60,842 bases of DNA. It comes from Candidatus Flavonifractor merdavium. Lineage in GTDB: Bacteria > Bacillota > Clostridia > Oscillospirales > Oscillospiraceae. Below are positions 1-60,842 of the stretch, in pieces. The stretch is taken from assembly GCA_019119335.1 (NCBI GenBank), contig DWXF01000043.1, forward strand, positions 1 to 60,842, in the 5' to 3' direction. The notes beneath the pieces were generated by a model, which ran no database searches, had not been told where the DNA came from, and worked only from the letters and a program-made list of their open reading frames with translations. Each line of letters starts with the position of its first letter. Positions within the stretch are counted from its first letter, which is position 1. The position numbers and the translations under genes were made by a program.

Positions 1-1210
1 GGTTGATCTGGGTGGCGCTGGGGTCGTAGTCGATGGCCACGATGTTGGAGAAGGGGTAGTCGTCCTTGAGCTTGCGGATCATGCCCTTGCCCACGATGTG
101 GTTGGGCAGGCACCCGAAGGGCTGGGTGCAGACGATGTTGGGGGTGCCGGAGTGGATGAGCTCCAGCATCTCGGCAGTGAGCAGCCAGCCCTCGCCCATC
201 TTGTTGCCCTCGCCCAGGTATCCCTTGATGAGTTGCCGCAGGTCCTCAAAGGTGCCGGGAGCCCGGAAGCCGCCCTTCTTCATGGCGGCAATCATGGCCC
301 GCTGGCACTTCTCCACGTAGCCCTTCAGCACCTGGCAGGCCTTTTTCTTCACCCACTTGCCGCCGTAGATGTTCACGTCCACCTCGCGGTTGTAGATTTT
401 GAAGATGATGAAATCGGTAAGGCCGGGCACCACCGGCTCCGCCCCCTCGGACAGGAGGAACTGCTCCAGATTGTTGTTGCCCAGGGGGGAGTACTTGATA
501 TAGATTTCGCCCACCACGCCCACTCGAACCTTGGGCTCCCCAGCCACGGGAATGGCCTTGAAGGCGGCCACGATGTGGTCAAAATTGGACACCATACTCT
601 TGAAGGACAGGCCTTTGCCCTGGCTCATCTCGGCCAGCAGGTGATCTTCCACCTGCTCGATGACCTGGTCGGTCTGGCCGGGGTTGACCTCATAGGGCCG
701 GACCTGATTGGCGGTCTGAACAATGATATCGCCGTACATCATGGCAAACACGGCTTTCCGCAGGGTACCCAAGCCCAGCTTGAAGCCGGGGTTGTGTTCC
801 AGGCCGGACATGTTCAGGGAGATGACGGGCACGAACTCCAGCCCGGCCTTTACCAGGGCTTTACGCAGCAGATGGATGTAGTTGGAAGCCCGGCAGCCGC
901 CACCGGTCTGGGTGATGAGCAGAGCTACTTTGTGGGGGTCATACTTGCCGCTTTTCACCGTGTCAATAAGCTGGCCGATGACCAGCAGGGCGGGGTAGCA
1001 GGTATCATTGTGGACGTATTTCAGCCCCTCGTCCACGATATTGCGGTGATTGGTAGTAAGCATTTCCACCTTGTAGCCCTCGGTCTCGATGATGCGGGCC
1101 ATCAGACCGAAGTGGACGGGCAGCATGGTGGGGAAGAGGATGGTGTACTCCTTTTTCATCTCCTGGGTGAAGAGGAGCCGTCCGGTTTTGTCATAAACTA
1201 ACTGTGCCAT
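1..1210 (-). CDS. 2-hydroxyacyl-CoA dehydratase family protein (3' end outside window)
   Basis: The visible protein starts MAQLVYDKTGRLLF and runs off the left edge after about 403 codons. Motifs typical of the 2-hydroxyglutaryl-CoA dehydratase D-component/HgdB-like family associated with CoA-enzyme activases are visible: HNDTCYPALL near residue 67, QTGGGCRASNY near residue 100 and CTQPFGCLPNHIVGKG near the edge, giving conserved cysteines that in the family hold an iron-sulfur cluster. The start ATG (1208-1210) is preceded by AAGGA at a normal distance. In many clostridia this domain is fused to the activase; here it is a separate gene 3' of an SLH-transglutaminase gene. Substrate cannot be told from sequence; some such fusions have no proven substrate. 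Confidence 0.85.
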   Translation of the reverse strand, partial: MAQLVYDKTGRLLFTQEMKKEYTILFPTMLPVHFGLMARIIETEGYKVEMLTTNHRNIVDEGLKYVHNDTCYPALLVIGQLIDTVKSGKYDPHKVALLITQTGGGCRASNYIHLLRKALVKAGLEFVPVISLNMSGLEHNPGFKLGLGTLRKAVFAMMYGDIIVQTANQVRPYEVNPGQTDQVIEQVEDHLLAEMSQGKGLSFKSMVSNFDHIVAAFKAIPVAGEPKVRVGVVGEIYIKYSPLGNNNLEQFLLSEGAEPVVPGLTDFIIFKIYNREVDVNIYGGKWVKKKACQVLKGYVEKCQRAMIAAMKKGGFRAPGTFEDLRQLIKGYLGEGNKMGEGWLLTAEMLELIHSGTPNIVCTQPFGCLPNHIVGKGMIRKLKDDYPFSNIVAIDYDPSATQIN

Positions 1211-1235
1211 TGATTTGTTCCTTTCGCCGGAGGAA

Positions 1236-3050
1236 TTACCAGTATTCCACCTGATAGTCGTAGGTGCCAGTGGATTTGTTGTAGCCGCCACGGGCAGAGG
1301 ACCAGTGCAACCCTTCATAATCGACATACAGGCAGGCAATGCCGCCATATGCGCCGGACTTTGTGGTGCGCAGGCTGAACTTGGTCTTGCCCATCATCAC
1401 CTGAGCCACCAGACATTTCCGGAACATGTCCGCGCTGGTGATGTTGTTGGGGTCCAGCTGCTCCCAGGCGGGGTCGTACTGGTCGGGCATGGGATAGTCC
1501 TCTCCGTCCCAGTAGTGATTGCGGGCCATCACGTCGGGGCCAACCAGGCAGTAGGTGTGGTTCAGGGTGGGCTTGGAGGAGACCGGGTCGTCAAAGGTGC
1601 AGTCCACATAGAGCCACTCCCCGTCCACGTAGACCTGATTCCAGGCGTGGGAGCCGCCGTTGCCCATGCCGGAGATCATGATACAGGGGATGCCGGAGCG
1701 GATGCACATGGTGCGGAAGAGCTCGGCATAGTTCTGGCAGATGCCGTATTTGGTGGCCAGCGTCACGTTGTTGGGCAGGCTGTATGTCTCCTCCGCCTGT
1801 TGGAACGCCTGCTCCACCTTGTCCAATGTGGCCTGGGTGGTGCCATAGGGGGCAGAGACCAGAGGGTTATAGGTCAGGGTGTTGACCAGATAGTCGTGAA
1901 TGGCAGTGACGGTCTCCCGGTCAGTGGAACGCTGCAGACCGGCCAGAGGCCCGCCGGCCAGGTCATCCTCCCCTGCCAGAGTAGGGGTGCTCTCCGGGTT
2001 CAGTCGGAAGTTGACCCCGTCGGCCACGGCGCCCAGAGCGTCCAGGCTGACCATGGGGTATTTTCCGTCCAGGGTATAGATGGCGCCCCGGAATTCCGCC
2101 TCCTTTACCTGGAGTACCAGGGGTGAGAGCTCCGCGGTGCCCATGACGTGGCCCCCGGGCGGCGCGGCCCAGAAGTTGAGAACCGGGACGGTGACATCCC
2201 CGTAGTAGTAGGCGGGGATGCGTAAGGAGAGGGTATTTTCATACTCGCTGGCGTAAAAGCTGGAATCGGAGAACACGTTGCGGTCATCCAGAGCCTCCAC
2301 AGGGATATAAAATTTTCCGGCAATGTCCACCACACCATAGACGGGAATGCCGGCCACGTACAGCTTGCGCCCTGTGGCCCGTACGGTGGTGTCCGCCGGT
2401 TTCACTACCAGGGAGAGGGTCTCCCGGGTTTCCGGCAGAGCCAGCCGGCAGGCCAGGGCGCACACCTCCGCCCGGGTGATGCTCCGCTCCGGAGTGAAAG
2501 TGCCGTACATATCCGAGCCGGTGAGGATCCCAGCATTGTAGAGGGTGAAGATCTCCTGGGAATAGGGAGTAGAGGCCGTCACATCCGGCAGGGCGGTAAT
2601 CTGGTTGATGGCCCCGTATTCCGTCTCCGGCAGGGCATGGGCCAGCAGGCCTGCAAGTTCTGCCCGGGTTGCCGGCCGGTCGTAGCGGTCAAACTGACCC
2701 TGGGTGACCAGACCCAGTTCCAGGGCCTGCTCCACCGCGCTGTCATACCAGTGCTCGCCGCTCTGGTCCAGTACGCCGTCGCCTCCCTGATAGATGTCCC
2801 GCAGGCGCACGCAGAGGGAAATGATCTCCGCCACCTGCATCTGGGCGGAGGGAGAGAACTGGCCGCCGCCGGTGCCCGACATCAGCCCCAGGGTATAGCT
2901 CTGGGAAATGTAGTCGTGGGCCCAGTGGGAGGTGGGCACGTCGGCAAAGGACTGCTCCGCCCGGATAGGCTGAAAGCTGGCCAGGGCGGAAGAGGAAAAG
3001 AGGGCGAGGGAGAGCGCCAGGGCAGTCAGGGAACGGGAGACGTTACGCAT
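1236..3050 (-). CDS. Secreted SLH-domain protein with transglutaminase-like domain
   Basis: 604 aa. A Sec signal peptide (MRNVSRSLTALALSLALF..., cleavage near ALA-SF at about residue 25) is followed by three S-layer homology segments (FADVPTSHWAHDYISQSYTL near 36, WYDSAVEQALELGLV near 106, and YSQEIFTLYNAGILTGS near 163, ending about residue 205), which bind secondary cell-wall polymer. After a linker of unknown fold comes a transglutaminase-like core near residues 420-500: YGICQNYAELF (Cys), GNGGSHAWNQVYVDGEW (His) and YVDCTFDDP (Asp), so the catalytic triad appears complete. It lies 30 nt after the activase gene and 25 nt before the dehydratase gene, with AAGGAG before its ATG, so it is probably co-transcribed with both. 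Whether it cross-links or hydrolyses (peptidase-like) is unknown. Confidence 0.88.
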   Translation of the reverse strand: MRNVSRSLTALALSLALFSSSALASFQPIRAEQSFADVPTSHWAHDYISQSYTLGLMSGTGGGQFSPSAQMQVAEIISLCVRLRDIYQGGDGVLDQSGEHWYDSAVEQALELGLVTQGQFDRYDRPATRAELAGLLAHALPETEYGAINQITALPDVTASTPYSQEIFTLYNAGILTGSDMYGTFTPERSITRAEVCALACRLALPETRETLSLVVKPADTTVRATGRKLYVAGIPVYGVVDIAGKFYIPVEALDDRNVFSDSSFYASEYENTLSLRIPAYYYGDVTVPVLNFWAAPPGGHVMGTAELSPLVLQVKEAEFRGAIYTLDGKYPMVSLDALGAVADGVNFRLNPESTPTLAGEDDLAGGPLAGLQRSTDRETVTAIHDYLVNTLTYNPLVSAPYGTTQATLDKVEQAFQQAEETYSLPNNVTLATKYGICQNYAELFRTMCIRSGIPCIMISGMGNGGSHAWNQVYVDGEWLYVDCTFDDPVSSKPTLNHTYCLVGPDVMARNHYWDGEDYPMPDQYDPAWEQLDPNNITSADMFRKCLVAQVMMGKTKFSLRTTKSGAYGGIACLYVDYEGLHWSSARGGYNKSTGTYDYQVEYW

Positions 3051-3080
3051 GACAACACACTCCTTACCGTAAATCTTGGC

Positions 3081-6026
3081 TTATTGGGGTTGAGTGCTGC
3101 TTTTCCGGGCATCCATTGCTGCCATGAGGGATCGGACGCGGATGGTGACGGCGCCCAGATTGCTGATATCGTCGATCTTCAGCTGGGTGTAAAGCTTGCC
3201 GCCTTTCTCCAGAATGTCCCGCATCTCGTCGGTGGTGATGGCGTCGGTGCCGCAGCCGAAGCTGACCAGCTGCACCACCTGCATGTCGCTCTGAGTGCAC
3301 ACATACCGGGCGGCGTTGTACATCCGGCTCTGGAAGGTCCACTGGTTGAGCACCTTCCGGGGTGCGTAACCCTCCAGATAGCTGAGGGCGTCCTCGGTGA
3401 CCAGCACAAAGCCGAAGGAAGTAATGAGGTCGTTGATGCCGTGGTTGATCTCCGGGTCAATGTGGTAGGGCCGGCCGCAGGCCACCACAATGGGCATGTG
3501 GTGCTCCCGGGCGTACTGGATGTACTGCTTGCCGGTCTCCCGCACGTCGTGGAGGTAGGCGTCATAGGCCTCATAGGCGGCCTTTACCGCCCGCTCGGTT
3601 TCCCGCTTGGGGATGGAGAACGTCTCCTCCATCAGCTGAGAGATGCGCTTGCCGAAGTCCTTGTGCCGCCACAGGCCCACGTAGGGATCCAGATACTTGA
3701 CCTGCTTCAGAACGGGCACGTTGGCGGCCAGCAGCTCGGGGTAATAGGCCACCACCGGGCAGTTGTAGTGGTTGTCGCCGATGCCCTCGTCGTTGTTGTA
3801 GGACATGCAGGGGTACCAGATGGCGTCCACGCCCGCGTCCACCAGGGCCTCCACATGGCCGTGGAGCAGCTTGGCAGGGTAGCACACGGTATCGGAGGGG
3901 ATGGTGTGCTGTCCTTTCAGGTAGAGCTTCCGGGAGGACTCGGGGGAGAGGACCACCTCAAAGTTCAGCTTGGTAAAGAAGGTGAACCAGAAGGGCAGAT
4001 TCTCATACATGTTCAGGCCGAAGGGGATGCCCATTTTCCCCCGGACCCCGTTTCCGGTCCCCTTGCCCTCCAGGGCCCGGAGTTTTTTGTACTTGTAGAC
4101 CATCAGGTCCGGGTTCTCCACCTTGGCCTTGCCCAGAGGGCGGGAGCACCGGTTGCCCGAGATGAACCGCCGCCCGCCGTCAAAGGTGTTGACGGTGAGG
4201 GAGCAGTGGTTGGTGCATAGGTTGCAGGTGGTGGGCTTGGCGGTGTGGGAGAAGCTCTTCAGGTCCTCCATGGTGAGCATCGTGCTCTTCTCCAGATGCA
4301 GGTCCCGGGCGTACAGAGCGGCGCCAAAGGCCCCCATAATGCCCGCGATGGTGGGCCGGGTCACGTTGCGGCCCAACTCCAGCTCAAAGGCCCGGAGTAC
4401 CGCGTCGTTGTGGAAGGTGCCGCCCTGGACCACGATGTGGCGGCCCAGATCGTCGGCGTTGGCGGCCCGGATGACCTTGTATACCGCGTTCTTTACAATG
4501 GAGATGGACAGACCGGCGGAAATATCCTCCACGCTGGCTCCGTCCTTCTGGGCCTGCTTCACGCTGGAGTTCATGAACACGGTGCAGCGGGAGCCCAGGT
4601 TTACCGGGTGCCGGGCGAACAGGCCCAGCCTGGCAAAGTCGGCGATGGAGTAGCCCAGCGCCTTGGCAAAGGTTTCGATGAAGGAGCCGCAGCCGGAGGA
4701 GCAGGCCTCGTTGAGCATGATGGAGTCCACCGCGCCGTTGCGGATCTTGAAGCACTTCATGTCCTGGCCGCCGATATCAATGATGAAATCCACGTCGGGG
4801 TTGAAATGGGCGGCGGCCTTGTAGTGGGCCACCGTCTCCACCAGACCCGCGTCACAGCTGAAGGCGTTTTTCACCAGGTCCTCGCCGTAGCCGGTGACCG
4901 CCGCGCCCCGGATGGTGATCCGGTCGCCGCACAGGGGATAGATCTCCTTCAGCTGGTCCAGCACCACAGCCACCGGGTTGCCCTGGTTGGAGTGATAGTA
5001 GGTGTACAGTAGTCCGCCGTCGGCGGTGATAAGGGCCATCTTGGTGGTGGTGGAGCCTGCGTCAATACCCAGCCAGGCGTCGCCGGTATAGGTGTGGATA
5101 TCCACCTCCGGGGGGTGCATGGCGTTGTGCCGGGTGGTGAAGGCCTCGTAGTCGGTCTTGCTGGCAAAGAGGGGGGGCATGGTGTCCACCAGGCCCACAT
5201 TATCCACGCTGCGCTCCAGCCGGTCCAGTACGTCGTCGAAGAGCTGTTCGCCGTAGTCGGAGGCGCACAGGGCCGCGCCGATGCCGGCAAAGCAGTCCCC
5301 GTCCTCGGGGAAGATGGCGTGCTCCTCGTCCAGCTTCAGGGTTTCAATAAACCGCTGGCGCAGGCCCATGAGGAAGTGGAGGGGGCCGCCCAGGAACACG
5401 ATCTTGCCTTTCAGCTCCCGGCCCTGAGTGAGTCCGGCCACCGTCTGGTCCACCACCGCCTGGAAGATGGAGGCCGCCACGTCCTCCTTCCGGCCGCCCT
5501 GGTTGAGGATGGGCTGGATATCGCTCTTGGCGAACACGCCGCAGCGGGAGGCGATGGGGTAGATCTTCTCGTGTTTCAGGCTCAGCTGGTCCAGCTCGGT
5601 CACCGTGACGTTCATCAGGGTGGCCATCTGGTCGATGAAGGCGCCGGTTCCTCCGGCGCAGGAGCCGTTCATCCGCTCCTCCAGAGCGCCGCCGAAGAAG
5701 ATGATCTTGGCGTCCTCGCCGCCCAGCTCGATCACCGCGTCGGTGTCCGGTATGTACTGGTTGACAGCGGCGGCGGTGGCGTAAACCTCCTGTACGAAGT
5801 CGATGTCCGCCGCCTTGGCCACGCCCAGACCGGCGGAGCCGGTGATGACCATGCGCACCTGCTGGCCCGCCAGCTTGTTTGTAATGGAGCGCAGGGTCTC
5901 CGCCGCCCGCTCCCGGGCTTTGGAATAATGCCGCTCATAGGAGCGGAACAGCAGCTTATTCTGTTCGTCCAGCACCACGACCTTGACGGTGGTGGAGCCG
6001 ATATCAATTCCGATCCGAAGGCTCAT
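3081..6026 (-). CDS. Acyl-CoA dehydratase activase (two BadF/BcrA ATPase domains + DUF2229-like region)
   Basis: 981 aa. Two ASKHA-fold ATPase domains are seen: the first starts IGIDIGSTTVKVVVLDE at residue 5 and has GSCAGGTGAFIDQM near 130, the second starts WLGIDAGSTTTKMALI near 318 and has ACSSGCGSFIETFAKALGYS near 443. The Cys-containing loops match the site where the family's [4Fe-4S] cluster bridges two subunits. The C-terminal third (from about residue 640) contains CNLCTNHCSLTVNTF and PSDTVCYPAKLLHGHV, like the DUF2229/CoA-activase C-terminal region. By family knowledge it hydrolyses ATP to inject an electron into a 2-hydroxyacyl-CoA dehydratase. It heads a minus-strand operon with the SLH-transglutaminase and the dehydratase; a promoter lies just upstream. 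Confidence 0.9.
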   Translation of the reverse strand: MSLRIGIDIGSTTVKVVVLDEQNKLLFRSYERHYSKARERAAETLRSITNKLAGQQVRMVITGSAGLGVAKAADIDFVQEVYATAAAVNQYIPDTDAVIELGGEDAKIIFFGGALEERMNGSCAGGTGAFIDQMATLMNVTVTELDQLSLKHEKIYPIASRCGVFAKSDIQPILNQGGRKEDVAASIFQAVVDQTVAGLTQGRELKGKIVFLGGPLHFLMGLRQRFIETLKLDEEHAIFPEDGDCFAGIGAALCASDYGEQLFDDVLDRLERSVDNVGLVDTMPPLFASKTDYEAFTTRHNAMHPPEVDIHTYTGDAWLGIDAGSTTTKMALITADGGLLYTYYHSNQGNPVAVVLDQLKEIYPLCGDRITIRGAAVTGYGEDLVKNAFSCDAGLVETVAHYKAAAHFNPDVDFIIDIGGQDMKCFKIRNGAVDSIMLNEACSSGCGSFIETFAKALGYSIADFARLGLFARHPVNLGSRCTVFMNSSVKQAQKDGASVEDISAGLSISIVKNAVYKVIRAANADDLGRHIVVQGGTFHNDAVLRAFELELGRNVTRPTIAGIMGAFGAALYARDLHLEKSTMLTMEDLKSFSHTAKPTTCNLCTNHCSLTVNTFDGGRRFISGNRCSRPLGKAKVENPDLMVYKYKKLRALEGKGTGNGVRGKMGIPFGLNMYENLPFWFTFFTKLNFEVVLSPESSRKLYLKGQHTIPSDTVCYPAKLLHGHVEALVDAGVDAIWYPCMSYNNDEGIGDNHYNCPVVAYYPELLAANVPVLKQVKYLDPYVGLWRHKDFGKRISQLMEETFSIPKRETERAVKAAYEAYDAYLHDVRETGKQYIQYAREHHMPIVVACGRPYHIDPEINHGINDLITSFGFVLVTEDALSYLEGYAPRKVLNQWTFQSRMYNAARYVCTQSDMQVVQLVSFGCGTDAITTDEMRDILEKGGKLYTQLKIDDISNLGAVTIRVRSLMAAMDARKSSTQPQ

Positions 6027-6068
6027 AAATTCACCCGTTTATCTTTCATAATGAATTTCGCACCCATC

Positions 6069-6097
6069 ATAATATAACAAAACTTTCATTTTTACAA
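6069..6097 (-). promoter_or_regulatory. Sigma-A-type promoter of the activase operon
   Basis: Minus strand -35 TTGTAA (6097-6092), 17-nt spacer, -10 TATTAT (6074-6069), about 43 nt upstream of the activase ATG. Confidence 0.55.
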
Positions 6098-6130
6098 GCC
6101 CAAAGCGAGAAATGCAGGAAATACCACCGG

Positions 6131-6164
6131 AAAAGGGGGAATACGGCAGATGCCGCATTCCCCC
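6131..6164 (-). terminator. Terminator of malQ
   Basis: A 14-bp stem (one mismatch) formed by 6135-6148 and 6151-6164, followed on the minus strand by TTTT. It lies just after the malQ stop codon and before the activase promoter. Confidence 0.7.
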
Positions 6165-6191
6165 AGGGTAGACTTTTGTAAAAATTGACGG

Positions 6192-7670
6192 TTACCGGCG
6201 GTAGGTACGGGTGATCCTGGCCAGCTTTCCGGATACGGCGGGATTGAGCGCTTCCCCCCGTACCCGCCAGGACCAGTTGTGGGGGCCTGTGGTACCGGGG
6301 GCGTTGACCCGGGCGTCCCCGCCCAGACCCAGCAGGTCCTGCATGGGGGCAATGGCCAGGCGGCAGGGGGACATCCAGGCGCCGCACACCGCGCCCCAGC
6401 CGAAGCCCTCGTCCTCCCGCAGCCGCAGGTAGTCGAAGGCGTAGTCCCGCTCGGCGGGGCTGGCCTCGGAAAAGAGCCACTGGACGAAGGTGGGAGTGTC
6501 GTGGGTGCCGGTGTAGACCACGGCGTCCCGGGGGCAGTTGTGGGGCAGGTAGGAACTCTCGCCCACCGGGTCGAAGGCGTATACCAGCACCTTCATGCCG
6601 GGAAGGCCGCTCTGGGCGATAAAGGCCAGGGCGTCGGCGTCCAGCGCGCCCAGATCCTCGGCGATGAGGGCCAGGCCGGACACATTTTTCAGCGTGTCCA
6701 GCAGCGCGTTGCCCGGGCCCTGCTCCCAGTGGCCCGCCCTGGCGTCGGGCGCTCCGCTGGGAATGGACCAGTAGGTGTGGAAGGCGCGGAAGTGGTCGAT
6801 GCGTACCACGTCATACAGCCGGGCCATGTGGGAGCCCCGCCGCTTCCACCAGGCAAAGCCGGTCTTTTTGTGGTATTCCCAGTCGTAGAGCGGGTTGCCC
6901 CAGTGCTGGCCCAGATCGGAAAAGGCGTCCGGCGGCACGCCCGCCACAGCGGACGGAGTCATATCCTCGCCCAGCTGGAACAGCTCCGGCTCGCTCCATA
7001 CCTCGGCGCTGTCGGGGGAGACGTAGATGGGGAGGTCTCCGATGATGGAGATGCCCTTGGAATTGGCATAGGCCTTGATGGCCGTCCACTGACGGAAAAA
7101 GAGCAGCTGCAGGAAGGCCTGGAACCGGCACTCCTCTGCCAGCTCCGCGCGGTAGTGCTCCATGGCCTCCGGCCGGCGCAGCCGGGCCTCGTCCGGCCAG
7201 TCCGCCAGAGACTTGCCTCCGAAGTGGTCCCGCAGGGCCATAAACAGGGCGTAGTCGGGCAGCCAGTCCGCCTCGTCCTCCAGAAATTTGTCCAGCAGGG
7301 GGGCGTATGCCTGCCGCCCCCGGTCCCAGGCCTTTCGGAGCAGGGGGAGCCGGGTCTGATGGAGCCAGGCGTAGTCCACCCGGTCGGGGTTATTCCAACG
7401 GGCGGAGTTCAGCTCGTCCTGGGTGAGCAGTCCCTCCTCCTGGAGCAGCTCCAGGTCCAGCAGCAGGGGATTGCCGGCAAAGGAGGAGGGAGACATATAG
7501 GGGGAGTCCCCGCCACCCGGGGGCACCAGGGGCAGGATCTGCCAGAATTTCTGTTTTCCGTCAGACAGAAAATTGATGAACTGCCGGGCGGACTTGCCCA
7601 GGCTCCCGATGCCGTAGGGGCCGGGCAGGGAAAAGACGGGAAGGAGGATTCCGCTGGCTCTTGCTTGCAT
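6192..7670 (-). CDS. malQ: 4-alpha-glucanotransferase (amylomaltase, GH77)
   Basis: 492 aa, the usual length of a bacterial GH77 amylomaltase. It opens with RASGILLPVFSLPGPYGIGS, the family's first conserved block (GxGDLG-type). Catalytic blocks are present: VVRIDHFRAF (nucleophile Asp), LIAEDLGALDADAL (acid/base Glu) and YTGTHDTPTFVQWL (third carboxylate). The enzyme moves maltodextrin segments between alpha-1,4-glucans in the cytoplasm, in glycogen or maltodextrin use. No other glycogen genes are adjacent. It has its own promoter (7708-7736) and terminator, so it seems to be monocistronic. RBS AGGAGG lies before the ATG. Confidence 0.95.
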   Translation of the reverse strand: MQARASGILLPVFSLPGPYGIGSLGKSARQFINFLSDGKQKFWQILPLVPPGGGDSPYMSPSSFAGNPLLLDLELLQEEGLLTQDELNSARWNNPDRVDYAWLHQTRLPLLRKAWDRGRQAYAPLLDKFLEDEADWLPDYALFMALRDHFGGKSLADWPDEARLRRPEAMEHYRAELAEECRFQAFLQLLFFRQWTAIKAYANSKGISIIGDLPIYVSPDSAEVWSEPELFQLGEDMTPSAVAGVPPDAFSDLGQHWGNPLYDWEYHKKTGFAWWKRRGSHMARLYDVVRIDHFRAFHTYWSIPSGAPDARAGHWEQGPGNALLDTLKNVSGLALIAEDLGALDADALAFIAQSGLPGMKVLVYAFDPVGESSYLPHNCPRDAVVYTGTHDTPTFVQWLFSEASPAERDYAFDYLRLREDEGFGWGAVCGAWMSPCRLAIAPMQDLLGLGGDARVNAPGTTGPHNWSWRVRGEALNPAVSGKLARITRTYRR

Positions 7671-7707
7671 AAACAGGCCTCCTGTAAAAAGATTGATGAA
7701 CTTTTAT

Positions 7708-7736
7708 ATTATACCGCTTTCCCTGCCGGACCGCAA
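7708..7736 (-). promoter_or_regulatory. Sigma-A-type promoter of malQ
   Basis: Minus strand -35 TTGCGG (7736-7731), 17-nt spacer, -10 TATAAT (7713-7708). It lies immediately after the stop codon of the upstream lipoprotein gene. Confidence 0.6.
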
Positions 7737-7739
7737 GGC

Positions 7740-8246
7740 TCAGTCCGTTTCCTCGATGGCGGCGCGGATGCGCTCAAAGACTTTGTCCTGGTCCTGGCAC
7801 ATCACCAGCAGAATGGTTCCGTCGGACAGGGTCTCCAGCCGGGCGGCCTGGGCGATCTCGTACTGGTCGGCCAGATACATCTGAAAATTCTGCCGCTGCA
7901 TGTCGATAAAGGCGGACAGACCCTCCCGGACCTGCTCCTCCCGTCCGTCAACGGGATAGACCGCGGCGATGCCATAGGCTTTTACGTTCATCATGGACAC
8001 CGACAGGGCGCAGGCGGAGCAGTCCGCCGGATCCAGGCCCAGAATGTCAAAGGTGGCCTGGCCCACATCGTCCTCGGTGGAGGTGACAACGGGGACGGCC
8101 TCGTTCAGGTCCTGGTCTCTGGCATTCTCGATGGCGGTGCGGTACAGCTCGGTGCGCTGCTCCGGGGCGAGCTGGGTTCCGCCGGTGCCGCAGCCGGAGA
8201 GCAGAAGCAGAGCTAACGTCAGGGATGTGATACGGGATGCGTTCAT
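7740..8246 (-). CDS. Lipoprotein, DUF4358-like
   Basis: 168 aa with a lipoprotein signal: N-terminal RITSLTLALLLLSGCGTGG with lipobox LSGC, so it is lipid-anchored outside the membrane. The mature part (ALSVSMMNVKAYGIAAVYPV, then a helix rich in Q/E, then TILLVMCQDQDKVFERI) resembles the DUF4358 family of Clostridia; that assignment is from pattern memory only. Its ATG overlaps the clpC stop codon as ATGA (8243-8246), which implies translation coupled to clpC. Function unknown; many DUF4358 members occur near sporulation or stress genes. Confidence 0.8.
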   Translation of the reverse strand: MNASRITSLTLALLLLSGCGTGGTQLAPEQRTELYRTAIENARDQDLNEAVPVVTSTEDDVGQATFDILGLDPADCSACALSVSMMNVKAYGIAAVYPVDGREEQVREGLSAFIDMQRQNFQMYLADQYEIAQAARLETLSDGTILLVMCQDQDKVFERIRAAIEETD

Positions 8247-10726
8247 ACAGATTCCTCCTTTGTAATGGCTGGCGGGGGAGAGAAGCGGAGGGCCAGCCTG
8301 CCCTCCTCGCAGGAAATCAGGGCCGAGCCGCCCGCCCGGAGCGCGCCGCTGAGCAGGCCCTCGGCGGCGGGGTCCTCCACCCCGGAGCGGATGGCCCGGC
8401 GCAGGGGACGGGCGCCGTAGTCCGGGTCAAAGCCCAGCTTGGCCAGGGTATCCAGCGCCTCGTCGGTCCAGGTGAGCGTTACCCCAAGGGCCTCCAGCCG
8501 GCGGCCCACCTGCTCCAGCATCCGCCGGGCGATGGCCCGGATCTCCCCCCGGCCCAGCTGGGTAAAGACGATGGTCTCGTCCAGGCGGTTGAGTAGCTCC
8601 GGGCGGAAGGTCTGCTTCAGATCCTCCATAACCGCGTCTTTCAGCTCCTCCGGCGAGCGGGTCTGGCCGTCGGTTTGCCGGGCGGCGGAGAAGCCCAGCC
8701 GTCCGCCTCTGGCGGTGATCCGCTGGGCGCCCACGTTGGAGGTGAGCACCACAATGGCGTTTTTGAAGTCGGCCTTTCGCCCCTGGGAATCGGTAACCAC
8801 GCCGTCCTCCATCATCTGGAGTAAAATGCCCCAGATATCCGGATGGGCCTTTTCCACCTCGTCAAAGAGTACCACACAGTAGGGCCTCCGGCGGACCTGC
8901 TCGGTGAGCTGGCCCCCCTCCTCGTGCCCCACGTAGCCCGGCGGAGAACCGATGAGCCGGGAAACGGCGTGCTTTTCCATATACTCTGACATGTCGAAGC
9001 GGAGCAGGGCCTCCTCGCTGCCGAACATGGCCTGGGCCAGGGCCTTGCACAGCTCGGTCTTGCCCACGCCGGTGGGGCCCAGAAAGAGGAAACAGCCGGT
9101 GGGCCGGCCGGGCTCCTTCAGCCCCACCCGTCCCCGGCGCACCGCCCGGGCCACCGCCTGCACGGCGTCTTGCTGACCCACCACCCGCTGGTGGAGTACC
9201 TCCTCCAGGCTGAGCAGCCGATCGCTCTCGGCCTGGGTCAGGGTGGTGACGGGGATGCCGGTCCAGCCGGCCACCACCGCCGCCACATCCTCCGCCGTTA
9301 CCGAGCCGGTGTTCTGGCCGGAGTGCCACTTGGCCTTTTGCTGCTCCAGCTCCCGCTGAAAATCCTCCTCGGCGTCCCGGAGCATGGCGGCCTTTTCAAA
9401 ATCCTGGTCCCGGATGGCCTCCTCCTTTTCCCGTCTGGTGCGGAAGGTGCGCTCCTCCAGCGCCTGCAGGTCCGGCGGGGTGGCCAGCCGCTCCATCCGT
9501 ACCCGGGAGGCGGCCTCGTCCATCAGGTCAATGGCCTTGTCGGGCAGCCGCCGGTCCCCGATATAGCGGGTGGACAGGGAAATGGCGGCGTCAATGGCGC
9601 CGTCGGTAATGGTCAGCTTGTGGTGGGCCTCGTACCGGTCCCGCAGGCCCAGCAGGATGGCCCGGGCGGTGTCGCCGTCGGGCTCGCTCACCACCACCGG
9701 CTGGAACCGCCGCTCCAGGGCGGCGTCCTTTTCAATATACCGCCGGTACTCGTCGGTGGTGGTGGCCCCGATGACCTGGAGCTCCCCGCGGCCCAGGGCG
9801 GGCTTGATGATGTTGGCGGCGTCGATGGCCCCCTCGGCGGAGCCGGCCCCCACAATGGTATGCAGCTCGTCAATGAACAGGATGATGCCCCCAGCCCGGC
9901 GCACCTCCGCCAGAATATTTTTCACCCGCTCCTCAAATTCTCCCCGGTATTTGGTACCCGCAACCATGGAGGACAGGTCCAGGGACAGCAGCCGCTTGCC
10001 CTGCAGGTCGTCGGGCACCTGGCCGGTGGCGATCCGCCAGGCCAGCCCCTCGGCCACGGCGGTCTTGCCCACGCCGGGCTCCCCGATCAGGGCGGGGTTG
10101 TTTTTCTGACGCCGGGCCAGGATCTGGATGGCGCGCCCGATCTCCCGGTCCCGGCCGATCACCGGATCCAGCACGCCGCTGGCGGCCAGCCGGGTCAGGT
10201 CCCGGCAGAACTGGTCCAGCAGCTTGGTATCCCCGCCGTACTCCCGCTCCCTGGGCCGCCCGGTCCCGCGGAAAGGGGAGGAGGAGGGATCTCCGCCCAT
10301 GGCGGCGGTGACGTCGGCCCGCAGCCGCCGGGGCTCCACCCCCACGTTGGCCAGCACCCGCACCGCCACCCCGTCCCCCTCCCGGAGAATACCCAGCAGC
10401 AGGTGCTCGGTGCCCACAAAATGGTGGCCCAGCCGGGCGGCCTCGGTGAGGGAGAGCTCGATGATCTTCTTGCACCGGGGGCTCAGCCCCTGGGAGGGGG
10501 CGGCTCCCTTGTCTCCGGTGCCCACCAGCCCGGCAATGGCCCCCTTCAGGGTTTCCGGGTCCAGTCCGGCGGCCAGCAGCACCTTGGCCGCCACGCCGCT
10601 GCCCTCCCGGGCCAGCCCCAGCAGCAGGTGCTCGCTGCCCACATACCCGTGGCCCAGCTCGGCGGAGCACTGCTGGGCCAGGCGCAGGGCGGTCTGGGCC
10701 CGCTGGGTGAAGCGGGTGTCATTCAT
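8243..10726 (-). CDS. clpC: ATP-dependent Clp protease ATP-binding subunit ClpC
   Basis: 827 aa from ATG 10726, which has GAGGGA about 6 nt upstream; a GTG-initiated extension to 10801 is open but lacks a better signal. Order: two Clp N-terminal repeats (residues 1-150), AAA+ domain 1 with Walker A GEPGVGKT near 215 and [15 protein letters not shown], a UVR/coiled middle segment ([20 protein letters not shown]), AAA+ domain 2 with [16 protein letters not shown] and [15 protein letters not shown], and a C-terminal D2-small domain. The loop RLGFSA fits the ClpP-docking LGF motif. It unfolds substrates for ClpP, with adaptor help. The usual neighbours ctsR, mcsA and mcsB are absent here. It is coupled to the DUF4358-like lipoprotein. 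Confidence 0.93.
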
Positions 10727-10910
10727 GCTGGTCCCTCGCTTTTTCCGGCTCCAAAACAGGAGCTTTTTCTGCCGTTTTACGGGCTTCATGCGCCGATTCA
10801 CGCCCTTTCGCTTTTGTTCTCTGCCGGTGCGTCCCGCTGCGCGGCGCGCCGTTCAAATCGGGGGTCAAGCTCCCCGCCGCATCCATATGAAATGGGGAAG
10901 AATGTTCCAT
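10719..10910 (-). CDS. Possible small protein upstream of clpC
   Basis: 63 aa, very polar, rich in Lys/Arg/Glu/Ala toward the C-terminus (KAKGRESAHEARKTAEKAP). ATG 10910 is preceded by AAAGGAGG 11 nt upstream, and its stop overlaps the clpC start region (stop 10721-10719, clpC ATG 10726-10724), suggesting a coupled upstream cistron. No family recognised, no cysteines, no membrane segment. It may instead be only a leader reading frame whose translation feeds clpC, or chance. The region 10911-11052 beyond it holds the ferredoxin promoter and no other clear gene; I found no CtsR direct repeat. Confidence 0.35.
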   Translation of the reverse strand: MEHSSPFHMDAAGSLTPDLNGAPRSGTHRQRTKAKGRESAHEARKTAEKAPVLEPEKARDQHE

Positions 10911-10991
10911 GGATACTTCCGCCTCCTTTGGCGTTTGGCCTCTATTTTTCCCACCGAGAAAAAATATACCCATAACCGGCGCATTTTAGCA

Positions 10992-11019
10992 TTGCAATTT
11001 TAAAAAGTTATGATACAAT
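10992..11019 (+). promoter_or_regulatory. Promoter of the ferredoxin gene
   Basis: -35 TTGCAA (10992-10997), 16-nt spacer, extended -10 TGATACAAT (hexamer 11014-11019). Confidence 0.55.
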
Positions 11020-11052
11020 AACGATAGTTTTAGAGTTTGGAGGTGTATTCCA

Positions 11053-11223
11053 ATGGCCTATGTCATCAGCGACTCCTGCGTGAGCTGCGGTGCTTGCGAG
11101 GGCGCTTGCCCCGTGGGCGCGATCTCCCAGGGCGACGATCACTACGTCATCGACGCCGGCTCCTGCATCGATTGCGGCAGCTGCGCCGACACCTGCCCCA
11201 CGGGTGCTATTTCCCAGGGCTAA
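11053..11223 (+). CDS. 2[4Fe-4S] clostridial-type ferredoxin
   Basis: 56 aa, starting MAYVISDSCVSCGACEGACP. Two classic CxxCxxCxxxCP motifs (Cys 9/12/15/19 and 38/41/44/48) each bind one [4Fe-4S] cluster; the two halves are internal repeats, each ending in GAISQG. It is the size of Clostridium pasteurianum ferredoxin and would carry low-potential electrons in the cytoplasm, possibly for the dehydratase activase among others (inference). GGAGGTG precedes the ATG by about 8 nt. Monocistronic between its own promoter and terminator. Confidence 0.95.
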   Translation: MAYVISDSCVSCGACEGACPVGAISQGDDHYVIDAGSCIDCGSCADTCPTGAISQG

Positions 11224-11242
11224 TTTTGGTGCATAAAAGTGG

Positions 11243-11279
11243 AAAACAGCGGCACGCCTTCCGGTGTGCCGCTGTTTTT
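11243..11279 (+). terminator. Terminator of the ferredoxin gene
   Basis: Stem AAACAGCGGCAC/GTGCCGCTGTTT with a short loop, ending in TTTTT, 20 nt after the stop codon. Confidence 0.9.
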
Positions 11280-11302
11280 AACCCCAATCAGGAGGAAGAG
11301 AG

Positions 11303-12595
11303 ATGCAGCTGAGAGGGAAAAACCTGCTTTTGGTGGGGCTTACGCTATTTTCCATGTTCTTTGGCGCGGGCAATCTGATCTTCCCGCCGGGCATCGCCGC
11401 CCAGGCGGGTACCGCCACCTGGCTGGCGGTAGTGGGCCTGGCGGTGAGCGCGGTGGGATTGCCGGTGCTGGGCGTGGTGGCGGTGGCCCGCTCCGGCGGA
11501 ATGGATGCTCTGGGCAGCCGGGTGCATCCGCTGTTTTCCCGGGCCTTTACCATTGCCGCCTATCTGGCCATCGGTCCCTGCCTGGCCATCCCCCGCACCG
11601 CCACCACCTCCTTTGAAATGGCGGTGCCTCCCTTTGTAGGGGCAGACGCCCCCATCCCCCTGTTCCGGCTGCTCTACTCCCTGGTGTTTTTTGCCGTTGC
11701 ACTGCTGATCGCCTTGCGGCCGGAGAAGCTGACCGACCGGCTGGGGAAGGTCCTCTGTCCCATCCTGGTGGCCCTGATCGTCGTCACCTTTGCGGGCTGT
11801 CTGGCCAATCCGCTGGAGGGATATGGCCCGGCTGCCGGTAACTATGTGACCCATCCGGTGATCCAGGGCTTTCTGGAGGGCTATCAGACCATGGATACCA
11901 TTGCGGCTCTGGCTTTCGGCATCATCATCGCGGTCAACATCCGTGCCAGAGGGGTGAAGGAAGAGGGAGCTGTGGTCCGGGGTACCGTCCGCGCCGGTGT
12001 CATTGCCGGTGTCATGCTGCTGGTGGTCTATTGTATGCTGGCCCATATCGGTGCGCTGTCCGCCGGGGCGGTCCCCAATCCAACCGATGGAGCCCAGGCT
12101 CTCACCAATATTGTGGGTCTGCTCTTTGGTCCGGTGGGCAATGTGCTGCTGGCCGGCATCTTCATCATTGCCTGCTTCAACGTGTGTGTGGGCCTCATCA
12201 GCTCCTGCGGCGAGTATTTTTATTCCATCTGTCCCAAACTGAGCTATCGGGGCTGGGCGGTGCTCTTCGCGGTGGTGAGTATGGTGATTTCCAACGCGGG
12301 GCTGGCCCAGATCATCTCGGTGTCCGCTCCGGTGCTGGGCATTCTCTACCCCATGGCCATCGTGCTCATCGCGCTGTCTTTCTTCCACCGCTGGCTGGAG
12401 GGAAAGCGGCTGGTCTACCCTCTGGGGGTGCTTTTTGCCGGGGTGTTCAGCGTGCTGGACGCGCTGAAGGGGTTCCTTCCCGCCCTGGAGAGAGCACTGA
12501 AGGTCATGCCCCTGGCCTCGATCGGCCTGGGCTGGGTACTGCCCGCCGCTGTGGGCGTTGTGCTGGGACTGATTCTGCCCTCCAAACAGAATTAG
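11303..12595 (+). CDS. brnQ: Branched-chain amino acid transporter (LIVCS/BrnQ family)
   Basis: 430 aa, about 12 hydrophobic membrane segments. The N-terminal block (LTLFSMFFGAGNLIFPPGIA) is diagnostic for the BrnQ/LIVCS family of Na+- or H+-coupled leucine, isoleucine and valine importers. Other family blocks follow: a GYQTMDTIAALAFGIII segment near residue 195 and SSCGEYF near 300. The start ATG has AGGAGG 9 nt upstream. It stands between the ferredoxin terminator and a convergent terminator. No T-box or leucine-responsive leader is visible in the short gap. Confidence 0.93.
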   Translation: MQLRGKNLLLVGLTLFSMFFGAGNLIFPPGIAAQAGTATWLAVVGLAVSAVGLPVLGVVAVARSGGMDALGSRVHPLFSRAFTIAAYLAIGPCLAIPRTATTSFEMAVPPFVGADAPIPLFRLLYSLVFFAVALLIALRPEKLTDRLGKVLCPILVALIVVTFAGCLANPLEGYGPAAGNYVTHPVIQGFLEGYQTMDTIAALAFGIIIAVNIRARGVKEEGAVVRGTVRAGVIAGVMLLVVYCMLAHIGALSAGAVPNPTDGAQALTNIVGLLFGPVGNVLLAGIFIIACFNVCVGLISSCGEYFYSICPKLSYRGWAVLFAVVSMVISNAGLAQIISVSAPVLGILYPMAIVLIALSFFHRWLEGKRLVYPLGVLFAGVFSVLDALKGFLPALERALKVMPLASIGLGWVLPAAVGVVLGLILPSKQN

Positions 12596-12596
12596 G

Positions 12597-12630
12597 AAAG
12601 AGCGTCCGTGTGTCACGGACGCTCTTTTTT
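12597..12630. terminator. Bidirectional terminator between brnQ and spoVAE
   Basis: A 14-bp perfect stem (12597-12610 with 12614-12627), loop TGT, T-tract on the plus side and A/T-rich on the other. The minus-strand spoVAE stop codon (12631-12629) lies in the tail. Confidence 0.9.
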
Positions 12631-13000
12631 ACGATTTGGACTTGGGCTTAAAGAGCAGCGCCACCACCAGACCGAAGAATACCGCGGCGGTGATCCCGCC
12701 GGCCGCGGCGGTGATCCCGCCGGTGAGGGCTCCCAGCACGCCCTGTTCCGCCACCGCTTTGGCCACCCCCTTGGACAGCAGCCAGCCGAAGCCGGTGAGG
12801 GGTACGGTGGCCCCGGCTCCGCCGAACTGGGCGATATATTTGTACAGGCCCAGCCCGCCCAGCGCCACACCGGCCACCACGTAGGTCACCAGAATGCGGG
12901 CGGGGGTCAGCTTGGTCCTGTCGATGAGCACCTGCCCGATGAGGCACAGCACGCCGCCGCACAGAAATGCCCGGGCATATTCTCCAAACAGCTCCATCAT
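12629..13000 (-). CDS. spoVAE: Stage V sporulation protein AE (SpoVAE)
   Basis: 123 aa, with 3-4 hydrophobic segments (FLCGGVLCLIGQVLI, ILVTYVVAGVALGGLGLY, TGGITAAAGGITAAVFFGLVV). Size and sequence match SpoVAE of the SpoVA inner-membrane channel that moves Ca-dipicolinic acid into the forespore and out on germination. Its ATG (13000) overlaps the spoVAD stop as ATGA, so the two are coupled. Expected to be made in the forespore under sigma-G (family knowledge; no convincing sigma-G promoter seen). Ends in a short Lys-rich tail. Confidence 0.92.
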   Translation of the reverse strand: MMELFGEYARAFLCGGVLCLIGQVLIDRTKLTPARILVTYVVAGVALGGLGLYKYIAQFGGAGATVPLTGFGWLLSKGVAKAVAEQGVLGALTGGITAAAGGITAAVFFGLVVALLFKPKSKS

Positions 13001-14019
13001 GCTCCCTGCCTTTCCTGTTCAATGGCTACCCCGTGACACACCGAGGGGATGCTCTCTCCCTGCTGGGTGGAGGTGGGGGAGAGCAGGGCGCCGGTGCCGC
13101 AGAAGAGAATGCGTTTCCACCGGCCGTCCCGCATCCCGTTGAGCAGCAGCCCGCACAGGACAGCCCCAGAGCAGCCGCAGCCCGAGCCGCCGCAGTGGAC
13201 GTCCTGGCTGTTCAGGTCGTAGATCAGGGTGCCGCAGTCCGCCAGGTTGGGGAGCTGAAGCCCCTGCTGGTTCAGCAGCTCTGCCAGAAGCTGGTGGCCC
13301 AGCTGGCCCAGATCGCCGGTGATCACCAGATCGTAGTCTGAGGGCTTGCGGCCGGTGTCCCGGAAGTGGGCCAGAATGGTGTCGGCGGCGGCGGGGGCCA
13401 TGGCGGCCCCCATGTTGTTGGCGTCCTTGATCCCCTTGTCCACAATTTTTCCGGTGGTGACGTGGGTGATCCGGGGCCCCTGTCCCTCCCGGCCCAGGAT
13501 CACGCATCCGGAACCGGTGACCGTCCACTGGGCGGTGGGGGTCCGCTGGCTGCCATACTCCAGAGGGGTGCGGTACTGCCGCTCCGCCGAGCAGAAGTGG
13601 GAGGAGGTCATGGCCGCCGTATGCGCTCCGAAGCCGCCGTCCAGCAGCAGGGCGGCCAGAGAGAGACTCTCCGCCATGGTGGAGCAGGCGCCGTACAGCC
13701 CCAGAAAGGGCACGTCCTGATCCCGGGCGGCAAAGGCGGAGCCAATACACTGGTTGAGCAGATCGCCCGCCAACAGGTAATCCAGCGCGCCGGGAGCCAG
13801 GTTGGCTTTTTTCAGGGCGGTGGACAGGGCCAGCTTCTGCATGGCGCTCTCCGCCTTTTCCCAGCTCTTTTCTCCAAAGGTGTCGTCCTGACTCACCATG
13901 TCAAAGGTGTCGGCCAGGGGGCCTTCGCTCTCTTTTTTTCCCACCACGCTGGCCCAGGACAGCAGACAGGGCCGGGAGGGAAGCTCGGCGGTCTGACCGC
14001 CGGGACGCTTTTTATTCAT
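12997..14019 (-). CDS. spoVAD: Stage V sporulation protein AD (SpoVAD)
   Basis: 340 aa, normal SpoVAD length. Thiolase-like fold signatures: LGLYGACSTMAESL near residue 110 and DVHCGGSGCGCSGAVL near 280. SpoVAD is the soluble, DPA-binding component on the outer face of the spore inner membrane. The first 15 residues are basic/polar and the start ATG (14019) has only a moderate Shine-Dalgarno (GATGAGG). It is the first gene of the pair; spoVAC, which normally precedes spoVAD, is not upstream here: the next gene diverges at 14174. Confidence 0.95.
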   Translation of the reverse strand: MNKKRPGGQTAELPSRPCLLSWASVVGKKESEGPLADTFDMVSQDDTFGEKSWEKAESAMQKLALSTALKKANLAPGALDYLLAGDLLNQCIGSAFAARDQDVPFLGLYGACSTMAESLSLAALLLDGGFGAHTAAMTSSHFCSAERQYRTPLEYGSQRTPTAQWTVTGSGCVILGREGQGPRITHVTTGKIVDKGIKDANNMGAAMAPAAADTILAHFRDTGRKPSDYDLVITGDLGQLGHQLLAELLNQQGLQLPNLADCGTLIYDLNSQDVHCGGSGCGCSGAVLCGLLLNGMRDGRWKRILFCGTGALLSPTSTQQGESIPSVCHGVAIEQERQGA

Positions 14020-14102
14020 AGCCTCATCCCTTTTTTCTCATATAGTGCTATTTTGAACGAAAAGCCGGGAAAATATGAGGGCGGATTTTATAGGGTGAAC
14101 TC

Positions 14103-14131
14103 TGGTCAAACGGCGTAGATTGCGCTATAAT
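14103..14131 (+). promoter_or_regulatory. Promoter of the zinc-ribbon/thioesterase/guaB group
   Basis: -10 TATAAT (14126-14131) with a weak -35 TGGTCA (14103-14108) at 17 nt, 43 nt before the first ATG. Confidence 0.45.
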
Positions 14132-14173
14132 ACATAAATATATCGCAGATTTACCGAAAAAAGGAGGGCTACC

Positions 14174-14788
14174 ATGGAGCAGCAGCCCAAGCGTACCCTG
14201 GCCTATTTCTGTCCCGCCTGCCGCCAGAGCGTGGCGGTGGAGCGGACTGTGTTCCAGCTGGCCGCGTCCGCCAACACCTTGTCTTGCCCCTGCGGCAAGT
14301 CCAGCCTGCGGGTGGAGATGATGGGGGACCGGGTCAAACTGACCGTGCCCTGCCTGTTCTGCGGCCGGGACCATACCGTGACGTGCTCCTCCCAGGCCTT
14401 CCTCCACCAGCGTGTGCTGGCGTTCTCCTGCGCTCAGTCCGGCCTGGACTGCTGCTATGTGGGGGAGGAGGGGGCCGTGTTCGCCGCTCTACGTCGTCTG
14501 GAGGAGGCGGTGGGCAAGCTGGAGTCCGACGGCGAGAAAGGGAGCTTCCTGGACGAACTGGTGATGCATGAGGTGCTCTCCGAGCTGAAGGAGATCGCCC
14601 AGCGGGACGGGATCTCCTGTACCTGCGGCTCCCATCGGTGGAAGTTGCAGGTGAATTACAGTTCTATTGATCTGTTCTGCGCCGACTGCGGCGGGGCCAT
14701 GCGGCTCCCGGCGGCCACCTCCAGCGACATTGACGACATCTGCTGCAAGACCAGGCTGCTGATCCACGGCAATACCGGGGAGGGATAA
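14174..14788 (+). CDS. Hypothetical Cys-rich zinc-ribbon-like protein
   Basis: 204 aa, cytoplasmic. Four CxxC-type knuckles are visible: FCPACRQS near 12, CPCGK near 38, CLFCGRDH near 56 and a C-terminal set CTCGSHRW/LFCADCGG near 157-176, so at least two zinc ribbons are likely. A Glu-rich helical stretch separates the N- and C-terminal ribbons. I do not recognise a named family. AGGAGG lies before ATG 14174. Its stop is 2 nt before the GTG of the thioesterase gene, so the two are probably translated together. Confidence 0.8.
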   Translation: MEQQPKRTLAYFCPACRQSVAVERTVFQLAASANTLSCPCGKSSLRVEMMGDRVKLTVPCLFCGRDHTVTCSSQAFLHQRVLAFSCAQSGLDCCYVGEEGAVFAALRRLEEAVGKLESDGEKGSFLDELVMHEVLSELKEIAQRDGISCTCGSHRWKLQVNYSSIDLFCADCGGAMRLPAATSSDIDDICCKTRLLIHGNTGEG

Positions 14789-14790
14789 GG

Positions 14791-15549
14791 GTGTTTTATG
14801 AGGGTGAATACCGGGTGGACTCCAGGGATGTGGACCAGTGGTACACCTGCCGGCCCTCCGCCCTGCTGGGGATCTTTCAGGAGGCCGCGGTGGCGGCTGC
14901 CTGTGAGCTCCACGCCTCCCGGGAGGAGATGCTGAATAAGTATCATCTGTTCTGGATGCTGGCCCGGCTGTGGTACCGGCTGGACCGGCCATTGAAGTGG
15001 GGAGAGCGGCTGACGGTGCGCACCTGGCACCGGGGCGGTAAGGGGGCCTCCACCTACCGGGACTTCGACCTGCTGGTGAACGGTACGCCGGTAGGCGAGG
15101 CGGTGTCCGTTTGGGTGGTGGCCGACGCCGAAACCCACCGCCTGGGCCGGATAAGCGGCATTGAGGAATTTCAGGGCACGGACGGCGGCGCGTTGTGCAA
15201 GCAAAAGACCATCTCCCATCTGCGGATGCCCCAGAACATGGAGCTGGCCGACCGGCGGGCGATGCGTTACAGCGATACCGACGTCAATGGCCATGTCAAT
15301 AACGTGCGCTACGCCGATTTTATCTGTGACGCGCTGCATATGGAGCGGCTGGGGGCGGGGCGGTTTGTCTCCGCGCTTCAGATCGGATATCTGGCTGAGT
15401 GCCAGGCGGGGGAGACGCTGGAGCTCTACACCGCGGAGCAGGACGGGCTGTGGTATGTCCACGGCGCGGACGGCGCGGGGAAGAGCCGGTTTGAGGGCAC
15501 GGTGGCCCTGTCTCAGCTCCCTCTTGACGCGGCGGCCGCCATCGAGTAA
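14791..15549 (+). CDS. Acyl-ACP thioesterase (FatA/FatB-type, double hotdog)
   Basis: 252 aa, the typical size of bacterial acyl-ACP thioesterases. The first hotdog carries YTCRPSALLGIFQEAA and FWMLARLWYRLDRPLKWGE; the second carries YSDTDVNGHVNNVRYADF, where the Asn and His of the plant FatB-type active site are expected, with Glu later (AECQAGETLELY). It releases free fatty acids from acyl-ACP. GTG start, GGGGAGGG immediately upstream, 2 nt after the preceding stop. Product chain length cannot be told. Confidence 0.88.
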   Translation: MFYEGEYRVDSRDVDQWYTCRPSALLGIFQEAAVAAACELHASREEMLNKYHLFWMLARLWYRLDRPLKWGERLTVRTWHRGGKGASTYRDFDLLVNGTPVGEAVSVWVVADAETHRLGRISGIEEFQGTDGGALCKQKTISHLRMPQNMELADRRAMRYSDTDVNGHVNNVRYADFICDALHMERLGAGRFVSALQIGYLAECQAGETLELYTAEQDGLWYVHGADGAGKSRFEGTVALSQLPLDAAAAIE

Positions 15550-15567
15550 AATAGATAAAATTTTTAA

Positions 15568-17064
<1,497 letters not shown>

Positions 17065-17076
17065 ACAGCGTCAAAC

Positions 17077-17111
17077 AGCGGCCGCCGTCCATTTGGACGG
17101 CGGCCGCTTTC
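17077..17111. terminator. Bidirectional terminator between guaB and the S1-domain gene
   Basis: A 14-bp perfect GC-rich stem (17077-17090 with 17095-17108), loop ATTT, then TTT on the plus side. Confidence 0.85.
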
Positions 17112-18047
17112 TCAGTCGGAGAAGATAGACTCCATGCCTACTTTGCGGCAGCCGGGCGGGGCGTATTTCCACTTGTCGATCCGCCCCTGGGTGAGAAAAT
17201 ACCGCATCGGCTCCGGGCTGGAAACAGGGGGCAGAGCGTCAATCACCAGCAGCTTGATCTTCATGCGCTCCGGCAGAATGGCCTTGATGTACACCGATAC
17301 CCGCCCGCCCTCCTGGAGCAGGGGGCTGTGCTCCGCCAGACCGGACAGATTGGGCGTGAGCTCCACAAACGCGCCGTACTCCTTCATGCCCCGGACCACG
17401 CCGGGCACAGTCATACCGGCATGAAACTGCCCGGCGTTTTCCTGCCAGGTGCCCAGCAGCTCCTTATGGGTGAGATAAATCCGCCTGTGGGTCTGGTCCA
17501 GGTCCTGGACCACCGCGTAAATGGCGTCTCCCACCGAAAACCGGGCCTGGGGGTGGGGGATGCGGGCCACGGAAATATTCTCAATGCCGATCAGGGAGAC
17601 CACGCCGCAGCCGATGTCCACAAAGGCTCCGAAGGGCTCCAGGTGGGTCACCACCGCAGGGATGATCTGTCCGGGCCTCCAGTGGGCCAGCATGTGCTCC
17701 AGGGCCATCTGCTGGGCCCGGCGGCGGGAGAGCAGAGGGACCAGCCGGCCGTCCTGCCCTTCCAGGCCCTCCACGGTAAAGCATACCGGCTTGCCCACTC
17801 TGGAGAGAATGGCGATGTCCCTGGTTTCCCCCTCGGCGATGCCCAGGGCGGCCTCCTCCCGGGGGATGCGGCCCGTAAAAGGTCCCAGGGAGACAGTGAG
17901 ATCATGTCTGGCGTCGCAGGACAGGGCGACACCCTCCAGAATCACTCCCGTTTTCATGGCCTGACGCAGCCCTTCGGGCGAGGCGCAGGCGGCCTGATTT
18001 TCCGGTGTGTGCAGCAGACGCCCTTCGGGCGAAAATGGGCTCGTCAA
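17112..18047 (-). CDS. S1 RNA-binding domain protein
   Basis: 311 aa if begun at TTG 18047, which has AAAGGA at 9-nt spacing; a TTG at 18056 is too close to that ribosome-binding site. Two clear S1 (OB-fold) repeats: IIPAVVTHLEPFGAFVDIG near 140 and TVPGVVRGMKEYGAFVELT near 220, with an N-terminal segment (VSLGPFTGRIPREEA) like a degenerate S1 repeat. It resembles ribosomal protein S1-like proteins that Clostridia carry besides or instead of RpsA. Likely binds RNA; exact role unknown. Divergent from the DUF951-hisC promoter, with closely spaced start regions. Confidence 0.85.
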   Translation of the reverse strand: MTSPFSPEGRLLHTPENQAACASPEGLRQAMKTGVILEGVALSCDARHDLTVSLGPFTGRIPREEAALGIAEGETRDIAILSRVGKPVCFTVEGLEGQDGRLVPLLSRRRAQQMALEHMLAHWRPGQIIPAVVTHLEPFGAFVDIGCGVVSLIGIENISVARIPHPQARFSVGDAIYAVVQDLDQTHRRIYLTHKELLGTWQENAGQFHAGMTVPGVVRGMKEYGAFVELTPNLSGLAEHSPLLQEGGRVSVYIKAILPERMKIKLLVIDALPPVSSPEPMRYFLTQGRIDKWKYAPPGCRKVGMESIFSD

Positions 18048-18119
18048 TATAACCAATCCTTTCTGTGTTCCGGACGTTTTTTTCTCGCCAGGTCAGTATA
18101 TGCGCCGGGCAACCTTGAA

Positions 18120-18148
18120 TTGACAGGGGGAACGGGGGAAATTATAAT
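18120..18148 (+). promoter_or_regulatory. Perfect consensus sigma-A promoter of DUF951-hisC
   Basis: -35 TTGACA (18120-18125), 17-nt spacer, -10 TATAAT (18143-18148). Both hexamers match consensus exactly. A second TATAAT follows at 18155-18160. Confidence 0.85.
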
Positions 18149-18189
18149 ATACTTTATAATGATAAAGCGGACGGGAAGGAGGGTTGGCC

Positions 18190-18387
18190 ATGGATATTCA
18201 GGTGGGCGATGTGCTGGAGCTGAAAAAGGAACATCCCTGCGGAAGCCGCCGCTGGTCGGTGCTGCGGGTGGGTATGGACTTCCGTCTGCGCTGCCAGGGG
18301 TGCGGCCATGAGCTGATGCTGCCCCGGAGCAAGGCGGAAAAGAGCGTGAAAAAGGTCATACGGAGCGGAGAGGGGCAACAGACATGA
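18190..18387 (+). CDS. DUF951 family protein
   Basis: 65 aa from ATG 18190, with GGAGG 8 nt upstream. Pattern matches the DUF951 family: an N-terminal GDVLELKKEHPCGSRRWSVL and RVGMDFRLRCQGCGHELML, with a CxGC knuckle and a basic C-terminal helix. DUF951 proteins are small, conserved in Firmicutes and of unknown function, often near rpsF/ychF or ParB genes. Here the stop overlaps the hisC start as ATGA. Confidence 0.85.
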   Translation: MDIQVGDVLELKKEHPCGSRRWSVLRVGMDFRLRCQGCGHELMLPRSKAEKSVKKVIRSGEGQQT

Positions 18388-19448
18388 AGGAATTTTGGAG
18401 TAAGCGGGCGCGGGACCTGGTTCCATACACGCCGGGGGAGCAGCCCCGGCAACGGAAGTGGATCAAGCTCAATACCAATGAGAACCCCTATCCGCCTTCC
18501 CAGAAGGCGCTGGCCGCCATTCGGGAGGCGGCGGGGGAGACGCTGCGGCTCTATCCCGACCCGGAGTGCACCTCTCTGCGGGAGGCGCTGGCCGCCACCT
18601 TTGATCTGAAGCCCGGTCAGGTCTTTGTGGGCAACGGCTCGGATGAGGTGCTGGCCCTGTGTTTTCAGGCCTTTTTTGACCCCGAGCGCACTATTCTGTT
18701 CCCTGATATTACCTATAGCTTTTATTCTGTATTTGCCGATCTGTATGGCCTGAGCTACCGGGAGGTGCCGCTGGATGAGCACTTTGGCCTGCCGCTGGAG
18801 TCCTTTGTGGGGGACAACGGAGGCGTGGTGATCGCCAATCCCAACGCGCCCACCGGCCGGGCGGTGTCCCTGTGCGATATTCGGGCGCTGCTGGAGGGGA
18901 ATCCGGAGTCAGTGGTGATTGTGGACGAGGCCTATGTGGATTTCGGCGCCCAGTCCGCCGTGCCTTTGATTGACAGCTACCCCAACCTGGTGGTGGTGCA
19001 GACCATGTCCAAGTCCCGGGCCCTGGCGGGGCTGCGGGTGGGCTTTGCCCTGGGCAACGAGAATCTGATGGCCGCCCTGAACAGTGTGAAGAACTCCTTC
19101 AACTCCTATACGCTGGACCGGCTGGCGCTGGCGGGGGCGGAAGGGGCCCTGCGGGATGGGGATTACCTGCGGGCGATCACCATGAAGATCTCCAGCACCA
19201 GGGATTGGTCGGCTGACCGCCTGAAACGGATGGGCTTTGAGGTCAGCGATTCCGCCGCCAATTTCCTGTTTATCTCTCACCCCGACATTCCGGCCAAGGT
19301 GCTGCTGGACGGCCTGCGGGAGCGGGGCATTCTGGTGCGCTGGTGGGACAGGCCCCGGATCTCCAACTACCTCCGGATTACCGTGGGTACCGACCAGGAG
19401 ATGGAGGCGCTCTGTCAGGCTCTGGCCCAGATGATAGAGACCGCCTGA
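18384..19448 (+). CDS. hisC: Histidinol-phosphate aminotransferase (PLP fold type I)
   Basis: 354 aa. KLNTNENPYPPS (here IKLNTNENPYPPSQKAL) is the HisC N-terminal signature; GNGSDEVLALCFQAFF, NPNAPTGRAVSL, VIVDEAYVDFG and the PLP-lysine motif TMSKSRALAGLRVGFALGN are all present. It converts imidazole-acetol phosphate to histidinol phosphate with glutamate, though solitary HisC proteins may also act on aromatic amino acids. No other his genes are nearby. Coupled to DUF951 by ATGA. Confidence 0.93.
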   Translation: MKEFWSKRARDLVPYTPGEQPRQRKWIKLNTNENPYPPSQKALAAIREAAGETLRLYPDPECTSLREALAATFDLKPGQVFVGNGSDEVLALCFQAFFDPERTILFPDITYSFYSVFADLYGLSYREVPLDEHFGLPLESFVGDNGGVVIANPNAPTGRAVSLCDIRALLEGNPESVVIVDEAYVDFGAQSAVPLIDSYPNLVVVQTMSKSRALAGLRVGFALGNENLMAALNSVKNSFNSYTLDRLALAGAEGALRDGDYLRAITMKISSTRDWSADRLKRMGFEVSDSAANFLFISHPDIPAKVLLDGLRERGILVRWWDRPRISNYLRITVGTDQEMEALCQALAQMIETA

Positions 19449-19464
19449 GGATACATAGGGATAT

Positions 19465-19497
19465 GGTTCCGCCTGGATTGTCCGGGCGGAACTTTTT
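19465..19497 (+). terminator. Terminator of hisC
   Basis: Stem GTTCCGCC/GGGCGGAAC followed by TTTTTT. Confidence 0.85.
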
Positions 19498-19510
19498 TAT
19501 GCCCAACCGC

Positions 19511-19545
19511 TTCTGACCTTTTTTGTGGACGGGACCTCTTATAAT
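19511..19545 (+). promoter_or_regulatory. Possible promoter of spoIIGA-sigE
   Basis: A TATAAT (19540-19545) lies 36 nt before the spoIIGA ATG. The nearest TTGACA-like hexamer (TTCTGA, 19511) is 23 nt away, too far for a normal sigma-A promoter. Bacillus spoIIG also has an over-long spacer and needs Spo0A, but no exact TGTCGAA box is visible here, so the parallel is only suggestive. Confidence 0.3.
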
Positions 19546-19581
19546 GGGGTCTGCGGTCCGAAGGCGAGAGGAGGAGCGGGG

Positions 19582-20433
19582 ATGACGGTGTATCTGGATG
19601 AGCTGTTTCTCCTGAACTTTGTGGTGGACTATCTGCTGCTGCTGTCAGCCGGACGGCTGGCGGGAGAGGTCCTTTGCAGGAGCCGCCTGGCCTTAGGCGC
19701 CCTGCTGGGAGCCGCTTATGCGGCGGCGGTGTTTTTGCCCGTGGGCGGCTTCCTCCTGCATCCGCTGTGTAAGCTGTGCTCGGCGGTACTGATGGTGCTG
19801 TTGGGATATGGCGGCAGCCGCCGCCTGCTGCGGGTAAGTCTGACCTTCTTTGTGGTATCCGCCGCCTTCGGCGGCGGTATTTTTGCCCTCCAGGCCCTGG
19901 GAAACAAGAGCTTGACCATGAAAAACGGTGTGCTGGCCTCGGCGATGGACCTGCGGCTGATCCTGCTGTCGGCGGCAGGGTGTTACGCGCTGCTCACCCT
20001 GTTGTTCCGCCGGGCGTCCCGGCACAGCGCCCCCCGGGAGCTGGTACCGGCGGTGCTGCGGCTGGATGGACGGAAGGTGGTCCTTACCGCGCTGCTCGAC
20101 ACAGGGAATACCCTGACGGACCCCGCCACCGGCCGCCCGGTCATGGTGGCGGAGGGAGAAAAAATCGCGCCTCTGTTTCCACCTGGGCGGGCCCCCACGG
20201 CGGAGGAGCTGCAGGCCCCGGCGGCGCTGCTGGAGCGCCTGGACCGGGAAGGCTGGCGGGGACGGTGCCGCCTGCTGCCTTATCAGGCCGTGGGAGTAGA
20301 GTGCGGTATGCTGCTGACCCTCCGGCTGGACGGGGCCAGGGTGGGTACAGAGGACTGCGGGCGGCTGCTGCTGGCCCTGTCTCCCACCCGGCTGACCGAT
20401 GGGGGCGGCTACTGCGCGCTGATTGGTACATAA
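19582..20433 (+). CDS. spoIIGA: Sigma-E processing peptidase SpoIIGA
   Basis: 283 aa from ATG 19582, with GAGAGGAGG upstream. The N-terminal half has five hydrophobic segments (VYLDELFLLNFVVDYLLLL onward); the C-terminal half is a cytoplasmic aspartic-protease-like domain with VVLTALLDTGNTLTDP (catalytic Asp) and a late ALIGT. It cleaves the pro-sequence from pro-sigma-E in the mother cell after a signal from SpoIIR. It is followed 27 nt later by sigE, the classical spoIIG order. Confidence 0.95.
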   Translation: MTVYLDELFLLNFVVDYLLLLSAGRLAGEVLCRSRLALGALLGAAYAAAVFLPVGGFLLHPLCKLCSAVLMVLLGYGGSRRLLRVSLTFFVVSAAFGGGIFALQALGNKSLTMKNGVLASAMDLRLILLSAAGCYALLTLLFRRASRHSAPRELVPAVLRLDGRKVVLTALLDTGNTLTDPATGRPVMVAEGEKIAPLFPPGRAPTAEELQAPAALLERLDREGWRGRCRLLPYQAVGVECGMLLTLRLDGARVGTEDCGRLLLALSPTRLTDGGGYCALIGT

Positions 20434-20460
20434 TGGATTGCGGAGAAAGGGGAAAAGCGG

Positions 20461-21180
20461 ATGGGCTGGAGGGTACGTTGGTATGTACGTCTGCAAAAAC
20501 TTCTTGCCCGGCTGGGTCTGTGCCTGCCGGGCAAGGTCATGTATATCGGAGGCAGCGATACGCTTCCGCCGCCTCTGTCCCGGGAGGAGGAGGCGGCGCT
20601 CATCGCCAGCCTGGAGCAGGGGGAGGAGGATGTGCGGGCCAAGCTGATCGAGCGCAATCTGCGCCTGGTGGTGTACATTGCCCGCCGCTTTGAGAATACC
20701 GGAGTGGGGATTGAGGATTTGATCTCCATCGGCACCATCGGTCTCATCAAAGCCATCAATACCTTTCAACCCGCAAAAAACATCAAGCTGGCTACCTATG
20801 CCTCCCGATGCATCGAAAACGAAATTCTGATGCACCTGCGCAAGACCGCCAATCTGAAAAGCGAGGTGTCCTTTGACGAGCCTCTGAATACCGATTGGGA
20901 CGGCAACGAGCTGCTGCTATCCGATATTCTGGGCACGGATAACGACCTGGTGATGAAACCTATTGAGGACGACGTGGACCGGAAACTGCTGCTGGACGCG
21001 CTGGAGAAGCTGGACGGACGGGAGCGGCAGATCATCACCATGCGCTTTGGCCTGGACGGGCGGCCGGAGCGGACACAGAAGGAGGTGGCGGACAGTCTGG
21101 GCATTTCCCAGTCCTATATCTCCCGGCTGGAGAAGCGGATCATTGCCCGGCTGAAACGGGAGATTCTGCGCCTGATGTAA
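20461..21180 (+). CDS. sigE: RNA polymerase sporulation sigma factor sigma-E
   Basis: 239 aa. An N-terminal amphipathic basic pro-sequence ([18 protein letters not shown]) leads to [15 protein letters not shown], the region where Bacillus pro-sigma-E is cut. Region 2 ([20 protein letters not shown], then [20 protein letters not shown]) and region 4 ([20 protein letters not shown]) are complete. It directs early mother-cell transcription. AGAAAGGGG precedes the ATG. sigG, which often follows in spore formers, is not downstream; a strong hairpin and a convergent gene are. Confidence 0.97.
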
Positions 21181-21186
21181 GATTTG

Positions 21187-21218
21187 GGGCCGTGGACGGA
21201 ACATGCCGTCCACGGCCC
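21187..21218. terminator. Strong hairpin between convergent sigE and a small gene
   Basis: A 13-bp perfect stem (21187-21199 with 21206-21218), loop of 6. No T-tract on either side, so termination by it is inferred from strength and position. Confidence 0.6.
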
Positions 21219-21227
21219 GCTGCCGCT

Positions 21228-21404
21228 TTAGAAGCCCAGGGTATCCGCCAGGTCGTCCTTCATGTGGTCCATCCGGCGGGCGGCCTTTTTGGCCATCCGG
21301 CGCATGTCGGGGCTCTGCATCCCCTTGGCTGCCACCGCCATGCCGATGGCGGCTCCCGCGATGATTCCCATGCCCATGCCCTCTAAAAACGCGTGCTTTG
21401 TCAT
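21228..21404 (-). CDS. Small glycine-zipper/YtxH-like protein
   Basis: 58 aa from ATG 21404 (GGGAG 8 nt upstream). One hydrophobic Gly-rich helix (GMGMGIIAGAAIGMAVAAKG) and a basic Met-rich C-terminal part (RRMAKKAARRMDHMKDDLAD). It resembles the small YtxH-type or glycine-zipper membrane proteins of Firmicutes, but the family is not certain. Convergent to sigE, so not in its operon. Confidence 0.65.
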   Translation of the reverse strand: MTKHAFLEGMGMGIIAGAAIGMAVAAKGMQSPDMRRMAKKAARRMDHMKDDLADTLGF

Positions 21405-21467
21405 GTGTGATGCTCCCTTCTGCATTGGTGTCCGTCTCTATTATTGCCCGAATTACAGAAAAATCCG

Positions 21468-21496
21468 TTGCTAAAAAATGCGATTCAAGTTATAAT
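21468..21496 (+). promoter_or_regulatory. Promoter of the pyr cluster
   Basis: -35 TTGCTA (21468-21473), 17-nt spacer, -10 TATAAT (21491-21496). The predicted transcript starts near 21503. Confidence 0.75.
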
Positions 21497-21520
21497 GAAA
21501 AAACGAAGAGCAGCATCGTA

Positions 21521-21556
21521 GGGAGGGTCGGCGTAAGGAGCCTGGACCCTTTTTTT
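21521..21556 (+). promoter_or_regulatory. Terminator-like hairpin in the pyrC leader (candidate attenuator)
   Basis: AGGGTCGGC (21524-21532) can pair with GCC and GACCCT (21540-21550, 2-nt bulge), followed by TTTTTTT, between promoter and first gene. I cannot see a clear PyrR-binding loop or a long antiterminator; only about 20 nt precede the hairpin. Confidence 0.6.
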
Positions 21557-21577
21557 GCGTGAGAAAGGAGTGATTGC

Positions 21578-22861
21578 GTGAAACTGCTGATACGCCAGGG
21601 GCGTCTGGTGGACCCGGTGGGGGGCATCGGCGGCGTCATGGACATTTTGTTGGAAGACGGCAAGGTGGCCGTCATCGGCAGCGACATCCGGGAGCAGGAC
21701 GCGGAGATCATCGACGCCAGGGGCCTGACGGTGTGCGCGGGCCTGGTGGATATGCATGTGCATCTGCGGGAGCCCGGCTTTGAGTATAAGGAGACTGTTG
21801 AGACCGGGGCGGCGGCCGCCGCCCACGGAGGCTTTACCTCCATTGCCTGTATGCCCAATACCCGCCCCGTTACCGATAGCCCCGAGGGGATCGACCTGGT
21901 CCGGCAGAAGGCGGCCCAGGCCTGTGGGGTTCATGTCTGGCCCATCGGTGCGGTATCCAAGGGCCAGAAGGGGCAGGAGCTCACCGACTTTGAGGCTCTG
22001 AAGGGGGCGGGGGCGGTGGCGCTCTCCGATGACGGAGTGCCGGTGCAGAACGCCAACCTGATGCGGGACGGCCTGATCCTGGCCCACCGGCAGAATCTGA
22101 CCATTCTCTCTCACTGCGAGGACGCGGACATGGTGAAGAACTACGCGGTGAACGAGGGGCGGATCTCCCGGCAGCTGCGCATCAACGGCCGGCCCGCCAT
22201 CGCCGAGGAGCTGATGGTGGCCCGGGACGCCATGCTGGCGGAGGAGACGGGGGCGGCGGTACATATCTGCCATATCTCCACGGCCAAGTCGGTGGCCATC
22301 GTCCGGCGGTATAAGCGCAAAGGGGTTCAGATCACCTGTGAGACCTGCCCCCAGTATTTCAGCCTCACGGAGGACGAGATTCTCACCCAGGGTACCATGG
22401 CCCGGGTGAACCCGCCCCTGCGCACCAGGGCGGATGTGGAGGCTATTATCGAGGGCCTGAAAGACGGAACCATCGACGCCATTGCCACCGATCACGCGCC
22501 CCATTCCGCCGAGGAGAAGGCAAAGGCTCTTACCGAGGCGCCCAGCGGCATGGTAGGACTGGAGACCGCTCTGGGCGTGACCCTGACCTATCTGTATCAC
22601 ACCAAGGAAATGCCTCTGTCCGATATCCTGCGGAAAATGACCATCAATCCCGCCTGCATTCTCCGCCTGCCCACCAAGGGCCGGCTGTCCATCGGTGCGG
22701 ACGGGGATATGGTGATTTTCGACCCGGCGGAGGAGTGGACGGTAGACCCGGAGCAGTTTGCCTCCAAGGGCCGCAACACCCCCTTCGCGGGAAAAAAGTT
22801 GAAGGGAAAGGTCAAATATACCATCGTTGGCGGCAAGGTGGTCTATCAGGACAAGCCCTGA
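21578..22861 (+). CDS. pyrC: Dihydroorotase
   Basis: 427 aa, class I dihydroorotase length. The metal site GLVDMHVHLREPGFEYKE (HxH) near residue 57 is followed by the CMPNTRPVTDSPE block, ILSHCED, VHICHISTAKSV and ATDHAPHSAEEK, supplying the remaining His and Asp ligands. It closes carbamoyl-aspartate to dihydroorotate. GTG start with AAAGGAG 8 nt upstream. First gene of a four-gene pyrimidine cluster; pyrB, pyrE, carA and carB must lie elsewhere. Confidence 0.96.
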   Translation: MKLLIRQGRLVDPVGGIGGVMDILLEDGKVAVIGSDIREQDAEIIDARGLTVCAGLVDMHVHLREPGFEYKETVETGAAAAAHGGFTSIACMPNTRPVTDSPEGIDLVRQKAAQACGVHVWPIGAVSKGQKGQELTDFEALKGAGAVALSDDGVPVQNANLMRDGLILAHRQNLTILSHCEDADMVKNYAVNEGRISRQLRINGRPAIAEELMVARDAMLAEETGAAVHICHISTAKSVAIVRRYKRKGVQITCETCPQYFSLTEDEILTQGTMARVNPPLRTRADVEAIIEGLKDGTIDAIATDHAPHSAEEKAKALTEAPSGMVGLETALGVTLTYLYHTKEMPLSDILRKMTINPACILRLPTKGRLSIGADGDMVIFDPAEEWTVDPEQFASKGRNTPFAGKKLKGKVKYTIVGGKVVYQDKP

Positions 22862-22903
22862 CCACATACCAACCAGAAATAGAAAAAGAGGAGTTTGAGA
22901 ATT

Positions 22904-23830
22904 ATGTCCTTTGATGCGCTGCAGGAGAAGATCATCGCTTGCAAGAACCCCACCGTGGTGGGGCTGGACCCCAAGCCGGAGTATGTGCCCCCTCACATCC
23001 GCAAGGCCTGCTATGAGCAGTACGGCGAGACCCTGGAGGGCGCGGCCGAGGCCCTCTACCGCTTCAATTGCGGCCTGATGGACGCGCTCTGCGGTCTTGT
23101 GCCCGCTGTGAAGCCCCAGTCCGCCTATTATGAGCGGCTGGGCTGGCGGGGCATGGAGGCGCTGGAGCGCACCATCCGCTATGCCAAGGAGAAGGGCTTC
23201 TTCGTGATCGCCGACATCAAGCGGGGCGATATCGGCTCCACCGCCGAGGCCTATGCCGACGGCTGGCTGGGTACCACCAAGGTGGGGGAGCAGGACCTGA
23301 GCGTGTTCGACGCCGACTGCGTCACCCTCAACGGCTATATGGGGGGCGACAGTGTCAATCCCTTCCTGAAGGTGTGCAGGCAGACCGACAAGTGCACCTT
23401 CTCCCTGGTCAAGACCTCCAATCCCGGCTCCGGCGAGCTGCAGAATGTGACTGCCGGAGAGGGCGACACGGTCTACGGCCTGATGGCCGACCTGATTGAG
23501 AAGTGGGGTGCCGGCACCGAGGGCAAGTACGGCTATACCATGGCCGGCGCGGTGGCGGGAGCCACCCACCCCGATGAGCTCAAGCAGATCCGGGCCCGGA
23601 TGCCTCACACCTTCCTGCTGGTGCCCGGCTACGGCGCCCAGGGCGGTACCGCTGAGGATGTGCAGTACGCCTTCCAGGCCAAGGGCCGGGGCGCCATCGT
23701 CAACTCCTCCCGGGGTATCATCTGCGCCTGGCAGAAGACCGGCAAGGACGGCGCCGACTACCAGGAGGCCGCCCGCAATGCCGCCATCGCCATGCGGGAC
23801 GACATCTGCCGGTTTATCACCATCGAGTAA
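22904..23830 (+). CDS. pyrF: Orotidine-5'-phosphate decarboxylase (type 2)
   Basis: 308 aa from ATG 22904 (GAGGAG 10 nt upstream; an in-frame TTG at 22895 is too close). The family motif FFVIADIKRGDIGSTAEAY carries the DxKxxD catalytic array; NGYMGGDSVNPF and VPGYGAQGGTAEDV are phosphate-binding blocks. Its length and VGLDPKPEYVPPHI opening fit the longer, type 2 OMPDC. It decarboxylates OMP to UMP. Confidence 0.95.
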   Translation: MSFDALQEKIIACKNPTVVGLDPKPEYVPPHIRKACYEQYGETLEGAAEALYRFNCGLMDALCGLVPAVKPQSAYYERLGWRGMEALERTIRYAKEKGFFVIADIKRGDIGSTAEAYADGWLGTTKVGEQDLSVFDADCVTLNGYMGGDSVNPFLKVCRQTDKCTFSLVKTSNPGSGELQNVTAGEGDTVYGLMADLIEKWGAGTEGKYGYTMAGAVAGATHPDELKQIRARMPHTFLLVPGYGAQGGTAEDVQYAFQAKGRGAIVNSSRGIICAWQKTGKDGADYQEAARNAAIAMRDDICRFITIE

Positions 23831-23842
23831 GGAGGAGAGAGC

Positions 23843-24622
23843 ATGCCCATCGAACAGCGCTGTACGATAGTGGAGATGACCCCTCTGAACGACAGCACCT
23901 GGTGGATGACCCTGGAAGTGGGGAAGATGGTGGAGGAGCAGGGCCTTCGGGCTGGTCAGTTCCTCCATGTGGCCTGCGGGGAGGGCAACCTCCTCCGCCG
24001 GCCCATCTCGGTGGCCTGCGTCCTGCCCGACGAGCCGGAGAATACCGCCGCTCTCATCTTCGAGGTGAAGGGGGAGGGTACCCACTGGCTTGCCCGGCGC
24101 AAGGTGGGGGAGCAGGTCAATGTGCTGGGTCCCCTGGGCAACGGCTTTTCCGTGGAAGAGGGAGGCCGCTATCTCCTGGTGGGGGGCGGCATCGGCGTGC
24201 CGCCTCTGCTGGGCTATGCCGAGGCCTACCATAAAAACGCCGTCGCCGTGCTGGGATTTCGCTCGGCCGACCGGGTGATCCTGGCCGACCGTTTCCGGGA
24301 ATGCTGTAAAGAGGTTTACCTTTGCACAGATGACGGAAGCCTTGGGCGCCATGGATTTGTGGACGCACAGGTTCGGGATATTCTTGAAAAGGAAAAAGAC
24401 TTTACGGCAATTTTGGCCTGCGGTCCCAGGCCCATGCTGAAAAGTGTGGCCAAGGTGGCGGCGGAGTATGGCGTACCCTGCCAGGTGTCCATGGAGGAGC
24501 GGATGGCCTGCGGTGTGGGAGCCTGTCTGGGCTGCGCCATCCAGATGGCCGACGGTACCATGAAGCATGTGTGCAAGGACGGCCCGGTATTTGATGCCAG
24601 GGAGGTGGAGTGGAATGTCTAA
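23843..24622 (+). CDS. pyrK: Dihydroorotate dehydrogenase electron-transfer subunit
   Basis: 259 aa. N-terminal FAD-binding barrel with LRRPISVACVLPDE, NAD-binding middle (YLLVGGGIGVPPLLGYAEA), and a C-terminal [2Fe-2S] loop MACGVGACLGCAIQM plus HVCKDGPVF. Passes electrons from PyrD's FMN to NAD+. Its end overlaps pyrD by 8 nt, as expected for subunits made in equal amounts. Confidence 0.96.
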   Translation: MPIEQRCTIVEMTPLNDSTWWMTLEVGKMVEEQGLRAGQFLHVACGEGNLLRRPISVACVLPDEPENTAALIFEVKGEGTHWLARRKVGEQVNVLGPLGNGFSVEEGGRYLLVGGGIGVPPLLGYAEAYHKNAVAVLGFRSADRVILADRFRECCKEVYLCTDDGSLGRHGFVDAQVRDILEKEKDFTAILACGPRPMLKSVAKVAAEYGVPCQVSMEERMACGVGACLGCAIQMADGTMKHVCKDGPVFDAREVEWNV

Positions 24623-25532
24623 AGTGGAGCTGTCCGTCGAGCTGGCGGGTGTGAAACTGAAAAACCCCATCGTGGTGGCCTCCGGTACCTTCGGCTTCGG
24701 CCGGGAGTACGGCCAGTTCTACGACCTGAGCGAGCTGGGCGGCATTTGTGCCAAGGGACTGACCCTTCACCGACGGGAGGGCAATCCGCCTCCCCGTATC
24801 GCCGAGACGCCTATGGGGATCCTCAACTCCGTAGGCCTTCAGAATCCGGGGGTGGATGCCTTTATTGCCGAGGAGCTGCCGGAGCTGCGCAAGCACGACC
24901 TGGTGGTGATTGCCAATATCTCCGGAAACACCCCGGAGGAGTACGGCATCATGTGTGAGAAGTTGTCGGAGGCCGGGGTGGATATGATCGAGGTCAATAT
25001 CTCCTGCCCCAACGTGAAGGCGGGCGGTCTGGCCTACGGTACCAAGCCGGAGCTGGCGGCTGAGGTCACCAAGGTGGCCAAGGAGCACGCCACTGTCCCG
25101 GTAATGGTGAAGCTGTCCCCCAATGTCACCGATATTACTGAGATTGCCAGGGCGGTGGCTGACGCCGGAGCGGACGCCCTGTCCCTTATCAACACCCTGC
25201 GGGGCATGCGCATTGATGTGAACACCCGCCGGCCCATTCTGAAGATGAATACCGGCGGCCTGTCCGGGCCTGCCGTGCTGCCGGTGGCGGTGCGGATGGT
25301 GTGGGAGGTGGCCAGCGCGGTCGACCTGCCGATTCTGGGTATGGGCGGCGTGGCCAAGGGGGAGGACGCGGCTCAGCTGATGCTGGCGGGCGCCTCCGCC
25401 GTGGCGGTGGGCACCGCCTGCTTTGCCGACCCCTATGCGCCCATCAAGGTGCGGGATGAGCTGGCCGAAATCGCCTGTGCTCAGGGCCTTGACAAGGTAT
25501 CTGACCTGACAGGCGGTGTGCGGCCCTGGTGA
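24615..25532 (+). CDS. pyrD: Dihydroorotate dehydrogenase B, catalytic subunit
   Basis: 305 aa from ATG 24615, the start that overlaps pyrK by 8 nt. Class 1B features: NPIVVASGTFGFGREYG, substrate loop MGILNSVGLQNPG, catalytic Cys in VNISCPNVKAGG, and FMN-phosphate sites ILGMGGVAKGEDAAQ and GASAVAVGTA. NAD-linked through PyrK. Last of the pyr genes proper; the next small gene starts 13 nt later. Confidence 0.96.
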   Translation: MSKVELSVELAGVKLKNPIVVASGTFGFGREYGQFYDLSELGGICAKGLTLHRREGNPPPRIAETPMGILNSVGLQNPGVDAFIAEELPELRKHDLVVIANISGNTPEEYGIMCEKLSEAGVDMIEVNISCPNVKAGGLAYGTKPELAAEVTKVAKEHATVPVMVKLSPNVTDITEIARAVADAGADALSLINTLRGMRIDVNTRRPILKMNTGGLSGPAVLPVAVRMVWEVASAVDLPILGMGGVAKGEDAAQLMLAGASAVAVGTACFADPYAPIKVRDELAEIACAQGLDKVSDLTGGVRPW

Positions 25533-25545
25533 GAGAGGAACGCCA

Positions 25546-25881
25546 ATGGAACATACCTATTATGTGTCCTGCTCCATGGAGCAGTGCGGCGGTTTGATCC
25601 ACAGCGCCATTGTGGACGGCAGCATTACCGGAGAGCTGCTGGACCACTATGTGGTGAAGGGGCCCAACGGCCTGAAATGCGCGGTTATGGTGTATGAGAA
25701 GCACTATTGGCGGGCGGGCAATCGCCTGACCCTCACGGTGACGCTTGACAATATGAGCGGCCGTACCAGGGTTCACACCATCGGCGGTGGCGGCGGCGAA
25801 GGTCTGTTCCGCTTTGACTGGGGGGCAGCCGAATCCTTTGAGGGCGTGGTGGAAGAGGCGCTGAGACCCTATGCGCTCTGA
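25546..25881 (+). CDS. Small conserved protein, DUF6054-like
   Basis: 111 aa, no signal peptide. Beta-rich look, with MEQCGGLIHSAIVDGSIT near the N-terminus, a basic VYEKHYWRAGNRLTLTVTL strand pair, then a glycine run (IGGGGGEGLFRFDWGAAESF). This resembles a Firmicutes family I associate with DUF6054; the match is from memory and uncertain. It lies 13 nt after pyrD with GAGAGGA in the gap, so it is likely co-transcribed with the pyr genes. Function unknown. Confidence 0.65.
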   Translation: MEHTYYVSCSMEQCGGLIHSAIVDGSITGELLDHYVVKGPNGLKCAVMVYEKHYWRAGNRLTLTVTLDNMSGRTRVHTIGGGGGEGLFRFDWGAAESFEGVVEEALRPYAL

Positions 25882-25925
25882 AAACGTGGGATGCACGATT
25901 ACCAAAATAAAGCAGGAGTTACAGC

Positions 25926-27104
25926 ATGACAAGAATCTATCTGATCCGCCATGCGGAGGCAGAGGGCAACCTGTACCGCCGTGTTCATGGCTGGTATAAC
26001 AGTTTGATTACTGACAACGGTTATCGTCAGATCGCCGCTCTGAAGGGGCGGTTTGACAATATTCCCATTGACGCGGTGTATTCCAGCGATTTGTTTCGCA
26101 CTATGACCACCGCTAAAGCTATTTATGAGTCCCATGCTCTGGAGCTGCGTACCCGATCCGACCTGCGGGAGATCGGCGTGGGCGTGTGGGAGGACACACC
26201 GTGGGGGGAGCTGGCCCACCGGGATGGACAGCAGCTGCATGCGTTCAATCACAGCTCCCCTGAATTTCAGGTAGAGGGCGGCGAGACCTTTGCCCAGGTG
26301 CAAAAGCGGATGCTGGCGGCCATGCGGGACATTGCCCAGCGGCACCCGGACCAGACGGTGGCGGCCTTTTCCCACGGAACCGCCATCCGCTGTCTCCAGG
26401 GGGCCATTCGCGGCCTGGAGCCGGGCGAGATGGACGGGCTGGGGCACAGCGACAATACCGGCGTTACCTGCCTGACGGTAGACGAGCATGGCGTCTGCCG
26501 GTTGATTTTTGAGAATGACAGCTCCCATCTGCCGGAGGAGATCTCCACCCTGGCCCGCCAGAAATGGTGGAAGTCCCGGGAGATCAGTCTGGCCGACGCC
26601 AACCTGTGGTTCCGTCCCCTGAACATGGAGACGGAAGGGGAGCGCTACCGTTCGGCCCGCAGCGATGCCTGGCAGGACATCCACGGCTCCGACCTCCCCT
26701 GCGACAGCGAAGCCTTCCAGCAGGATGCGCTGCGCTGCTGGGCCCAGGACCCCCAAAAGGCTGTGATGGCCGCTATGCTGGGCGAAACATTTGCCGGCGT
26801 GCTCCAGATGGACCTGGAGCGCTGGGCGGAGGAGGGGATAGGCTACATTCCCTTCGTGTACATGACCCCTGAGTACCGGAAAAAGGGCCTGGGGGTTCAG
26901 CTCATCGGCCAGGCGGTGTCCACCTACCGCCCCTTGGGCCGGACCAGGCTGCGGCTGCGCTGCGCCCCGGATAATGGGGTTGCCCAGCGGTTTTATAAGA
27001 AGTACGGATTTGTAAAGGTGGGAGAGGTCCAGGGCGCCAGCGGCGTACCGCTGGACCTGCTGGAAAAAGAGATCGGCTTTGAGTCTGCCGATGAATCGAG
27101 GTAA
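25926..27104 (+). CDS. Fusion of histidine phosphatase and GNAT acetyltransferase
   Basis: 392 aa. Residues 1-200 are a phosphoglycerate-mutase-like histidine phosphatase: IYLIRHAEAEGN (phospho-His), RSDLREIGVGVWEDTPW (acid Glu region) and AAFSHGTAIRCL (second His). From about 225 a GNAT domain follows, with its acetyl-CoA motif in YMTPEYRKKGLGVQLIGQA and the closing NGVAQRFYKKYGFVKVGE. Both catalytic sets look intact. Substrate unknown; a small-molecule phosphate ester and an amine are possible. It lies 44 nt after the DUF6054-like gene and 1 nt before the YgiQ gene. Confidence 0.9.
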   Translation: MTRIYLIRHAEAEGNLYRRVHGWYNSLITDNGYRQIAALKGRFDNIPIDAVYSSDLFRTMTTAKAIYESHALELRTRSDLREIGVGVWEDTPWGELAHRDGQQLHAFNHSSPEFQVEGGETFAQVQKRMLAAMRDIAQRHPDQTVAAFSHGTAIRCLQGAIRGLEPGEMDGLGHSDNTGVTCLTVDEHGVCRLIFENDSSHLPEEISTLARQKWWKSREISLADANLWFRPLNMETEGERYRSARSDAWQDIHGSDLPCDSEAFQQDALRCWAQDPQKAVMAAMLGETFAGVLQMDLERWAEEGIGYIPFVYMTPEYRKKGLGVQLIGQAVSTYRPLGRTRLRLRCAPDNGVAQRFYKKYGFVKVGEVQGASGVPLDLLEKEIGFESADESR

Positions 27105-27105
27105 T

Positions 27106-29046
27106 ATGAACGCATTTCTTCCTGTTTCCCGGACAGATCTGGCGGAGCGGGGCTGGGACTGGTATGACTTTTTGCTCATCACCGGCGACGCCTATGTGGA
27201 CCACCCCTCCTTCGGACCGGCCATCATTTCCCGCCTGCTGGAGGCGGAGGGCTATCGGGTGGCCATTCTGGCCCAGCCGGATTGGCGCAAGGTAGAATCC
27301 TTTACAGTATTGGGCCGCCCCAGATTGGGTGTAATGCTTTCCGCCGGCAACATTGACTCCATGGTGGCCCATTATACAGCAGCGAAAAAGCGGCGGCACG
27401 ACGACGCCTATTCCCCGGGCAATAAGGCGGGCCTGCGGCCCGACCGGGCGGCCATTGTCTACTCCAACAAGGTGCGGGAGGCATTTGGGGACATTCCCCT
27501 GGTGATCGGGGGGCTGGAAGCCTCTCTGCGGCGGTTTGCCCACTACGACTACTGGGAGGACAAGGTACGCCGTTCCGTCCTCTTTGACAGCCAGGCGGAC
27601 CTGCTGGTCTACGGTATGGGAGAGACCGCTACCCGGGAAATTGCCGCCCGGCTGGCCTCCGGCACGCCTGTGGGGGAGATCAAAGATGTAAAGGGAACTG
27701 CCTTTATTGGGAGTACGCCCGCAGACTGCGCCTATCCCATGGTGGAGTGCCCCTCCTTTGAGCAGGTACGTGCCGACAAGCGGCAGTATGCCATGGCCAA
27801 TCAGATTCAGTATGAGGAGCATGATCCGGTGCGGGGAAAGGCCATCCTGCAGCGCCATGGGGACAAGCTGCTCATCGTGAATCCGCCCGCCATGCCCCTG
27901 ACCACGGCGGAGCTGGATCGGGTAGCCGAGCTGCCCTACGTCCGGGAGCCCCATCCCATGTACGACAGTATGGGAGGCGTGCCTGCCATTGAGGAGGTGC
28001 GGTTCTCGGTGACCCATAACCGGGGCTGCTTCGGGGCGTGTCATTTCTGTTCCCTGGCCTTTCACCAGGGGCGGATCATCACCTCCCGCAGCCATGAGAG
28101 CGTGCTGAGAGAGGTGGAGGCGCTGACCCATCACCCGGGCTTCAAGGGCTATATCCACGATGTGGGAGGCCCTACCGCCAATTTCCGCCGCCCGTCCTGC
28201 AAGAAGCAGCTGAAGGCGGGGATGTGCCGGAACCGGGCCTGTCTGGCGCCCGAGCCCTGTCCCAATCTGGACGCCGACCACACCGACTACCTGATGCTGC
28301 TGCGGAAGGTGCGGGCGGTGCCCGGCGTGAAAAAGGTGTTTATCCGCTCCGGCATCCGGTTTGACTATATGCTCAAGGACCAGAGCGGAGAGTTTTTTGC
28401 CGAGCTGGTGAAGTACCATGTGTCCGGCCAGCTGAAGGTGGCGCCGGAGCATTGTGTGGATGGCGTGCTGGACTATATGGGCAAGCCTCATATCGCGGTG
28501 TACGAGAAGTTCCGGCAGAAATATGAGCGGCTGAACCAGAAGTACGGCAAGGAGCAGTATCTGGTGCCCTATCTGATGTCCTCCCATCCCGGCTGCACCA
28601 TGTCCGACGCGGTGCGTCTGGCGGAGTGGCTGAACAGATCCGGCCGGCAGCCAGAGCAGGTACAGGACTTCTATCCCACGCCTGGCACCCTGTCCACCTG
28701 TATGTACTATACCGGCCTTGACCCCCGAACCATGAAGCCGGTGTATGTGCCCAAGGATCCCCATGAGAAGGCCATGCAGCGGGCTCTGATGCAGTGGAAG
28801 CGGCCGGAAAAGCGGGCGCTGGTCCGCGAGGCCCTTCACGCTGCCCACCGGGAGGACCTGATCGGCTATGGCAAGGGATGCCTGCTCCGTCCCTCCGGTG
28901 GAAAGCCGGAAGGGGAGACCCGGCAGAAGAAACAGGTGGCGGAACGGCCTGCCCGTCCGGAAAAGAAATCCCGCCCGGTGAAAAAGGCGGGGTGGGCGGT
29001 GGCCAAGCCCAAAAAGAACGCCCGCCCCAAGAAAAAGCGGGGCTGA
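27106..29046 (+). CDS. YgiQ-family radical SAM protein
   Basis: 646 aa from ATG 27106 (GAGG upstream, 1 nt after the previous stop). N-terminal UPF0313 region starts FLPVSRTDLAERGWDWYDFL; the radical-SAM cysteines are in THNRGCFGACHFCSLAFHQG near residue 308; YIHDVGGPTANFRRPSC and GTLSTCMYYTGLDP are family blocks. It ends in a strongly basic Lys/Arg/Pro tail (RPEKKSRPVKKAGWAVAK) that might bind RNA. Widespread and conserved, function not established. Confidence 0.93.
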   Translation: MNAFLPVSRTDLAERGWDWYDFLLITGDAYVDHPSFGPAIISRLLEAEGYRVAILAQPDWRKVESFTVLGRPRLGVMLSAGNIDSMVAHYTAAKKRRHDDAYSPGNKAGLRPDRAAIVYSNKVREAFGDIPLVIGGLEASLRRFAHYDYWEDKVRRSVLFDSQADLLVYGMGETATREIAARLASGTPVGEIKDVKGTAFIGSTPADCAYPMVECPSFEQVRADKRQYAMANQIQYEEHDPVRGKAILQRHGDKLLIVNPPAMPLTTAELDRVAELPYVREPHPMYDSMGGVPAIEEVRFSVTHNRGCFGACHFCSLAFHQGRIITSRSHESVLREVEALTHHPGFKGYIHDVGGPTANFRRPSCKKQLKAGMCRNRACLAPEPCPNLDADHTDYLMLLRKVRAVPGVKKVFIRSGIRFDYMLKDQSGEFFAELVKYHVSGQLKVAPEHCVDGVLDYMGKPHIAVYEKFRQKYERLNQKYGKEQYLVPYLMSSHPGCTMSDAVRLAEWLNRSGRQPEQVQDFYPTPGTLSTCMYYTGLDPRTMKPVYVPKDPHEKAMQRALMQWKRPEKRALVREALHAAHREDLIGYGKGCLLRPSGGKPEGETRQKKQVAERPARPEKKSRPVKKAGWAVAKPKKNARPKKKRG

Positions 29047-29052
29047 ATGACA

Positions 29053-29094
29053 AAACCGCGGCATGGGAAAAGACCATGCCGCGGTTTCTATTTG
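29053..29094. terminator. Bidirectional terminator between the YgiQ gene and ribH
   Basis: A 14-bp perfect stem (29053-29066 with 29074-29087), 7-nt loop, with T-rich tails on both strands. Confidence 0.88.
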
Positions 29095-29107
29095 GCAGGG
29101 AGGGGGC

Positions 29108-29575
29108 TCAGCAGCCCATTTCCCGGATCAGGTTCACCATTTCGATGGCGCCCTCGGCGCACTCGGAGCCTTTGTTGCCCGCCTTGGAGCCGGCCCGCTC
29201 GATGGCCTGTTCGATGTTCTCGGTGGTGAGCACGCCGAACATCACCGGGATGCCGGTTTCCAGGGAGACGGCGGCAATACCCTTGGACACCTCGTTGCAG
29301 ACGTAGTCGTAGTGGCTGGTGGAGCCGCGGATCACCGCACCCAGGCAGATCACCGCGTCGTATTTGCCGCTCTTGGCCATCTTGGAGGCGATAAGGGGAA
29401 TCTCAAAGGCGCCGGGCACCCAGGCCACCTGGATGTCCTCCTCCTGTACGTTATGTCGGAGCAGCCCGTCCATGGTGCCGCTGAGCAGCTTTGAGGTGAT
29501 GAACTCGTTGAACCGGGTCACCACAATGCCCACCTTGATGCCGCTGGATACCAGTTTTCCCTCAAACGTTTTCAT
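29108..29575 (-). CDS. ribH: 6,7-dimethyl-8-ribityllumazine synthase
   Basis: 155 aa. [20 protein letters not shown] opens it; [18 protein letters not shown] and [21 protein letters not shown] are the signature blocks, with the catalytic His in the latter, and [15 protein letters not shown] closes it. It joins the ribityl-uracil with dihydroxybutanone phosphate. Last gene of the rib operon. RBS GAGGAG. Confidence 0.97.
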
Positions 29576-29597
29576 AATAAAAACTCCTCTCGTCCTT

Positions 29598-30800
29598 TTA
29601 ATAGGTCAGAATATGCCCCATCCGCTCCTGCTTGGTTTTCAGATAGAACAGATCGTAGTCGTTGGCGTCCATTTGGATCGGTACCCGCTGGGTGATTTCC
29701 AGGCCGAACTCGGAGAGCTGATAGACCTTGTCCGGGTTATTGGTGAGCAGCCGCATGGTGCGCACGCCCAGATCCCGCAGGATCTGCGCTCCGGTCCAGT
29801 ACTCCCGCAGATCGGGGGCAAAGCCCAGCTCCACGTTGGCGTCCACGGTGTCAAAGCCCTTTTCCTGAAGGGCATAGGCCTTCAGCTTGTTGATCAGGCC
29901 GATGCCCCGGCCCTCCTGACGCATGTAAAGTACCACGCCCCGGCCCTCTTTCTCAATCTGCATCATGGCGGCGGCCAGCTGCTGGCCGCAGTCGCAGCGG
30001 CAGGAGCCGAATACGTCTCCGGTGAGACATTCCGAGTGGACCCGGCAGAGCACGTCCTGGCCGTCCCCGATATCTCCCTTCACCAGGGCCACATGATGCT
30101 CGCCGGTCAGGTCATTGACGTAGCCATAAATCTGGAAGTCGCCGTAGCGGGTGGGCATTTTGGCCGCGGCCTCCCGCACCACATGCTTGTCGTGAAGGCG
30201 GCAGTAATCCTGGAGAGCCTTGATGGTGACGATCTTCAGACCCCATTCCCTGGCCTTTTCCAGCAGTTCCGAAGTGCGCATCATGGTGCCGTCGTCCCGC
30301 ATGATCTCGCAGCACAGGCCGCACTCTTTCAGGCCCGCCAGCCGGCACAGATCCACGGTGGCCTCCGTGTGGCCGCTGCGGGCGAGCACGCCGCCCCGGC
30401 GGGCCACCAGCGGAAACACATGGCCCGGACGGCGCAGGTCCTCTGGGCGGGTGGCCGGGTCCACGCACATCCGGCAGGTGTATCCCCGCTCCTCGGCGGA
30501 GATGCCGGTGGTGGTGTTTACGTGGTCGATGGAGATGGTAAAGGCGGTGTGATGGTTGTCAGTGTTGACCTTGACCATCTGCTCCAGCTGAAGCCGGTCG
30601 GCCAGCTCCTGGCTCACGGGGGTGCAGATCAGGCCCTTGGCGTGCATCGCCATGAAGTTGACGTTTTCGGTGGTGGCAAACTGGGCGGCGCAGATCATGT
30701 CCCCCTCGTTTTCCCGGTCTGGGTCGTCGATGGAGATGATGATGCGGCCTGCCCGCAGCTCCTCAAGAGCTTCCTCCACCGTGCAGAATTGTTCGTCCAT
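29598..30800 (-). CDS. ribBA: Bifunctional DHBP synthase / GTP cyclohydrolase II
   Basis: 400 aa. Residues 1-200: DHBP synthase, with [39 protein letters not shown]. Residues 205-400: GTP cyclohydrolase II, with zinc ligands in [20 protein letters not shown] and [29 protein letters not shown] at the end. It makes both riboflavin precursors. Start ATG 30800 has AGGAGG upstream; it follows ribE by 17 nt. Confidence 0.97.
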
Positions 30801-30817
30801 ATCAGATTCCTCCTTGT

Positions 30818-31465
30818 CTAAAATCCATGCCGCACCAGAAAATCCAGGGTAAGTCCGCTGGACACCGGGGATTCCGGGGCGGGTGTGAGCAGTTTTTCTA
30901 TGTATTTGCCGATGATGTCGGTTTCCAGATTGACCAGATCGCCCTCTTTGTGGTCCCGAAGTACCGTCTGAGCTACCGTGTGGGGAATGGCGGAGATGGA
31001 AAAAGCGGTTTCCGCTACCCGGGCCACCGTGAGACTGATACCGTCCACGGCGATGGAGCCCTTTTCCACGATGTACCGCAGCAGCTGCGGGGCGGCCTGT
31101 ATGGTAAACCAGACGGCGTTGTCGTCCCGTTTGATGCAGGTGATCCGGCCGGTGCCATCAATGTGTCCGGCCACGATATGACCGCCAAACCGGCCGTCGG
31201 CGGCCATGGCCCGCTCCAGATTGACCGAGCTGCCCCGCCGGAGCCCGGCCAGGGCAGAACGGTCCAGGGTCTCGTGCATGACGTCGGCGGAAAACCGGTC
31301 GGATAGCAGGGAAGTAACGGTCAGGCATACCCCGTTTACCGCGATGCTGTCCCCGATTTTAGTGCCCTCCAGCACGGTTTGGGCCCGGATGGTCAGGACA
31401 GCCGACTGCCTGCCCCGCTGGATGCCCTCCACCTGGCCCATTTCCTCAACAATCCCCGTAAACAC
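30818..31465 (-). CDS. ribE: Riboflavin synthase, alpha chain
   Basis: 215 aa made of two lumazine-binding repeats. Opens [31 protein letters not shown] in repeat 1 and [16 protein letters not shown] in repeat 2; [15 protein letters not shown] links them. It dismutates lumazine to riboflavin. GTG start (31465) lies 20 nt inside the end of ribD, with GAGGTGG upstream. Confidence 0.96.
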
Positions 31466-32552
31466 TGGGGGCCACCTCGCTTTCGATCAGAAAATCTTCC
31501 CCGAGCCGGGTGACAGAGCTGTGCGTCAGCCCAATAGCCTGGGACATCAGCGCGACGCCCGCCCCCTCCACCGGGGTTTTGGCCTCTCTGCCGCCCGACA
31601 GCTTGGGCGCGATGTAGGCCAGAACCTTTTGTACAATGCCCTGCTCCAGGGCGGCCCAGTTCAGGGTACTGCCGCCCTCCAGCAGGATGCTGTCTATCTC
31701 GCGCCGCCCCAGCTCATCCATCAGCCAGTTCAGGTCCACATGTCCGCTGCGCTCCGGCCCTGTAAGCACCTGGCAGCCCGCCGCCTCATAGGCGGCCCGC
31801 TTGTCCGCGTCGTTACAGCAGGTGGCCAGCAGGGTAGGGGATTGCCGGGCGGTGGTCACCACCTGGGCGGTAAGGGGCGTGCGGAGCTGGGTGTCGCAGA
31901 TAATCCGCACCGGGGTGCGGCAGCCAGGGAGGCGGCAGGTCAGCAGGGGATCGTCGGCCAGCACGGTGCCCACCCCCGCCATGATGCCGGTATACCGGTG
32001 ACGGAGCTGCTGGACGTGGCGTCGGGCCGCCTCGCCGGTGACCCACCTGGAGTCCCCGGTGGGGGCGGCGATCTTGCCGTCCAGGGTCATGGCGTATTTC
32101 ATAGCCACATAGGGCCGCCCGGTGCGGATATAGTGAAAAAAGATCCGGTTGAGCCCTTCGCACTCCGGCTCCAGCACGTGCTCTGTAACCTCCACGCCGG
32201 CCTTCCGCAGCAGGGCGATCCCTTTTCCGGCAACCAGGGGATTGGGGTCTCCCGCTCCCACCACCACCCGGCGAATGCCGGCTTCCAGAATGGCCTGGGT
32301 GCAGGGGGGCTGCCTGCCCTGGTGGCAGCAGGGCTCCAGGGTAACGTACATGGTGGCTCCCCCAGGTGGCTCCGTACAGGCGGCCAGGGCGTTGCGCTCA
32401 GCGTGGGGCTGACCGCATTTCTCATGCCAGCCCTGACCGATGACCCGCCCCTCCTTGACGATCACGGCCCCCACCATGGGATTGGGGGAGGTCCAGCCTA
32501 TTCCGCGCTTTGCAAGCTCCAGAGCCTGAGCCATATATTCCAGGTCCTCCAT
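31446..32552 (-). CDS. ribD: Bifunctional deaminase/reductase RibD
   Basis: 368 aa. N-terminal deaminase zinc site: CGQPHAERNALAAC and TLEPCCHQGRQPPCTQAIL. C-terminal reductase domain begins RPYVAMKYAMTLDGKIAA near residue 148 and contains GVGTVLADDPLLTCRL and SILLEGGSTLNWA. It performs two early steps of riboflavin synthesis. The ATG (32552) has GGAG upstream and sits just after the second leader terminator of the FMN riboswitch. Confidence 0.97.
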   Translation of the reverse strand: MEDLEYMAQALELAKRGIGWTSPNPMVGAVIVKEGRVIGQGWHEKCGQPHAERNALAACTEPPGGATMYVTLEPCCHQGRQPPCTQAILEAGIRRVVVGAGDPNPLVAGKGIALLRKAGVEVTEHVLEPECEGLNRIFFHYIRTGRPYVAMKYAMTLDGKIAAPTGDSRWVTGEAARRHVQQLRHRYTGIMAGVGTVLADDPLLTCRLPGCRTPVRIICDTQLRTPLTAQVVTTARQSPTLLATCCNDADKRAAYEAAGCQVLTGPERSGHVDLNWLMDELGRREIDSILLEGGSTLNWAALEQGIVQKVLAYIAPKLSGGREAKTPVEGAGVALMSQAIGLTHSSVTRLGEDFLIESEVAPSVYGDC

Positions 32553-32569
32553 AGCATCATCTCCGCAAA

Positions 32570-32604
32570 GAAAAATTGCCCTGAACAGATCTGTTCAGGG
32601 CAAT
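32570..32604 (-). terminator. Second rib leader terminator (overlaps riboswitch-complementary sequence)
   Basis: 30-bp perfect palindrome (32575-32604) followed on the minus strand by TTTTTCTTT, 18 nt before the ribD start. Its 5' arm contains TGCCCTGAA and GATC, complementary to the first strand of the FMN aptamer. Confidence 0.85.
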
Positions 32605-32637
32605 CAAAGAGGACGCGTCAGCATCTTCCGCGTAAAC

Positions 32638-32669
32638 AAAAAACCCTGGGATGTGTCATCACATACCAG
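32638..32669 (-). terminator. First rib leader terminator
   Basis: Stem CTGGtATGTG/CACATcCCAG (one mismatch), loop ATGA, then GGTTTTTT, about 45 nt after the FMN aptamer. Confidence 0.7.
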
Positions 32670-32711
32670 AGCAATCGTAAAGATACAGGACAAGCGATCC
32701 TGTATGACAAC

Positions 32712-32820
32712 GATCTTCTTCCATCCAGACTATACTGTCGGCTTCGGAGTTACACCGAATCATGCCTTACGGCTCGTGGGCTATACCACCGGTAGGGACT
32801 TGCACCCTGCCCTGAAGATC
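32712..32820 (-). ncRNA. FMN riboswitch aptamer (RFN element)
   Basis: Minus-strand sequence holds all the RFN consensus blocks: TCTTCAGGGCAGGGTG at the 5' end, TCCCTACCGGTGGTATAGCC, CACGAGCC, GATTCGGTGTAACTCCGA, and AGTATAGTCTGGATGGAAGA at the 3' end; the closing helix pairs GATCTTC with GAAGATC. FMN binding should lower rib expression. A short hairpin with an 8-bp stem follows at about 32683-32705, then two terminators. The whole 32553-32902 gap between ribD and the lipoprotein gene is accounted for by this leader and its promoter. Confidence 0.97.
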
Positions 32821-32840
32821 TTATTCAGTTGACCGGAATA

Positions 32841-32869
32841 AGTATACGCTGCCGGCAGGCCGTTGTCAA
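32841..32869 (-). promoter_or_regulatory. Promoter of the rib operon
   Basis: -35 TTGACA (32869-32864), 17-nt spacer, -10 TATACT (32846-32841); transcript predicted to start near 32834, just before the aptamer. Confidence 0.85.
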
Positions 32870-32902
32870 GGGCATACCGGCAGCCGGCAGAAAATTTTGC
32901 CG

Positions 32903-33136
32903 TCAGCGCATGGCGTTCTTCACGCCGTCCTTCACATCTTCGGTTACGTTCCTGGCGGCGTCCCCGATGTCGTCGGCAATATCCTTACCCGCCTCGCCGA
33001 TGTCGTCGAGCACGCCTTCCGGCGTGGAGGTGACTGCGGGCGTGGGGGTCACGACCTCCGGTACGTTGGGACTGCAGGCCGCCAGGGGAACCGTCAGGGC
33101 CAGCACCAGCATAAACAAGCTCCAGATCCGTTTCAT
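32903..33136 (-). CDS. Small lipoprotein
   Basis: 77 aa. Signal MKRIWSLFMLVLALTVPLAACS with lipobox LAAC (Cys 21), so the mature part is about 57 residues: a Pro/Thr linker (PEVVTPTPAVTSTPEG) and an acidic amphipathic helix (DDIGEAGKDIADDIGDAAR). AGGAGG lies before the ATG. No family recognised; similar short lipoproteins with apolipoprotein-like helices are common in Clostridia. Confidence 0.75.
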   Translation of the reverse strand: MKRIWSLFMLVLALTVPLAACSPNVPEVVTPTPAVTSTPEGVLDDIGEAGKDIADDIGDAARNVTEDVKDGVKNAMR

Positions 33137-33231
33137 GTCTATCCTCCTGTCAGTTCAATGGACTGCAAAAGTTAGTGTGATCGTATCAAAGAAAAGTATA
33201 CAAAAAATTTTCCCTTTTTTTAAAAAAAGTC

Positions 33232-33260
33232 TTGCATGTGTGGGAAGAATCTGCTATTAT
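33232..33260 (+). promoter_or_regulatory. Promoter of the perR-like gene
   Basis: -35 TTGCAT (33232-33237), 17-nt spacer, -10 TATTAT (33255-33260). Confidence 0.7.
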
Positions 33261-33266
33261 ATCAAT

Positions 33267-33285
33267 AACAGTAATGATTACTGTT
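33267..33285 (+). promoter_or_regulatory. Fur/PerR-type operator
   Basis: Perfect 9-1-9 inverted repeat, AACAGTAAT-G-ATTACTGTT, centred at 33276 and overlapping the predicted transcription start. This is the Fur-family box layout, so autoregulation is likely. Confidence 0.8.
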
Positions 33286-33312
33286 TATAAATCAAGAGAA
33301 AAGAGGTGGCCT

Positions 33313-33696
33313 ATGAACGGAAAGCGCTATTCCCGGCAGCGGGAACTGATTTTTGAGACATTGAAACACAGCGAGGAGCACCCCACGGCGGAAATGCTGT
33401 ATCAGTGGCTGAAACCGGAGAATCCCAGTCTGAGTCTTGGGACGGTCTACCGCAATCTGAATCTGCTGGCAGACGAGGGGAGCATTACCCGTATGGCGTT
33501 TCCGGTGGAGCGGTACGATGCCGACACCACGGCTCACCCCCATTTTTGCTGTCAGGTCTGCGGTTCTGTCTATGATATGAAACTGCCCTATGATGCCGGA
33601 TTGGATGAACAGGCGCTGTTGGCCAGCGGCCACGATATAACGGGGCATGAGGTCATTTTTCATGGGACCTGTGTAAACTGTAAGCGGGTTCACTGA
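33313..33696 (+). CDS. perR: Fur-family transcriptional regulator, PerR-like
   Basis: 127 aa from ATG 33313 (GAGGTGG upstream; the frame is open further left but the promoter and operator lie there). Winged-helix N-terminus with TAEMLYQWLKPENPSLSLGTVYRNL; metal-site residues in HPHFCCQVCGSVYD and HGTCVNCKRVH (two CxxC pairs for structural zinc). Short size and linkage to superoxide reductase and rubrerythrin point to a peroxide sensor. PerR versus Fur is an inference from context. Confidence 0.88.
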   Translation: MNGKRYSRQRELIFETLKHSEEHPTAEMLYQWLKPENPSLSLGTVYRNLNLLADEGSITRMAFPVERYDADTTAHPHFCCQVCGSVYDMKLPYDAGLDEQALLASGHDITGHEVIFHGTCVNCKRVH

Positions 33697-33759
33697 GGGT
33701 ATAAAGCCCAAAAGACAGGGAAAAACATATAAAATAAATAAGAAAGGCTGGTTAATGCT

Positions 33760-34149
33760 ATGGAATTCAAGCTGTATCGCTGCGCACACTGCGGCAATAT
33801 TATCTATAAGGTCGTGGACAAGGGCGTGCCTGTTATGTGCTGCGGGCAGAAGATGGAGGAAGTGGTGCCCAACACCACCGACGGAGCGCTGGAGAAGCAT
33901 GTTCCCGTAGTGGAGAAGTCTGCTCATGGCAGCGGCAACTCTGTCACCGTGAAGGTGGGCAGTGTGGAGCATCCCATGCTGCCGGAGCACTATATCCCCC
34001 TGATTGCCGCGGTAACCGAGGATACTGTGGTGCTGAAGTTCCCCAAGCCGGGCGACAAGCCGGAACTGAGAACCTTTGTCTATGGGGACGGGAAGGTAAC
34101 GGCTTACGAGCTGTGTAATCTCCACGGCTTCTGGAAGGGCGAAGGCTGA
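33760..34149 (+). CDS. Superoxide reductase (desulfoferrodoxin)
   Basis: 129 aa. N-terminal desulforedoxin-like domain (YRCAHCGNIIYKV, MCCGQKM) with four Cys for a rubredoxin-type iron; C-terminal neelaredoxin domain with iron ligands in LEKHVPVVE, VEHPMLPEHYI and CNLHGFW. It reduces superoxide to peroxide without making oxygen. It lies 63 nt after the PerR-like gene, probably in one operon with rubrerythrin. Confidence 0.94.
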   Translation: MEFKLYRCAHCGNIIYKVVDKGVPVMCCGQKMEEVVPNTTDGALEKHVPVVEKSAHGSGNSVTVKVGSVEHPMLPEHYIPLIAAVTEDTVVLKFPKPGDKPELRTFVYGDGKVTAYELCNLHGFWKGEG

Positions 34150-34191
34150 TCAACACATGTTATAAATAAAAACTGAAAGGATGGAAATGTT

Positions 34192-34725
34192 ATGGAACTG
34201 AAGGGCAGCAAGACTGAAGCCAATCTCTGGAAAGCGTTTGCGGGGGAGAGCATGGCCCGCAATAAGTACACCTATTTTGCCAGCAAGGCCAAGAAGGAGG
34301 GCTACGAGCAGATCGCGGCCATCTTTGAGGAGACCGCCGGCAACGAGAAGGAGCATGCCAAGCTGTGGTTCAAGGAGCTGGGCGGCATTGGCGATACCAT
34401 GGCCAACCTGAAGTCCGCCGCCGCCGGTGAGAATGAGGAGTGGACCCAGATGTACCGGGAGATGGCCGACACCGCCCGGGAAGAGGGGTTTGAGAAGCTG
34501 GCTTTCCTGTTTGAGGGCGTGCTGAAGATCGAGAAGGAGCACGAGGAGCGCTACCTGACCCTCCTGAAGAATCTGGAGGAGGGCGTGGTGTTCAAGCGCG
34601 GTGACGAGTATATGTGGAAGTGCCGTAACTGCGGCCATATCCACTTTGGCAAGGAGGCTCCTCAGGTGTGCCCTGTGTGCGCCCATCCTCAGGCCTATTT
34701 CGAAATCCGCAGCGTCAACTACTAA
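34192..34725 (+). CDS. rbr: Rubrerythrin
   Basis: 177 aa. Ferritin-like diiron domain (residues 1-140) with [32 protein letters not shown] and [14 protein letters not shown] giving the Glu/His ligands; C-terminal rubredoxin domain [12 protein letters not shown] and [11 protein letters not shown]. It reduces hydrogen peroxide in the cytoplasm, completing superoxide removal started by the preceding enzyme. A strong terminator follows. Confidence 0.96.
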
Positions 34726-34734
34726 GAAAAAGAA

Positions 34735-34777
34735 AAAGCAAGCCGTCTGCCCTTGTGGCAGACGGCTTGCTTTTTTA
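34735..34777. terminator. Bidirectional terminator after rubrerythrin
   Basis: Stem AAGCAAGCCGTCTGCC/GGCAGACGGCTTGCTT, then TTTTT on plus and A-rich/T-rich flanks on both strands. The histidine kinase gene ends at its right edge. Confidence 0.9.
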
Positions 34778-36031
34778 TGTGCTTTTGGGCAGCAGAACGG
34801 TAAAAACAGTGCCGCTCTCCACGGCGCTGGAGACAGAGATCCTGCCGCGGTGGTGTTCCACGATGGCTTTGGCAATGGCCAGGCCCAAACCATAACCGCC
34901 CTGTGCCCGGTTCCGGGCGGCATCCGCCCGGTAAAACCGCTCGAACAGGTGAGGCAGGTGCTCCGGCGGAATGGGTGCGCCGGTGTTGCGGACGGTAAGG
35001 CGCAGTTTGTCCTGCTGCCGGGTCAGGGTGAGGCTGACGGCTCCCTCCGCGTCGGCATATTTGACGCCGTTGTCCAGCAGGATCCGCACCAGACGGCGGA
35101 GCTGGGCCTCATCCCCTGTCAGTATCAAGCCGGGGTCCACCTGGGCGTCCAGGCGGACCCCAGCTTCAAAGGCCACAGGCTCAAACGGAAGCAGGCAGCC
35201 CTGGACCAGCTCGCTCAGATCCACCTGGGCAGTCTGAAATTCCTGCCGGGCGGCATCCGACTTGGCCAGAAAGAGCAGGTCCTCCACCAGACCTTTCATC
35301 TGGCGGGCCTCCTCCTGGGTATATTCCAGCCATTTGGATTGGGCAGACACGGTGTCCGACGGATGGGCGAGCACAATGCCGGTATTGGCCAGGATGACGG
35401 TAAGGGGAGTTTTCAGTTCATGGGAGGCGTCCGCCACAAACTGCCGCTGCTGCTTCCAGGCCGTCTCCACCGGCCGCAGAGCCAGGGAGGAGAGGAAGAG
35501 CCCCACAAAGAAGAAGGCGGCCATGGCCAGCGCCCAGACCAGCAGACAGTTCAGGATCAGGGTGCGCAGGGAGCTGCTCTCCCAGCTCTGGTCGGCAAAC
35601 GCCACCCGTACCGTGCCGTCCGGCCGGGTTTCCAACTGGAACCGCAGATTCAGCCTGCGCAAAATGCCGCTGTCTTCGCCGCTTGCCAGGGCTTCCGCCG
35701 CCGCCAGCTCTGCCGTCTCCCGGGAGACCTCCACCTGACCTCCGTCATTGATGCTGGTGACGACGCCGTCCTCCACGGTAACCACAAAAACCGGAACCAT
35801 GGTAAACCGGCTGCCCTCATCTGACGGGTTGTGGTCGGGAGGGGGAGCGCCGATCTCAAACCGGGGATTCTCGTCCTCCCGCCAACTGAGGGCCATACGC
35901 ATAGCCGCCTGGCTCTGGTCGGCGTACCGCCGGGCATTGGAGGCCACCAACAGGACAAAGACAACAGTCAGCACCACGCCAACCAGCAGGAGATTGATCA
36001 GGATAAACTTCCGGCGCAGCCGTCGAATCAT
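34775..36031 (-). CDS. Sensor histidine kinase
   Basis: 418 aa. TM1 about residues 9-30, a ~125-residue extracytoplasmic domain, TM2 about 157-184, then a kinase core: H-box FVADASHELKTPLTVILAN (His 204), N-box LLDNGVKYADAEG, G-boxes QGGYGLGLAIAKAIVEHHRG. It is similar to envelope-stress or peptide-sensing kinases of Firmicutes. Its ATG (36031) forms ATGA with the stop of the repaired response-regulator frame, so the pair were built as coupled genes. The signal sensed is unknown. Confidence 0.93.
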   Translation of the reverse strand: MIRRLRRKFILINLLLVGVVLTVVFVLLVASNARRYADQSQAAMRMALSWREDENPRFEIGAPPPDHNPSDEGSRFTMVPVFVVTVEDGVVTSINDGGQVEVSRETAELAAAEALASGEDSGILRRLNLRFQLETRPDGTVRVAFADQSWESSSLRTLILNCLLVWALAMAAFFFVGLFLSSLALRPVETAWKQQRQFVADASHELKTPLTVILANTGIVLAHPSDTVSAQSKWLEYTQEEARQMKGLVEDLLFLAKSDAARQEFQTAQVDLSELVQGCLLPFEPVAFEAGVRLDAQVDPGLILTGDEAQLRRLVRILLDNGVKYADAEGAVSLTLTRQQDKLRLTVRNTGAPIPPEHLPHLFERFYRADAARNRAQGGYGLGLAIAKAIVEHHRGRISVSSAVESGTVFTVLLPKST

Positions 36032-36704
36032 TCAGCCGGCACCTCCAGATAGTAGCCCACCTTGCGTACGGTACCGATGGCAACACAGGAGGAGAGAAAG
36101 GTCAGCTTTTTCCGAAGGAAGGAGATATAGACCTCCACATTGTTATCCTCAGCGTCAGACTCCAGACCCCAGACCCTGGAAATGATGTCCTCCTTGGGTA
36201 CACGGAGCGGGAGTGCTGCATCAGCAGGCGGAGAATGTCAAATTCCTTAAAACCCAGGCGCACAGACTTGGCGCCGCAGCGCAGGCAGCGGGTGGAGAGC
36301 TCCAGGGTCAGGTCTCCGGCGGTGAGTTGCTCGCCGATTACCTCGCCCTGCCGACGGGTCAGGGCCCGCACCCGGGCCAGCAGTTCCCCGATATCAAAGG
36401 GCTTGGTCATGTAGTCGTCCGCCCCGTGGTCCAGGCCGGCAATTTTGTCAGGCATCTCATCCCGGGCGGTGAGCATGAGGATGGGCGTGGATATGTGGGC
36501 GCACCGCAGCCGCCGGGCCACCTCAAAGCCGTCCACCTTGGGCAGCATCACATCCAGAATAATGGCATCGTACTGCCCTGTCAGGGTGTAGTCTAACCCA
36601 TCCGCGCCATCGTATACCAGATCGGCCAGATACCGCTGTTCCGCCATAATCTGCCCCAGCGCCTCCGCCAGGCGCTGCTCGTCCTCCACAATCAAGATCC
36701 GCAT
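36028..36704 (-). pseudogene. OmpR/PhoB-family response regulator with a 1-nt frameshift
   Basis: The frame from ATG 36704 gives a normal receiver domain (ILIVEDEQRLAEALGQIM, IILDVMLPKVDGFE with phosphoacceptor Asp, TKPFDIGELLARV) and the start of a winged-helix output domain, then breaks at residue 168 and stops at 36102 with 32 aberrant residues. Inserting one base at about 36200/36201 (GTG-TAC becomes GTG-GTA-CCC) restores PKEDIISRVWGLESDAEDNN, NVEVYISFLRKKL and GTVRKVGYYLEV, ending at 36028 in an ATGA overlap with the kinase; the repaired protein is 225 aa. As read, the recognition helix is lost. It may be a true mutation or a base-calling error. Confidence 0.88.
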
Positions 36705-36734
36705 ACGACTATTCCTTTCCTTGGTGTTTGCATC

Positions 36735-36767
36735 ATCATACCTCTGAAAACTGAAATTTGCCTGAAG
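36735..36767 (-). promoter_or_regulatory. Direct-repeat operator and -10 of the two-component genes
   Basis: Minus strand CTTCAG-N5-TTTCAG (36767-36751), 10 nt, then -10 TATGAT (36740-36735). A further TTTCAG lies at 36749-36744. The 17-nt element matches the one at 36832-36848 at 14 of 17 bases and has the same distance to -10. Confidence 0.65.
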
Positions 36768-36831
36768 AAAATCATAGCGCAGATGGAAGAAAAAAGGATT
36801 TACAGAGTGTTAACAATTTATGGTTTCCTTT

Positions 36832-36864
36832 TTTCAGGGTAATTTCAGCTTGCGGCACTATACT
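36832..36864 (+). promoter_or_regulatory. Direct-repeat operator and -10 of the exporter operon
   Basis: TTTCAG-N5-TTTCAG (36832-36848), 10 nt, then -10 TATACT (36859-36864), with no good -35. The 11-nt repeat period and position over the -35 fit a PhoB/VanR-type activator. Confidence 0.7.
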
Positions 36865-36900
36865 GTCCCGGAAACCGGAACAGAATGGGAGGATGCATAC

Positions 36901-38694
36901 ATGCAGCTCATTGCGGTAAAAAAGGGAAAACTGGCCCCGGAAATTCAGACACCACCGGCTCCAGATAAGCCACGGAGAAAGATATCGCCCAAGCGGCTGA
37001 TCCTGTTGGCGGTGGTGGTTGCGGCGGTGGCCGGAGGCGCGGCGGGTATCGGGCAGCTGTTCTTTTCTCAGGAGGAACGGACAGCTCTGACAGAGCGGAC
37101 CACCTACGGCAGTCTCGCCACCACCATTGAGGGGACGGGAACCACCGTGCCGGCGGACAGCGTGACCTACACCGCCGCCTCGGACAGCGAAATCACCGGC
37201 GTCTATGTTTCGGCCGGAGATACGGTGGAGGCGGGCCAACTGCTATATACTCAGGATTCCACCGAGCTGGATGAACAGATCGAGACCTACCAGGACGAGA
37301 TTACCGAATTGGAGAACACTCTGTCCGACGCCCAAAGCCAGCTGGCCGAGCTGAACGAAAGCATGGCGGCTCTGTCGGTCACCGCGCCTTTTTCCGGGCG
37401 GATCACCGATGTGACCGCAGAGGTGGGAGACAGTGTAAACGCGGGAACCAGGCTGGCCACCCTGGTGGATGACAGCCAGATGACCCTGACCCAGTATTTC
37501 AGCTACGCCTATGAGGATCAGGTCCATGTGGGTATGGAGGCAGGCATTTCCGTGGCCAGCCTGATGCGCACCTTTGAGGGGACCGTAACGGAGATCAAAA
37601 AGGTGGACCGGGTTACCACAGAGGGTACCCGCTGCTTCGCGGTGACCGTGACCGTGGAAAATCCCGGCGCGCTTACCGAAGGAATGAGCGGCGCGGGCTA
37701 CCTGGTGGCCGACTCCGGAGAGAAGCTTTATCCAGCGGTGGAGGGGACCCTGGAGTACTACGCCAGCAAAGACATTGTGGCGGAGGTGGGCGGGGAGCTG
37801 ACCGCTGTCAATATCTCTGACTACGAATCGGTATCCAAAGGCACGCTGCTCTTTTCCGTGGACGGCTCGGACCTGAAGAAGCAGGTGGAGTCGGTGGAAC
37901 GGAGCATTACCCAGACCCAGGACAAAATTACCCAGACCCAGGAGAAGATCACCCAGACTGAGGAGCAGCGGGCGGACTATAACGTGACCGCGGAGATTTC
38001 CGGCAAGGTGATTATGGTGGGGCTGCAGGAGGGGGAGAGCCCTCGCCAGGCGGGGCAGACCGCCGTTACCCTGTATAATATGGACTCCATGACCATCACC
38101 GCCAACATTGACGAGCTGGACATAGACAACATCACCATGGGTATGGAGGTTGACGTTACCCAGACCGGGGCGGAGACCGACACCCACTATACCGGCACGG
38201 TAACGGCCATCAGCTACGAGGCCACCAATACCAACGGCGTGGCCTATTTCCCCATCACCATCACTATCCCCAGCAATGGAGCGCTCTCCGCCGGCGTCAA
38301 CGTGTCCTACACCATTACCGTGGGAGACGAGTCTGAAGGGGTGCTGGCCCCCATCGCCGCCCTCCAGAGTACCACAGAGGGCGTCTGCCTGTTCGTCAAG
38401 GCGGACAGCCGGCCGGACAACGCGGTGGATCTGGAGGATGGCGTGGTGCCGGACGGATTTTACGCCGTTCCGGTGGAGACTGGTGTATCCAACAGTCAGT
38501 ATGTCCGCATTCTCTCCGGTGTGGAGGAGGATGTGGAGGTCTTTACCCGCTATCAGCAGGCCGCGCCCTCCGGCGGAGATACCACCAGTCAGGGAGAGAG
38601 CGGACAGGAAATAGAAGGCATGCCTGATTTCTCCGGCGGGGGCGGAATGCCCGGCGGCATACAGGGCGGTATGGGCGGCGGGCCCATGGGTTAA
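36901..38694 (+). CDS. Membrane-fusion adaptor (HlyD/MacA family) with duplicated barrel module
   Basis: 597 aa from ATG 36901 (GGGAGG 9 nt upstream). A short cytoplasmic start, one TM helix (about 35-60: LILLAVVVAAVAGGAAG), then two lipoyl-like/barrel-sandwich units, each split by a coiled-coil hairpin: first around ITGVYVSAGDTVEAGQLLY and FSGRITDVTAEVGDSV, second around LTAVNISDYESVSKGTLLFS and ISGKVIMVGLQEGESPR. The second hairpin has ITQTQDK/ITQTQEK/ITQTEEQ repeats. A beta-barrel part (ITANIDELDIDNITMGMEVD) and a Gly/Met-rich tail (GGGGMPGGIQGGMGGG) end it. It should couple the following ABC transporter to substrate outside the membrane. Confidence 0.9.
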   Translation: MQLIAVKKGKLAPEIQTPPAPDKPRRKISPKRLILLAVVVAAVAGGAAGIGQLFFSQEERTALTERTTYGSLATTIEGTGTTVPADSVTYTAASDSEITGVYVSAGDTVEAGQLLYTQDSTELDEQIETYQDEITELENTLSDAQSQLAELNESMAALSVTAPFSGRITDVTAEVGDSVNAGTRLATLVDDSQMTLTQYFSYAYEDQVHVGMEAGISVASLMRTFEGTVTEIKKVDRVTTEGTRCFAVTVTVENPGALTEGMSGAGYLVADSGEKLYPAVEGTLEYYASKDIVAEVGGELTAVNISDYESVSKGTLLFSVDGSDLKKQVESVERSITQTQDKITQTQEKITQTEEQRADYNVTAEISGKVIMVGLQEGESPRQAGQTAVTLYNMDSMTITANIDELDIDNITMGMEVDVTQTGAETDTHYTGTVTAISYEATNTNGVAYFPITITIPSNGALSAGVNVSYTITVGDESEGVLAPIAALQSTTEGVCLFVKADSRPDNAVDLEDGVVPDGFYAVPVETGVSNSQYVRILSGVEEDVEVFTRYQQAAPSGGDTTSQGESGQEIEGMPDFSGGGGMPGGIQGGMGGGPMG

Positions 38695-38706
38695 AGGAGG
38701 CGCAAG

Positions 38707-39435
38707 ATGAGTCTGATCCGACTGGACAATGTCTATAAAATTTATGCGCAGGGACAGGAGAACCAGGTCAACGCCCTGGACGGGGTGACGCTGGAAATTC
38801 AGCGGGGGGAGTTTGTGGACATCATCGGCACCTCCGGTTCCGGCAAGTCCACCATGATGAATATTCTGGGCTGTCTGGACGTGCCCACCTCCGGGGCGTA
38901 TTACCTGGACGGTACCCCCATCAGCGGTCGGAGCCGCCGGGAGCTGGAGCTGATCCGCTCCCGCAAGATTGCCTTTATCTTCCAGGGCTACAACCTGATC
39001 CCCTCGCTGAACGTGTGGCAGAATGTGGCCCTGCCCATGCTGTACCAGAAAATTCCCCTGGTCCAGCGGCGGGCCCGGGCGCTGGAGGCCCTGGAGCGGG
39101 TGGATATTGCCGCCAAGGCCAACAGCCGCCCCGGCCAGCTCTCCGGCGGGCAGCAGCAGCGGGTGGCCATTGCCCGGGCCATTGCCGCCCGCTCGCCCAT
39201 CCTCATGGCCGACGAGCCCACCGGCGCGCTGGACTCCAAAACCGGCGCCCAGGTGCTGGCGCTGATGCGGGAGATGAACCGGGAGGGTACTACCGTGATC
39301 CTCATTACCCACGATAACGGCATCGCTGCCCAGGCCGACCGCACCGTGCGGGTGATGGACGGAAAAATTGTCCATGACAGCCTGTGGGACGGCGTGCTGG
39401 TGGACCTGCCCGTGTCCCGGGCGGTGGCGCCGTGA
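38707..39435 (+). CDS. ABC transporter ATP-binding protein (MacB/LolD type)
   Basis: 242 aa. Walker A GTSGSGKSTMMNILG near residue 40, Q-loop FIFQGYNLIPSLNVW, signature LSGGQQQRVAIARAIA, Walker [14 protein letters not shown]-loop LITHD. The sequence pattern (NILGCLDVPTSG, EPTGALDSKTGAQV) is that of MacB-like exporters' ATPases. 12 nt after the adaptor and overlapping the permease start as GTGA, so all three form one unit. Confidence 0.95.
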   Translation: MSLIRLDNVYKIYAQGQENQVNALDGVTLEIQRGEFVDIIGTSGSGKSTMMNILGCLDVPTSGAYYLDGTPISGRSRRELELIRSRKIAFIFQGYNLIPSLNVWQNVALPMLYQKIPLVQRRARALEALERVDIAAKANSRPGQLSGGQQQRVAIARAIAARSPILMADEPTGALDSKTGAQVLALMREMNREGTTVILITHDNGIAAQADRTVRVMDGKIVHDSLWDGVLVDLPVSRAVAP

Positions 39436-40613
39436 ACGCAGTGCGGATGGCTCTGGATTCCATCGGGGACAAGAAGGGCCGGTCCTTTCTCACCATGCTG
39501 GGTATCATCATCGGTGTGACGGCGGTGCTGGTGCTGGTGGCCCTGGTGTCGGGATACAACGCGGATATTACCGCCTACTATGAAAAGCTGGGTGTCAACA
39601 AGGTCAACGTCACTGTCAGCTGGTACGACACCAGCCGGTCGGTGGATGTGATGGACGCTTTGTATGACTACGGCAATCAGGAGCTGTCCGATATGGTGGA
39701 GGGGGTGAGTCCCGACCTGTCCACCTCGCTGCCCATCAAGCGCCGAACAACCACCCTGGACAGCGGCAGCGTGTACTTTGGCAGCGACCAGTACGCCGCC
39801 TGCAACAACTACACGCTGGAGAAGGGCCGGGATATCAATGCCTTTGATATCCAGCAGCGCAACATGGTGTGCGTGCTGGGCTCCTATGTGGCGGACAGTC
39901 TGTTCCAGTATGCCGACCCCATCGGAGAGACTGTGTACATTGGCGGCAACCCCTTCACCGTGGTGGGGACTTACTACCAGAAGGACGGGGGCACAGAGGG
40001 CTCGATGGACGATATGGCGGTGATCCCCTACTCTCTGAACCGGGCCATTTTAGAGAGCGATTACCTTACCTCCTTTACGGTGAAGGTGGATACCTCTGAC
40101 CATATGGACGCGGTCATGACCAGTCTGGAGGTGTTTCTGGCGGACGCGATTCCTTCCACCGTGGGGGAGTATGAGCTGGAGAACGGCAATTCTGCCATGA
40201 CCGAATCTACTGAGGAGACCACCTCCATGAGCGTGGTGCTGGGAGGTATCGCCGGAATTGCGCTGCTGGTGGGCGGTATCGGCATTATGAATATCATGCT
40301 GGTCACCGTCACCGAACGTACCCGGGAAATCGGCATCAAAAAGTCCATCGGTGCGCCCCGTGGAGAGATCGTGGGCCAGTTTCTGGTAGAGGCCGCCATT
40401 CTCAGCGGGATGGGGGGCGTGATCGGGATCCTGCTGGGCTTTGGCCTGAGCCTGGTGCTGGGTAAGGCCATGTATGATTTGATTTTGCTGCCGGGCGGAT
40501 TGGTGACGGCGGGAGCGTTCCTGTTCTCGGTGGTCATCGGCATTGTGTTCGGCATTTATCCGGCGCTGAAGGCGTCCAACCTTCAGCCGGTGGACGCCCT
40601 GCGGGCAGATTGA
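39432..40613 (+). CDS. ABC transporter permease (MacB/FtsX family)
   Basis: 393 aa from GTG 39432, overlapping the ATPase stop by 4 nt. Four TM helices: one N-terminal (FLTMLGIIIGVTAVLVLVAL), then a ~200-residue periplasm-equivalent domain, then three C-terminal ones (VVLGGIAGIALLVGGIGIMN; GGVIGILLGFGLSLVLG; GAFLFSVVIGIVFGIYPAL). Family motif VTERTREIGIKKSIGAPRGEI is present. It works with the adaptor and ATPase as a mechanotransmission-type exporter. Confidence 0.94.
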   Translation: MNAVRMALDSIGDKKGRSFLTMLGIIIGVTAVLVLVALVSGYNADITAYYEKLGVNKVNVTVSWYDTSRSVDVMDALYDYGNQELSDMVEGVSPDLSTSLPIKRRTTTLDSGSVYFGSDQYAACNNYTLEKGRDINAFDIQQRNMVCVLGSYVADSLFQYADPIGETVYIGGNPFTVVGTYYQKDGGTEGSMDDMAVIPYSLNRAILESDYLTSFTVKVDTSDHMDAVMTSLEVFLADAIPSTVGEYELENGNSAMTESTEETTSMSVVLGGIAGIALLVGGIGIMNIMLVTVTERTREIGIKKSIGAPRGEIVGQFLVEAAILSGMGGVIGILLGFGLSLVLGKAMYDLILLPGGLVTAGAFLFSVVIGIVFGIYPALKASNLQPVDALRAD

Positions 40614-40633
40614 CAGAAGGAGGAGCGATTTCA

Positions 40634-42667
40634 TTGAAGCGAAAAGTTCTTGCCCTGCTGACGGCGGGCGGGCTGTGCCTGACTCTGGCGGCCCTGCCCG
40701 CCCCGGCGGAGGCCTTAACCGATGTCAGCGGGGACACCGCTTTGGCGGTGGAGGTGCTGACCAGCCTGGGGATTGTCTCCGGCTACGCCGACGGCGCCTA
40801 CCATCCGGAGGACGGCCTGACCCGGGCCCAGTTCTGCAAGCTGGCGGTGCTGGCGGAGGGACATGGGGATCAGGTGAGCGGCAGCGCTTACCGCACCCTC
40901 TTTTCCGATGTGGCTGGAAGCCATTGGGCCGCGCCCTATATCAACCTGGCCTACGAGGAGGGGCTGGTCTCCGGCTACGGAGACGGCTCCTTTGGCCCGG
41001 ACGACCCGGTCACGGTGGGTCAGGCGGTCACGGTGGCGCTCCATCTGCTGGGCTACACCACGGAGGATGTGGGGCCTTTCTGGCCGGAGGACTACATGAG
41101 CCTTGGGGAGAAGCTGGGCCTGCTGGACGGGATCTCCGCCAATGCTTCCCACGCCCTCACCCGGGGCGAGGCGGCGTTGCTGCTATACAGTATGCTATCC
41201 ATGCATGACCGGGACGGGGGCGACTATATTGATAAGCTGTGCGCCTCCAAGGTCGCCGATGCAGTCCTGCTGGACGTGGATGCAGAGGGTGAGGACGGGA
41301 CCGGCGGACTGGTGCAGGTGTGTACCACCCAGGGCGTGAGCTATTACCAGTCCGCCCAGGACCTGCCGGAAACGCTGGAGGGCAGCCGGGGGACCCTGCT
41401 GCTGGATCAGGCGGGAGAGACCGCCGGTTTTCTCCCGGATGGTACCATCAGCCGCACACTGACGCTGGCGGAGGTAGATGCCAACGGGGTTACTGATACT
41501 TCCGGCGGGTTTTACAGTGTTTCCAACTCCGCCAATGTGCTGCTGGACGATACGCTGGCGGCATACAGTGTCTGCTGGTATGATCTGGACGGCCGGGACA
41601 CCGTTACGCTTTACTATAACGAAAAGGGTGTGGTGGACCTGGTGACCGCCTCTCAGGTGACAGCCTACGAGGGAGTTTTGCTCAGCGGCTACTATGAGGA
41701 TGCCAGCCCCAACGCCACGTCCCCCGACACCATCACGCTTCTGGGGCTCCAGCTGGCGGTGGCGGACAGCGGCCGGAGCAGCCTGAGCCAGTTTGAGGTG
41801 GGAGACCGGATCACCGTCACCCTCAATGGGGAGGGGGAAGTGGTATCCGCGGTGTCTTACAGTGAGCGGCAGGCCGACCTCTATGGAATGCTGCAAAACG
41901 GACAGGTGACGCTGACCTGTGGCCTGACGGTAAAGGGGGCCCTTACCGGCAGCGGGGAGGAGGGAGACCTGGTAAGGGTCGTCTCCACCGGTATGGGAAC
42001 GCTCTCGGCCTCTCCGGCGGAAAAGACGGTCTCGCTCTCTCTGGATCTGACCCGAAATACTCTGGGCAGCATCCCGCTGGCGGAGGATGTAGCGGTCTAC
42101 GAGCGGGTGAAGGACAGCCCGGCGGTGGAGATCGACCTGGAGGACATCCTGGTCAGCACAGTCTCCGCTTCCCACATTGATTTTTACGCCACCAACGACC
42201 AGGGAGAGGTAAATCTCCTCCTGCTGGACGATGTGGCCGACAACGCCTATACCTATGGCAAGATTTATAGCTGGAGCGAAACTGTGGGTCAGACGGAGGA
42301 GGATTCTTACACGGTAAGAAAGGTGTCTCTTTCCAACAGCAGCGGAACGAGCCAGGAGTATACCGCCATCCTCTCGGTGACAGGCGGAACCATGGGCGGC
42401 ATTGCGGCAAATGCGGAGGGAACCGTGGTGGGTACCGCCGAACTGACAACGGTGCGGCAGGTGTCCCGCACCGACTTCGACGGCCAGGAGGCCGTGGTGG
42501 CCGACGGAGTGCAGATTCCCGTCAGCAACCAGGTGGAAGTGTACAACTCGGACACCGGGAACTGGATCACGCTGGCTCAGGCCAAGGCCTACACCGATAC
42601 CTTTACCATCTATTACAGCGGTACGCTGGGGGTGGATGCGGTGGTGCGCGTCATTGTAACCCAATAA
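40634..42667 (+). CDS. Secreted S-layer homology domain protein
   Basis: 677 aa from TTG 40634 (AGGAGG 9 nt upstream). Signal peptide KRKVLALLTAGGLCLTLAAL with cleavage near AEA-LT, then three SLH repeats (LTSLGIVSGYADGAYHPEDG; FSDVAGSHWAAPYINLAYEE; LGEKLGLLDGISANASHALT) up to about residue 190. The remaining ~480 residues are beta-rich, Asp/Gly/Ser/Thr-rich, with no family I recognise. Only 20 nt separate it from the MacB-type permease, so it is the fourth gene of that operon. It should be bound to the cell wall by its SLH part. Confidence 0.9.
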   Translation: MKRKVLALLTAGGLCLTLAALPAPAEALTDVSGDTALAVEVLTSLGIVSGYADGAYHPEDGLTRAQFCKLAVLAEGHGDQVSGSAYRTLFSDVAGSHWAAPYINLAYEEGLVSGYGDGSFGPDDPVTVGQAVTVALHLLGYTTEDVGPFWPEDYMSLGEKLGLLDGISANASHALTRGEAALLLYSMLSMHDRDGGDYIDKLCASKVADAVLLDVDAEGEDGTGGLVQVCTTQGVSYYQSAQDLPETLEGSRGTLLLDQAGETAGFLPDGTISRTLTLAEVDANGVTDTSGGFYSVSNSANVLLDDTLAAYSVCWYDLDGRDTVTLYYNEKGVVDLVTASQVTAYEGVLLSGYYEDASPNATSPDTITLLGLQLAVADSGRSSLSQFEVGDRITVTLNGEGEVVSAVSYSERQADLYGMLQNGQVTLTCGLTVKGALTGSGEEGDLVRVVSTGMGTLSASPAEKTVSLSLDLTRNTLGSIPLAEDVAVYERVKDSPAVEIDLEDILVSTVSASHIDFYATNDQGEVNLLLLDDVADNAYTYGKIYSWSETVGQTEEDSYTVRKVSLSNSSGTSQEYTAILSVTGGTMGGIAANAEGTVVGTAELTTVRQVSRTDFDGQEAVVADGVQIPVSNQVEVYNSDTGNWITLAQAKAYTDTFTIYYSGTLGVDAVVRVIVTQ

Positions 42668-42709
42668 AAAACATGGGACGCAGGCTGGCTGCCTGTGTCC
42701 CATGTTTTG
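42667..42709. terminator. Bidirectional terminator between the two exporter operons
   Basis: Stem AACATGGGAC.CAGG/CCTG.GTCCCATGTT with short loop and T/A tails on both strands. Confidence 0.85.
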
Positions 42710-42712
42710 CTG

Positions 42713-44149
42713 TCAGGGGAGAAGTACCTCGTCCTCGGCGGTCAGACCTTGCAGGATCTCGGTGTACCCGCCGCCGGAGATGCCGGTCTCCACCTCTATT
42801 TCCACAGTCTTTCCGTCCCTCAGAACCTGTACGGTACCGCCGCTGACTGCCTGGGACGGAATCCGAAGGCAGTTTTCCTTCCGATCGGTAATGATGGCTA
42901 CATTGACGTTCATTCCGTCCCGCAGCCCATCGGTGCTGTCCAGCGTCAGCTCCACAGTGTAGTCGGTCACGCCGCCGGAGGTGATGCCGGTGTCGTCGAT
43001 GCGCGCCACTGTGGCAGTGTAGCTTCGGGGCTGTCCGCTGTCGTCGGTAAAGGCCACCTTGGTCTGCTGACCAGGCCAGATGCGCTCAATGTACTGCTCG
43101 TTGATGTCGGCGTGGACGCACAGCTCCTCTGGCTGAGCCAGCACCGCCATGGGGGTGCCCGCCGACGCCAGATCCCCCAGCTTTACCGACCGGGTGAGGA
43201 TCACGCCGTCCACCGGCGCCAGAATGGTGTAATCCGCCCGTTTGGACTGGAGCTGCTCCAGGGAGGTGCGGGCCGATTCCACCGACAGGGAGGCGTTGGT
43301 TACCGCGTTGGTGAGGCTGTCGTTTTTAATGGTCATCACAGTCTGCCCCACGGTGACAGCGGAGCCGGCCTGGATGGGCAGGGTGAGCACCTGCCCGGAT
43401 TGGGTGGCGTAGATGGTCTGTTCAGTGGCGTTGGATACGGTGCCGGATTCCATGCAGACGGCGGAACCCACAGCGGCGGAAGCGGAGTCTCCGCTGAGTA
43501 CTGTGCCTGGATTTTGGAAGGAGAACTCCACATAGACGCCGGTCCGCCCGCCGGACAGGGCGCTGGGGGTGTCGTAAATCCGCTCCACCGTGCCGGTTAC
43601 CGTTTCCGCCCGGTTGGGGAAGGAGATCACCGCGGAGGCCCCCGGCGCAAGAGAGGCGGCATCCTCCACCCAAAAGGGAACAGTGAGCTTCAAATTCTGG
43701 CTGTCCACCACCTGGGCAATGGGACTGCCTGTGGAGACATAATCTCCCACGTGGACATTAACCGCAGTAACGGTGCCGGCGGCGTAGGAGGTTACGGTCA
43801 GGTCGGCGCAGGCAGCCTGTGCCTGACTGAGGGAGGCCTGGGCGCTGTCCAAAGAGAGCGCGGCCTGTTCGATCTGGTCTTCCAGATCTCCGGCATCCAG
43901 CTCATACAGGGTTTGGCCTGCACTTACGGTATCGCCCTCCTCAAAGGAACAGGAGATCACCGTGCCGTTGAACTGGGGTACAATATTGTAATTGTCTCGG
44001 TAAGTGACGGTACCCGTGTCCTCCACTGTGTTTTCCACCGGCCCGGTGTCAGGGAAAACAGTGGCGCGGTCCTTGCCCTCGCCGTTGGAACAGCCAGTCA
44101 GCAGCAGCAGGCCCAGCGTACAGGCCACAGCCTTTTTCCCATACTTCAT
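42713..44149 (-). CDS. Adaptor lipoprotein (HlyD/MacA family)
   Basis: 478 aa from ATG 44149 (GGTGGAG upstream). Lipoprotein signal KYGKKAVACTLGLLLLTGCS with lipobox LTGC. Barrel-sandwich halves GTVISCSFEEGDTVSAGQTL and AAGTVTAVNVHVGDYVSTGS flank a short coiled coil; a second pair, TIYATQSGQVLTLPIQAGSA and LAPVDGVILTRSVKLGDLAS, repeats the pattern, so this adaptor too has two modules. Beta-barrel and membrane-proximal parts follow. Last gene of the ATPase-permease-adaptor operon. The exported substrate is unknown. Confidence 0.9.
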   Translation of the reverse strand: MKYGKKAVACTLGLLLLTGCSNGEGKDRATVFPDTGPVENTVEDTGTVTYRDNYNIVPQFNGTVISCSFEEGDTVSAGQTLYELDAGDLEDQIEQAALSLDSAQASLSQAQAACADLTVTSYAAGTVTAVNVHVGDYVSTGSPIAQVVDSQNLKLTVPFWVEDAASLAPGASAVISFPNRAETVTGTVERIYDTPSALSGGRTGVYVEFSFQNPGTVLSGDSASAAVGSAVCMESGTVSNATEQTIYATQSGQVLTLPIQAGSAVTVGQTVMTIKNDSLTNAVTNASLSVESARTSLEQLQSKRADYTILAPVDGVILTRSVKLGDLASAGTPMAVLAQPEELCVHADINEQYIERIWPGQQTKVAFTDDSGQPRSYTATVARIDDTGITSGGVTDYTVELTLDSTDGLRDGMNVNVAIITDRKENCLRIPSQAVSGGTVQVLRDGKTVEIEVETGISGGGYTEILQGLTAEDEVLLP

Positions 44150-44201
44150 CAGCTCCACCCCTTTTGACCAGGAAACTGTGATATGTTTTATATAACCGGG
44201 C

Positions 44202-46514
44202 TCACTCGACACTTTTCAGCGCGCCCAGCATGTCGATCTCCCGCATTTTCCGTCCGATTACCACATTGACACCCAGGGCGAACAGCATGGTCACGCCGCA
44301 GGACAGGCCGATGGCCTTGGGCGTGATCATCACCTCCAGAGGCATAGAGGTAATGGAGAGGATGAGAAAACGATCCAGGGCGATACCCAGCGGAATGCCC
44401 AGCAGAATACCGGCGGCGGCGAAGATCAGGTTTTCACTCAGCTGAAGCCGCTTGATCTCCCGCTCGTAAAAGCCCAGCACCATCAGCGTGGCCAGGCTGC
44501 GAAGCTGCTCAAAAAAGCTCATGATCCCCAGGTTATAGATGACGATGCAGGCAAGCCCGCCGCCAAAGACGATGAGGATATATACCACCATGGAGGTATT
44601 CTCCATCTTCTCCACCACGGCGGCGGTGACGGTCTCCCGGCTCTGCCAGCCATCCACGAAATCATAGTGGTCCAGCTCTGTCTCCAGGGCGACAGGGTCG
44701 GCGGCGGTCAGGTAGGCCGCCGTTGGGATATATGCCCGGCCCAGGCTCCGCCACAGGCTGCGGCTCACATAGGCTCCGCTGACGCAGCGGTTGACTTCCG
44801 CCACGGTCAGGGTGATATAGCCGTTTTCTCCGGTGAACCGGAGGGTGATGGAATCCCCCTCCGCCAGACCCAGCTCATCCGCCAGCTGTTTTTCCAATAC
44901 CAGTCCCTTCCGGGGAAGGGACAGGGGGGCGGAGGCGTAGGGATCGTACAGGTGAAGGGATACGGCGTCCTCTGCCACTGTCAGGGTGGTGGTGGCCCGC
45001 TGGCTGCTGCTGTACAGCCAGCAGGTGGTGGTCATCTCCAGCTCCGCTCCGGTGACGCCGGGGGCGGAAACCAGCCGGCTATACTGGCGCTCCGTTACCG
45101 AGGTATTCAGACTGACCATCACATCATAGCGGTTCTGATTGCCCGCCAGGGCGTCGGAGTAGGCGTCCATCGAATCCTTAATGGCAAAGGCCATGAACAC
45201 CAGCGCCATGCAGAAGGCGATGCCCACCACACAGGTGAGCATACGTACCTTGTTGCGGAAAGTGTTGCGCAGGATGTATTTCTGGTTGAAGCCTAGTCGC
45301 CGCCACAGGGGGCGGATATGCTCCAGAAAGAGGGAACCGCCGCTTTTGGGGGCCTTAGGGCGCATACATTGGGCGGGGGATTCCTTCAGCAGGGACCGGG
45401 CCACCAGCCAGGCGCTGCCGATGCAGCACAGGGCGGTGAGGCCCAGCGCCTGGCCCCAGGCATGGAAATCGTGGACGATTTCCATGGGGGGCAGGTCACA
45501 GCCGGTGGCGATGGTCCACACAATGAGGGCGGCAATATATTTGCCCAAAAGGGCGCCGATGGGAAAGCCGATCACTACCACCAGCAGCGCGTGGAGCAGG
45601 TAATAGACCAGAATAGTCCGGTCGGAGTACCCCAACGCTTTGAAGGTGCCGATGTCAGAGCGGGCGCTTTCGATGAGTCGGTTCATGGTGCTCACCATCA
45701 TCAGCACCGCGCACAGGAAAAACAGGGTGGGGAAGAAGGTGAGAATGGGAACCAGATTGTTTTTCCCTTCCATCAGGGAGTAGGCCTGCTGATTGTCCTC
45801 CAGAGCCAGAATATTGACCACCTTGCTGCCCAGAACGTCGTCCACGGCGGCGCGCAGCTGCGCTGCGGACATGGCTTCGCTGGTAGTAATGCAGAACTGA
45901 TTGTAGATATGGGGGCCCATGACATCCTGAAGGGTCTCCTCCTGCACATAGGCAAAGCCATACCGGGACAGGTCCGGGGAGGGGGTGGTGGCGTTAACGG
46001 GATAGAGGTATTCCGGATCCTTTCCCACACCGCACACCTGAAGCCGCAGATGGATACCCAGGCCGGTGAGGGTAAGCTCATACCAGTCGCCCACCCGCAG
46101 GCCTCTGGCCTGGGCAAACTGGTCGCTGAGGAAGATCTCCTGACTGTTGGCGGGAAGCCTTCCCTCGGTGATATAGGGGGTATTGATGCTCCAGTCGGCG
46201 GGAATTCCGCAGAGGGAGAGGGTAATGTCGCTGTTGTGACGCTCCTCCGCGTCCAACAGAATCTGGGGCTGCACGCCGGTGATCCCGTTCAATCCCTCCA
46301 GCGCCCGGCAGTCCGCCATGTCCAGCCCCACGCCGGTGAGCCAATAGTCGGCCACATTGTGTTCCGTATAGTAGCGCCCCATGATCCGGTCCACATTGTA
46401 GATGATTCCGTTGAGGCCGGTGTATACCACCACGGCGATCATGGTAATGATGCTCACGGAAATGAGCCGGGAGGCGGTGCGCCGCAGATCCCGGAAAAAA
46501 TTTTTCCAGATCAT
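44202..46514 (-). CDS. ABC transporter permease with two FtsX domains
   Basis: 770 aa from ATG 46514, one nt after the ATPase stop. An N-terminal TM (ISVSIITMIAVVVYTGL), an extracytoplasmic domain, three TMs ending the first FtsX domain (ILTFFPTLFFLCAVLMMVST, then SARSDIGTFKALGYSDRTI), followed by a second TM/extracytoplasmic/TM set (VRMLTCVVGIAFCMALVFM; VYILIVFGGGLACIVIYNLG; FALGVNVVIG). Double-FtsX permeases of this size act alone in lipid, peptide or envelope-stress ABC systems. The companion adaptor suggests export. Confidence 0.92.
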   Translation of the reverse strand: MIWKNFFRDLRRTASRLISVSIITMIAVVVYTGLNGIIYNVDRIMGRYYTEHNVADYWLTGVGLDMADCRALEGLNGITGVQPQILLDAEERHNSDITLSLCGIPADWSINTPYITEGRLPANSQEIFLSDQFAQARGLRVGDWYELTLTGLGIHLRLQVCGVGKDPEYLYPVNATTPSPDLSRYGFAYVQEETLQDVMGPHIYNQFCITTSEAMSAAQLRAAVDDVLGSKVVNILALEDNQQAYSLMEGKNNLVPILTFFPTLFFLCAVLMMVSTMNRLIESARSDIGTFKALGYSDRTILVYYLLHALLVVVIGFPIGALLGKYIAALIVWTIATGCDLPPMEIVHDFHAWGQALGLTALCCIGSAWLVARSLLKESPAQCMRPKAPKSGGSLFLEHIRPLWRRLGFNQKYILRNTFRNKVRMLTCVVGIAFCMALVFMAFAIKDSMDAYSDALAGNQNRYDVMVSLNTSVTERQYSRLVSAPGVTGAELEMTTTCWLYSSSQRATTTLTVAEDAVSLHLYDPYASAPLSLPRKGLVLEKQLADELGLAEGDSITLRFTGENGYITLTVAEVNRCVSGAYVSRSLWRSLGRAYIPTAAYLTAADPVALETELDHYDFVDGWQSRETVTAAVVEKMENTSMVVYILIVFGGGLACIVIYNLGIMSFFEQLRSLATLMVLGFYEREIKRLQLSENLIFAAAGILLGIPLGIALDRFLILSITSMPLEVMITPKAIGLSCGVTMLFALGVNVVIGRKMREIDMLGALKSVE

Positions 46515-46515
46515 G

Positions 46516-47244
46516 CTACCACTCCAGCTCCTGCACCGGTACCGGATTGGGATTTTCCGTAAAGGACTCAATTTTACCGCTTTTCATGCGGATGAGTACG
46601 TCGGCGGTGGGGGCCAGGGCTCCGTTGTGGGTGACCACCACTACCGTCTTTTTACTCTTCTTACACAAGTCGTAGAGCAGGGCCAGAATGGCCTTGCCCG
46701 TCACATAGTCCAGCGCGCCGGTGGGCTCGTCGCACAGCAGCACGTCGGGATTTTTGGCCAGCGCCCGGGCAATGGCGCCCCGCTGCTGTTCGCCGCCGGA
46801 ACACTGGGCGGGGAAGTTGCCCAGCCGGTCGCCCAACCCCACCATGTCCAGCACCTGTCTGGCGTCCAGGGGATTTTTGCAGATCTGGCTGGCCAGCTCC
46901 ACATTTTCCAGTACCGTCAAGTTGGGCATCAGGTTGTAAAACTGGAACACAAAGCCGATGCTCTCCCTCCGGTACTGGGTGAGCTGCTTCTTGTTGAAGC
47001 TGGAGATCTCTTTATTATTCACAGTTACCAATCCGGAGGTAGGGGAGTCCATCCCGCCCAGAATGTTGAGCACCGTGGACTTGCCTGCGCCGCTGGCGCC
47101 CAGGATGATGGTGTACTTCCCTTCCGGGATGGAAAAGCTCACATCGTCTACCGCACGAATGGTGGTTCTGCCCATGACATACTCCCGCACCACGTGTTCC
47201 AAACGCACTCCGGACACAAACCCCACCCCTTCCAACGGTTGCAT
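46516..47244 (-). CDS. ABC transporter ATP-binding protein
   Basis: 242 aa. Walker [19 protein letters not shown]-loop [16 protein letters not shown], signature [16 protein letters not shown] (Cys replaces the usual Leu), Walker [14 protein letters not shown]-loop VVTHN (Asn in place of the common Asp after His). ATPase of the following FtsX permease. The ATG at 47244 has no clear Shine-Dalgarno and sits only ~13 nt from the predicted transcript start, so a GTG near 47217 or 47208 could be the real start. Confidence 0.92.
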
Positions 47245-47263
47245 TTTTAGCTAATTTGTCTAT

Positions 47264-47293
47264 ATTATAGCGGTTCTGTCATTCCTCCGTCAA
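47264..47293 (-). promoter_or_regulatory. Promoter of the second exporter operon
   Basis: -35 TTGACG (47293-47288), 18-nt spacer, -10 TATAAT (47269-47264). Confidence 0.7.
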
Positions 47294-47307
47294 GGCGGGC
47301 GGGTATA

Positions 47308-47341
47308 GAAAAGCAGCCTGCCTTTTCGGGCAGGCTGCTGT
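47308..47341 (-). terminator. Terminator of pyrG
   Basis: Stem AGCAGCCTGCC/GGCAGGCTGCT with a short loop, then TTTTC on the minus strand, 20 nt after the pyrG stop. Confidence 0.85.
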
Positions 47342-47360
47342 GTTTGTAACCGTTGCCGAA

Positions 47361-48974
47361 CTAATTTGTTTTGGGTGCTTTCTCCAGCGCGGCGGAGACA
47401 AAACCGTGAAACAGGGGATGGGGCCGGTTGGGCCGGCTCTTAAACTCCGGATGGAACTGAACGCCCAGGAAGAAGGGGTGATCCCGCAGCTCCACCGCCT
47501 CCACCAGGCGGCTGTCGGGAGAGGTGCCGCTGAGGACCAGCCCGGCCTGCTCCAGCTGGCGGCGGTAGTCGTTGTTGAACTCATAGCGGTGACGGTGGCG
47601 CTCCTGGATCAGGAGCTGGCCGTAACACCGCTCCAGCAGGGTGTCCGGTCGCACCTGACAGGGCCAGCTGCCCAGACGGAGGGTGCCTCCCTTGTCGATG
47701 CTGTTGCTCTGACCGGGCATAAAGTCGATGACCTTATAAGGGCAGTCCGGGTCCAACTCCCCAGAGGCGGCTCCGGTGAGACCGGCAACGTTTCTGGCAA
47801 ATTCTATGACCGCGATCTGCATGCCCAGACAGATGCCCAGATAGGGGATCCTGTGGGTTCGGGCGTATTGAGCGGCCAGCACCATACCCTCAATCCCGCG
47901 GCTGCCGAAGCCGCCGGGCACCAGGATGCCATCCGCACCGGACAGAACCTGCTCACAGTTCTCCGGAGTCAGGGTTTCAGAGTCGATCCAGCGGATGTCC
48001 ACACGGGCGTGCAGCCCGTAGCCCGCGTGGCGCAGCGCCTCGGCCACAGACAGATAGGCGTCGTGGAGCTGGATGTATTTTCCCACCAGGGCAATGCTTA
48101 CCGAGCGGTCCTGCCGCCCCATTTGCTCCACCAGCTCCTGCCATTCGGTGAGGTCGGGCGCTGGGGTGTTCAGGCACAGCTGGCGGCATACGACATCGGA
48201 AAAATGGGCCTGCTCCAGCATCAGCGGGGCCTGGTACAGGTTTGGCAGGGTGACATTTTCGATCACGCAGTCCCGGCTCACGCCGCAGAAGCCGGAAATT
48301 TTCTCAAAAATACTCTCATCCCGGATGGGCTCGTCACACCGCAGCACGATCAGGTCAGGGGAGATGCCGAAGCCCTGGAGCTCCTTTACCGAGTGCTGGG
48401 TGGGCTTGGATTTGTGCTCGCCGGAGGCCCGCAGATAGGGCACCAGCGTCACATGGATAAACAAGGCGTTGTCCCGGCCGACCTCCCGCCCTACCTGGCG
48501 GATAGCCTCCAGAAAGGGCTGGCTCTCCATATCGCCGGTGGTGCCGCCGATCTCGGTGATCACCACGTCGGCGCTGGTTTTCCGGCCCACGTTGTAAATA
48601 AATCGTTTGATCTCGTCGGTGATGTGGGGGATAGTCTGTACGGTGCCGCCCAGATATTCGCCCCGGCGTTCCTTGGCTATGACGTTGGCATATACCCGGC
48701 CGGTGGTCAGGTTGGAGTATTGGTTCAGGTCCTCGTCAATAAACCGCTCGTAATGACCCAGGTCCAGGTCGGTTTCCGCTCCGTCCTCGGTGACGAATAC
48801 CTCACCGTGCTGATAGGGGCTCATGGTGCCCGGGTCCACGTTGATATAGGGGTCCAGCTTTTGGGCGGCAACCTTCAGTCCCCTGGCTTTCAGCAGACGG
48901 CCCAGGGAGGCAGCGGTGATCCCCTTGCCCAGACCGGACACCACGCCGCCGGTTACAAAAATATATTTCGTCAC
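47361..48974 (-). CDS. pyrG: CTP synthase
   Basis: 537 aa from GTG 48974 (GGAAGGAG 7 nt upstream). Synthetase domain: [57 protein letters not shown]. Glutaminase domain: [13 protein letters not shown], catalytic Cys in [18 protein letters not shown], and [11 protein letters not shown] for the His/Glu pair. It aminates UTP to CTP. Monocistronic, with its own promoter, leader hairpin and terminator. Confidence 0.97.
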
Positions 48975-48992
48975 AATAAGACTCCTTCCCCT

Positions 48993-49038
48993 GAAAATAG
49001 ACAGAGAGGCCCCGAATATCCTTCGGGACCTCTCTGTC
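48993..49038 (-). promoter_or_regulatory. Terminator-like hairpin in the pyrG leader (candidate attenuator)
   Basis: GACAGAGAGG.CCCGAA pairs with TTCGGG.CCTCTCTGTC (16 bp, one mismatch; 49000-49038), followed on the minus strand by TATTTTC, lying between promoter and gene. Confidence 0.75.
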
Positions 49039-49052
49039 CTGCAACGCACCTT

Positions 49053-49081
49053 ATCTTACCTCTTGTTTTGCAGGATGTCAA
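49053..49081 (-). promoter_or_regulatory. Promoter of pyrG
   Basis: -35 TTGACA (49081-49076), 17-nt spacer, -10 TAAGAT (49058-49053). The initial transcript would start near AAGGTGC. Confidence 0.8.
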
Positions 49082-49110
49082 CCGGAAACATGCAAAACCG
49101 GAGGAGAAAT

Positions 49111-49251
49111 TCAGCGGCCGCACGTCCGAAGCAGGCGGCGCAGCTCCCTGCCGCCAGAGCTGCGGGGATGGGCGGCGGCGCGGAAAAAGGCCAGAGGATT
49201 GGCGCAGAATAGCGCCGCGCAGATACCAACCCGGCAGAAAAAGCGTCTCAT
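49111..49251 (-). CDS. Possible small membrane-associated protein
   Basis: 46 aa, hydrophobic N-terminal half (FFCRVGICAALFCANPLAFF) with three Cys, basic C-terminal half. ATG 49251 has GGAGG 6 nt upstream, and a TATACT (49275-49270) lies just upstream. No family recognised. In the 48975-49440 gap the rest is the pyrG promoter and leader and the leader of the next plus-strand gene. Confidence 0.3.
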   Translation of the reverse strand: MRRFFCRVGICAALFCANPLAFFRAAAHPRSSGGRELRRLLRTCGR

Positions 49252-49440
49252 AGCCCACCTCCGCCGTCCAGTATAACGCGGCGGACAGGTGTGTTTTGCT
49301 GAACGATGTCGAAGAAGCGGGAAAGATTTTAGGTAGTCTTTACCATATCTTGATAGAAAGCGTGCCTGAAATTTGCTATCCTCAAAGCGGTGGCGGCAAG
49401 GCCGACTGCCAATCCATATAGGAGGAAAGGGGTTTTTCTT

Positions 49441-49635
49441 GTGATTCCCTGTCAAAAGAGCTGTTCAGCCTATTGTGAAGGCTGCCATAAGAGCTGTGCG
49501 GAGTGGAGACAGTTTCAGACCCGGCTGCGGGAGGAGCGGCAGGCCAAGAAGGACTACCTGAACTATTATAACGAGTTGTGCGGGGCGGTGACCCGCCAGT
49601 TCCGGGCCATCGGGGCCTATTGCGGGGCCCACTGA
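49441..49635 (+). CDS. Small Cys-rich protein (CxxxCxxYCxGC motif)
   Basis: 64 aa from GTG 49441 (AAAGGGG 9 nt upstream). N-terminal cluster IPCQKSCSAYCEGCHKSC has five Cys plus His, a likely zinc or iron-sulfur site, followed by a charged helix (FQTRLREERQAKKDYLNYYN). I recall similar short proteins in Oscillospiraceae genomes and their prophages, but give no family name. Monocistronic with a clear terminator. Confidence 0.7.
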   Translation: MIPCQKSCSAYCEGCHKSCAEWRQFQTRLREERQAKKDYLNYYNELCGAVTRQFRAIGAYCGAH

Positions 49636-49671
49636 AAACGCGGAGGCCTCTGCGAAAAAACTATATCTTGG

Positions 49672-49707
49672 AAGCGTCTCCGCCTGTTGGGCGGAGACGC
49701 TTTTTTA
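49672..49707 (+). terminator. Terminator of the small Cys-rich gene
   Basis: Stem AAGCGTCTCCGCC/GGCGGAGACGCTT, loop TGTTG, then TTTT. Confidence 0.88.
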
Positions 49708-49740
49708 GCCAAATGATTTGTTGGAAAAAAGAAAATTTTT

Positions 49741-49770
49741 TGCAACTATCCAGGAAGGACGGGAGTCTTA
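49741..49770 (+). promoter_or_regulatory. ECF-type promoter before the sigma factor gene
   Basis: TGCAACTATC (49741-49750) with the AAC core of ECF -35 elements, then GTCTTA (49765-49770) 18 nt later. The form fits autoregulation by the ECF factor downstream. Confidence 0.5.
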
Positions 49771-49796
49771 TGATGTAGAAAGGAGGTCGTGACAGG

Positions 49797-50297
49797 ATGC
49801 AGCTGCGGGCAGACAGAGAACTGACGGATGAGGAGTTCCTCAGGTTGATTGAGGTGAAAAGCGACTCATTTTATCGTGTGGCCTACGGATATGTACATAA
49901 CGCCGAGGACGCCAAGGATATCGTCCAGGATGCAGTCTGCAAAGCCTATGTGGGAAAAGCGAGCCTGAAGGATCAGGAGAAGTTTTACCCCTGGTTCTAT
50001 CGGATCCTGGCCCATACGGCTTCCTCCTTTTTGCGCCGGCACGCACGGAAGGCTGTCTGGTATGACGAGCTGCTGGAGCCGCTGGACCAGGAGGAGCATT
50101 GGGGCGACGCACTTTGGGTCAGGGATTCGCTGGACGGGGTGGAGCACAAGAGCCGTACGGTCATTATTCTGAAAATCTATGAGAATATGACCTTTGCGGA
50201 AATCGCGCAGATCCTCAAAAAGTCGGAAAACAGCGTAAAATCCTTATATTATCGCGGTTTGAGGACCATGCGGGAAAGGATGCGGGTGTATGGATAG
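49797..50297 (+). CDS. ECF-family RNA polymerase sigma factor
   Basis: 166 aa. Sigma-70 region 2 (FYRVAYGYVHNAEDAKDIVQDA with KFYPWFYRILAHTASSFLR) and region 4.2 (VIILKIYENMTFAEIAQILK, NSVKSLYYRGLRTMRERM) without region 3. Typical ECF length. AAAGGAGG 12 nt before ATG. Its end overlaps the downstream anti-sigma-like gene by 8 nt, as usual for a sigma/anti-sigma pair. Confidence 0.92.
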   Translation: MQLRADRELTDEEFLRLIEVKSDSFYRVAYGYVHNAEDAKDIVQDAVCKAYVGKASLKDQEKFYPWFYRILAHTASSFLRRHARKAVWYDELLEPLDQEEHWGDALWVRDSLDGVEHKSRTVIILKIYENMTFAEIAQILKKSENSVKSLYYRGLRTMRERMRVYG

Positions 50298-51411
50298 AGA
50301 CTGGGAGATATCGGTGGAGATTCCCGCTGATCTGGCAGAGGTACTCCGGCAGGGTATGTGCCGGGGAAAGGAGATAGCGGCCCGGCGGGCCAGACGGAGA
50401 CGGATGGCTGCACGCACAGCCTGCTCCTTTCTGCTGGTGCTGACGATTTTTGCAGGCGGCGTCCGGTTTTCTCCGGCCTTTGCCGCAGCGATACGGGAGC
50501 TGCCTGTGGTGGGTCAGCTGGTGCGGGTGTTTGAGAAGAACCAGCCTTTGGCCCAGGGCGGCGTCCGGGGCGAAGAGGGAGTGGCTGTGCTGACCATGGA
50601 GCGCAGCGGCGACAGGGAGCAGATCCGGCTGGACTTCCGGCAGGCGGACGCGGCCCTGTATCAGGCGGAGTTTTCCTCTTACCCCAAAACTGTCACCATC
50701 ACTCTGCCCGGAACAGGAGGAGTAGAGGTGCTCTCGGAGATTTCCCGGGCCAGAGATACCAGTCAGTACATCAAGTCGGTCTGTCAGCTGCCCACCAGTA
50801 CCGGCGATACCACGTCGATACAGCTGGAGCTGGAGAGCGACGCCGATGTGCAGATTCAGGAATACCGGGATCCCGGCAGCCTGGTGATTGAGCTCACCCC
50901 GGCGGCGATCCAGCTGGATACAGTTTACTCTGTGCGAACGCTGTCCTTTGATGCGGATGGGTTCCAGCAGGCGGCCAGCGGCTACAACGCTTCTGGTACC
51001 CGGGTTCTGCGGGACGAGCAAGGGAAATTTTTCCTGGAGTTTGGACAGGAGACAACCGTGGAGCAGGCGGAGGCCCGGCGGCTCATGCTGCAGGGAGACG
51101 TGATCGTGGAGGCGCGCACGGGCAACGATGTGCCGGTGTGTTTCCCCACCATGGAGGCCTATGAGAGCAGCTGCTTTTTGGACCAGTATTATCAGCTGTT
51201 GCTTCAGTCAGACCGGGTGGAACCTGTGCTGGACTTTATGGATTTCCATTTTGCGAATGCCAGCGATGAGGAGCGGGACACCATGCTGCGGGGGCTGGCA
51301 GGGTTGCTTCAGGACTATGAGGAAGAGGTGGACTGGGACAGGGTATTTGCCTTTTACCAGACAGCCGGAATAGAGCCGCCGGAGGAGTTCCAGCGGCAAG
51401 TTCAGCCATAA
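50290..51411 (+). CDS. Membrane protein, probable anti-sigma factor (DUF4179-like N-terminus)
   Basis: 373 aa. A ~35-residue cytoplasmic part, then one TM (TACSFLLVLTIFAGGVRFSP, about 44-63), then FAAAIRELPVVGQLVRVFEK, a pattern seen in DUF4179-type anti-sigma proteins. The large outside part has beta-strand-rich segments (EQIRLDFRQADAALYQAEFS; SLVIELTPAAIQ) somewhat like AMIN domains. No zinc-binding HxxxCxxC motif is present. It is coupled to the ECF sigma gene, which supports an anti-sigma role. Confidence 0.75.
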   Translation: MDRDWEISVEIPADLAEVLRQGMCRGKEIAARRARRRRMAARTACSFLLVLTIFAGGVRFSPAFAAAIRELPVVGQLVRVFEKNQPLAQGGVRGEEGVAVLTMERSGDREQIRLDFRQADAALYQAEFSSYPKTVTITLPGTGGVEVLSEISRARDTSQYIKSVCQLPTSTGDTTSIQLELESDADVQIQEYRDPGSLVIELTPAAIQLDTVYSVRTLSFDADGFQQAASGYNASGTRVLRDEQGKFFLEFGQETTVEQAEARRLMLQGDVIVEARTGNDVPVCFPTMEAYESSCFLDQYYQLLLQSDRVEPVLDFMDFHFANASDEERDTMLRGLAGLLQDYEEEVDWDRVFAFYQTAGIEPPEEFQRQVQP

Positions 51412-51436
51412 ATTAGAAAAAGGAAGGTAACGTATC

Positions 51437-51778
51437 ATGAAACGAATTGCTTGCATGGCCCTGGCCCTGATGGTGACGGGCCTGTCCCTGACCGGATGCG
51501 GCGCCAAGGGAGGCGGAACAAACCAGCCTCCGGCCAGCAGTCAGCCCACCGTCACGGAGGAAAAAACGGAGAGCAAGGTGGTCCATGGCGTGATCAATCG
51601 GATTGACAACTATTTGGTTTTGCTCACCGATGACGGCGAGTATCAAACTATGGAGTATGGTGAGGGCGTGACGATGGACGGCTTTACCGAGGGTGACAAG
51701 GTGGACGTGTCCTACACCGGGGAGCTGGGCGTAGATGGCACTTACCCCGTGATCACCGCCATTACCAAGAGCGAATAA
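51437..51778 (+). CDS. Small lipoprotein downstream of the ECF pair
   Basis: 113 aa, signal KRIACMALALMVTGLSLTGCG with lipobox LTGC (Cys 21), a linker rich in Pro/Ser/Gln/Thr, then a small beta domain (HGVINRIDNYLVLLTDDGEY, DKVDVSYTGELG) of OB-like look. 25 nt after the anti-sigma gene, likely the same operon. Function unknown. Confidence 0.8.
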   Translation: MKRIACMALALMVTGLSLTGCGAKGGGTNQPPASSQPTVTEEKTESKVVHGVINRIDNYLVLLTDDGEYQTMEYGEGVTMDGFTEGDKVDVSYTGELGVDGTYPVITAITKSE

Positions 51779-51783
51779 AAGAC

Positions 51784-51837
51784 AACGGAAAACCTCCGGT
51801 GGAGCGCGCATGCGCGCTCCACCGGAGGTTTTCCGTT
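51784..51837. terminator. 54-nt perfect palindrome after the ECF operon
   Basis: Positions 51784-51810 are exactly complementary to 51811-51837 (27 bp each side, no loop bases). There is only a weak T-tract. Probably ends the operon; the perfect length is unusual. Confidence 0.6.
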
Positions 51838-51881
51838 TGCCGCCTTCACAAAGTGTTTACAATTCTACGGCGAAAACTGCC

Positions 51882-51910
51882 TTGACTTCCGGGCAGAGAC
51901 GTTGTAATAT
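51882..51910 (+). promoter_or_regulatory. Promoter of the marR-ABC operon
   Basis: -35 TTGACT (51882-51887), 17-nt spacer, -10 TAATAT (51905-51910). Confidence 0.65.
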
Positions 51911-51922
51911 GTGCAATGCGTT

Positions 51923-51945
51923 AATTAATAACTAGGTTAATAATT
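51923..51945 (+). promoter_or_regulatory. MarR-type operator
   Basis: Inverted repeat AATTAATAAC-TAG-GTTAATAATT (9 of 10 bases matching), just downstream of the -10, placed for repression. Confidence 0.6.
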
Positions 51946-51962
51946 GATGGAGGATTATAAAC

Positions 51963-52421
51963 ATGGAAGAAGAGCTGGTGGAACAGCTTGGCGGAGCTTT
52001 GCGGCGGTTGGCTCAGGTCCGTCAGAGCCTGCCCATGGGTGGGCTGCCCATGGGGGAATACTGGATGCTGCAGCTGGTTCAGCGCAGGCTGGCGGAACAA
52101 CCGGAGGCCGGGGGAGTGTATGTCTCCGCGCTGATGGAGTGTACCCATGCTTCGCCGCCGGCGGTATCCCGTACCCTGCGGAAGTTGGAGGAGAAGGAGC
52201 TGCTTCAGCGCCGGACCAATCCCAGGGACCGGCGCACCACCTATGTGGTGCTGACCGAAAGTGGACAGCGCTTGCTGGAGGCCAGCCGGCGTCAGATGGA
52301 GGAACTGGCCCAGCGGGTGGCCCAGCGCATGGGTGAAGACGCCTTGCGGGCGCTGACGGTCCAGCTGGACCAGCTGACGGAGACCGTTTTGGAAGAGCGG
52401 GACAAGATGCCGTTGGAGTAA
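51963..52421 (+). CDS. MarR-family transcriptional regulator
   Basis: 152 aa. Winged-helix core: YVSALMECTHASPPAVSRTL, RKLEEKELLQRRTNPRDRRT, TYVVLTESGQRLLEA, with N- and C-terminal dimer helices. GGAGG before the ATG. It precedes a heterodimeric ABC exporter by 12 nt and a palindrome lies in its own promoter, so it probably represses this operon until a drug-like ligand binds. Confidence 0.92.
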   Translation: MEEELVEQLGGALRRLAQVRQSLPMGGLPMGEYWMLQLVQRRLAEQPEAGGVYVSALMECTHASPPAVSRTLRKLEEKELLQRRTNPRDRRTTYVVLTESGQRLLEASRRQMEELAQRVAQRMGEDALRALTVQLDQLTETVLEERDKMPLE

Positions 52422-52433
52422 GGAGGAACGGAT

Positions 52434-54593
52434 ATGCTGAATATCCTGCGATATTTGAAAAAGCATGTAGGGATGGTGGCGCTGATTCTGGCGCTGCTGT
52501 GCGTGCAGGCCTATTGCGACCTGACGCTGCCCCGATACACATCGGACATTGTGGATGTAGGGATCCAGCAGAGTGGTGTGGAGCGGGTGACCCCGGAGCA
52601 GATGCGGGAGAGCACTCTGGAGGCGCTGACGCTGTTTTTGAGCGACGAGGACGAGGCGGCCCTCCGGGGGGCTTACACCTCTGACGGGAATGGGGTGTAT
52701 ACGCTGACGGTGGGGGACAGGGAGGTGCTTGAACGCCTGGATGAGATGCTGAGCCTGCCCATGGTGGTCCTCTACCAGATGGGGCAGCAGGGAACAGACC
52801 CCGCCGCTCTGGTTCAGCAGGCGGAGCAGATGGGCCGCCAGGCCGTTCAATCTCAGCTTATGGCGCAGATGGAGGCAATGGCCGGACAGTATGGCTCCGC
52901 CGCCGAGACCATGACGGATCAGATGGCCATTTTGTTTGTCCGGCAGGAGTACCAGGCCCTGGGCGTGGATCTGGATGCCCTCCAGCAGCACTATTTGCTG
53001 ACCACCGGCGGCAAAATGCTGGCTCTGACTCTGCTGATGGTGGCCGCCGCCATCACGGCGGGTATGCTGGCCTCCCGGTTGGCGGCCAGTGTGGGCATGG
53101 AGCTGCGGGGCCAGGTGTTCCGTAAGGTGGTGTCCTTCTCCAACGCGGAGATTGACCGGTTCTCCACTGCCTCGCTTATCACCCGTTCCACCAATGATAT
53201 CCAGCAGATTCAGATGGTGGTGGTCATGCTGCTGCGGCTGGTGCTCTACGCCCCCATTATCGGCATCGGAGGCATTGTCCGGGTGGCCACCACCCGCACC
53301 GGCATGGGCTGGATCATCGCTGTGGCGGTGGGTGTGCTGCTGGCGCTTATCGTAGTGCTGATGACGGTGGCCATGCCCAAGTTCAAGAAGATGCAGACCC
53401 TTATCGACCGGGTAAACCTGGTTTCCCGGGAAATTCTCACTGGCCTGAGCGTGATCCGGGCCTTCAGCCGGGAGGAGTACGAGGAAAAACGCTTTGACAA
53501 GGCCAATCGTGACCTGATGGGAACCCAGCTGTTCACCAACCGCACCATGTCCATGATGATGCCTGTGATGATGCTGATTATGAACGGCATCTCGGTGCTC
53601 ATCGTGTGGGCGGGAGCCCACGGGGTAGATTTGGGTACCATGCAGGTGGGAGATATGATTGCCTTCATTACCTATACCATGCAGATCGTCATGGCCTTTT
53701 TGATGATCTCGGTGGTATCCATCATGCTGCCCCGGGCGGGCGTATCCGCCAAGCGGATCCAGGAGGTGCTGGATACCCAGGTGACCATTCACGACCCGGA
53801 GCCCGGAAAAAACCGGGATGAGAGCAAGGGGGAGTGGCAGGGTCAGGTGTGCTTTGAGGATGTGTCCTTCCGCTATCCTGATGCCCAGGCCGACGTACTG
53901 GAGCACATCTCCTTCACCGCCAGGCCGGGGGAGACCACCGCCATCATCGGCTCCACTGGCAGCGGCAAGTCCACGCTCCTCAATTTGATCCCGCGGTTCT
54001 TTGATGTGAGCTGCGGCCGCATCACCATTGACGGCGTGGATATCCGGGAGCTGTCCCTCCACAAGCTCCACAGTTTGCTGGGGTATGTGCCCCAGAAGGG
54101 GGTACTCTTCTCGGGCACCATTGAGAGTAACCTGAAGTTCGGCGGGGCAGACATCACCGATCAGGCCATGCGTCAGGCGGCGGCCATTGCCCAGGCCGGT
54201 GACTTTATTGAGGCCAAGCCGGAGGGCTATCAGTCCCCCATTGCCCAGGGAGGGGGCAATGTGTCGGGCGGTCAGAAGCAGCGGCTGTCCATCGCCCGGG
54301 CCATTGCGAAAAATCCGAAGGTATATCTGTTTGACGACTCCTTCTCCGCTCTGGACTACAAGACCGACGCCGCCCTGCGCCGGGCGCTGAGCCAGCAGGT
54401 GAAGGATGCCGCCGTCATCATAGTGGCCCAGCGGATTTCCACTATCCTCCACGCCCAGCAGATCATTGTGCTGGACGAGGGTAAGGTGGCGGGCATCGGT
54501 ACCCATGAGGAGCTGATGGCCAGTTGTCCCACCTATCAGGAGATCGCCAGAAGCCAGCTTTCAGAAGCGGAATTGGGAGGTGCAGGCGCATGA
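52434..54593 (+). CDS. ABC exporter, half-transporter 1 (TMD-NBD)
   Basis: 719 aa. First TM (MVALILALLCVQAYCDLTLP) followed by an extended ~140-residue insertion (about 45-190) before TM2, as in some Firmicutes heterodimeric multidrug exporters. NBD: Walker A GSTGSGKSTLLNLIP, signature NVSGGQKQRLSIARAIA, Walker B VYLFDDSFSALD: the residue after the Walker B Asp is Ser rather than the catalytic Glu, so this is the degenerate site. Overlaps the next gene as ATGA. Confidence 0.95.
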   Translation: MLNILRYLKKHVGMVALILALLCVQAYCDLTLPRYTSDIVDVGIQQSGVERVTPEQMRESTLEALTLFLSDEDEAALRGAYTSDGNGVYTLTVGDREVLERLDEMLSLPMVVLYQMGQQGTDPAALVQQAEQMGRQAVQSQLMAQMEAMAGQYGSAAETMTDQMAILFVRQEYQALGVDLDALQQHYLLTTGGKMLALTLLMVAAAITAGMLASRLAASVGMELRGQVFRKVVSFSNAEIDRFSTASLITRSTNDIQQIQMVVVMLLRLVLYAPIIGIGGIVRVATTRTGMGWIIAVAVGVLLALIVVLMTVAMPKFKKMQTLIDRVNLVSREILTGLSVIRAFSREEYEEKRFDKANRDLMGTQLFTNRTMSMMMPVMMLIMNGISVLIVWAGAHGVDLGTMQVGDMIAFITYTMQIVMAFLMISVVSIMLPRAGVSAKRIQEVLDTQVTIHDPEPGKNRDESKGEWQGQVCFEDVSFRYPDAQADVLEHISFTARPGETTAIIGSTGSGKSTLLNLIPRFFDVSCGRITIDGVDIRELSLHKLHSLLGYVPQKGVLFSGTIESNLKFGGADITDQAMRQAAAIAQAGDFIEAKPEGYQSPIAQGGGNVSGGQKQRLSIARAIAKNPKVYLFDDSFSALDYKTDAALRRALSQQVKDAAVIIVAQRISTILHAQQIIVLDEGKVAGIGTHEELMASCPTYQEIARSQLSEAELGGAGA

Positions 54594-56434
54594 GTGAGCG
54601 TCATACCGCGCCGGGTCCCCGGGGGCCTATGGGCCACCGGGGACCGGGGGTGCCCGGTGAAAAGGCCAAAGATTTCAAAGGCACCATCAAAAAATTGTTG
54701 TCTCATATGGGTACCTTCAAGCTCCAGCTGGCCCTGGTGGGGATCTTCGCCGTGTGTTCCACCATATTCAATATTGTGGGGCCAAAGGTGCTCTCCCAGG
54801 CCACCACAGAGATTTTTACCGGCCTGGTGTCCAAGGTACAGGGAGCTGGAGGCATTGACTTCGGCAGGATCGGCCGCATTCTGGGGCTGCTGCTGGTGCT
54901 CTATCTCATCAGCGCCGGCTTTTCCCTGCTCCAGGGCTGGATCATGAGCGGGGTCACCCAAAAGACCTGTTACGGTCTGCGGCGGGATATCTCGGAAAAG
55001 ATCCACCGGATGCCTATGAAGTACTTTGAGTCCCGCACCGTGGGTGAGGTGCTCTCCCGCATTACCAACGATGTGGATACCCTGGGCCAGAGCCTCAACC
55101 AGTCGGTGACCACCCTGATCACTTCGGTAACCACTCTGATCGGCGTGCTGGTGATGATGCTCACCATCTCGCCGCTGATGACCCTGATTGCCCTGGTGAT
55201 CCTGCCGGTGTCGGCGGGGCTGGTGATGCTGGTGGTGAAGCACAGCCAGAAATACTTTGTGGCGCAGCAGAAGTATTTGGGCAAAATCAACGGTCAGGTA
55301 GAGGAGACCTACTCCGGCCACAGCGTGGTGCGGGCCTTCAACCGGGAAGAGGAAGTAATTCGGGAGTTTGACCAGACCAACGCCGTGCTGTTCAAGTCCG
55401 CCTGGCTGAGTCAGTTCCTCTCCGGCATGATGCAGCCCATTATGACCTTTGTGGGCAATCTGGGCTACGTGGCGGTGGCGGTTTCCGGCTCCATGCTGGC
55501 GGTGGCGGGCGCCATCACTGTGGGGGATATTCAGGCCTTTATCCAATATCTGCGGCAGTTCACCCAGCCGGTGACCCAGATTGCCCAGGTGTCCAACATG
55601 CTCCAGTCCATGGCTGCCGCCTCCGAGCGTGTGTTTGAGTTCCTGGCGGAGGAGGAAGAGGAGCAGACCGATACCTGCCCGGTGCCCGCTGACCAGCTCA
55701 CCGGGGCGGTGGAGTTTGACCATGTGAAATTTGGCTATGTGCCGGAAAAGACGATTATCCATGATTTCTCCGCAAAGGTGGAGCCGGGCCAGATGGTGGC
55801 CATTGTGGGTCCCACCGGGGCGGGCAAGACCACCATGGTCAAGCTGCTGATGCGGTTCTACGACGTGGACGCCGGGGCCATCCGGGTGGACGGCCACAAT
55901 GTGCGGGAGTTCAACCGCACCAAGCTGCGGGAGGCCTTCGGCATGGTGCTCCAGGACACCTGGCTGTTCAAAGGCACCATTATGGAGAATATCCGCTATG
56001 GCCGCCTGGACGCCACCGATGAGGAGGTAATCGCCGCCGCCAAAGCGGCCCATGTCCATCACTTTATTCAGACTTTGCCCGGCGGCTATCAGATGGAGCT
56101 GAATGAGGACGCCTCCAACGTGTCACAGGGGCAGAAGCAGCTGCTTACCATTGCCCGGGCCATACTGGCGGACAACCGGATTTTGATTCTGGACGAGGCC
56201 ACCTCTTCGGTGGATACCCGGACAGAGCACCTGATCCAGGCCGCCATGAATAACCTGATGAAGGGCCGCACCTCCTTTGTCATTGCCCACCGGCTTTCCA
56301 CCATCAAGGAGGCCGATCTGATTCTGGTGATGAAGGACGGCGACATTGTGGAGCAGGGCACCCATCAGGAGCTGCTGGAAAAGGGCGGCTTCTACTCCGG
56401 ACTGTACAACGCCCAGTTTGAAGCCAGCGCATAA
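54590..56434 (+). CDS. ABC exporter, half-transporter 2 (TMD-NBD)
   Basis: 614 aa from ATG 54590. A Pro/Gly/Arg/His-rich N-terminal tail (HTAPGPRGPMGHRGPGVPGE) precedes six TM helices; NBD with Walker A GPTGAGKTTMVKLL, signature NVSQGQKQLLTIARAIL, Walker B ILILDEATSSVD with the catalytic Glu, H-loop IAHR. Pairs with the upstream half-transporter; the catalytic and degenerate sites complement one another. Confidence 0.95.
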   Translation: MSERHTAPGPRGPMGHRGPGVPGEKAKDFKGTIKKLLSHMGTFKLQLALVGIFAVCSTIFNIVGPKVLSQATTEIFTGLVSKVQGAGGIDFGRIGRILGLLLVLYLISAGFSLLQGWIMSGVTQKTCYGLRRDISEKIHRMPMKYFESRTVGEVLSRITNDVDTLGQSLNQSVTTLITSVTTLIGVLVMMLTISPLMTLIALVILPVSAGLVMLVVKHSQKYFVAQQKYLGKINGQVEETYSGHSVVRAFNREEEVIREFDQTNAVLFKSAWLSQFLSGMMQPIMTFVGNLGYVAVAVSGSMLAVAGAITVGDIQAFIQYLRQFTQPVTQIAQVSNMLQSMAAASERVFEFLAEEEEEQTDTCPVPADQLTGAVEFDHVKFGYVPEKTIIHDFSAKVEPGQMVAIVGPTGAGKTTMVKLLMRFYDVDAGAIRVDGHNVREFNRTKLREAFGMVLQDTWLFKGTIMENIRYGRLDATDEEVIAAAKAAHVHHFIQTLPGGYQMELNEDASNVSQGQKQLLTIARAILADNRILILDEATSSVDTRTEHLIQAAMNNLMKGRTSFVIAHRLSTIKEADLILVMKDGDIVEQGTHQELLEKGGFYSGLYNAQFEASA

Positions 56435-56441
56435 CAGGAAA

Positions 56442-56475
56442 AACAGGGGCCGGCCCGTTGTGGCCGGCCCCTGTT
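56442..56475. terminator. Bidirectional terminator after the ABC exporter
   Basis: A 14-bp stem (56442-56455 with 56462-56475), 6-nt loop; GC-rich. Confidence 0.85.
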
Positions 56476-56494
56476 CTGTGATGCGGATTGTAGG

Positions 56495-57004
56495 CTATGG
56501 CGCTGCCTGCTGTGTTTCAGTGCTCCGGGTCAGGTCCAGTCCCTGGTCTCCGATTTCCACCGAACCATCTTTCAGGGAGATGAAAGGGGAGAACTCCGCC
56601 GTTTCCTCTCCATGCGTGAGGGAAATAGTGGCGTCGGCAAAAATATCGCTGGCATTGCACTGGAGGATGAAAGGCCGGCAGTCGGGGTCCTCATAGAGCA
56701 AGGTTGGCTCAAGGGTCTCTATGTCATTGTGATACAGGGCCAGCTTCATACCGGAGTAGCGGGGGATCACCAGATAGTAGTCACCGTCCGAGAGATAGTG
56801 TACCGGAATTTGGCCGCTGTCCAGATACTGCTCCACGTAGTAATTCAGATCGTCTATCTGCTGATAGCCCAGATAGGCCGCGGCATAGAGCTGCCCCTGG
56901 GTGAATGGGATGCTGTCCCGCTTGCTGGCCTGAGGCTGACCGGCGCAGCCGGCCAGCAGACTAAGGCAGACAAGCACGGGGACAAAAAGCGTGGATTTTT
57001 TCAT
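56495..57004 (-). CDS. Lipoprotein of unknown function
   Basis: 169 aa, signal KKSTLFVPVLVCLSLLAGCAG with lipobox LAGC (Cys 20). Mature part has DDLNYYVEQYLDSGQIPVHY, DYYLVIPRYSGMKLALYHND and TISLTHGEETAEFSPFISL; beta-rich, one further Cys pair (DPDC, LQCN). No family recognised. Its gene runs toward the ABC exporter terminator, so it is separate from that operon. Confidence 0.8.
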   Translation of the reverse strand: MKKSTLFVPVLVCLSLLAGCAGQPQASKRDSIPFTQGQLYAAAYLGYQQIDDLNYYVEQYLDSGQIPVHYLSDGDYYLVIPRYSGMKLALYHNDIETLEPTLLYEDPDCRPFILQCNASDIFADATISLTHGEETAEFSPFISLKDGSVEIGDQGLDLTRSTETQQAAP

Positions 57005-57174
57005 GGTGCACCTCCAAAACTTAAAGCTGTCCTGGAACCCATGATATCGGAACCACCAGGAGTTTGCAACACTTTCGGAAGCTTAAGAAAAAAGATAGAT
57101 TATCTGCAAAAGGTTATGCTATACTGTTAGCCAATCAAAGGACAGAACATGATTTTAACGAGGAGGTGCAATCC

Positions 57175-57969
57175 TTGGAACAGCGCTTTACCTTTCAGCT
57201 TACACCTTTGGATGCAGCCCATCTGCGGCCTCAGGTGAGCCGTGCGCTGGAAAAGCGGGTGGAGCTGGTGTCCCGGCAGCGGTGTCCCAGGATGTGGAAG
57301 CTGACGGACAAACTCAATGGTGCGGGCAGCTCATCGCAGTCAGGGGGGAGGAATCAAAGGCGGCACCGGGGATTGCTGGGGCTGATGAACTGGAGCCTGG
57401 GCGTGTTCCTTCTGATGCCCGGGCTGATGGCGCCGCAAGAGCTGACCTTTCCTCTGATCGTGGGCGCCGTGGGCTTCGGGGCAGGTACGGTGGGCCTTTG
57501 GCGTAGCAAGCGGATGCTGCTGGGCGTTCTGGATTTGATTGCGGGCGCCCTGCTTTGTCTGGGGGCGGCGCGCAGTTTCGAGCAGCTGGGCAGATGGCTG
57601 CCTCTGGGACTGGCCGCCATAGGGATTGGACTTGCCGCGCTGGTGTTTCGGAAGCGGAAAAGAGCAAATTCCTTTGACCGGGAGGCGGAGCGGCTGCTGC
57701 GGGAAAAAGCGGCATGGCAAGGGCAGGAGCAGATGCAGGTACATATTTCCAATGACGGAATGACTGCCGGTCCGGCAGGGGAGGAGAAGTGCCAGGTTCT
57801 CTGTGCGGCCTTTGACTTCGTGCTGGAGACGGAGGAACTGCTTCTGCCGGTATTTCATGATTCTGTGGTCATCCTGCAGAAAAAAGATCTGCTTGCCGGG
57901 ACAATTTTTGAATTAAGGGAACTTCTCAGTGGGCAGACGCAGTATATCCGGCTGGATGTGCAAACATAG
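57175..57969 (+). CDS. YcxB-like membrane protein
   Basis: 264 aa from TTG 57175, which has GAGGAGG 9 nt upstream; the frame is open further left without a better site. Cytoplasmic N-terminus, then four hydrophobic segments (LMNWSLGVFLLMPGLM; LTFPLIVGAVGFGAGTVGLW; LLGVLDLIAGALLCLGAA; WLPLGLAAIGIGLAALVF), and a C-terminal ~90 residues ending FDFVLETEELLLPVFHDSVV like the YcxB domain. Function unknown. An extended -10 TGCTATACT (57117-57125) lies upstream. Confidence 0.7.
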   Translation: MEQRFTFQLTPLDAAHLRPQVSRALEKRVELVSRQRCPRMWKLTDKLNGAGSSSQSGGRNQRRHRGLLGLMNWSLGVFLLMPGLMAPQELTFPLIVGAVGFGAGTVGLWRSKRMLLGVLDLIAGALLCLGAARSFEQLGRWLPLGLAAIGIGLAALVFRKRKRANSFDREAERLLREKAAWQGQEQMQVHISNDGMTAGPAGEEKCQVLCAAFDFVLETEELLLPVFHDSVVILQKKDLLAGTIFELRELLSGQTQYIRLDVQT

Positions 57970-57999
57970 TCATATACGGCATGCCAGATGAAGTAAAAA

Positions 58000-58050
58000 C
58001 AAAAAACGCCTCTCTGCGGTCCGAGGTGATTGGAGCGCAGAGAGGCGTTT
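58000..58050 (-). terminator. Terminator of the DUF4157 gene
   Basis: A 15-bp perfect stem (58004-58018 with 58036-58050), 17-nt loop, followed on the minus strand by TTTTTTG. Confidence 0.85.
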
Positions 58051-58057
58051 ACTTTAC

Positions 58058-59836
58058 TCAGCCGCCGTACAGTCGGCGTTTCTGCTGAAAACTCAGCTGT
58101 TCCGGGGCAACCTCCGGTTCGGGCTCCGGTACTGCCGTAGCTTGCTGGGTGGGCGGCGCCGGCATCAGCCCGGTGTCCTGGTAGAATTTTTGCAGCTTAC
58201 TGCGCATGGCCAGCTCCTGCTCACTGTAGTCCCCCTGGCCCCCCAGGGACTGGGCCAGAGCACTGGTCTGTAGCTTCATCATGGCGTTGGCGCGGCTCAG
58301 CACTTTGCCCTTGTTGGCATTGGCGTTCACCTCAGGATTAGTCATCACGGCGGGGAAAAAGCTGCGCAGCAGCATGTCGTTCAGACCACGGTGCAGGGCC
58401 TCCTCTCGGCCGCCCACCATGCCGCCGGGATTTTTCTCCGCATCATACTCCCCCAGCCCGGAGTAGAAGTCGGCGGACTGCCGGAGGGCATCCATCATGT
58501 GTTCGTCCTGAGCGGCGGAGGCCAGATAGGTGTCAAAATCTCCTAGCGCTTGGTTGTTATAGGCCGCTCGCTCATCGCCGGTGCTTTCGCTGTATTTGGT
58601 ATCCGGCAGGCTCTCCAGCCCGGCGGCGAGGGGCTGGAGCATGGCCTGGTTGGCTCCCGCCCCCGCCTTTTTCAACATGGCAAAATAGTTCTTCAGGCCC
58701 TTGTCGTTTCCCCGCATGAAGACAAAGCGGTTACCGGAACCCACATCCTGGCCCACCGAATTCTGGTTGATGCCCGCGTAAGCCCTGCCCTTAATGGCGT
58801 TTATCACGGTGCTCATGCCCGACGGGTCGTACTGCGCCTGTTTTACGACGGCGTCGGAGGCCATCTGGTCCGCTACCTGCTCCGCCTGCTGGGTGTAGGC
58901 GTGGTCCGCCAGCACATTGTTGCGCAGGTGCTCCTCCCGCTGAAAACGCCGTTTGCGGGTGCTCTCCCGCAGTGCGCCGCGGCCAAGGCGGGCGTATTTG
59001 TTGCCTAATTCGCTCTCTGCCTCCAACGCCTCCATTTCGGGGGAGACCATCATTTCGTTCAAGGAGCTCAGGAAACGATCCGCGTGCTCGTCCGACCGGT
59101 TGACCCGTTGGAACATGATCTGGGCCTGAATTTCCTCGTCGCTGTATCCGCCGCGCTTCATAGCGGCTACCATTTCGTCCTGCTCGCCTTCCTGATCCTG
59201 GAGAAGCTGCTTGACCTCAGCGTCCTTCTGGGCCATCCGCTTGCCGGCCCGGTAGGAGCGCTTGGCTTTCTGGAACCAGCGTTTGATTCCGCCGAATGCA
59301 CCCTGTACCGGCGCGGTGTCGGCGCTGATCCCGCTGAGGGAGGCGGGAGCACCCATTCCGGTGGATATGCCGCCTATGTCGGCTTGGTGCTCCAGTCCCT
59401 CGTCCGCATTGACATTGAGGCCCGGGACGTCGGCCTGGACACCGCCCCGGGCCTGCTGGGCGACGTGGGCCAGTTCGTGCTGAATCAGGTGCTGACCCTC
59501 CAGCGTATCCGGCCGGAACTGCCCGGGCGCAAACTGAACCACGTTGCCCTTGGCGAAGGCCTTTGCGTCCATCTCTGTCGCCTGGGAAGATTCCCGCAGT
59601 TCTACCTGGTCCATGCGGATGCCAAACTGAGCCTGCATCCGGGCAGACATGCTTTCATCCAGGTGAAGTTCTCTGCCGGTGTGGGGTTTCACATTCTGTA
59701 CTGCGTCAACGTTGGCCAACAGCTCCGGCGGAAGGGTTTCAGCCGAATGCTCCAAGGACTGTCCAACCGCCGAGGACAGGGAGGCAGGCTGGGTCTGCTG
59801 GCGTCGTTTCTGCTGCTCCATATAAATCTGGGACAT
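58058..59836 (-). CDS. DUF4157 (eCIS-core-type) protein with putative zinc protease motif
   Basis: 592 aa from ATG 59836 (AGGAGG 7 nt upstream); no signal peptide or TM. Residues 55-160 match DUF4157/eCIS core: FAKGNVVQFAPGQF, then HLIQHELAHVAQQARG with HExxH at 120-124 and LEHQADIGG as the third-ligand region. The rest (200-592) is helical, charged and of no known family, with GKRMAQKDAEVKQLLQDQEG and MKRGGYSDEEIQAQIMF, and a Pro/Glu C-terminal tail. DUF4157 is found in effectors of contractile injection systems and in other proteins. It lies 201 nt from the SprA-related gene, both on minus. Confidence 0.88.
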   Translation of the reverse strand: MSQIYMEQQKRRQQTQPASLSSAVGQSLEHSAETLPPELLANVDAVQNVKPHTGRELHLDESMSARMQAQFGIRMDQVELRESSQATEMDAKAFAKGNVVQFAPGQFRPDTLEGQHLIQHELAHVAQQARGGVQADVPGLNVNADEGLEHQADIGGISTGMGAPASLSGISADTAPVQGAFGGIKRWFQKAKRSYRAGKRMAQKDAEVKQLLQDQEGEQDEMVAAMKRGGYSDEEIQAQIMFQRVNRSDEHADRFLSSLNEMMVSPEMEALEAESELGNKYARLGRGALRESTRKRRFQREEHLRNNVLADHAYTQQAEQVADQMASDAVVKQAQYDPSGMSTVINAIKGRAYAGINQNSVGQDVGSGNRFVFMRGNDKGLKNYFAMLKKAGAGANQAMLQPLAAGLESLPDTKYSESTGDERAAYNNQALGDFDTYLASAAQDEHMMDALRQSADFYSGLGEYDAEKNPGGMVGGREEALHRGLNDMLLRSFFPAVMTNPEVNANANKGKVLSRANAMMKLQTSALAQSLGGQGDYSEQELAMRSKLQKFYQDTGLMPAPPTQQATAVPEPEPEVAPEQLSFQQKRRLYGG

Positions 59837-60002
59837 AGAATTCCTCCTGCTGCCGAAACGCCTAAAATATGTATATCTCATTATATCATAGAGCGGGGTG
59901 AATCGGTTTTATCATTTGCACCCGTTTGCTCCTGTCTGCGTCGTGGAACAACAAAATGATGTAATTAAATCCTGATATTGGAATAATGTTCCCGTACTAA
60001 AA

Positions 60003-60038
60003 AACAAAAATCCCTATCATTAGATAGGGATTTTTGTT
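60003..60038. terminator. Bidirectional terminator between the DUF4157 and SprA-related genes
   Basis: A 16-bp perfect stem (60003-60018 with 60023-60038), loop ATTA, ATTTTTGTT tails on both strands. It marks the end of the SprA-related transcript, so the two genes are probably separate units. Confidence 0.92.
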
Positions 60039-60703
60039 CAAGCGACCGCAAAGAAGGGAGTCTGTCTGCCCTGACGGGTGGGGTCAAGGACCGGCTGCTC
60101 CTGGGCGGCCCGGGTGGTGGTACGGGTGGTGCCGCCGGACACATAGACCTTGCTGCACTCCGGACAGATTGCCGTGTGATAGGTAACCGACTGGGAGACT
60201 ACCTCACGGCCCTCTCGCTGAGCCTTGGCCTGCTCCCGGACTACGTGCTCTTGCTCATGGCCCCGGACAGCCGCAGCTGCCTGCTCAGGCGCCACGTTGG
60301 TGGGGGTTTTGAAGGATACACCGGGATCGTTGGAGCCGTCCTGGTACTTCCGCTCCTTGCAGGTCTGGCACTCGCCCTCCTCCATAACCTCCTGGGCGGA
60401 TTTGGATTTCTCCACCTCAGCGTCCAGTTCCTCCGGGCTGAGATACTGAATGCGGCCGCGTACCGCCATCTCAGCGGGATCAGCGCCCTCCCGATAATTG
60501 GGGAGAGCACTGCCGGTCAAGGTAACGGCGCTGGGCTGCTCCCGACTCACGGCAGGAGTAGCAGTCACCGGGGTCACCGGCTGGTCCGAGGCCTGGGGCT
60601 GTGTACGGGACACGCCAGTGAGCCGTCCCTGCTGTCCGACATGAAACGATTGCCCCCAATAGGCGCTGGATGAACCCCAAGTGACTCCGTATAGACCAGT
60701 CAT
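60038..60703 (-). CDS. SprA-related putative metalloprotease
   Basis: 221 aa from ATG 60703 (GGAGG 8 nt upstream; a GTG at 60712 is too close). Disordered N-terminus rich in Thr/Gln/Pro/Ser; then QYLSPEELDAEVEKSKSAQE, ECQTCKERKYQDGSNDPGVS (CxxC at 112/115), the zinc-binding RGHEQEHVVREQAKAQ (HExxH at 149-153) and AICPECSKVYVSGGTTRTTT. This is the arrangement of the SprA-related family. Substrate unknown. No signal peptide. Confidence 0.85.
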   Translation of the reverse strand: MTGLYGVTWGSSSAYWGQSFHVGQQGRLTGVSRTQPQASDQPVTPVTATPAVSREQPSAVTLTGSALPNYREGADPAEMAVRGRIQYLSPEELDAEVEKSKSAQEVMEEGECQTCKERKYQDGSNDPGVSFKTPTNVAPEQAAAAVRGHEQEHVVREQAKAQREGREVVSQSVTYHTAICPECSKVYVSGGTTRTTTRAAQEQPVLDPTRQGRQTPFFAVA

Positions 60704-60736
60704 ATTCTGCACCTCCTATTACAATAAATTTGGACA

Positions 60737-60764
60737 GGAAAGCCGGGCAGCCAGTCCGGCTTTC
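60737..60764 (-). terminator. Hairpin near the right edge
   Basis: GAAAGCCGG/CCGGCTTTC stem (60738-60746 with 60756-60764). May end the transcript of a gene coming from beyond the right edge. Confidence 0.45.
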
Positions 60765-60778
60765 TTTCCATCTCGTGC

Positions 60779-60842
60779 CTAAGCTACAATAAGAGGAGCA
60801 ACTGGCTGACCCTTGCCTCCTTGGGCTTTTATGCCCGTTGGA
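60779..60842 (-). CDS. Possible C-terminal end of a gene beyond the right edge
   Basis: A minus-strand frame open to the window edge gives 20 residues (PTGIKAQGGKGQPVAPLIVA) and a TAG at 60781-60779, followed by a hairpin. Too short to judge; it could be chance. Confidence 0.3.
   Translation of the reverse strand, partial: PTGIKAQGGKGQPVAPLIVA

What the first reader, a model, noticed from the sequence alone, without database searches (positions are those of the whole stretch)
36735..36864. Duplicated 17-bp operator placed identically before two divergent promoters
In the 196-bp gap between the response-regulator gene and the exporter adaptor gene, TTTCAG-N5-TTTCAG (plus, 36832-36848) and CTTCAG-N5-TTTCAG (minus, 36767-36751) agree at 14 of 17 bases. 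Each is followed by exactly 10 nt and then a -10 box (TATACT or TATGAT) with no good -35. The 11-bp repeat period and the distance fit an OmpR/PhoB-type activator binding over the -35. This makes the adaptor-ATPase-permease-SLH operon a likely direct target of the adjacent two-component system, with autoregulation.
Basis: partly seen in the sequence, partly recalled or inferred. Interest (0 to 1): 0.75.

Follow-up and report, generated by a model that had tools for sequence, protein, structure and literature searches.

The report
CiaR-like operator pair controlling an exporter
A gut bacterium carries two matching regulator-binding sites, kept across its relatives at one fixed distance from two back-to-back promoters, which very probably let a sensor-regulator pair switch on both itself and a neighbouring export pump.

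Summary
Both 17-mers and both 10-nt spacers are as described; they are the only two exact YTTCAG-N5-TTTCAG sites in this 2.76-Mb draft genome. All 8 genus loci with this regulator/exporter arrangement keep both operators and both spacers. In one more distant genome regulator and exporter lie about 300 kb apart and each keeps the operator. TTTCAG-N5-TTTCAG-N10-TANNNT occurs in 103 of 400 family genomes (reversed control: one hit); the spacer peaks at 10 (50 of 81). In a 30-locus sample, 25 loci have a site directly before an OmpR-type regulator, kinase or exporter gene. The architecture matches CiaR-activated promoters (TTTAAG-N5-TTTAAG, 10 nt, -10) with one base changed per half-site: it works like CiaR without being CiaR. 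The window's own regulator gene is broken in its DNA-binding domain. Binding and activation are inferred, not shown.

The parts
36832..36848 (+). Operator before the exporter operon: TTTCAG-N5-TTTCAG
   Evidence: Present in 8 of 8 genus loci (CTTCAG first half in L006); 14 of 17 columns invariant.
36859..36864 (+). -10 box TATACT of the exporter promoter, 10 nt after the operator
   Evidence: All 6 columns invariant in 8 loci. A 10-nt spacer is the family-wide peak.
36751..36767 (-). Operator before the response-regulator gene: CTTCAG-N5-TTTCAG
   Evidence: Kept in 8 of 8 genus loci, 7 of them as TTTCAG-N5-TTTCAG; 12 of 17 columns invariant.
36735..36740 (-). -10 box TATGAT of the regulator promoter, 10 nt after the operator
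   Evidence: a TAnnnT hexamer at the same spacing in 8 of 8 genus loci.
36799..36815 (.). Central element TTTACAGAGTGTTAACA (minus strand TGTTAA-N5-TGTAAA), a WalR/PhoP-box-like direct repeat of 11-bp period, 33 bp upstream of the + operator
   Evidence: 17 of 17 columns invariant in 8 loci with a constant 33-bp distance. Once per genome in 11 of 20 genus genomes, reversed control 0. Consensus TGTWAH-N5-TGTWAH seen in a passage of PMC9210968.
36102..36704 (-). OmpR/PhoB-type response regulator gene; receiver domain intact, reading frame broken in the DNA-binding domain (200 aa open against 225 aa in most relatives)
   Evidence: Pfam finds Response_reg but no Trans_reg_C in the window protein, and both in the relative L003.
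34775..36031 (-). Sensor histidine kinase (HisKA, HATPase_c)
36901..38694 (+). Exporter adaptor (HlyD/RND_mfp type)
38707..39435 (+). MacB-like ABC ATPase
39435..40613 (+). MacB/FtsX-type permease
40634..42667 (+). SLH-domain protein at the end of the presumed operon

Best explanation
The gap holds two oppositely facing promoters of one type. Each lacks a recognisable -35 box and carries an 11-bp-period direct repeat TTTCAG-N5-TTTCAG exactly 10 nt before the -10. A tandem dimer of the phosphorylated OmpR/PhoB-type regulator coded next door (or its intact orthologue) binds each repeat, stands in for the -35 contact, and recruits RNA polymerase. It thereby switches on its own regulator-kinase operon and the adaptor-ATPase-permease-SLH export operon together. 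Shown: sequence, spacing, conservation, association with this regulator clade, and persistence where regulator and exporter genes are apart. Inferred: binding, dimer geometry, activation rather than repression, operon structure and the signal. The central WalR/PhoP-box-like repeat probably gives a second regulator access to the exporter-side promoter (weaker inference).
For: Exact sites and 10-nt spacers; the only two such sites in the genome. Both kept in 8 of 8 genus loci with this gene order, and in degenerate form in L032 and L034. 103 of 400 family genomes have TTTCAG-N5-TTTCAG-N10-TANNNT; one control hit seen in the 400 rows. With a spacer free from 5 to 16 in 120 genomes, 50 of 81 listed matches have 10 and no other value has more than 5 (recounted; 6 hits for the reversed pattern). 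Of 30 sampled site loci, 25 have a site 49-85 nt before the start of a regulator (16 loci, one of them also before the adaptor), an ABC ATPase (7), this adaptor (1) or a kinase (1) on the same strand. Upstream of 83 regulators, 47 carry a TTTxAG repeat scoring 8 or more of 10 at spacer 10, against 0.25 expected from shuffles: 34 of the 70 taken from the list and 13 of 13 chosen because their loci were already in hand. In G096 the regulator promoter (about 1,436,450) and exporter promoter (about 1,739,200) are some 300 kb apart and each keeps the operator. In L059-L061 the regulator keeps its operator (one mismatch in L060) although the divergent gene is not the exporter. CiaR promoters share the repeat period and the 10-nt spacer.
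Against: No binding or expression data. The window's own regulator lacks a recognisable DNA-binding domain, so the operators may be unused in this strain unless the break is an assembly error. Three of 30 sampled loci showed no two-component or ABC neighbour with the queries used (L080, L085, L098), and L083 and L089 had one that was not directly downstream. Outside the family the motif is near chance: 10 of 37 matches at spacer 10, three of them from this genus, with 4 hits for the reversed pattern. Orthologues L035, L036 and L038-L042 (44-51% identity) show no clear operator; L037 (44%) does.
Confidence: 0.83

Rival explanations
1. The regulator binds the same sites but represses, because the sites overlap the -35 region; the promoters are otherwise self-sufficient.
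For: The operator overlaps the -35 position.
Against: No sigma-70 -35/-10 pair is found in the gap. The fixed 10-nt spacer to the -10 across the family is what an activator that replaces the -35 contact needs, and it is the arrangement of CiaR-activated promoters.
Confidence: 0.1
2. A different regulator, for example the paralogous TTTCAG-linked clade (RRb) or another two-component system, is the main binder, and the adjacent pair is only one of several inputs.
For: The RRb clade (about 50% identical) has the same operator, so cross-talk is possible; the window's own regulator is broken.
Against: One search counts seven regulators in this genome at its threshold; of the six besides the window's own I read three (L157, L192, L193), and they have other recognition helices and no TTTCAG repeat. 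The genome is only 82% complete. In relatives the site sits directly before this regulator.
Confidence: 0.1
3. The 17-mers are conserved by descent only (young loci) and have no regulatory role.
For: The genus loci are close relatives (75-84% adaptor identity).
Against: 86 of 212 alignment columns of the gap are invariant, against 14 of 17 and 12 of 17 in the operators and 17 of 17 in the central element. The same promoter type recurs before diverged regulators across the family.
Confidence: 0.03

Closest known systems
CiaR-activated promoters of streptococci (CiaRH; PMC3091779, passages seen)
   Same: Direct repeat of 6-bp half-sites with N5, then 10 nt, then -10; final G called essential; OmpR-type regulator with a similar recognition helix (VVEVYVSKVRKKL against NNVEVYISFLRKKL in intact orthologues).
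   Different: Half-site TTTCAG instead of TTTAAG; different clade of bacteria; here the regulator is divergent from a MacB-type exporter operon, and a WalR-like box lies between.
Mycobacterium tuberculosis PhoP direct repeats (PMC4832192, passages seen)
   Same: Direct repeat of 7-bp motifs with a 4-bp spacer (11-bp period) bound by a tandem dimer; half-site TCACAG(C) shares the final CAG; PhoP is among the closest regulators of solved structure.
   Different: Second and third bases differ; promoter position was not compared here.
WalR/YycF box TGTWAH-N5-TGTWAH (PMC9210968, passages seen)
   Same: The central element read on the minus strand, TGTTAA-N5-TGTAAA, is an exact match.
   Different: Not shown to be bound by WalR; the B. 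subtilis PhoP box (recalled) has nearly the same sequence.

Membership tests
OmpR/PhoB-type tandem-repeat promoters | Two half-sites repeated head to tail at 11-bp period | tested here: met
OmpR/PhoB-type tandem-repeat promoters | Repeat at fixed distance before the -10, no -35 | tested here: met
OmpR/PhoB-type tandem-repeat promoters | Adjacent regulator has receiver and winged-helix domains | tested here: inconclusive
   Both found in the orthologue L003; in the window protein only the receiver domain.
OmpR/PhoB-type tandem-repeat promoters | Regulator binds the repeat in vitro | not testable with these tools
   Needs footprint or DAP-seq.
CiaR regulon | Half-site TTTAAG | tested here: not met
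   TTTCAG in the 8 genus loci; an A in the fourth place occurs before more distant regulators such as L048 and L162.
CiaR regulon | N5 between half-sites and 10 nt to the -10 | tested here: met
   the CiaR values are.
CiaR regulon | Regulator is CiaR (recognition helix VVEVYVSKVRKKL) | tested here: not met
   Helix NNVEVYISFLRKKL in intact orthologues. None of the 25 NCBIfam models shown reaches its cut-off (best RppA, 210 against 250 bits for L003). No direct alignment with CiaR was made.
WalR box (central element) | TGTWAH-N5-TGTWAH | tested here: met
   Minus strand 36815-36799 TGTTAA-CACTC-TGTAAA; consensus.
WalR box (central element) | Bound by WalR in this organism | not testable with these tools
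   No binding data; PhoP-type binding would look the same.

The most novel reading that the evidence does not exclude
These promoters belong to a family-wide promoter class of gut Oscillospiraceae in which one clade of OmpR-type regulators uses a graded half-site series TTTxAG (x = C, A or T) whose variable base follows the recognition helix. At the exporter locus the class is wired to a second, WalR-type input through the central box, so the exporter integrates a local signal and a cell-wall signal.
Probability: 0.3. Interest if true: 0.62.

Novelty: new variant of a known kind. Interest (0 to 1): 0.47.

Why it matters
It gives a sequence rule (TTTCAG-N5-TTTCAG, 10 nt, -10) from which likely targets of a group of two-component systems can be read directly in gut bacteria that are hard to manipulate, and it predicts that a MacB-type exporter operon with an SLH protein is a direct target. 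The same rule with TTTAAG describes CiaR, so it links streptococcal and clostridial systems. The natural series of half-sites and helices makes DNA specificity of OmpR-type regulators testable with few mutants.

Tried and rejected
Helix-to-base code: among the 47 of 83 regulators with a good repeat, the residue before LRKKL goes with the fourth half-site base (F, 35 regulators: 63 C, 6 A, 1 T; Y, 5: 5 A, 5 T; N, 3: 5 T, 1 A; one each with A: 2 T; Q: 2 T; L: 2 C; M, the broken window gene: 2 C). On a quick tree of 46 of them the residue changes only 3 times, with 2 independent pairs on supported branches and a sign test at median p = 1. M. tuberculosis PhoP has Y there with C in the matching place of its half-site. 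Kept only as a lead. By helix type, a good repeat is found before 33 of 41 NxVE, 13 of 28 VW and 0 of 12 VD regulators.

Central element as a third site of the same regulator: considered, because the repeat has the same period and lies 33 = 3 x 11 bp from the + operator. Less favoured, because its sequence fits the WalR/PhoP box, it stays invariant in the three loci where the + operator is gone, and the distance is 32 bp in L120, L124 and L032 (L032 counted by eye). TTHACA-N5-TTHACA is enriched in four genus genomes (37 against 11 reversed; G009 alone only 9 against 6), but the conserved targets identified, hrcA and a MarR-family gene, did not decide between WalR and PhoP. Central element as a family-wide motif: rejected; TTTACAGNNNGTTAACA is found in 14 of 400 genomes, 7 of them with the AGT form (six genus genomes and G038, whose locus has this arrangement), the other 7 against 4 hits of the reversed control.

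Literature: three searches for TTTCAG operators or Flavonifractor regulators listed nothing on this operator; the held library is partial.

Limits of the counts: the shuffles keep single-base composition only. The 83 regulators include near-identical pairs (L127 and L007 are one genome) and the broken window gene (L134). Loci L110-L115, L119 and L116, L124 repeat loci already held (e.g. L116 is L033, L124 is the G038 locus) and are not counted twice. The SLH query used in my scripts was read out of frame by one base; SLH hits printed by those scripts are not used. L006's regulator is present but broken.

Full report
What was checked. No sigma-70 type -35/-10 pair is found in the gap. With two mismatches allowed the pattern is not rarer than chance in the window (8 found, 5.7 expected), but the only two exact matches in the window and in the whole 2.76-Mb, 82%-complete genome are these two, with none for the reversed pattern.

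Conservation. Of 20 genus genomes, 8 (this one included) hold a full-length adaptor at 75-100% identity. All 8 have the divergent regulator gene (broken in this genome and in L006), both operators and both 10-nt spacers. In the 8-way alignment 86 of 212 columns are invariant; the + operator has 14 of 17, the minus operator 12 of 17 (the variable columns are mainly the N5), and the + -10 box 6 of 6. The adaptor search in named genomes returned 17 loci; seven of the genus loci reappear there under Flavonifractor names, among them F. plautii ATCC 29863 (L115 = L008), so the window is very probably from that genus. Beyond the genus, L032 and L034 keep both sites in degenerate form, and the G038 locus (L084/L124) keeps both. 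L031, L033 (= L116), L117 and L118 (59-69% adaptor identity) keep the + site, with TTTAAG as first half in L033 and L117, though no regulator was found next to the exporter. L120 keeps the + site and has the regulator, with its own operator, about 0.8 kb away. Against: L035, L036 and L038-L042 (44-51% identity) show no clear site; L037 does.

The operator follows the regulator. In the 20 genus genomes, sites of the form YTTCAG-N5-TTTCAG-N10-TA occur in 12. Ten further places outside the exporter loci, carrying such a site or the central element, were fetched (L059-L068): all 10 contain either this regulator-kinase pair (regulator 67-85% identical) or a paralogous pair (50-55%; only a 62-residue regulator match in L064) with its own ABC ATPase. 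One further match, G016:C2, was not fetched. In a 30-locus sample from 400 family genomes (one locus per genome, as the tool returned them), 25 loci have a site 49-85 nt before the start of an OmpR-type regulator (16), an ABC ATPase (7), this adaptor (1) or a kinase (1); 2 have such a gene nearby but not directly downstream, and 3 have none. In G096 the regulator and exporter lie about 300 kb apart and each has the operator and the 10-nt spacer. This is the natural test of regulation at a distance. Upstream of 83 regulators (42-100% identity to the query, the query included), 47 have a repeat scoring 8 or more of 10 on TTTxAG positions at spacer 10; shuffled upstream sequences give 0.25. Split by origin this is 34 of the 70 taken from the list (26 of 62 below 70% identity) and 13 of 13 chosen from loci already in hand.

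Family-wide promoter type. TTTCAG-N5-TTTCAG-N10-TANNNT occurs in 103 of 400 family genomes; I saw one hit of the reversed pattern in the 400 rows. Letting the spacer vary from 5 to 16 in 120 genomes, 50 of 81 listed matches have spacer 10 and no other spacer has more than 5; the reversed pattern had 6 hits. In the order outside the family the signal is weak.

Mechanism. Counting from the -10 box (-12 to -7), the repeat covers about -39 to -23, over the -35 position. This is the arrangement of CiaR-activated promoters: TTTAAG-N5-TTTAAG with the -10 ten nucleotides after the last half-site (PMC3091779, passages). M. tuberculosis PhoP, a relative of solved structure, binds its direct repeat as a tandem dimer (PMC4832192, passages). 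I therefore take the regulator as an activator of both its own operon and the exporter operon. A possible functional analogue in print is CiaRH regulating the efflux pump SatAB in S. suis (PMC9241815, title and start of abstract in a search listing only).

The central element. TTTACAGAGTGTTAACA (36799-36815) is invariant in all 17 columns of the 8 loci and lies exactly 33 bp before the + operator in each. It is found once per genome in 11 of 20 genus genomes. On the minus strand it reads TGTTAA-CACTC-TGTAAA, an exact match to the WalR consensus TGTWAH-N5-TGTWAH (PMC9210968, passages). In three sister genomes the exporter is replaced by an SPFH/Band-7 protein gene (Pfam on L060) with a TTGACA-N17-TATGAT-like promoter; there the + operator is gone but the central element and the regulator-side operator remain, the latter with one mismatch in L060. 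In L120, where the regulator's own promoter is separate, a diverged form of the element stays with the exporter operator. It is thus probably a second input on the exporter side, WalR- or PhoP-type; the two cannot be told apart here.

The broken regulator. The window's regulator is open for 200 codons but leaves the family sequence between about residue 168 and 183, and no DNA-binding domain is recognised, whereas orthologues of about 225 residues in relatives are intact. The orthologue in G010 (L006/L119) is also broken, at another place. Both are draft genomes, so sequencing or assembly error is possible. If the break is real, the operators in this strain have lost their local regulator.

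Verdict. The finding is real, well conserved and in all likelihood functional. Its kind is known (OmpR/PhoB-type, CiaR-like), while its half-site, its clade, its family-wide use and the added central box are, as far as three searches of a partial library show, not described.

Noticed in passing
36799-36815: Central WalR/PhoP-box-like repeat between the two operators, more conserved than either and once per genome in 11 of 20 genus genomes.
   Followed up: partly
36102-36704: Response-regulator frame broken in the DNA-binding domain; the orthologue in G010 (L006, L119) is broken at a different place. Intact copies exist in other relatives.
   Followed up: partly
L059, L060, L061: In three sister genomes the divergent exporter is replaced by an SPFH/Band-7 gene with its own consensus-like promoter, while the regulator, its operator and the central element stay.
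   Followed up: partly
L062, L063, L064, L065, L067, L068: A paralogous regulator-kinase-ABC exporter locus uses the same TTTCAG operator before the regulator and/or the ABC gene.
   Followed up: partly
51845-51861: TTCACA-N5-TTTACA repeat before a MarR-family gene in the same window (Pfam); a similar arrangement is seen in G009 (L217).
   Followed up: partly
42713-46571 (minus strand): A second HlyD-type adaptor and FtsX-type permease lie convergent to the exporter operon (Pfam); not studied further.
   Followed up: no
L066: In G004 the same regulator clade, with its operator, is divergent from a gene that looks like an SLH-domain protein (by eye) instead of the exporter.
   Followed up: no
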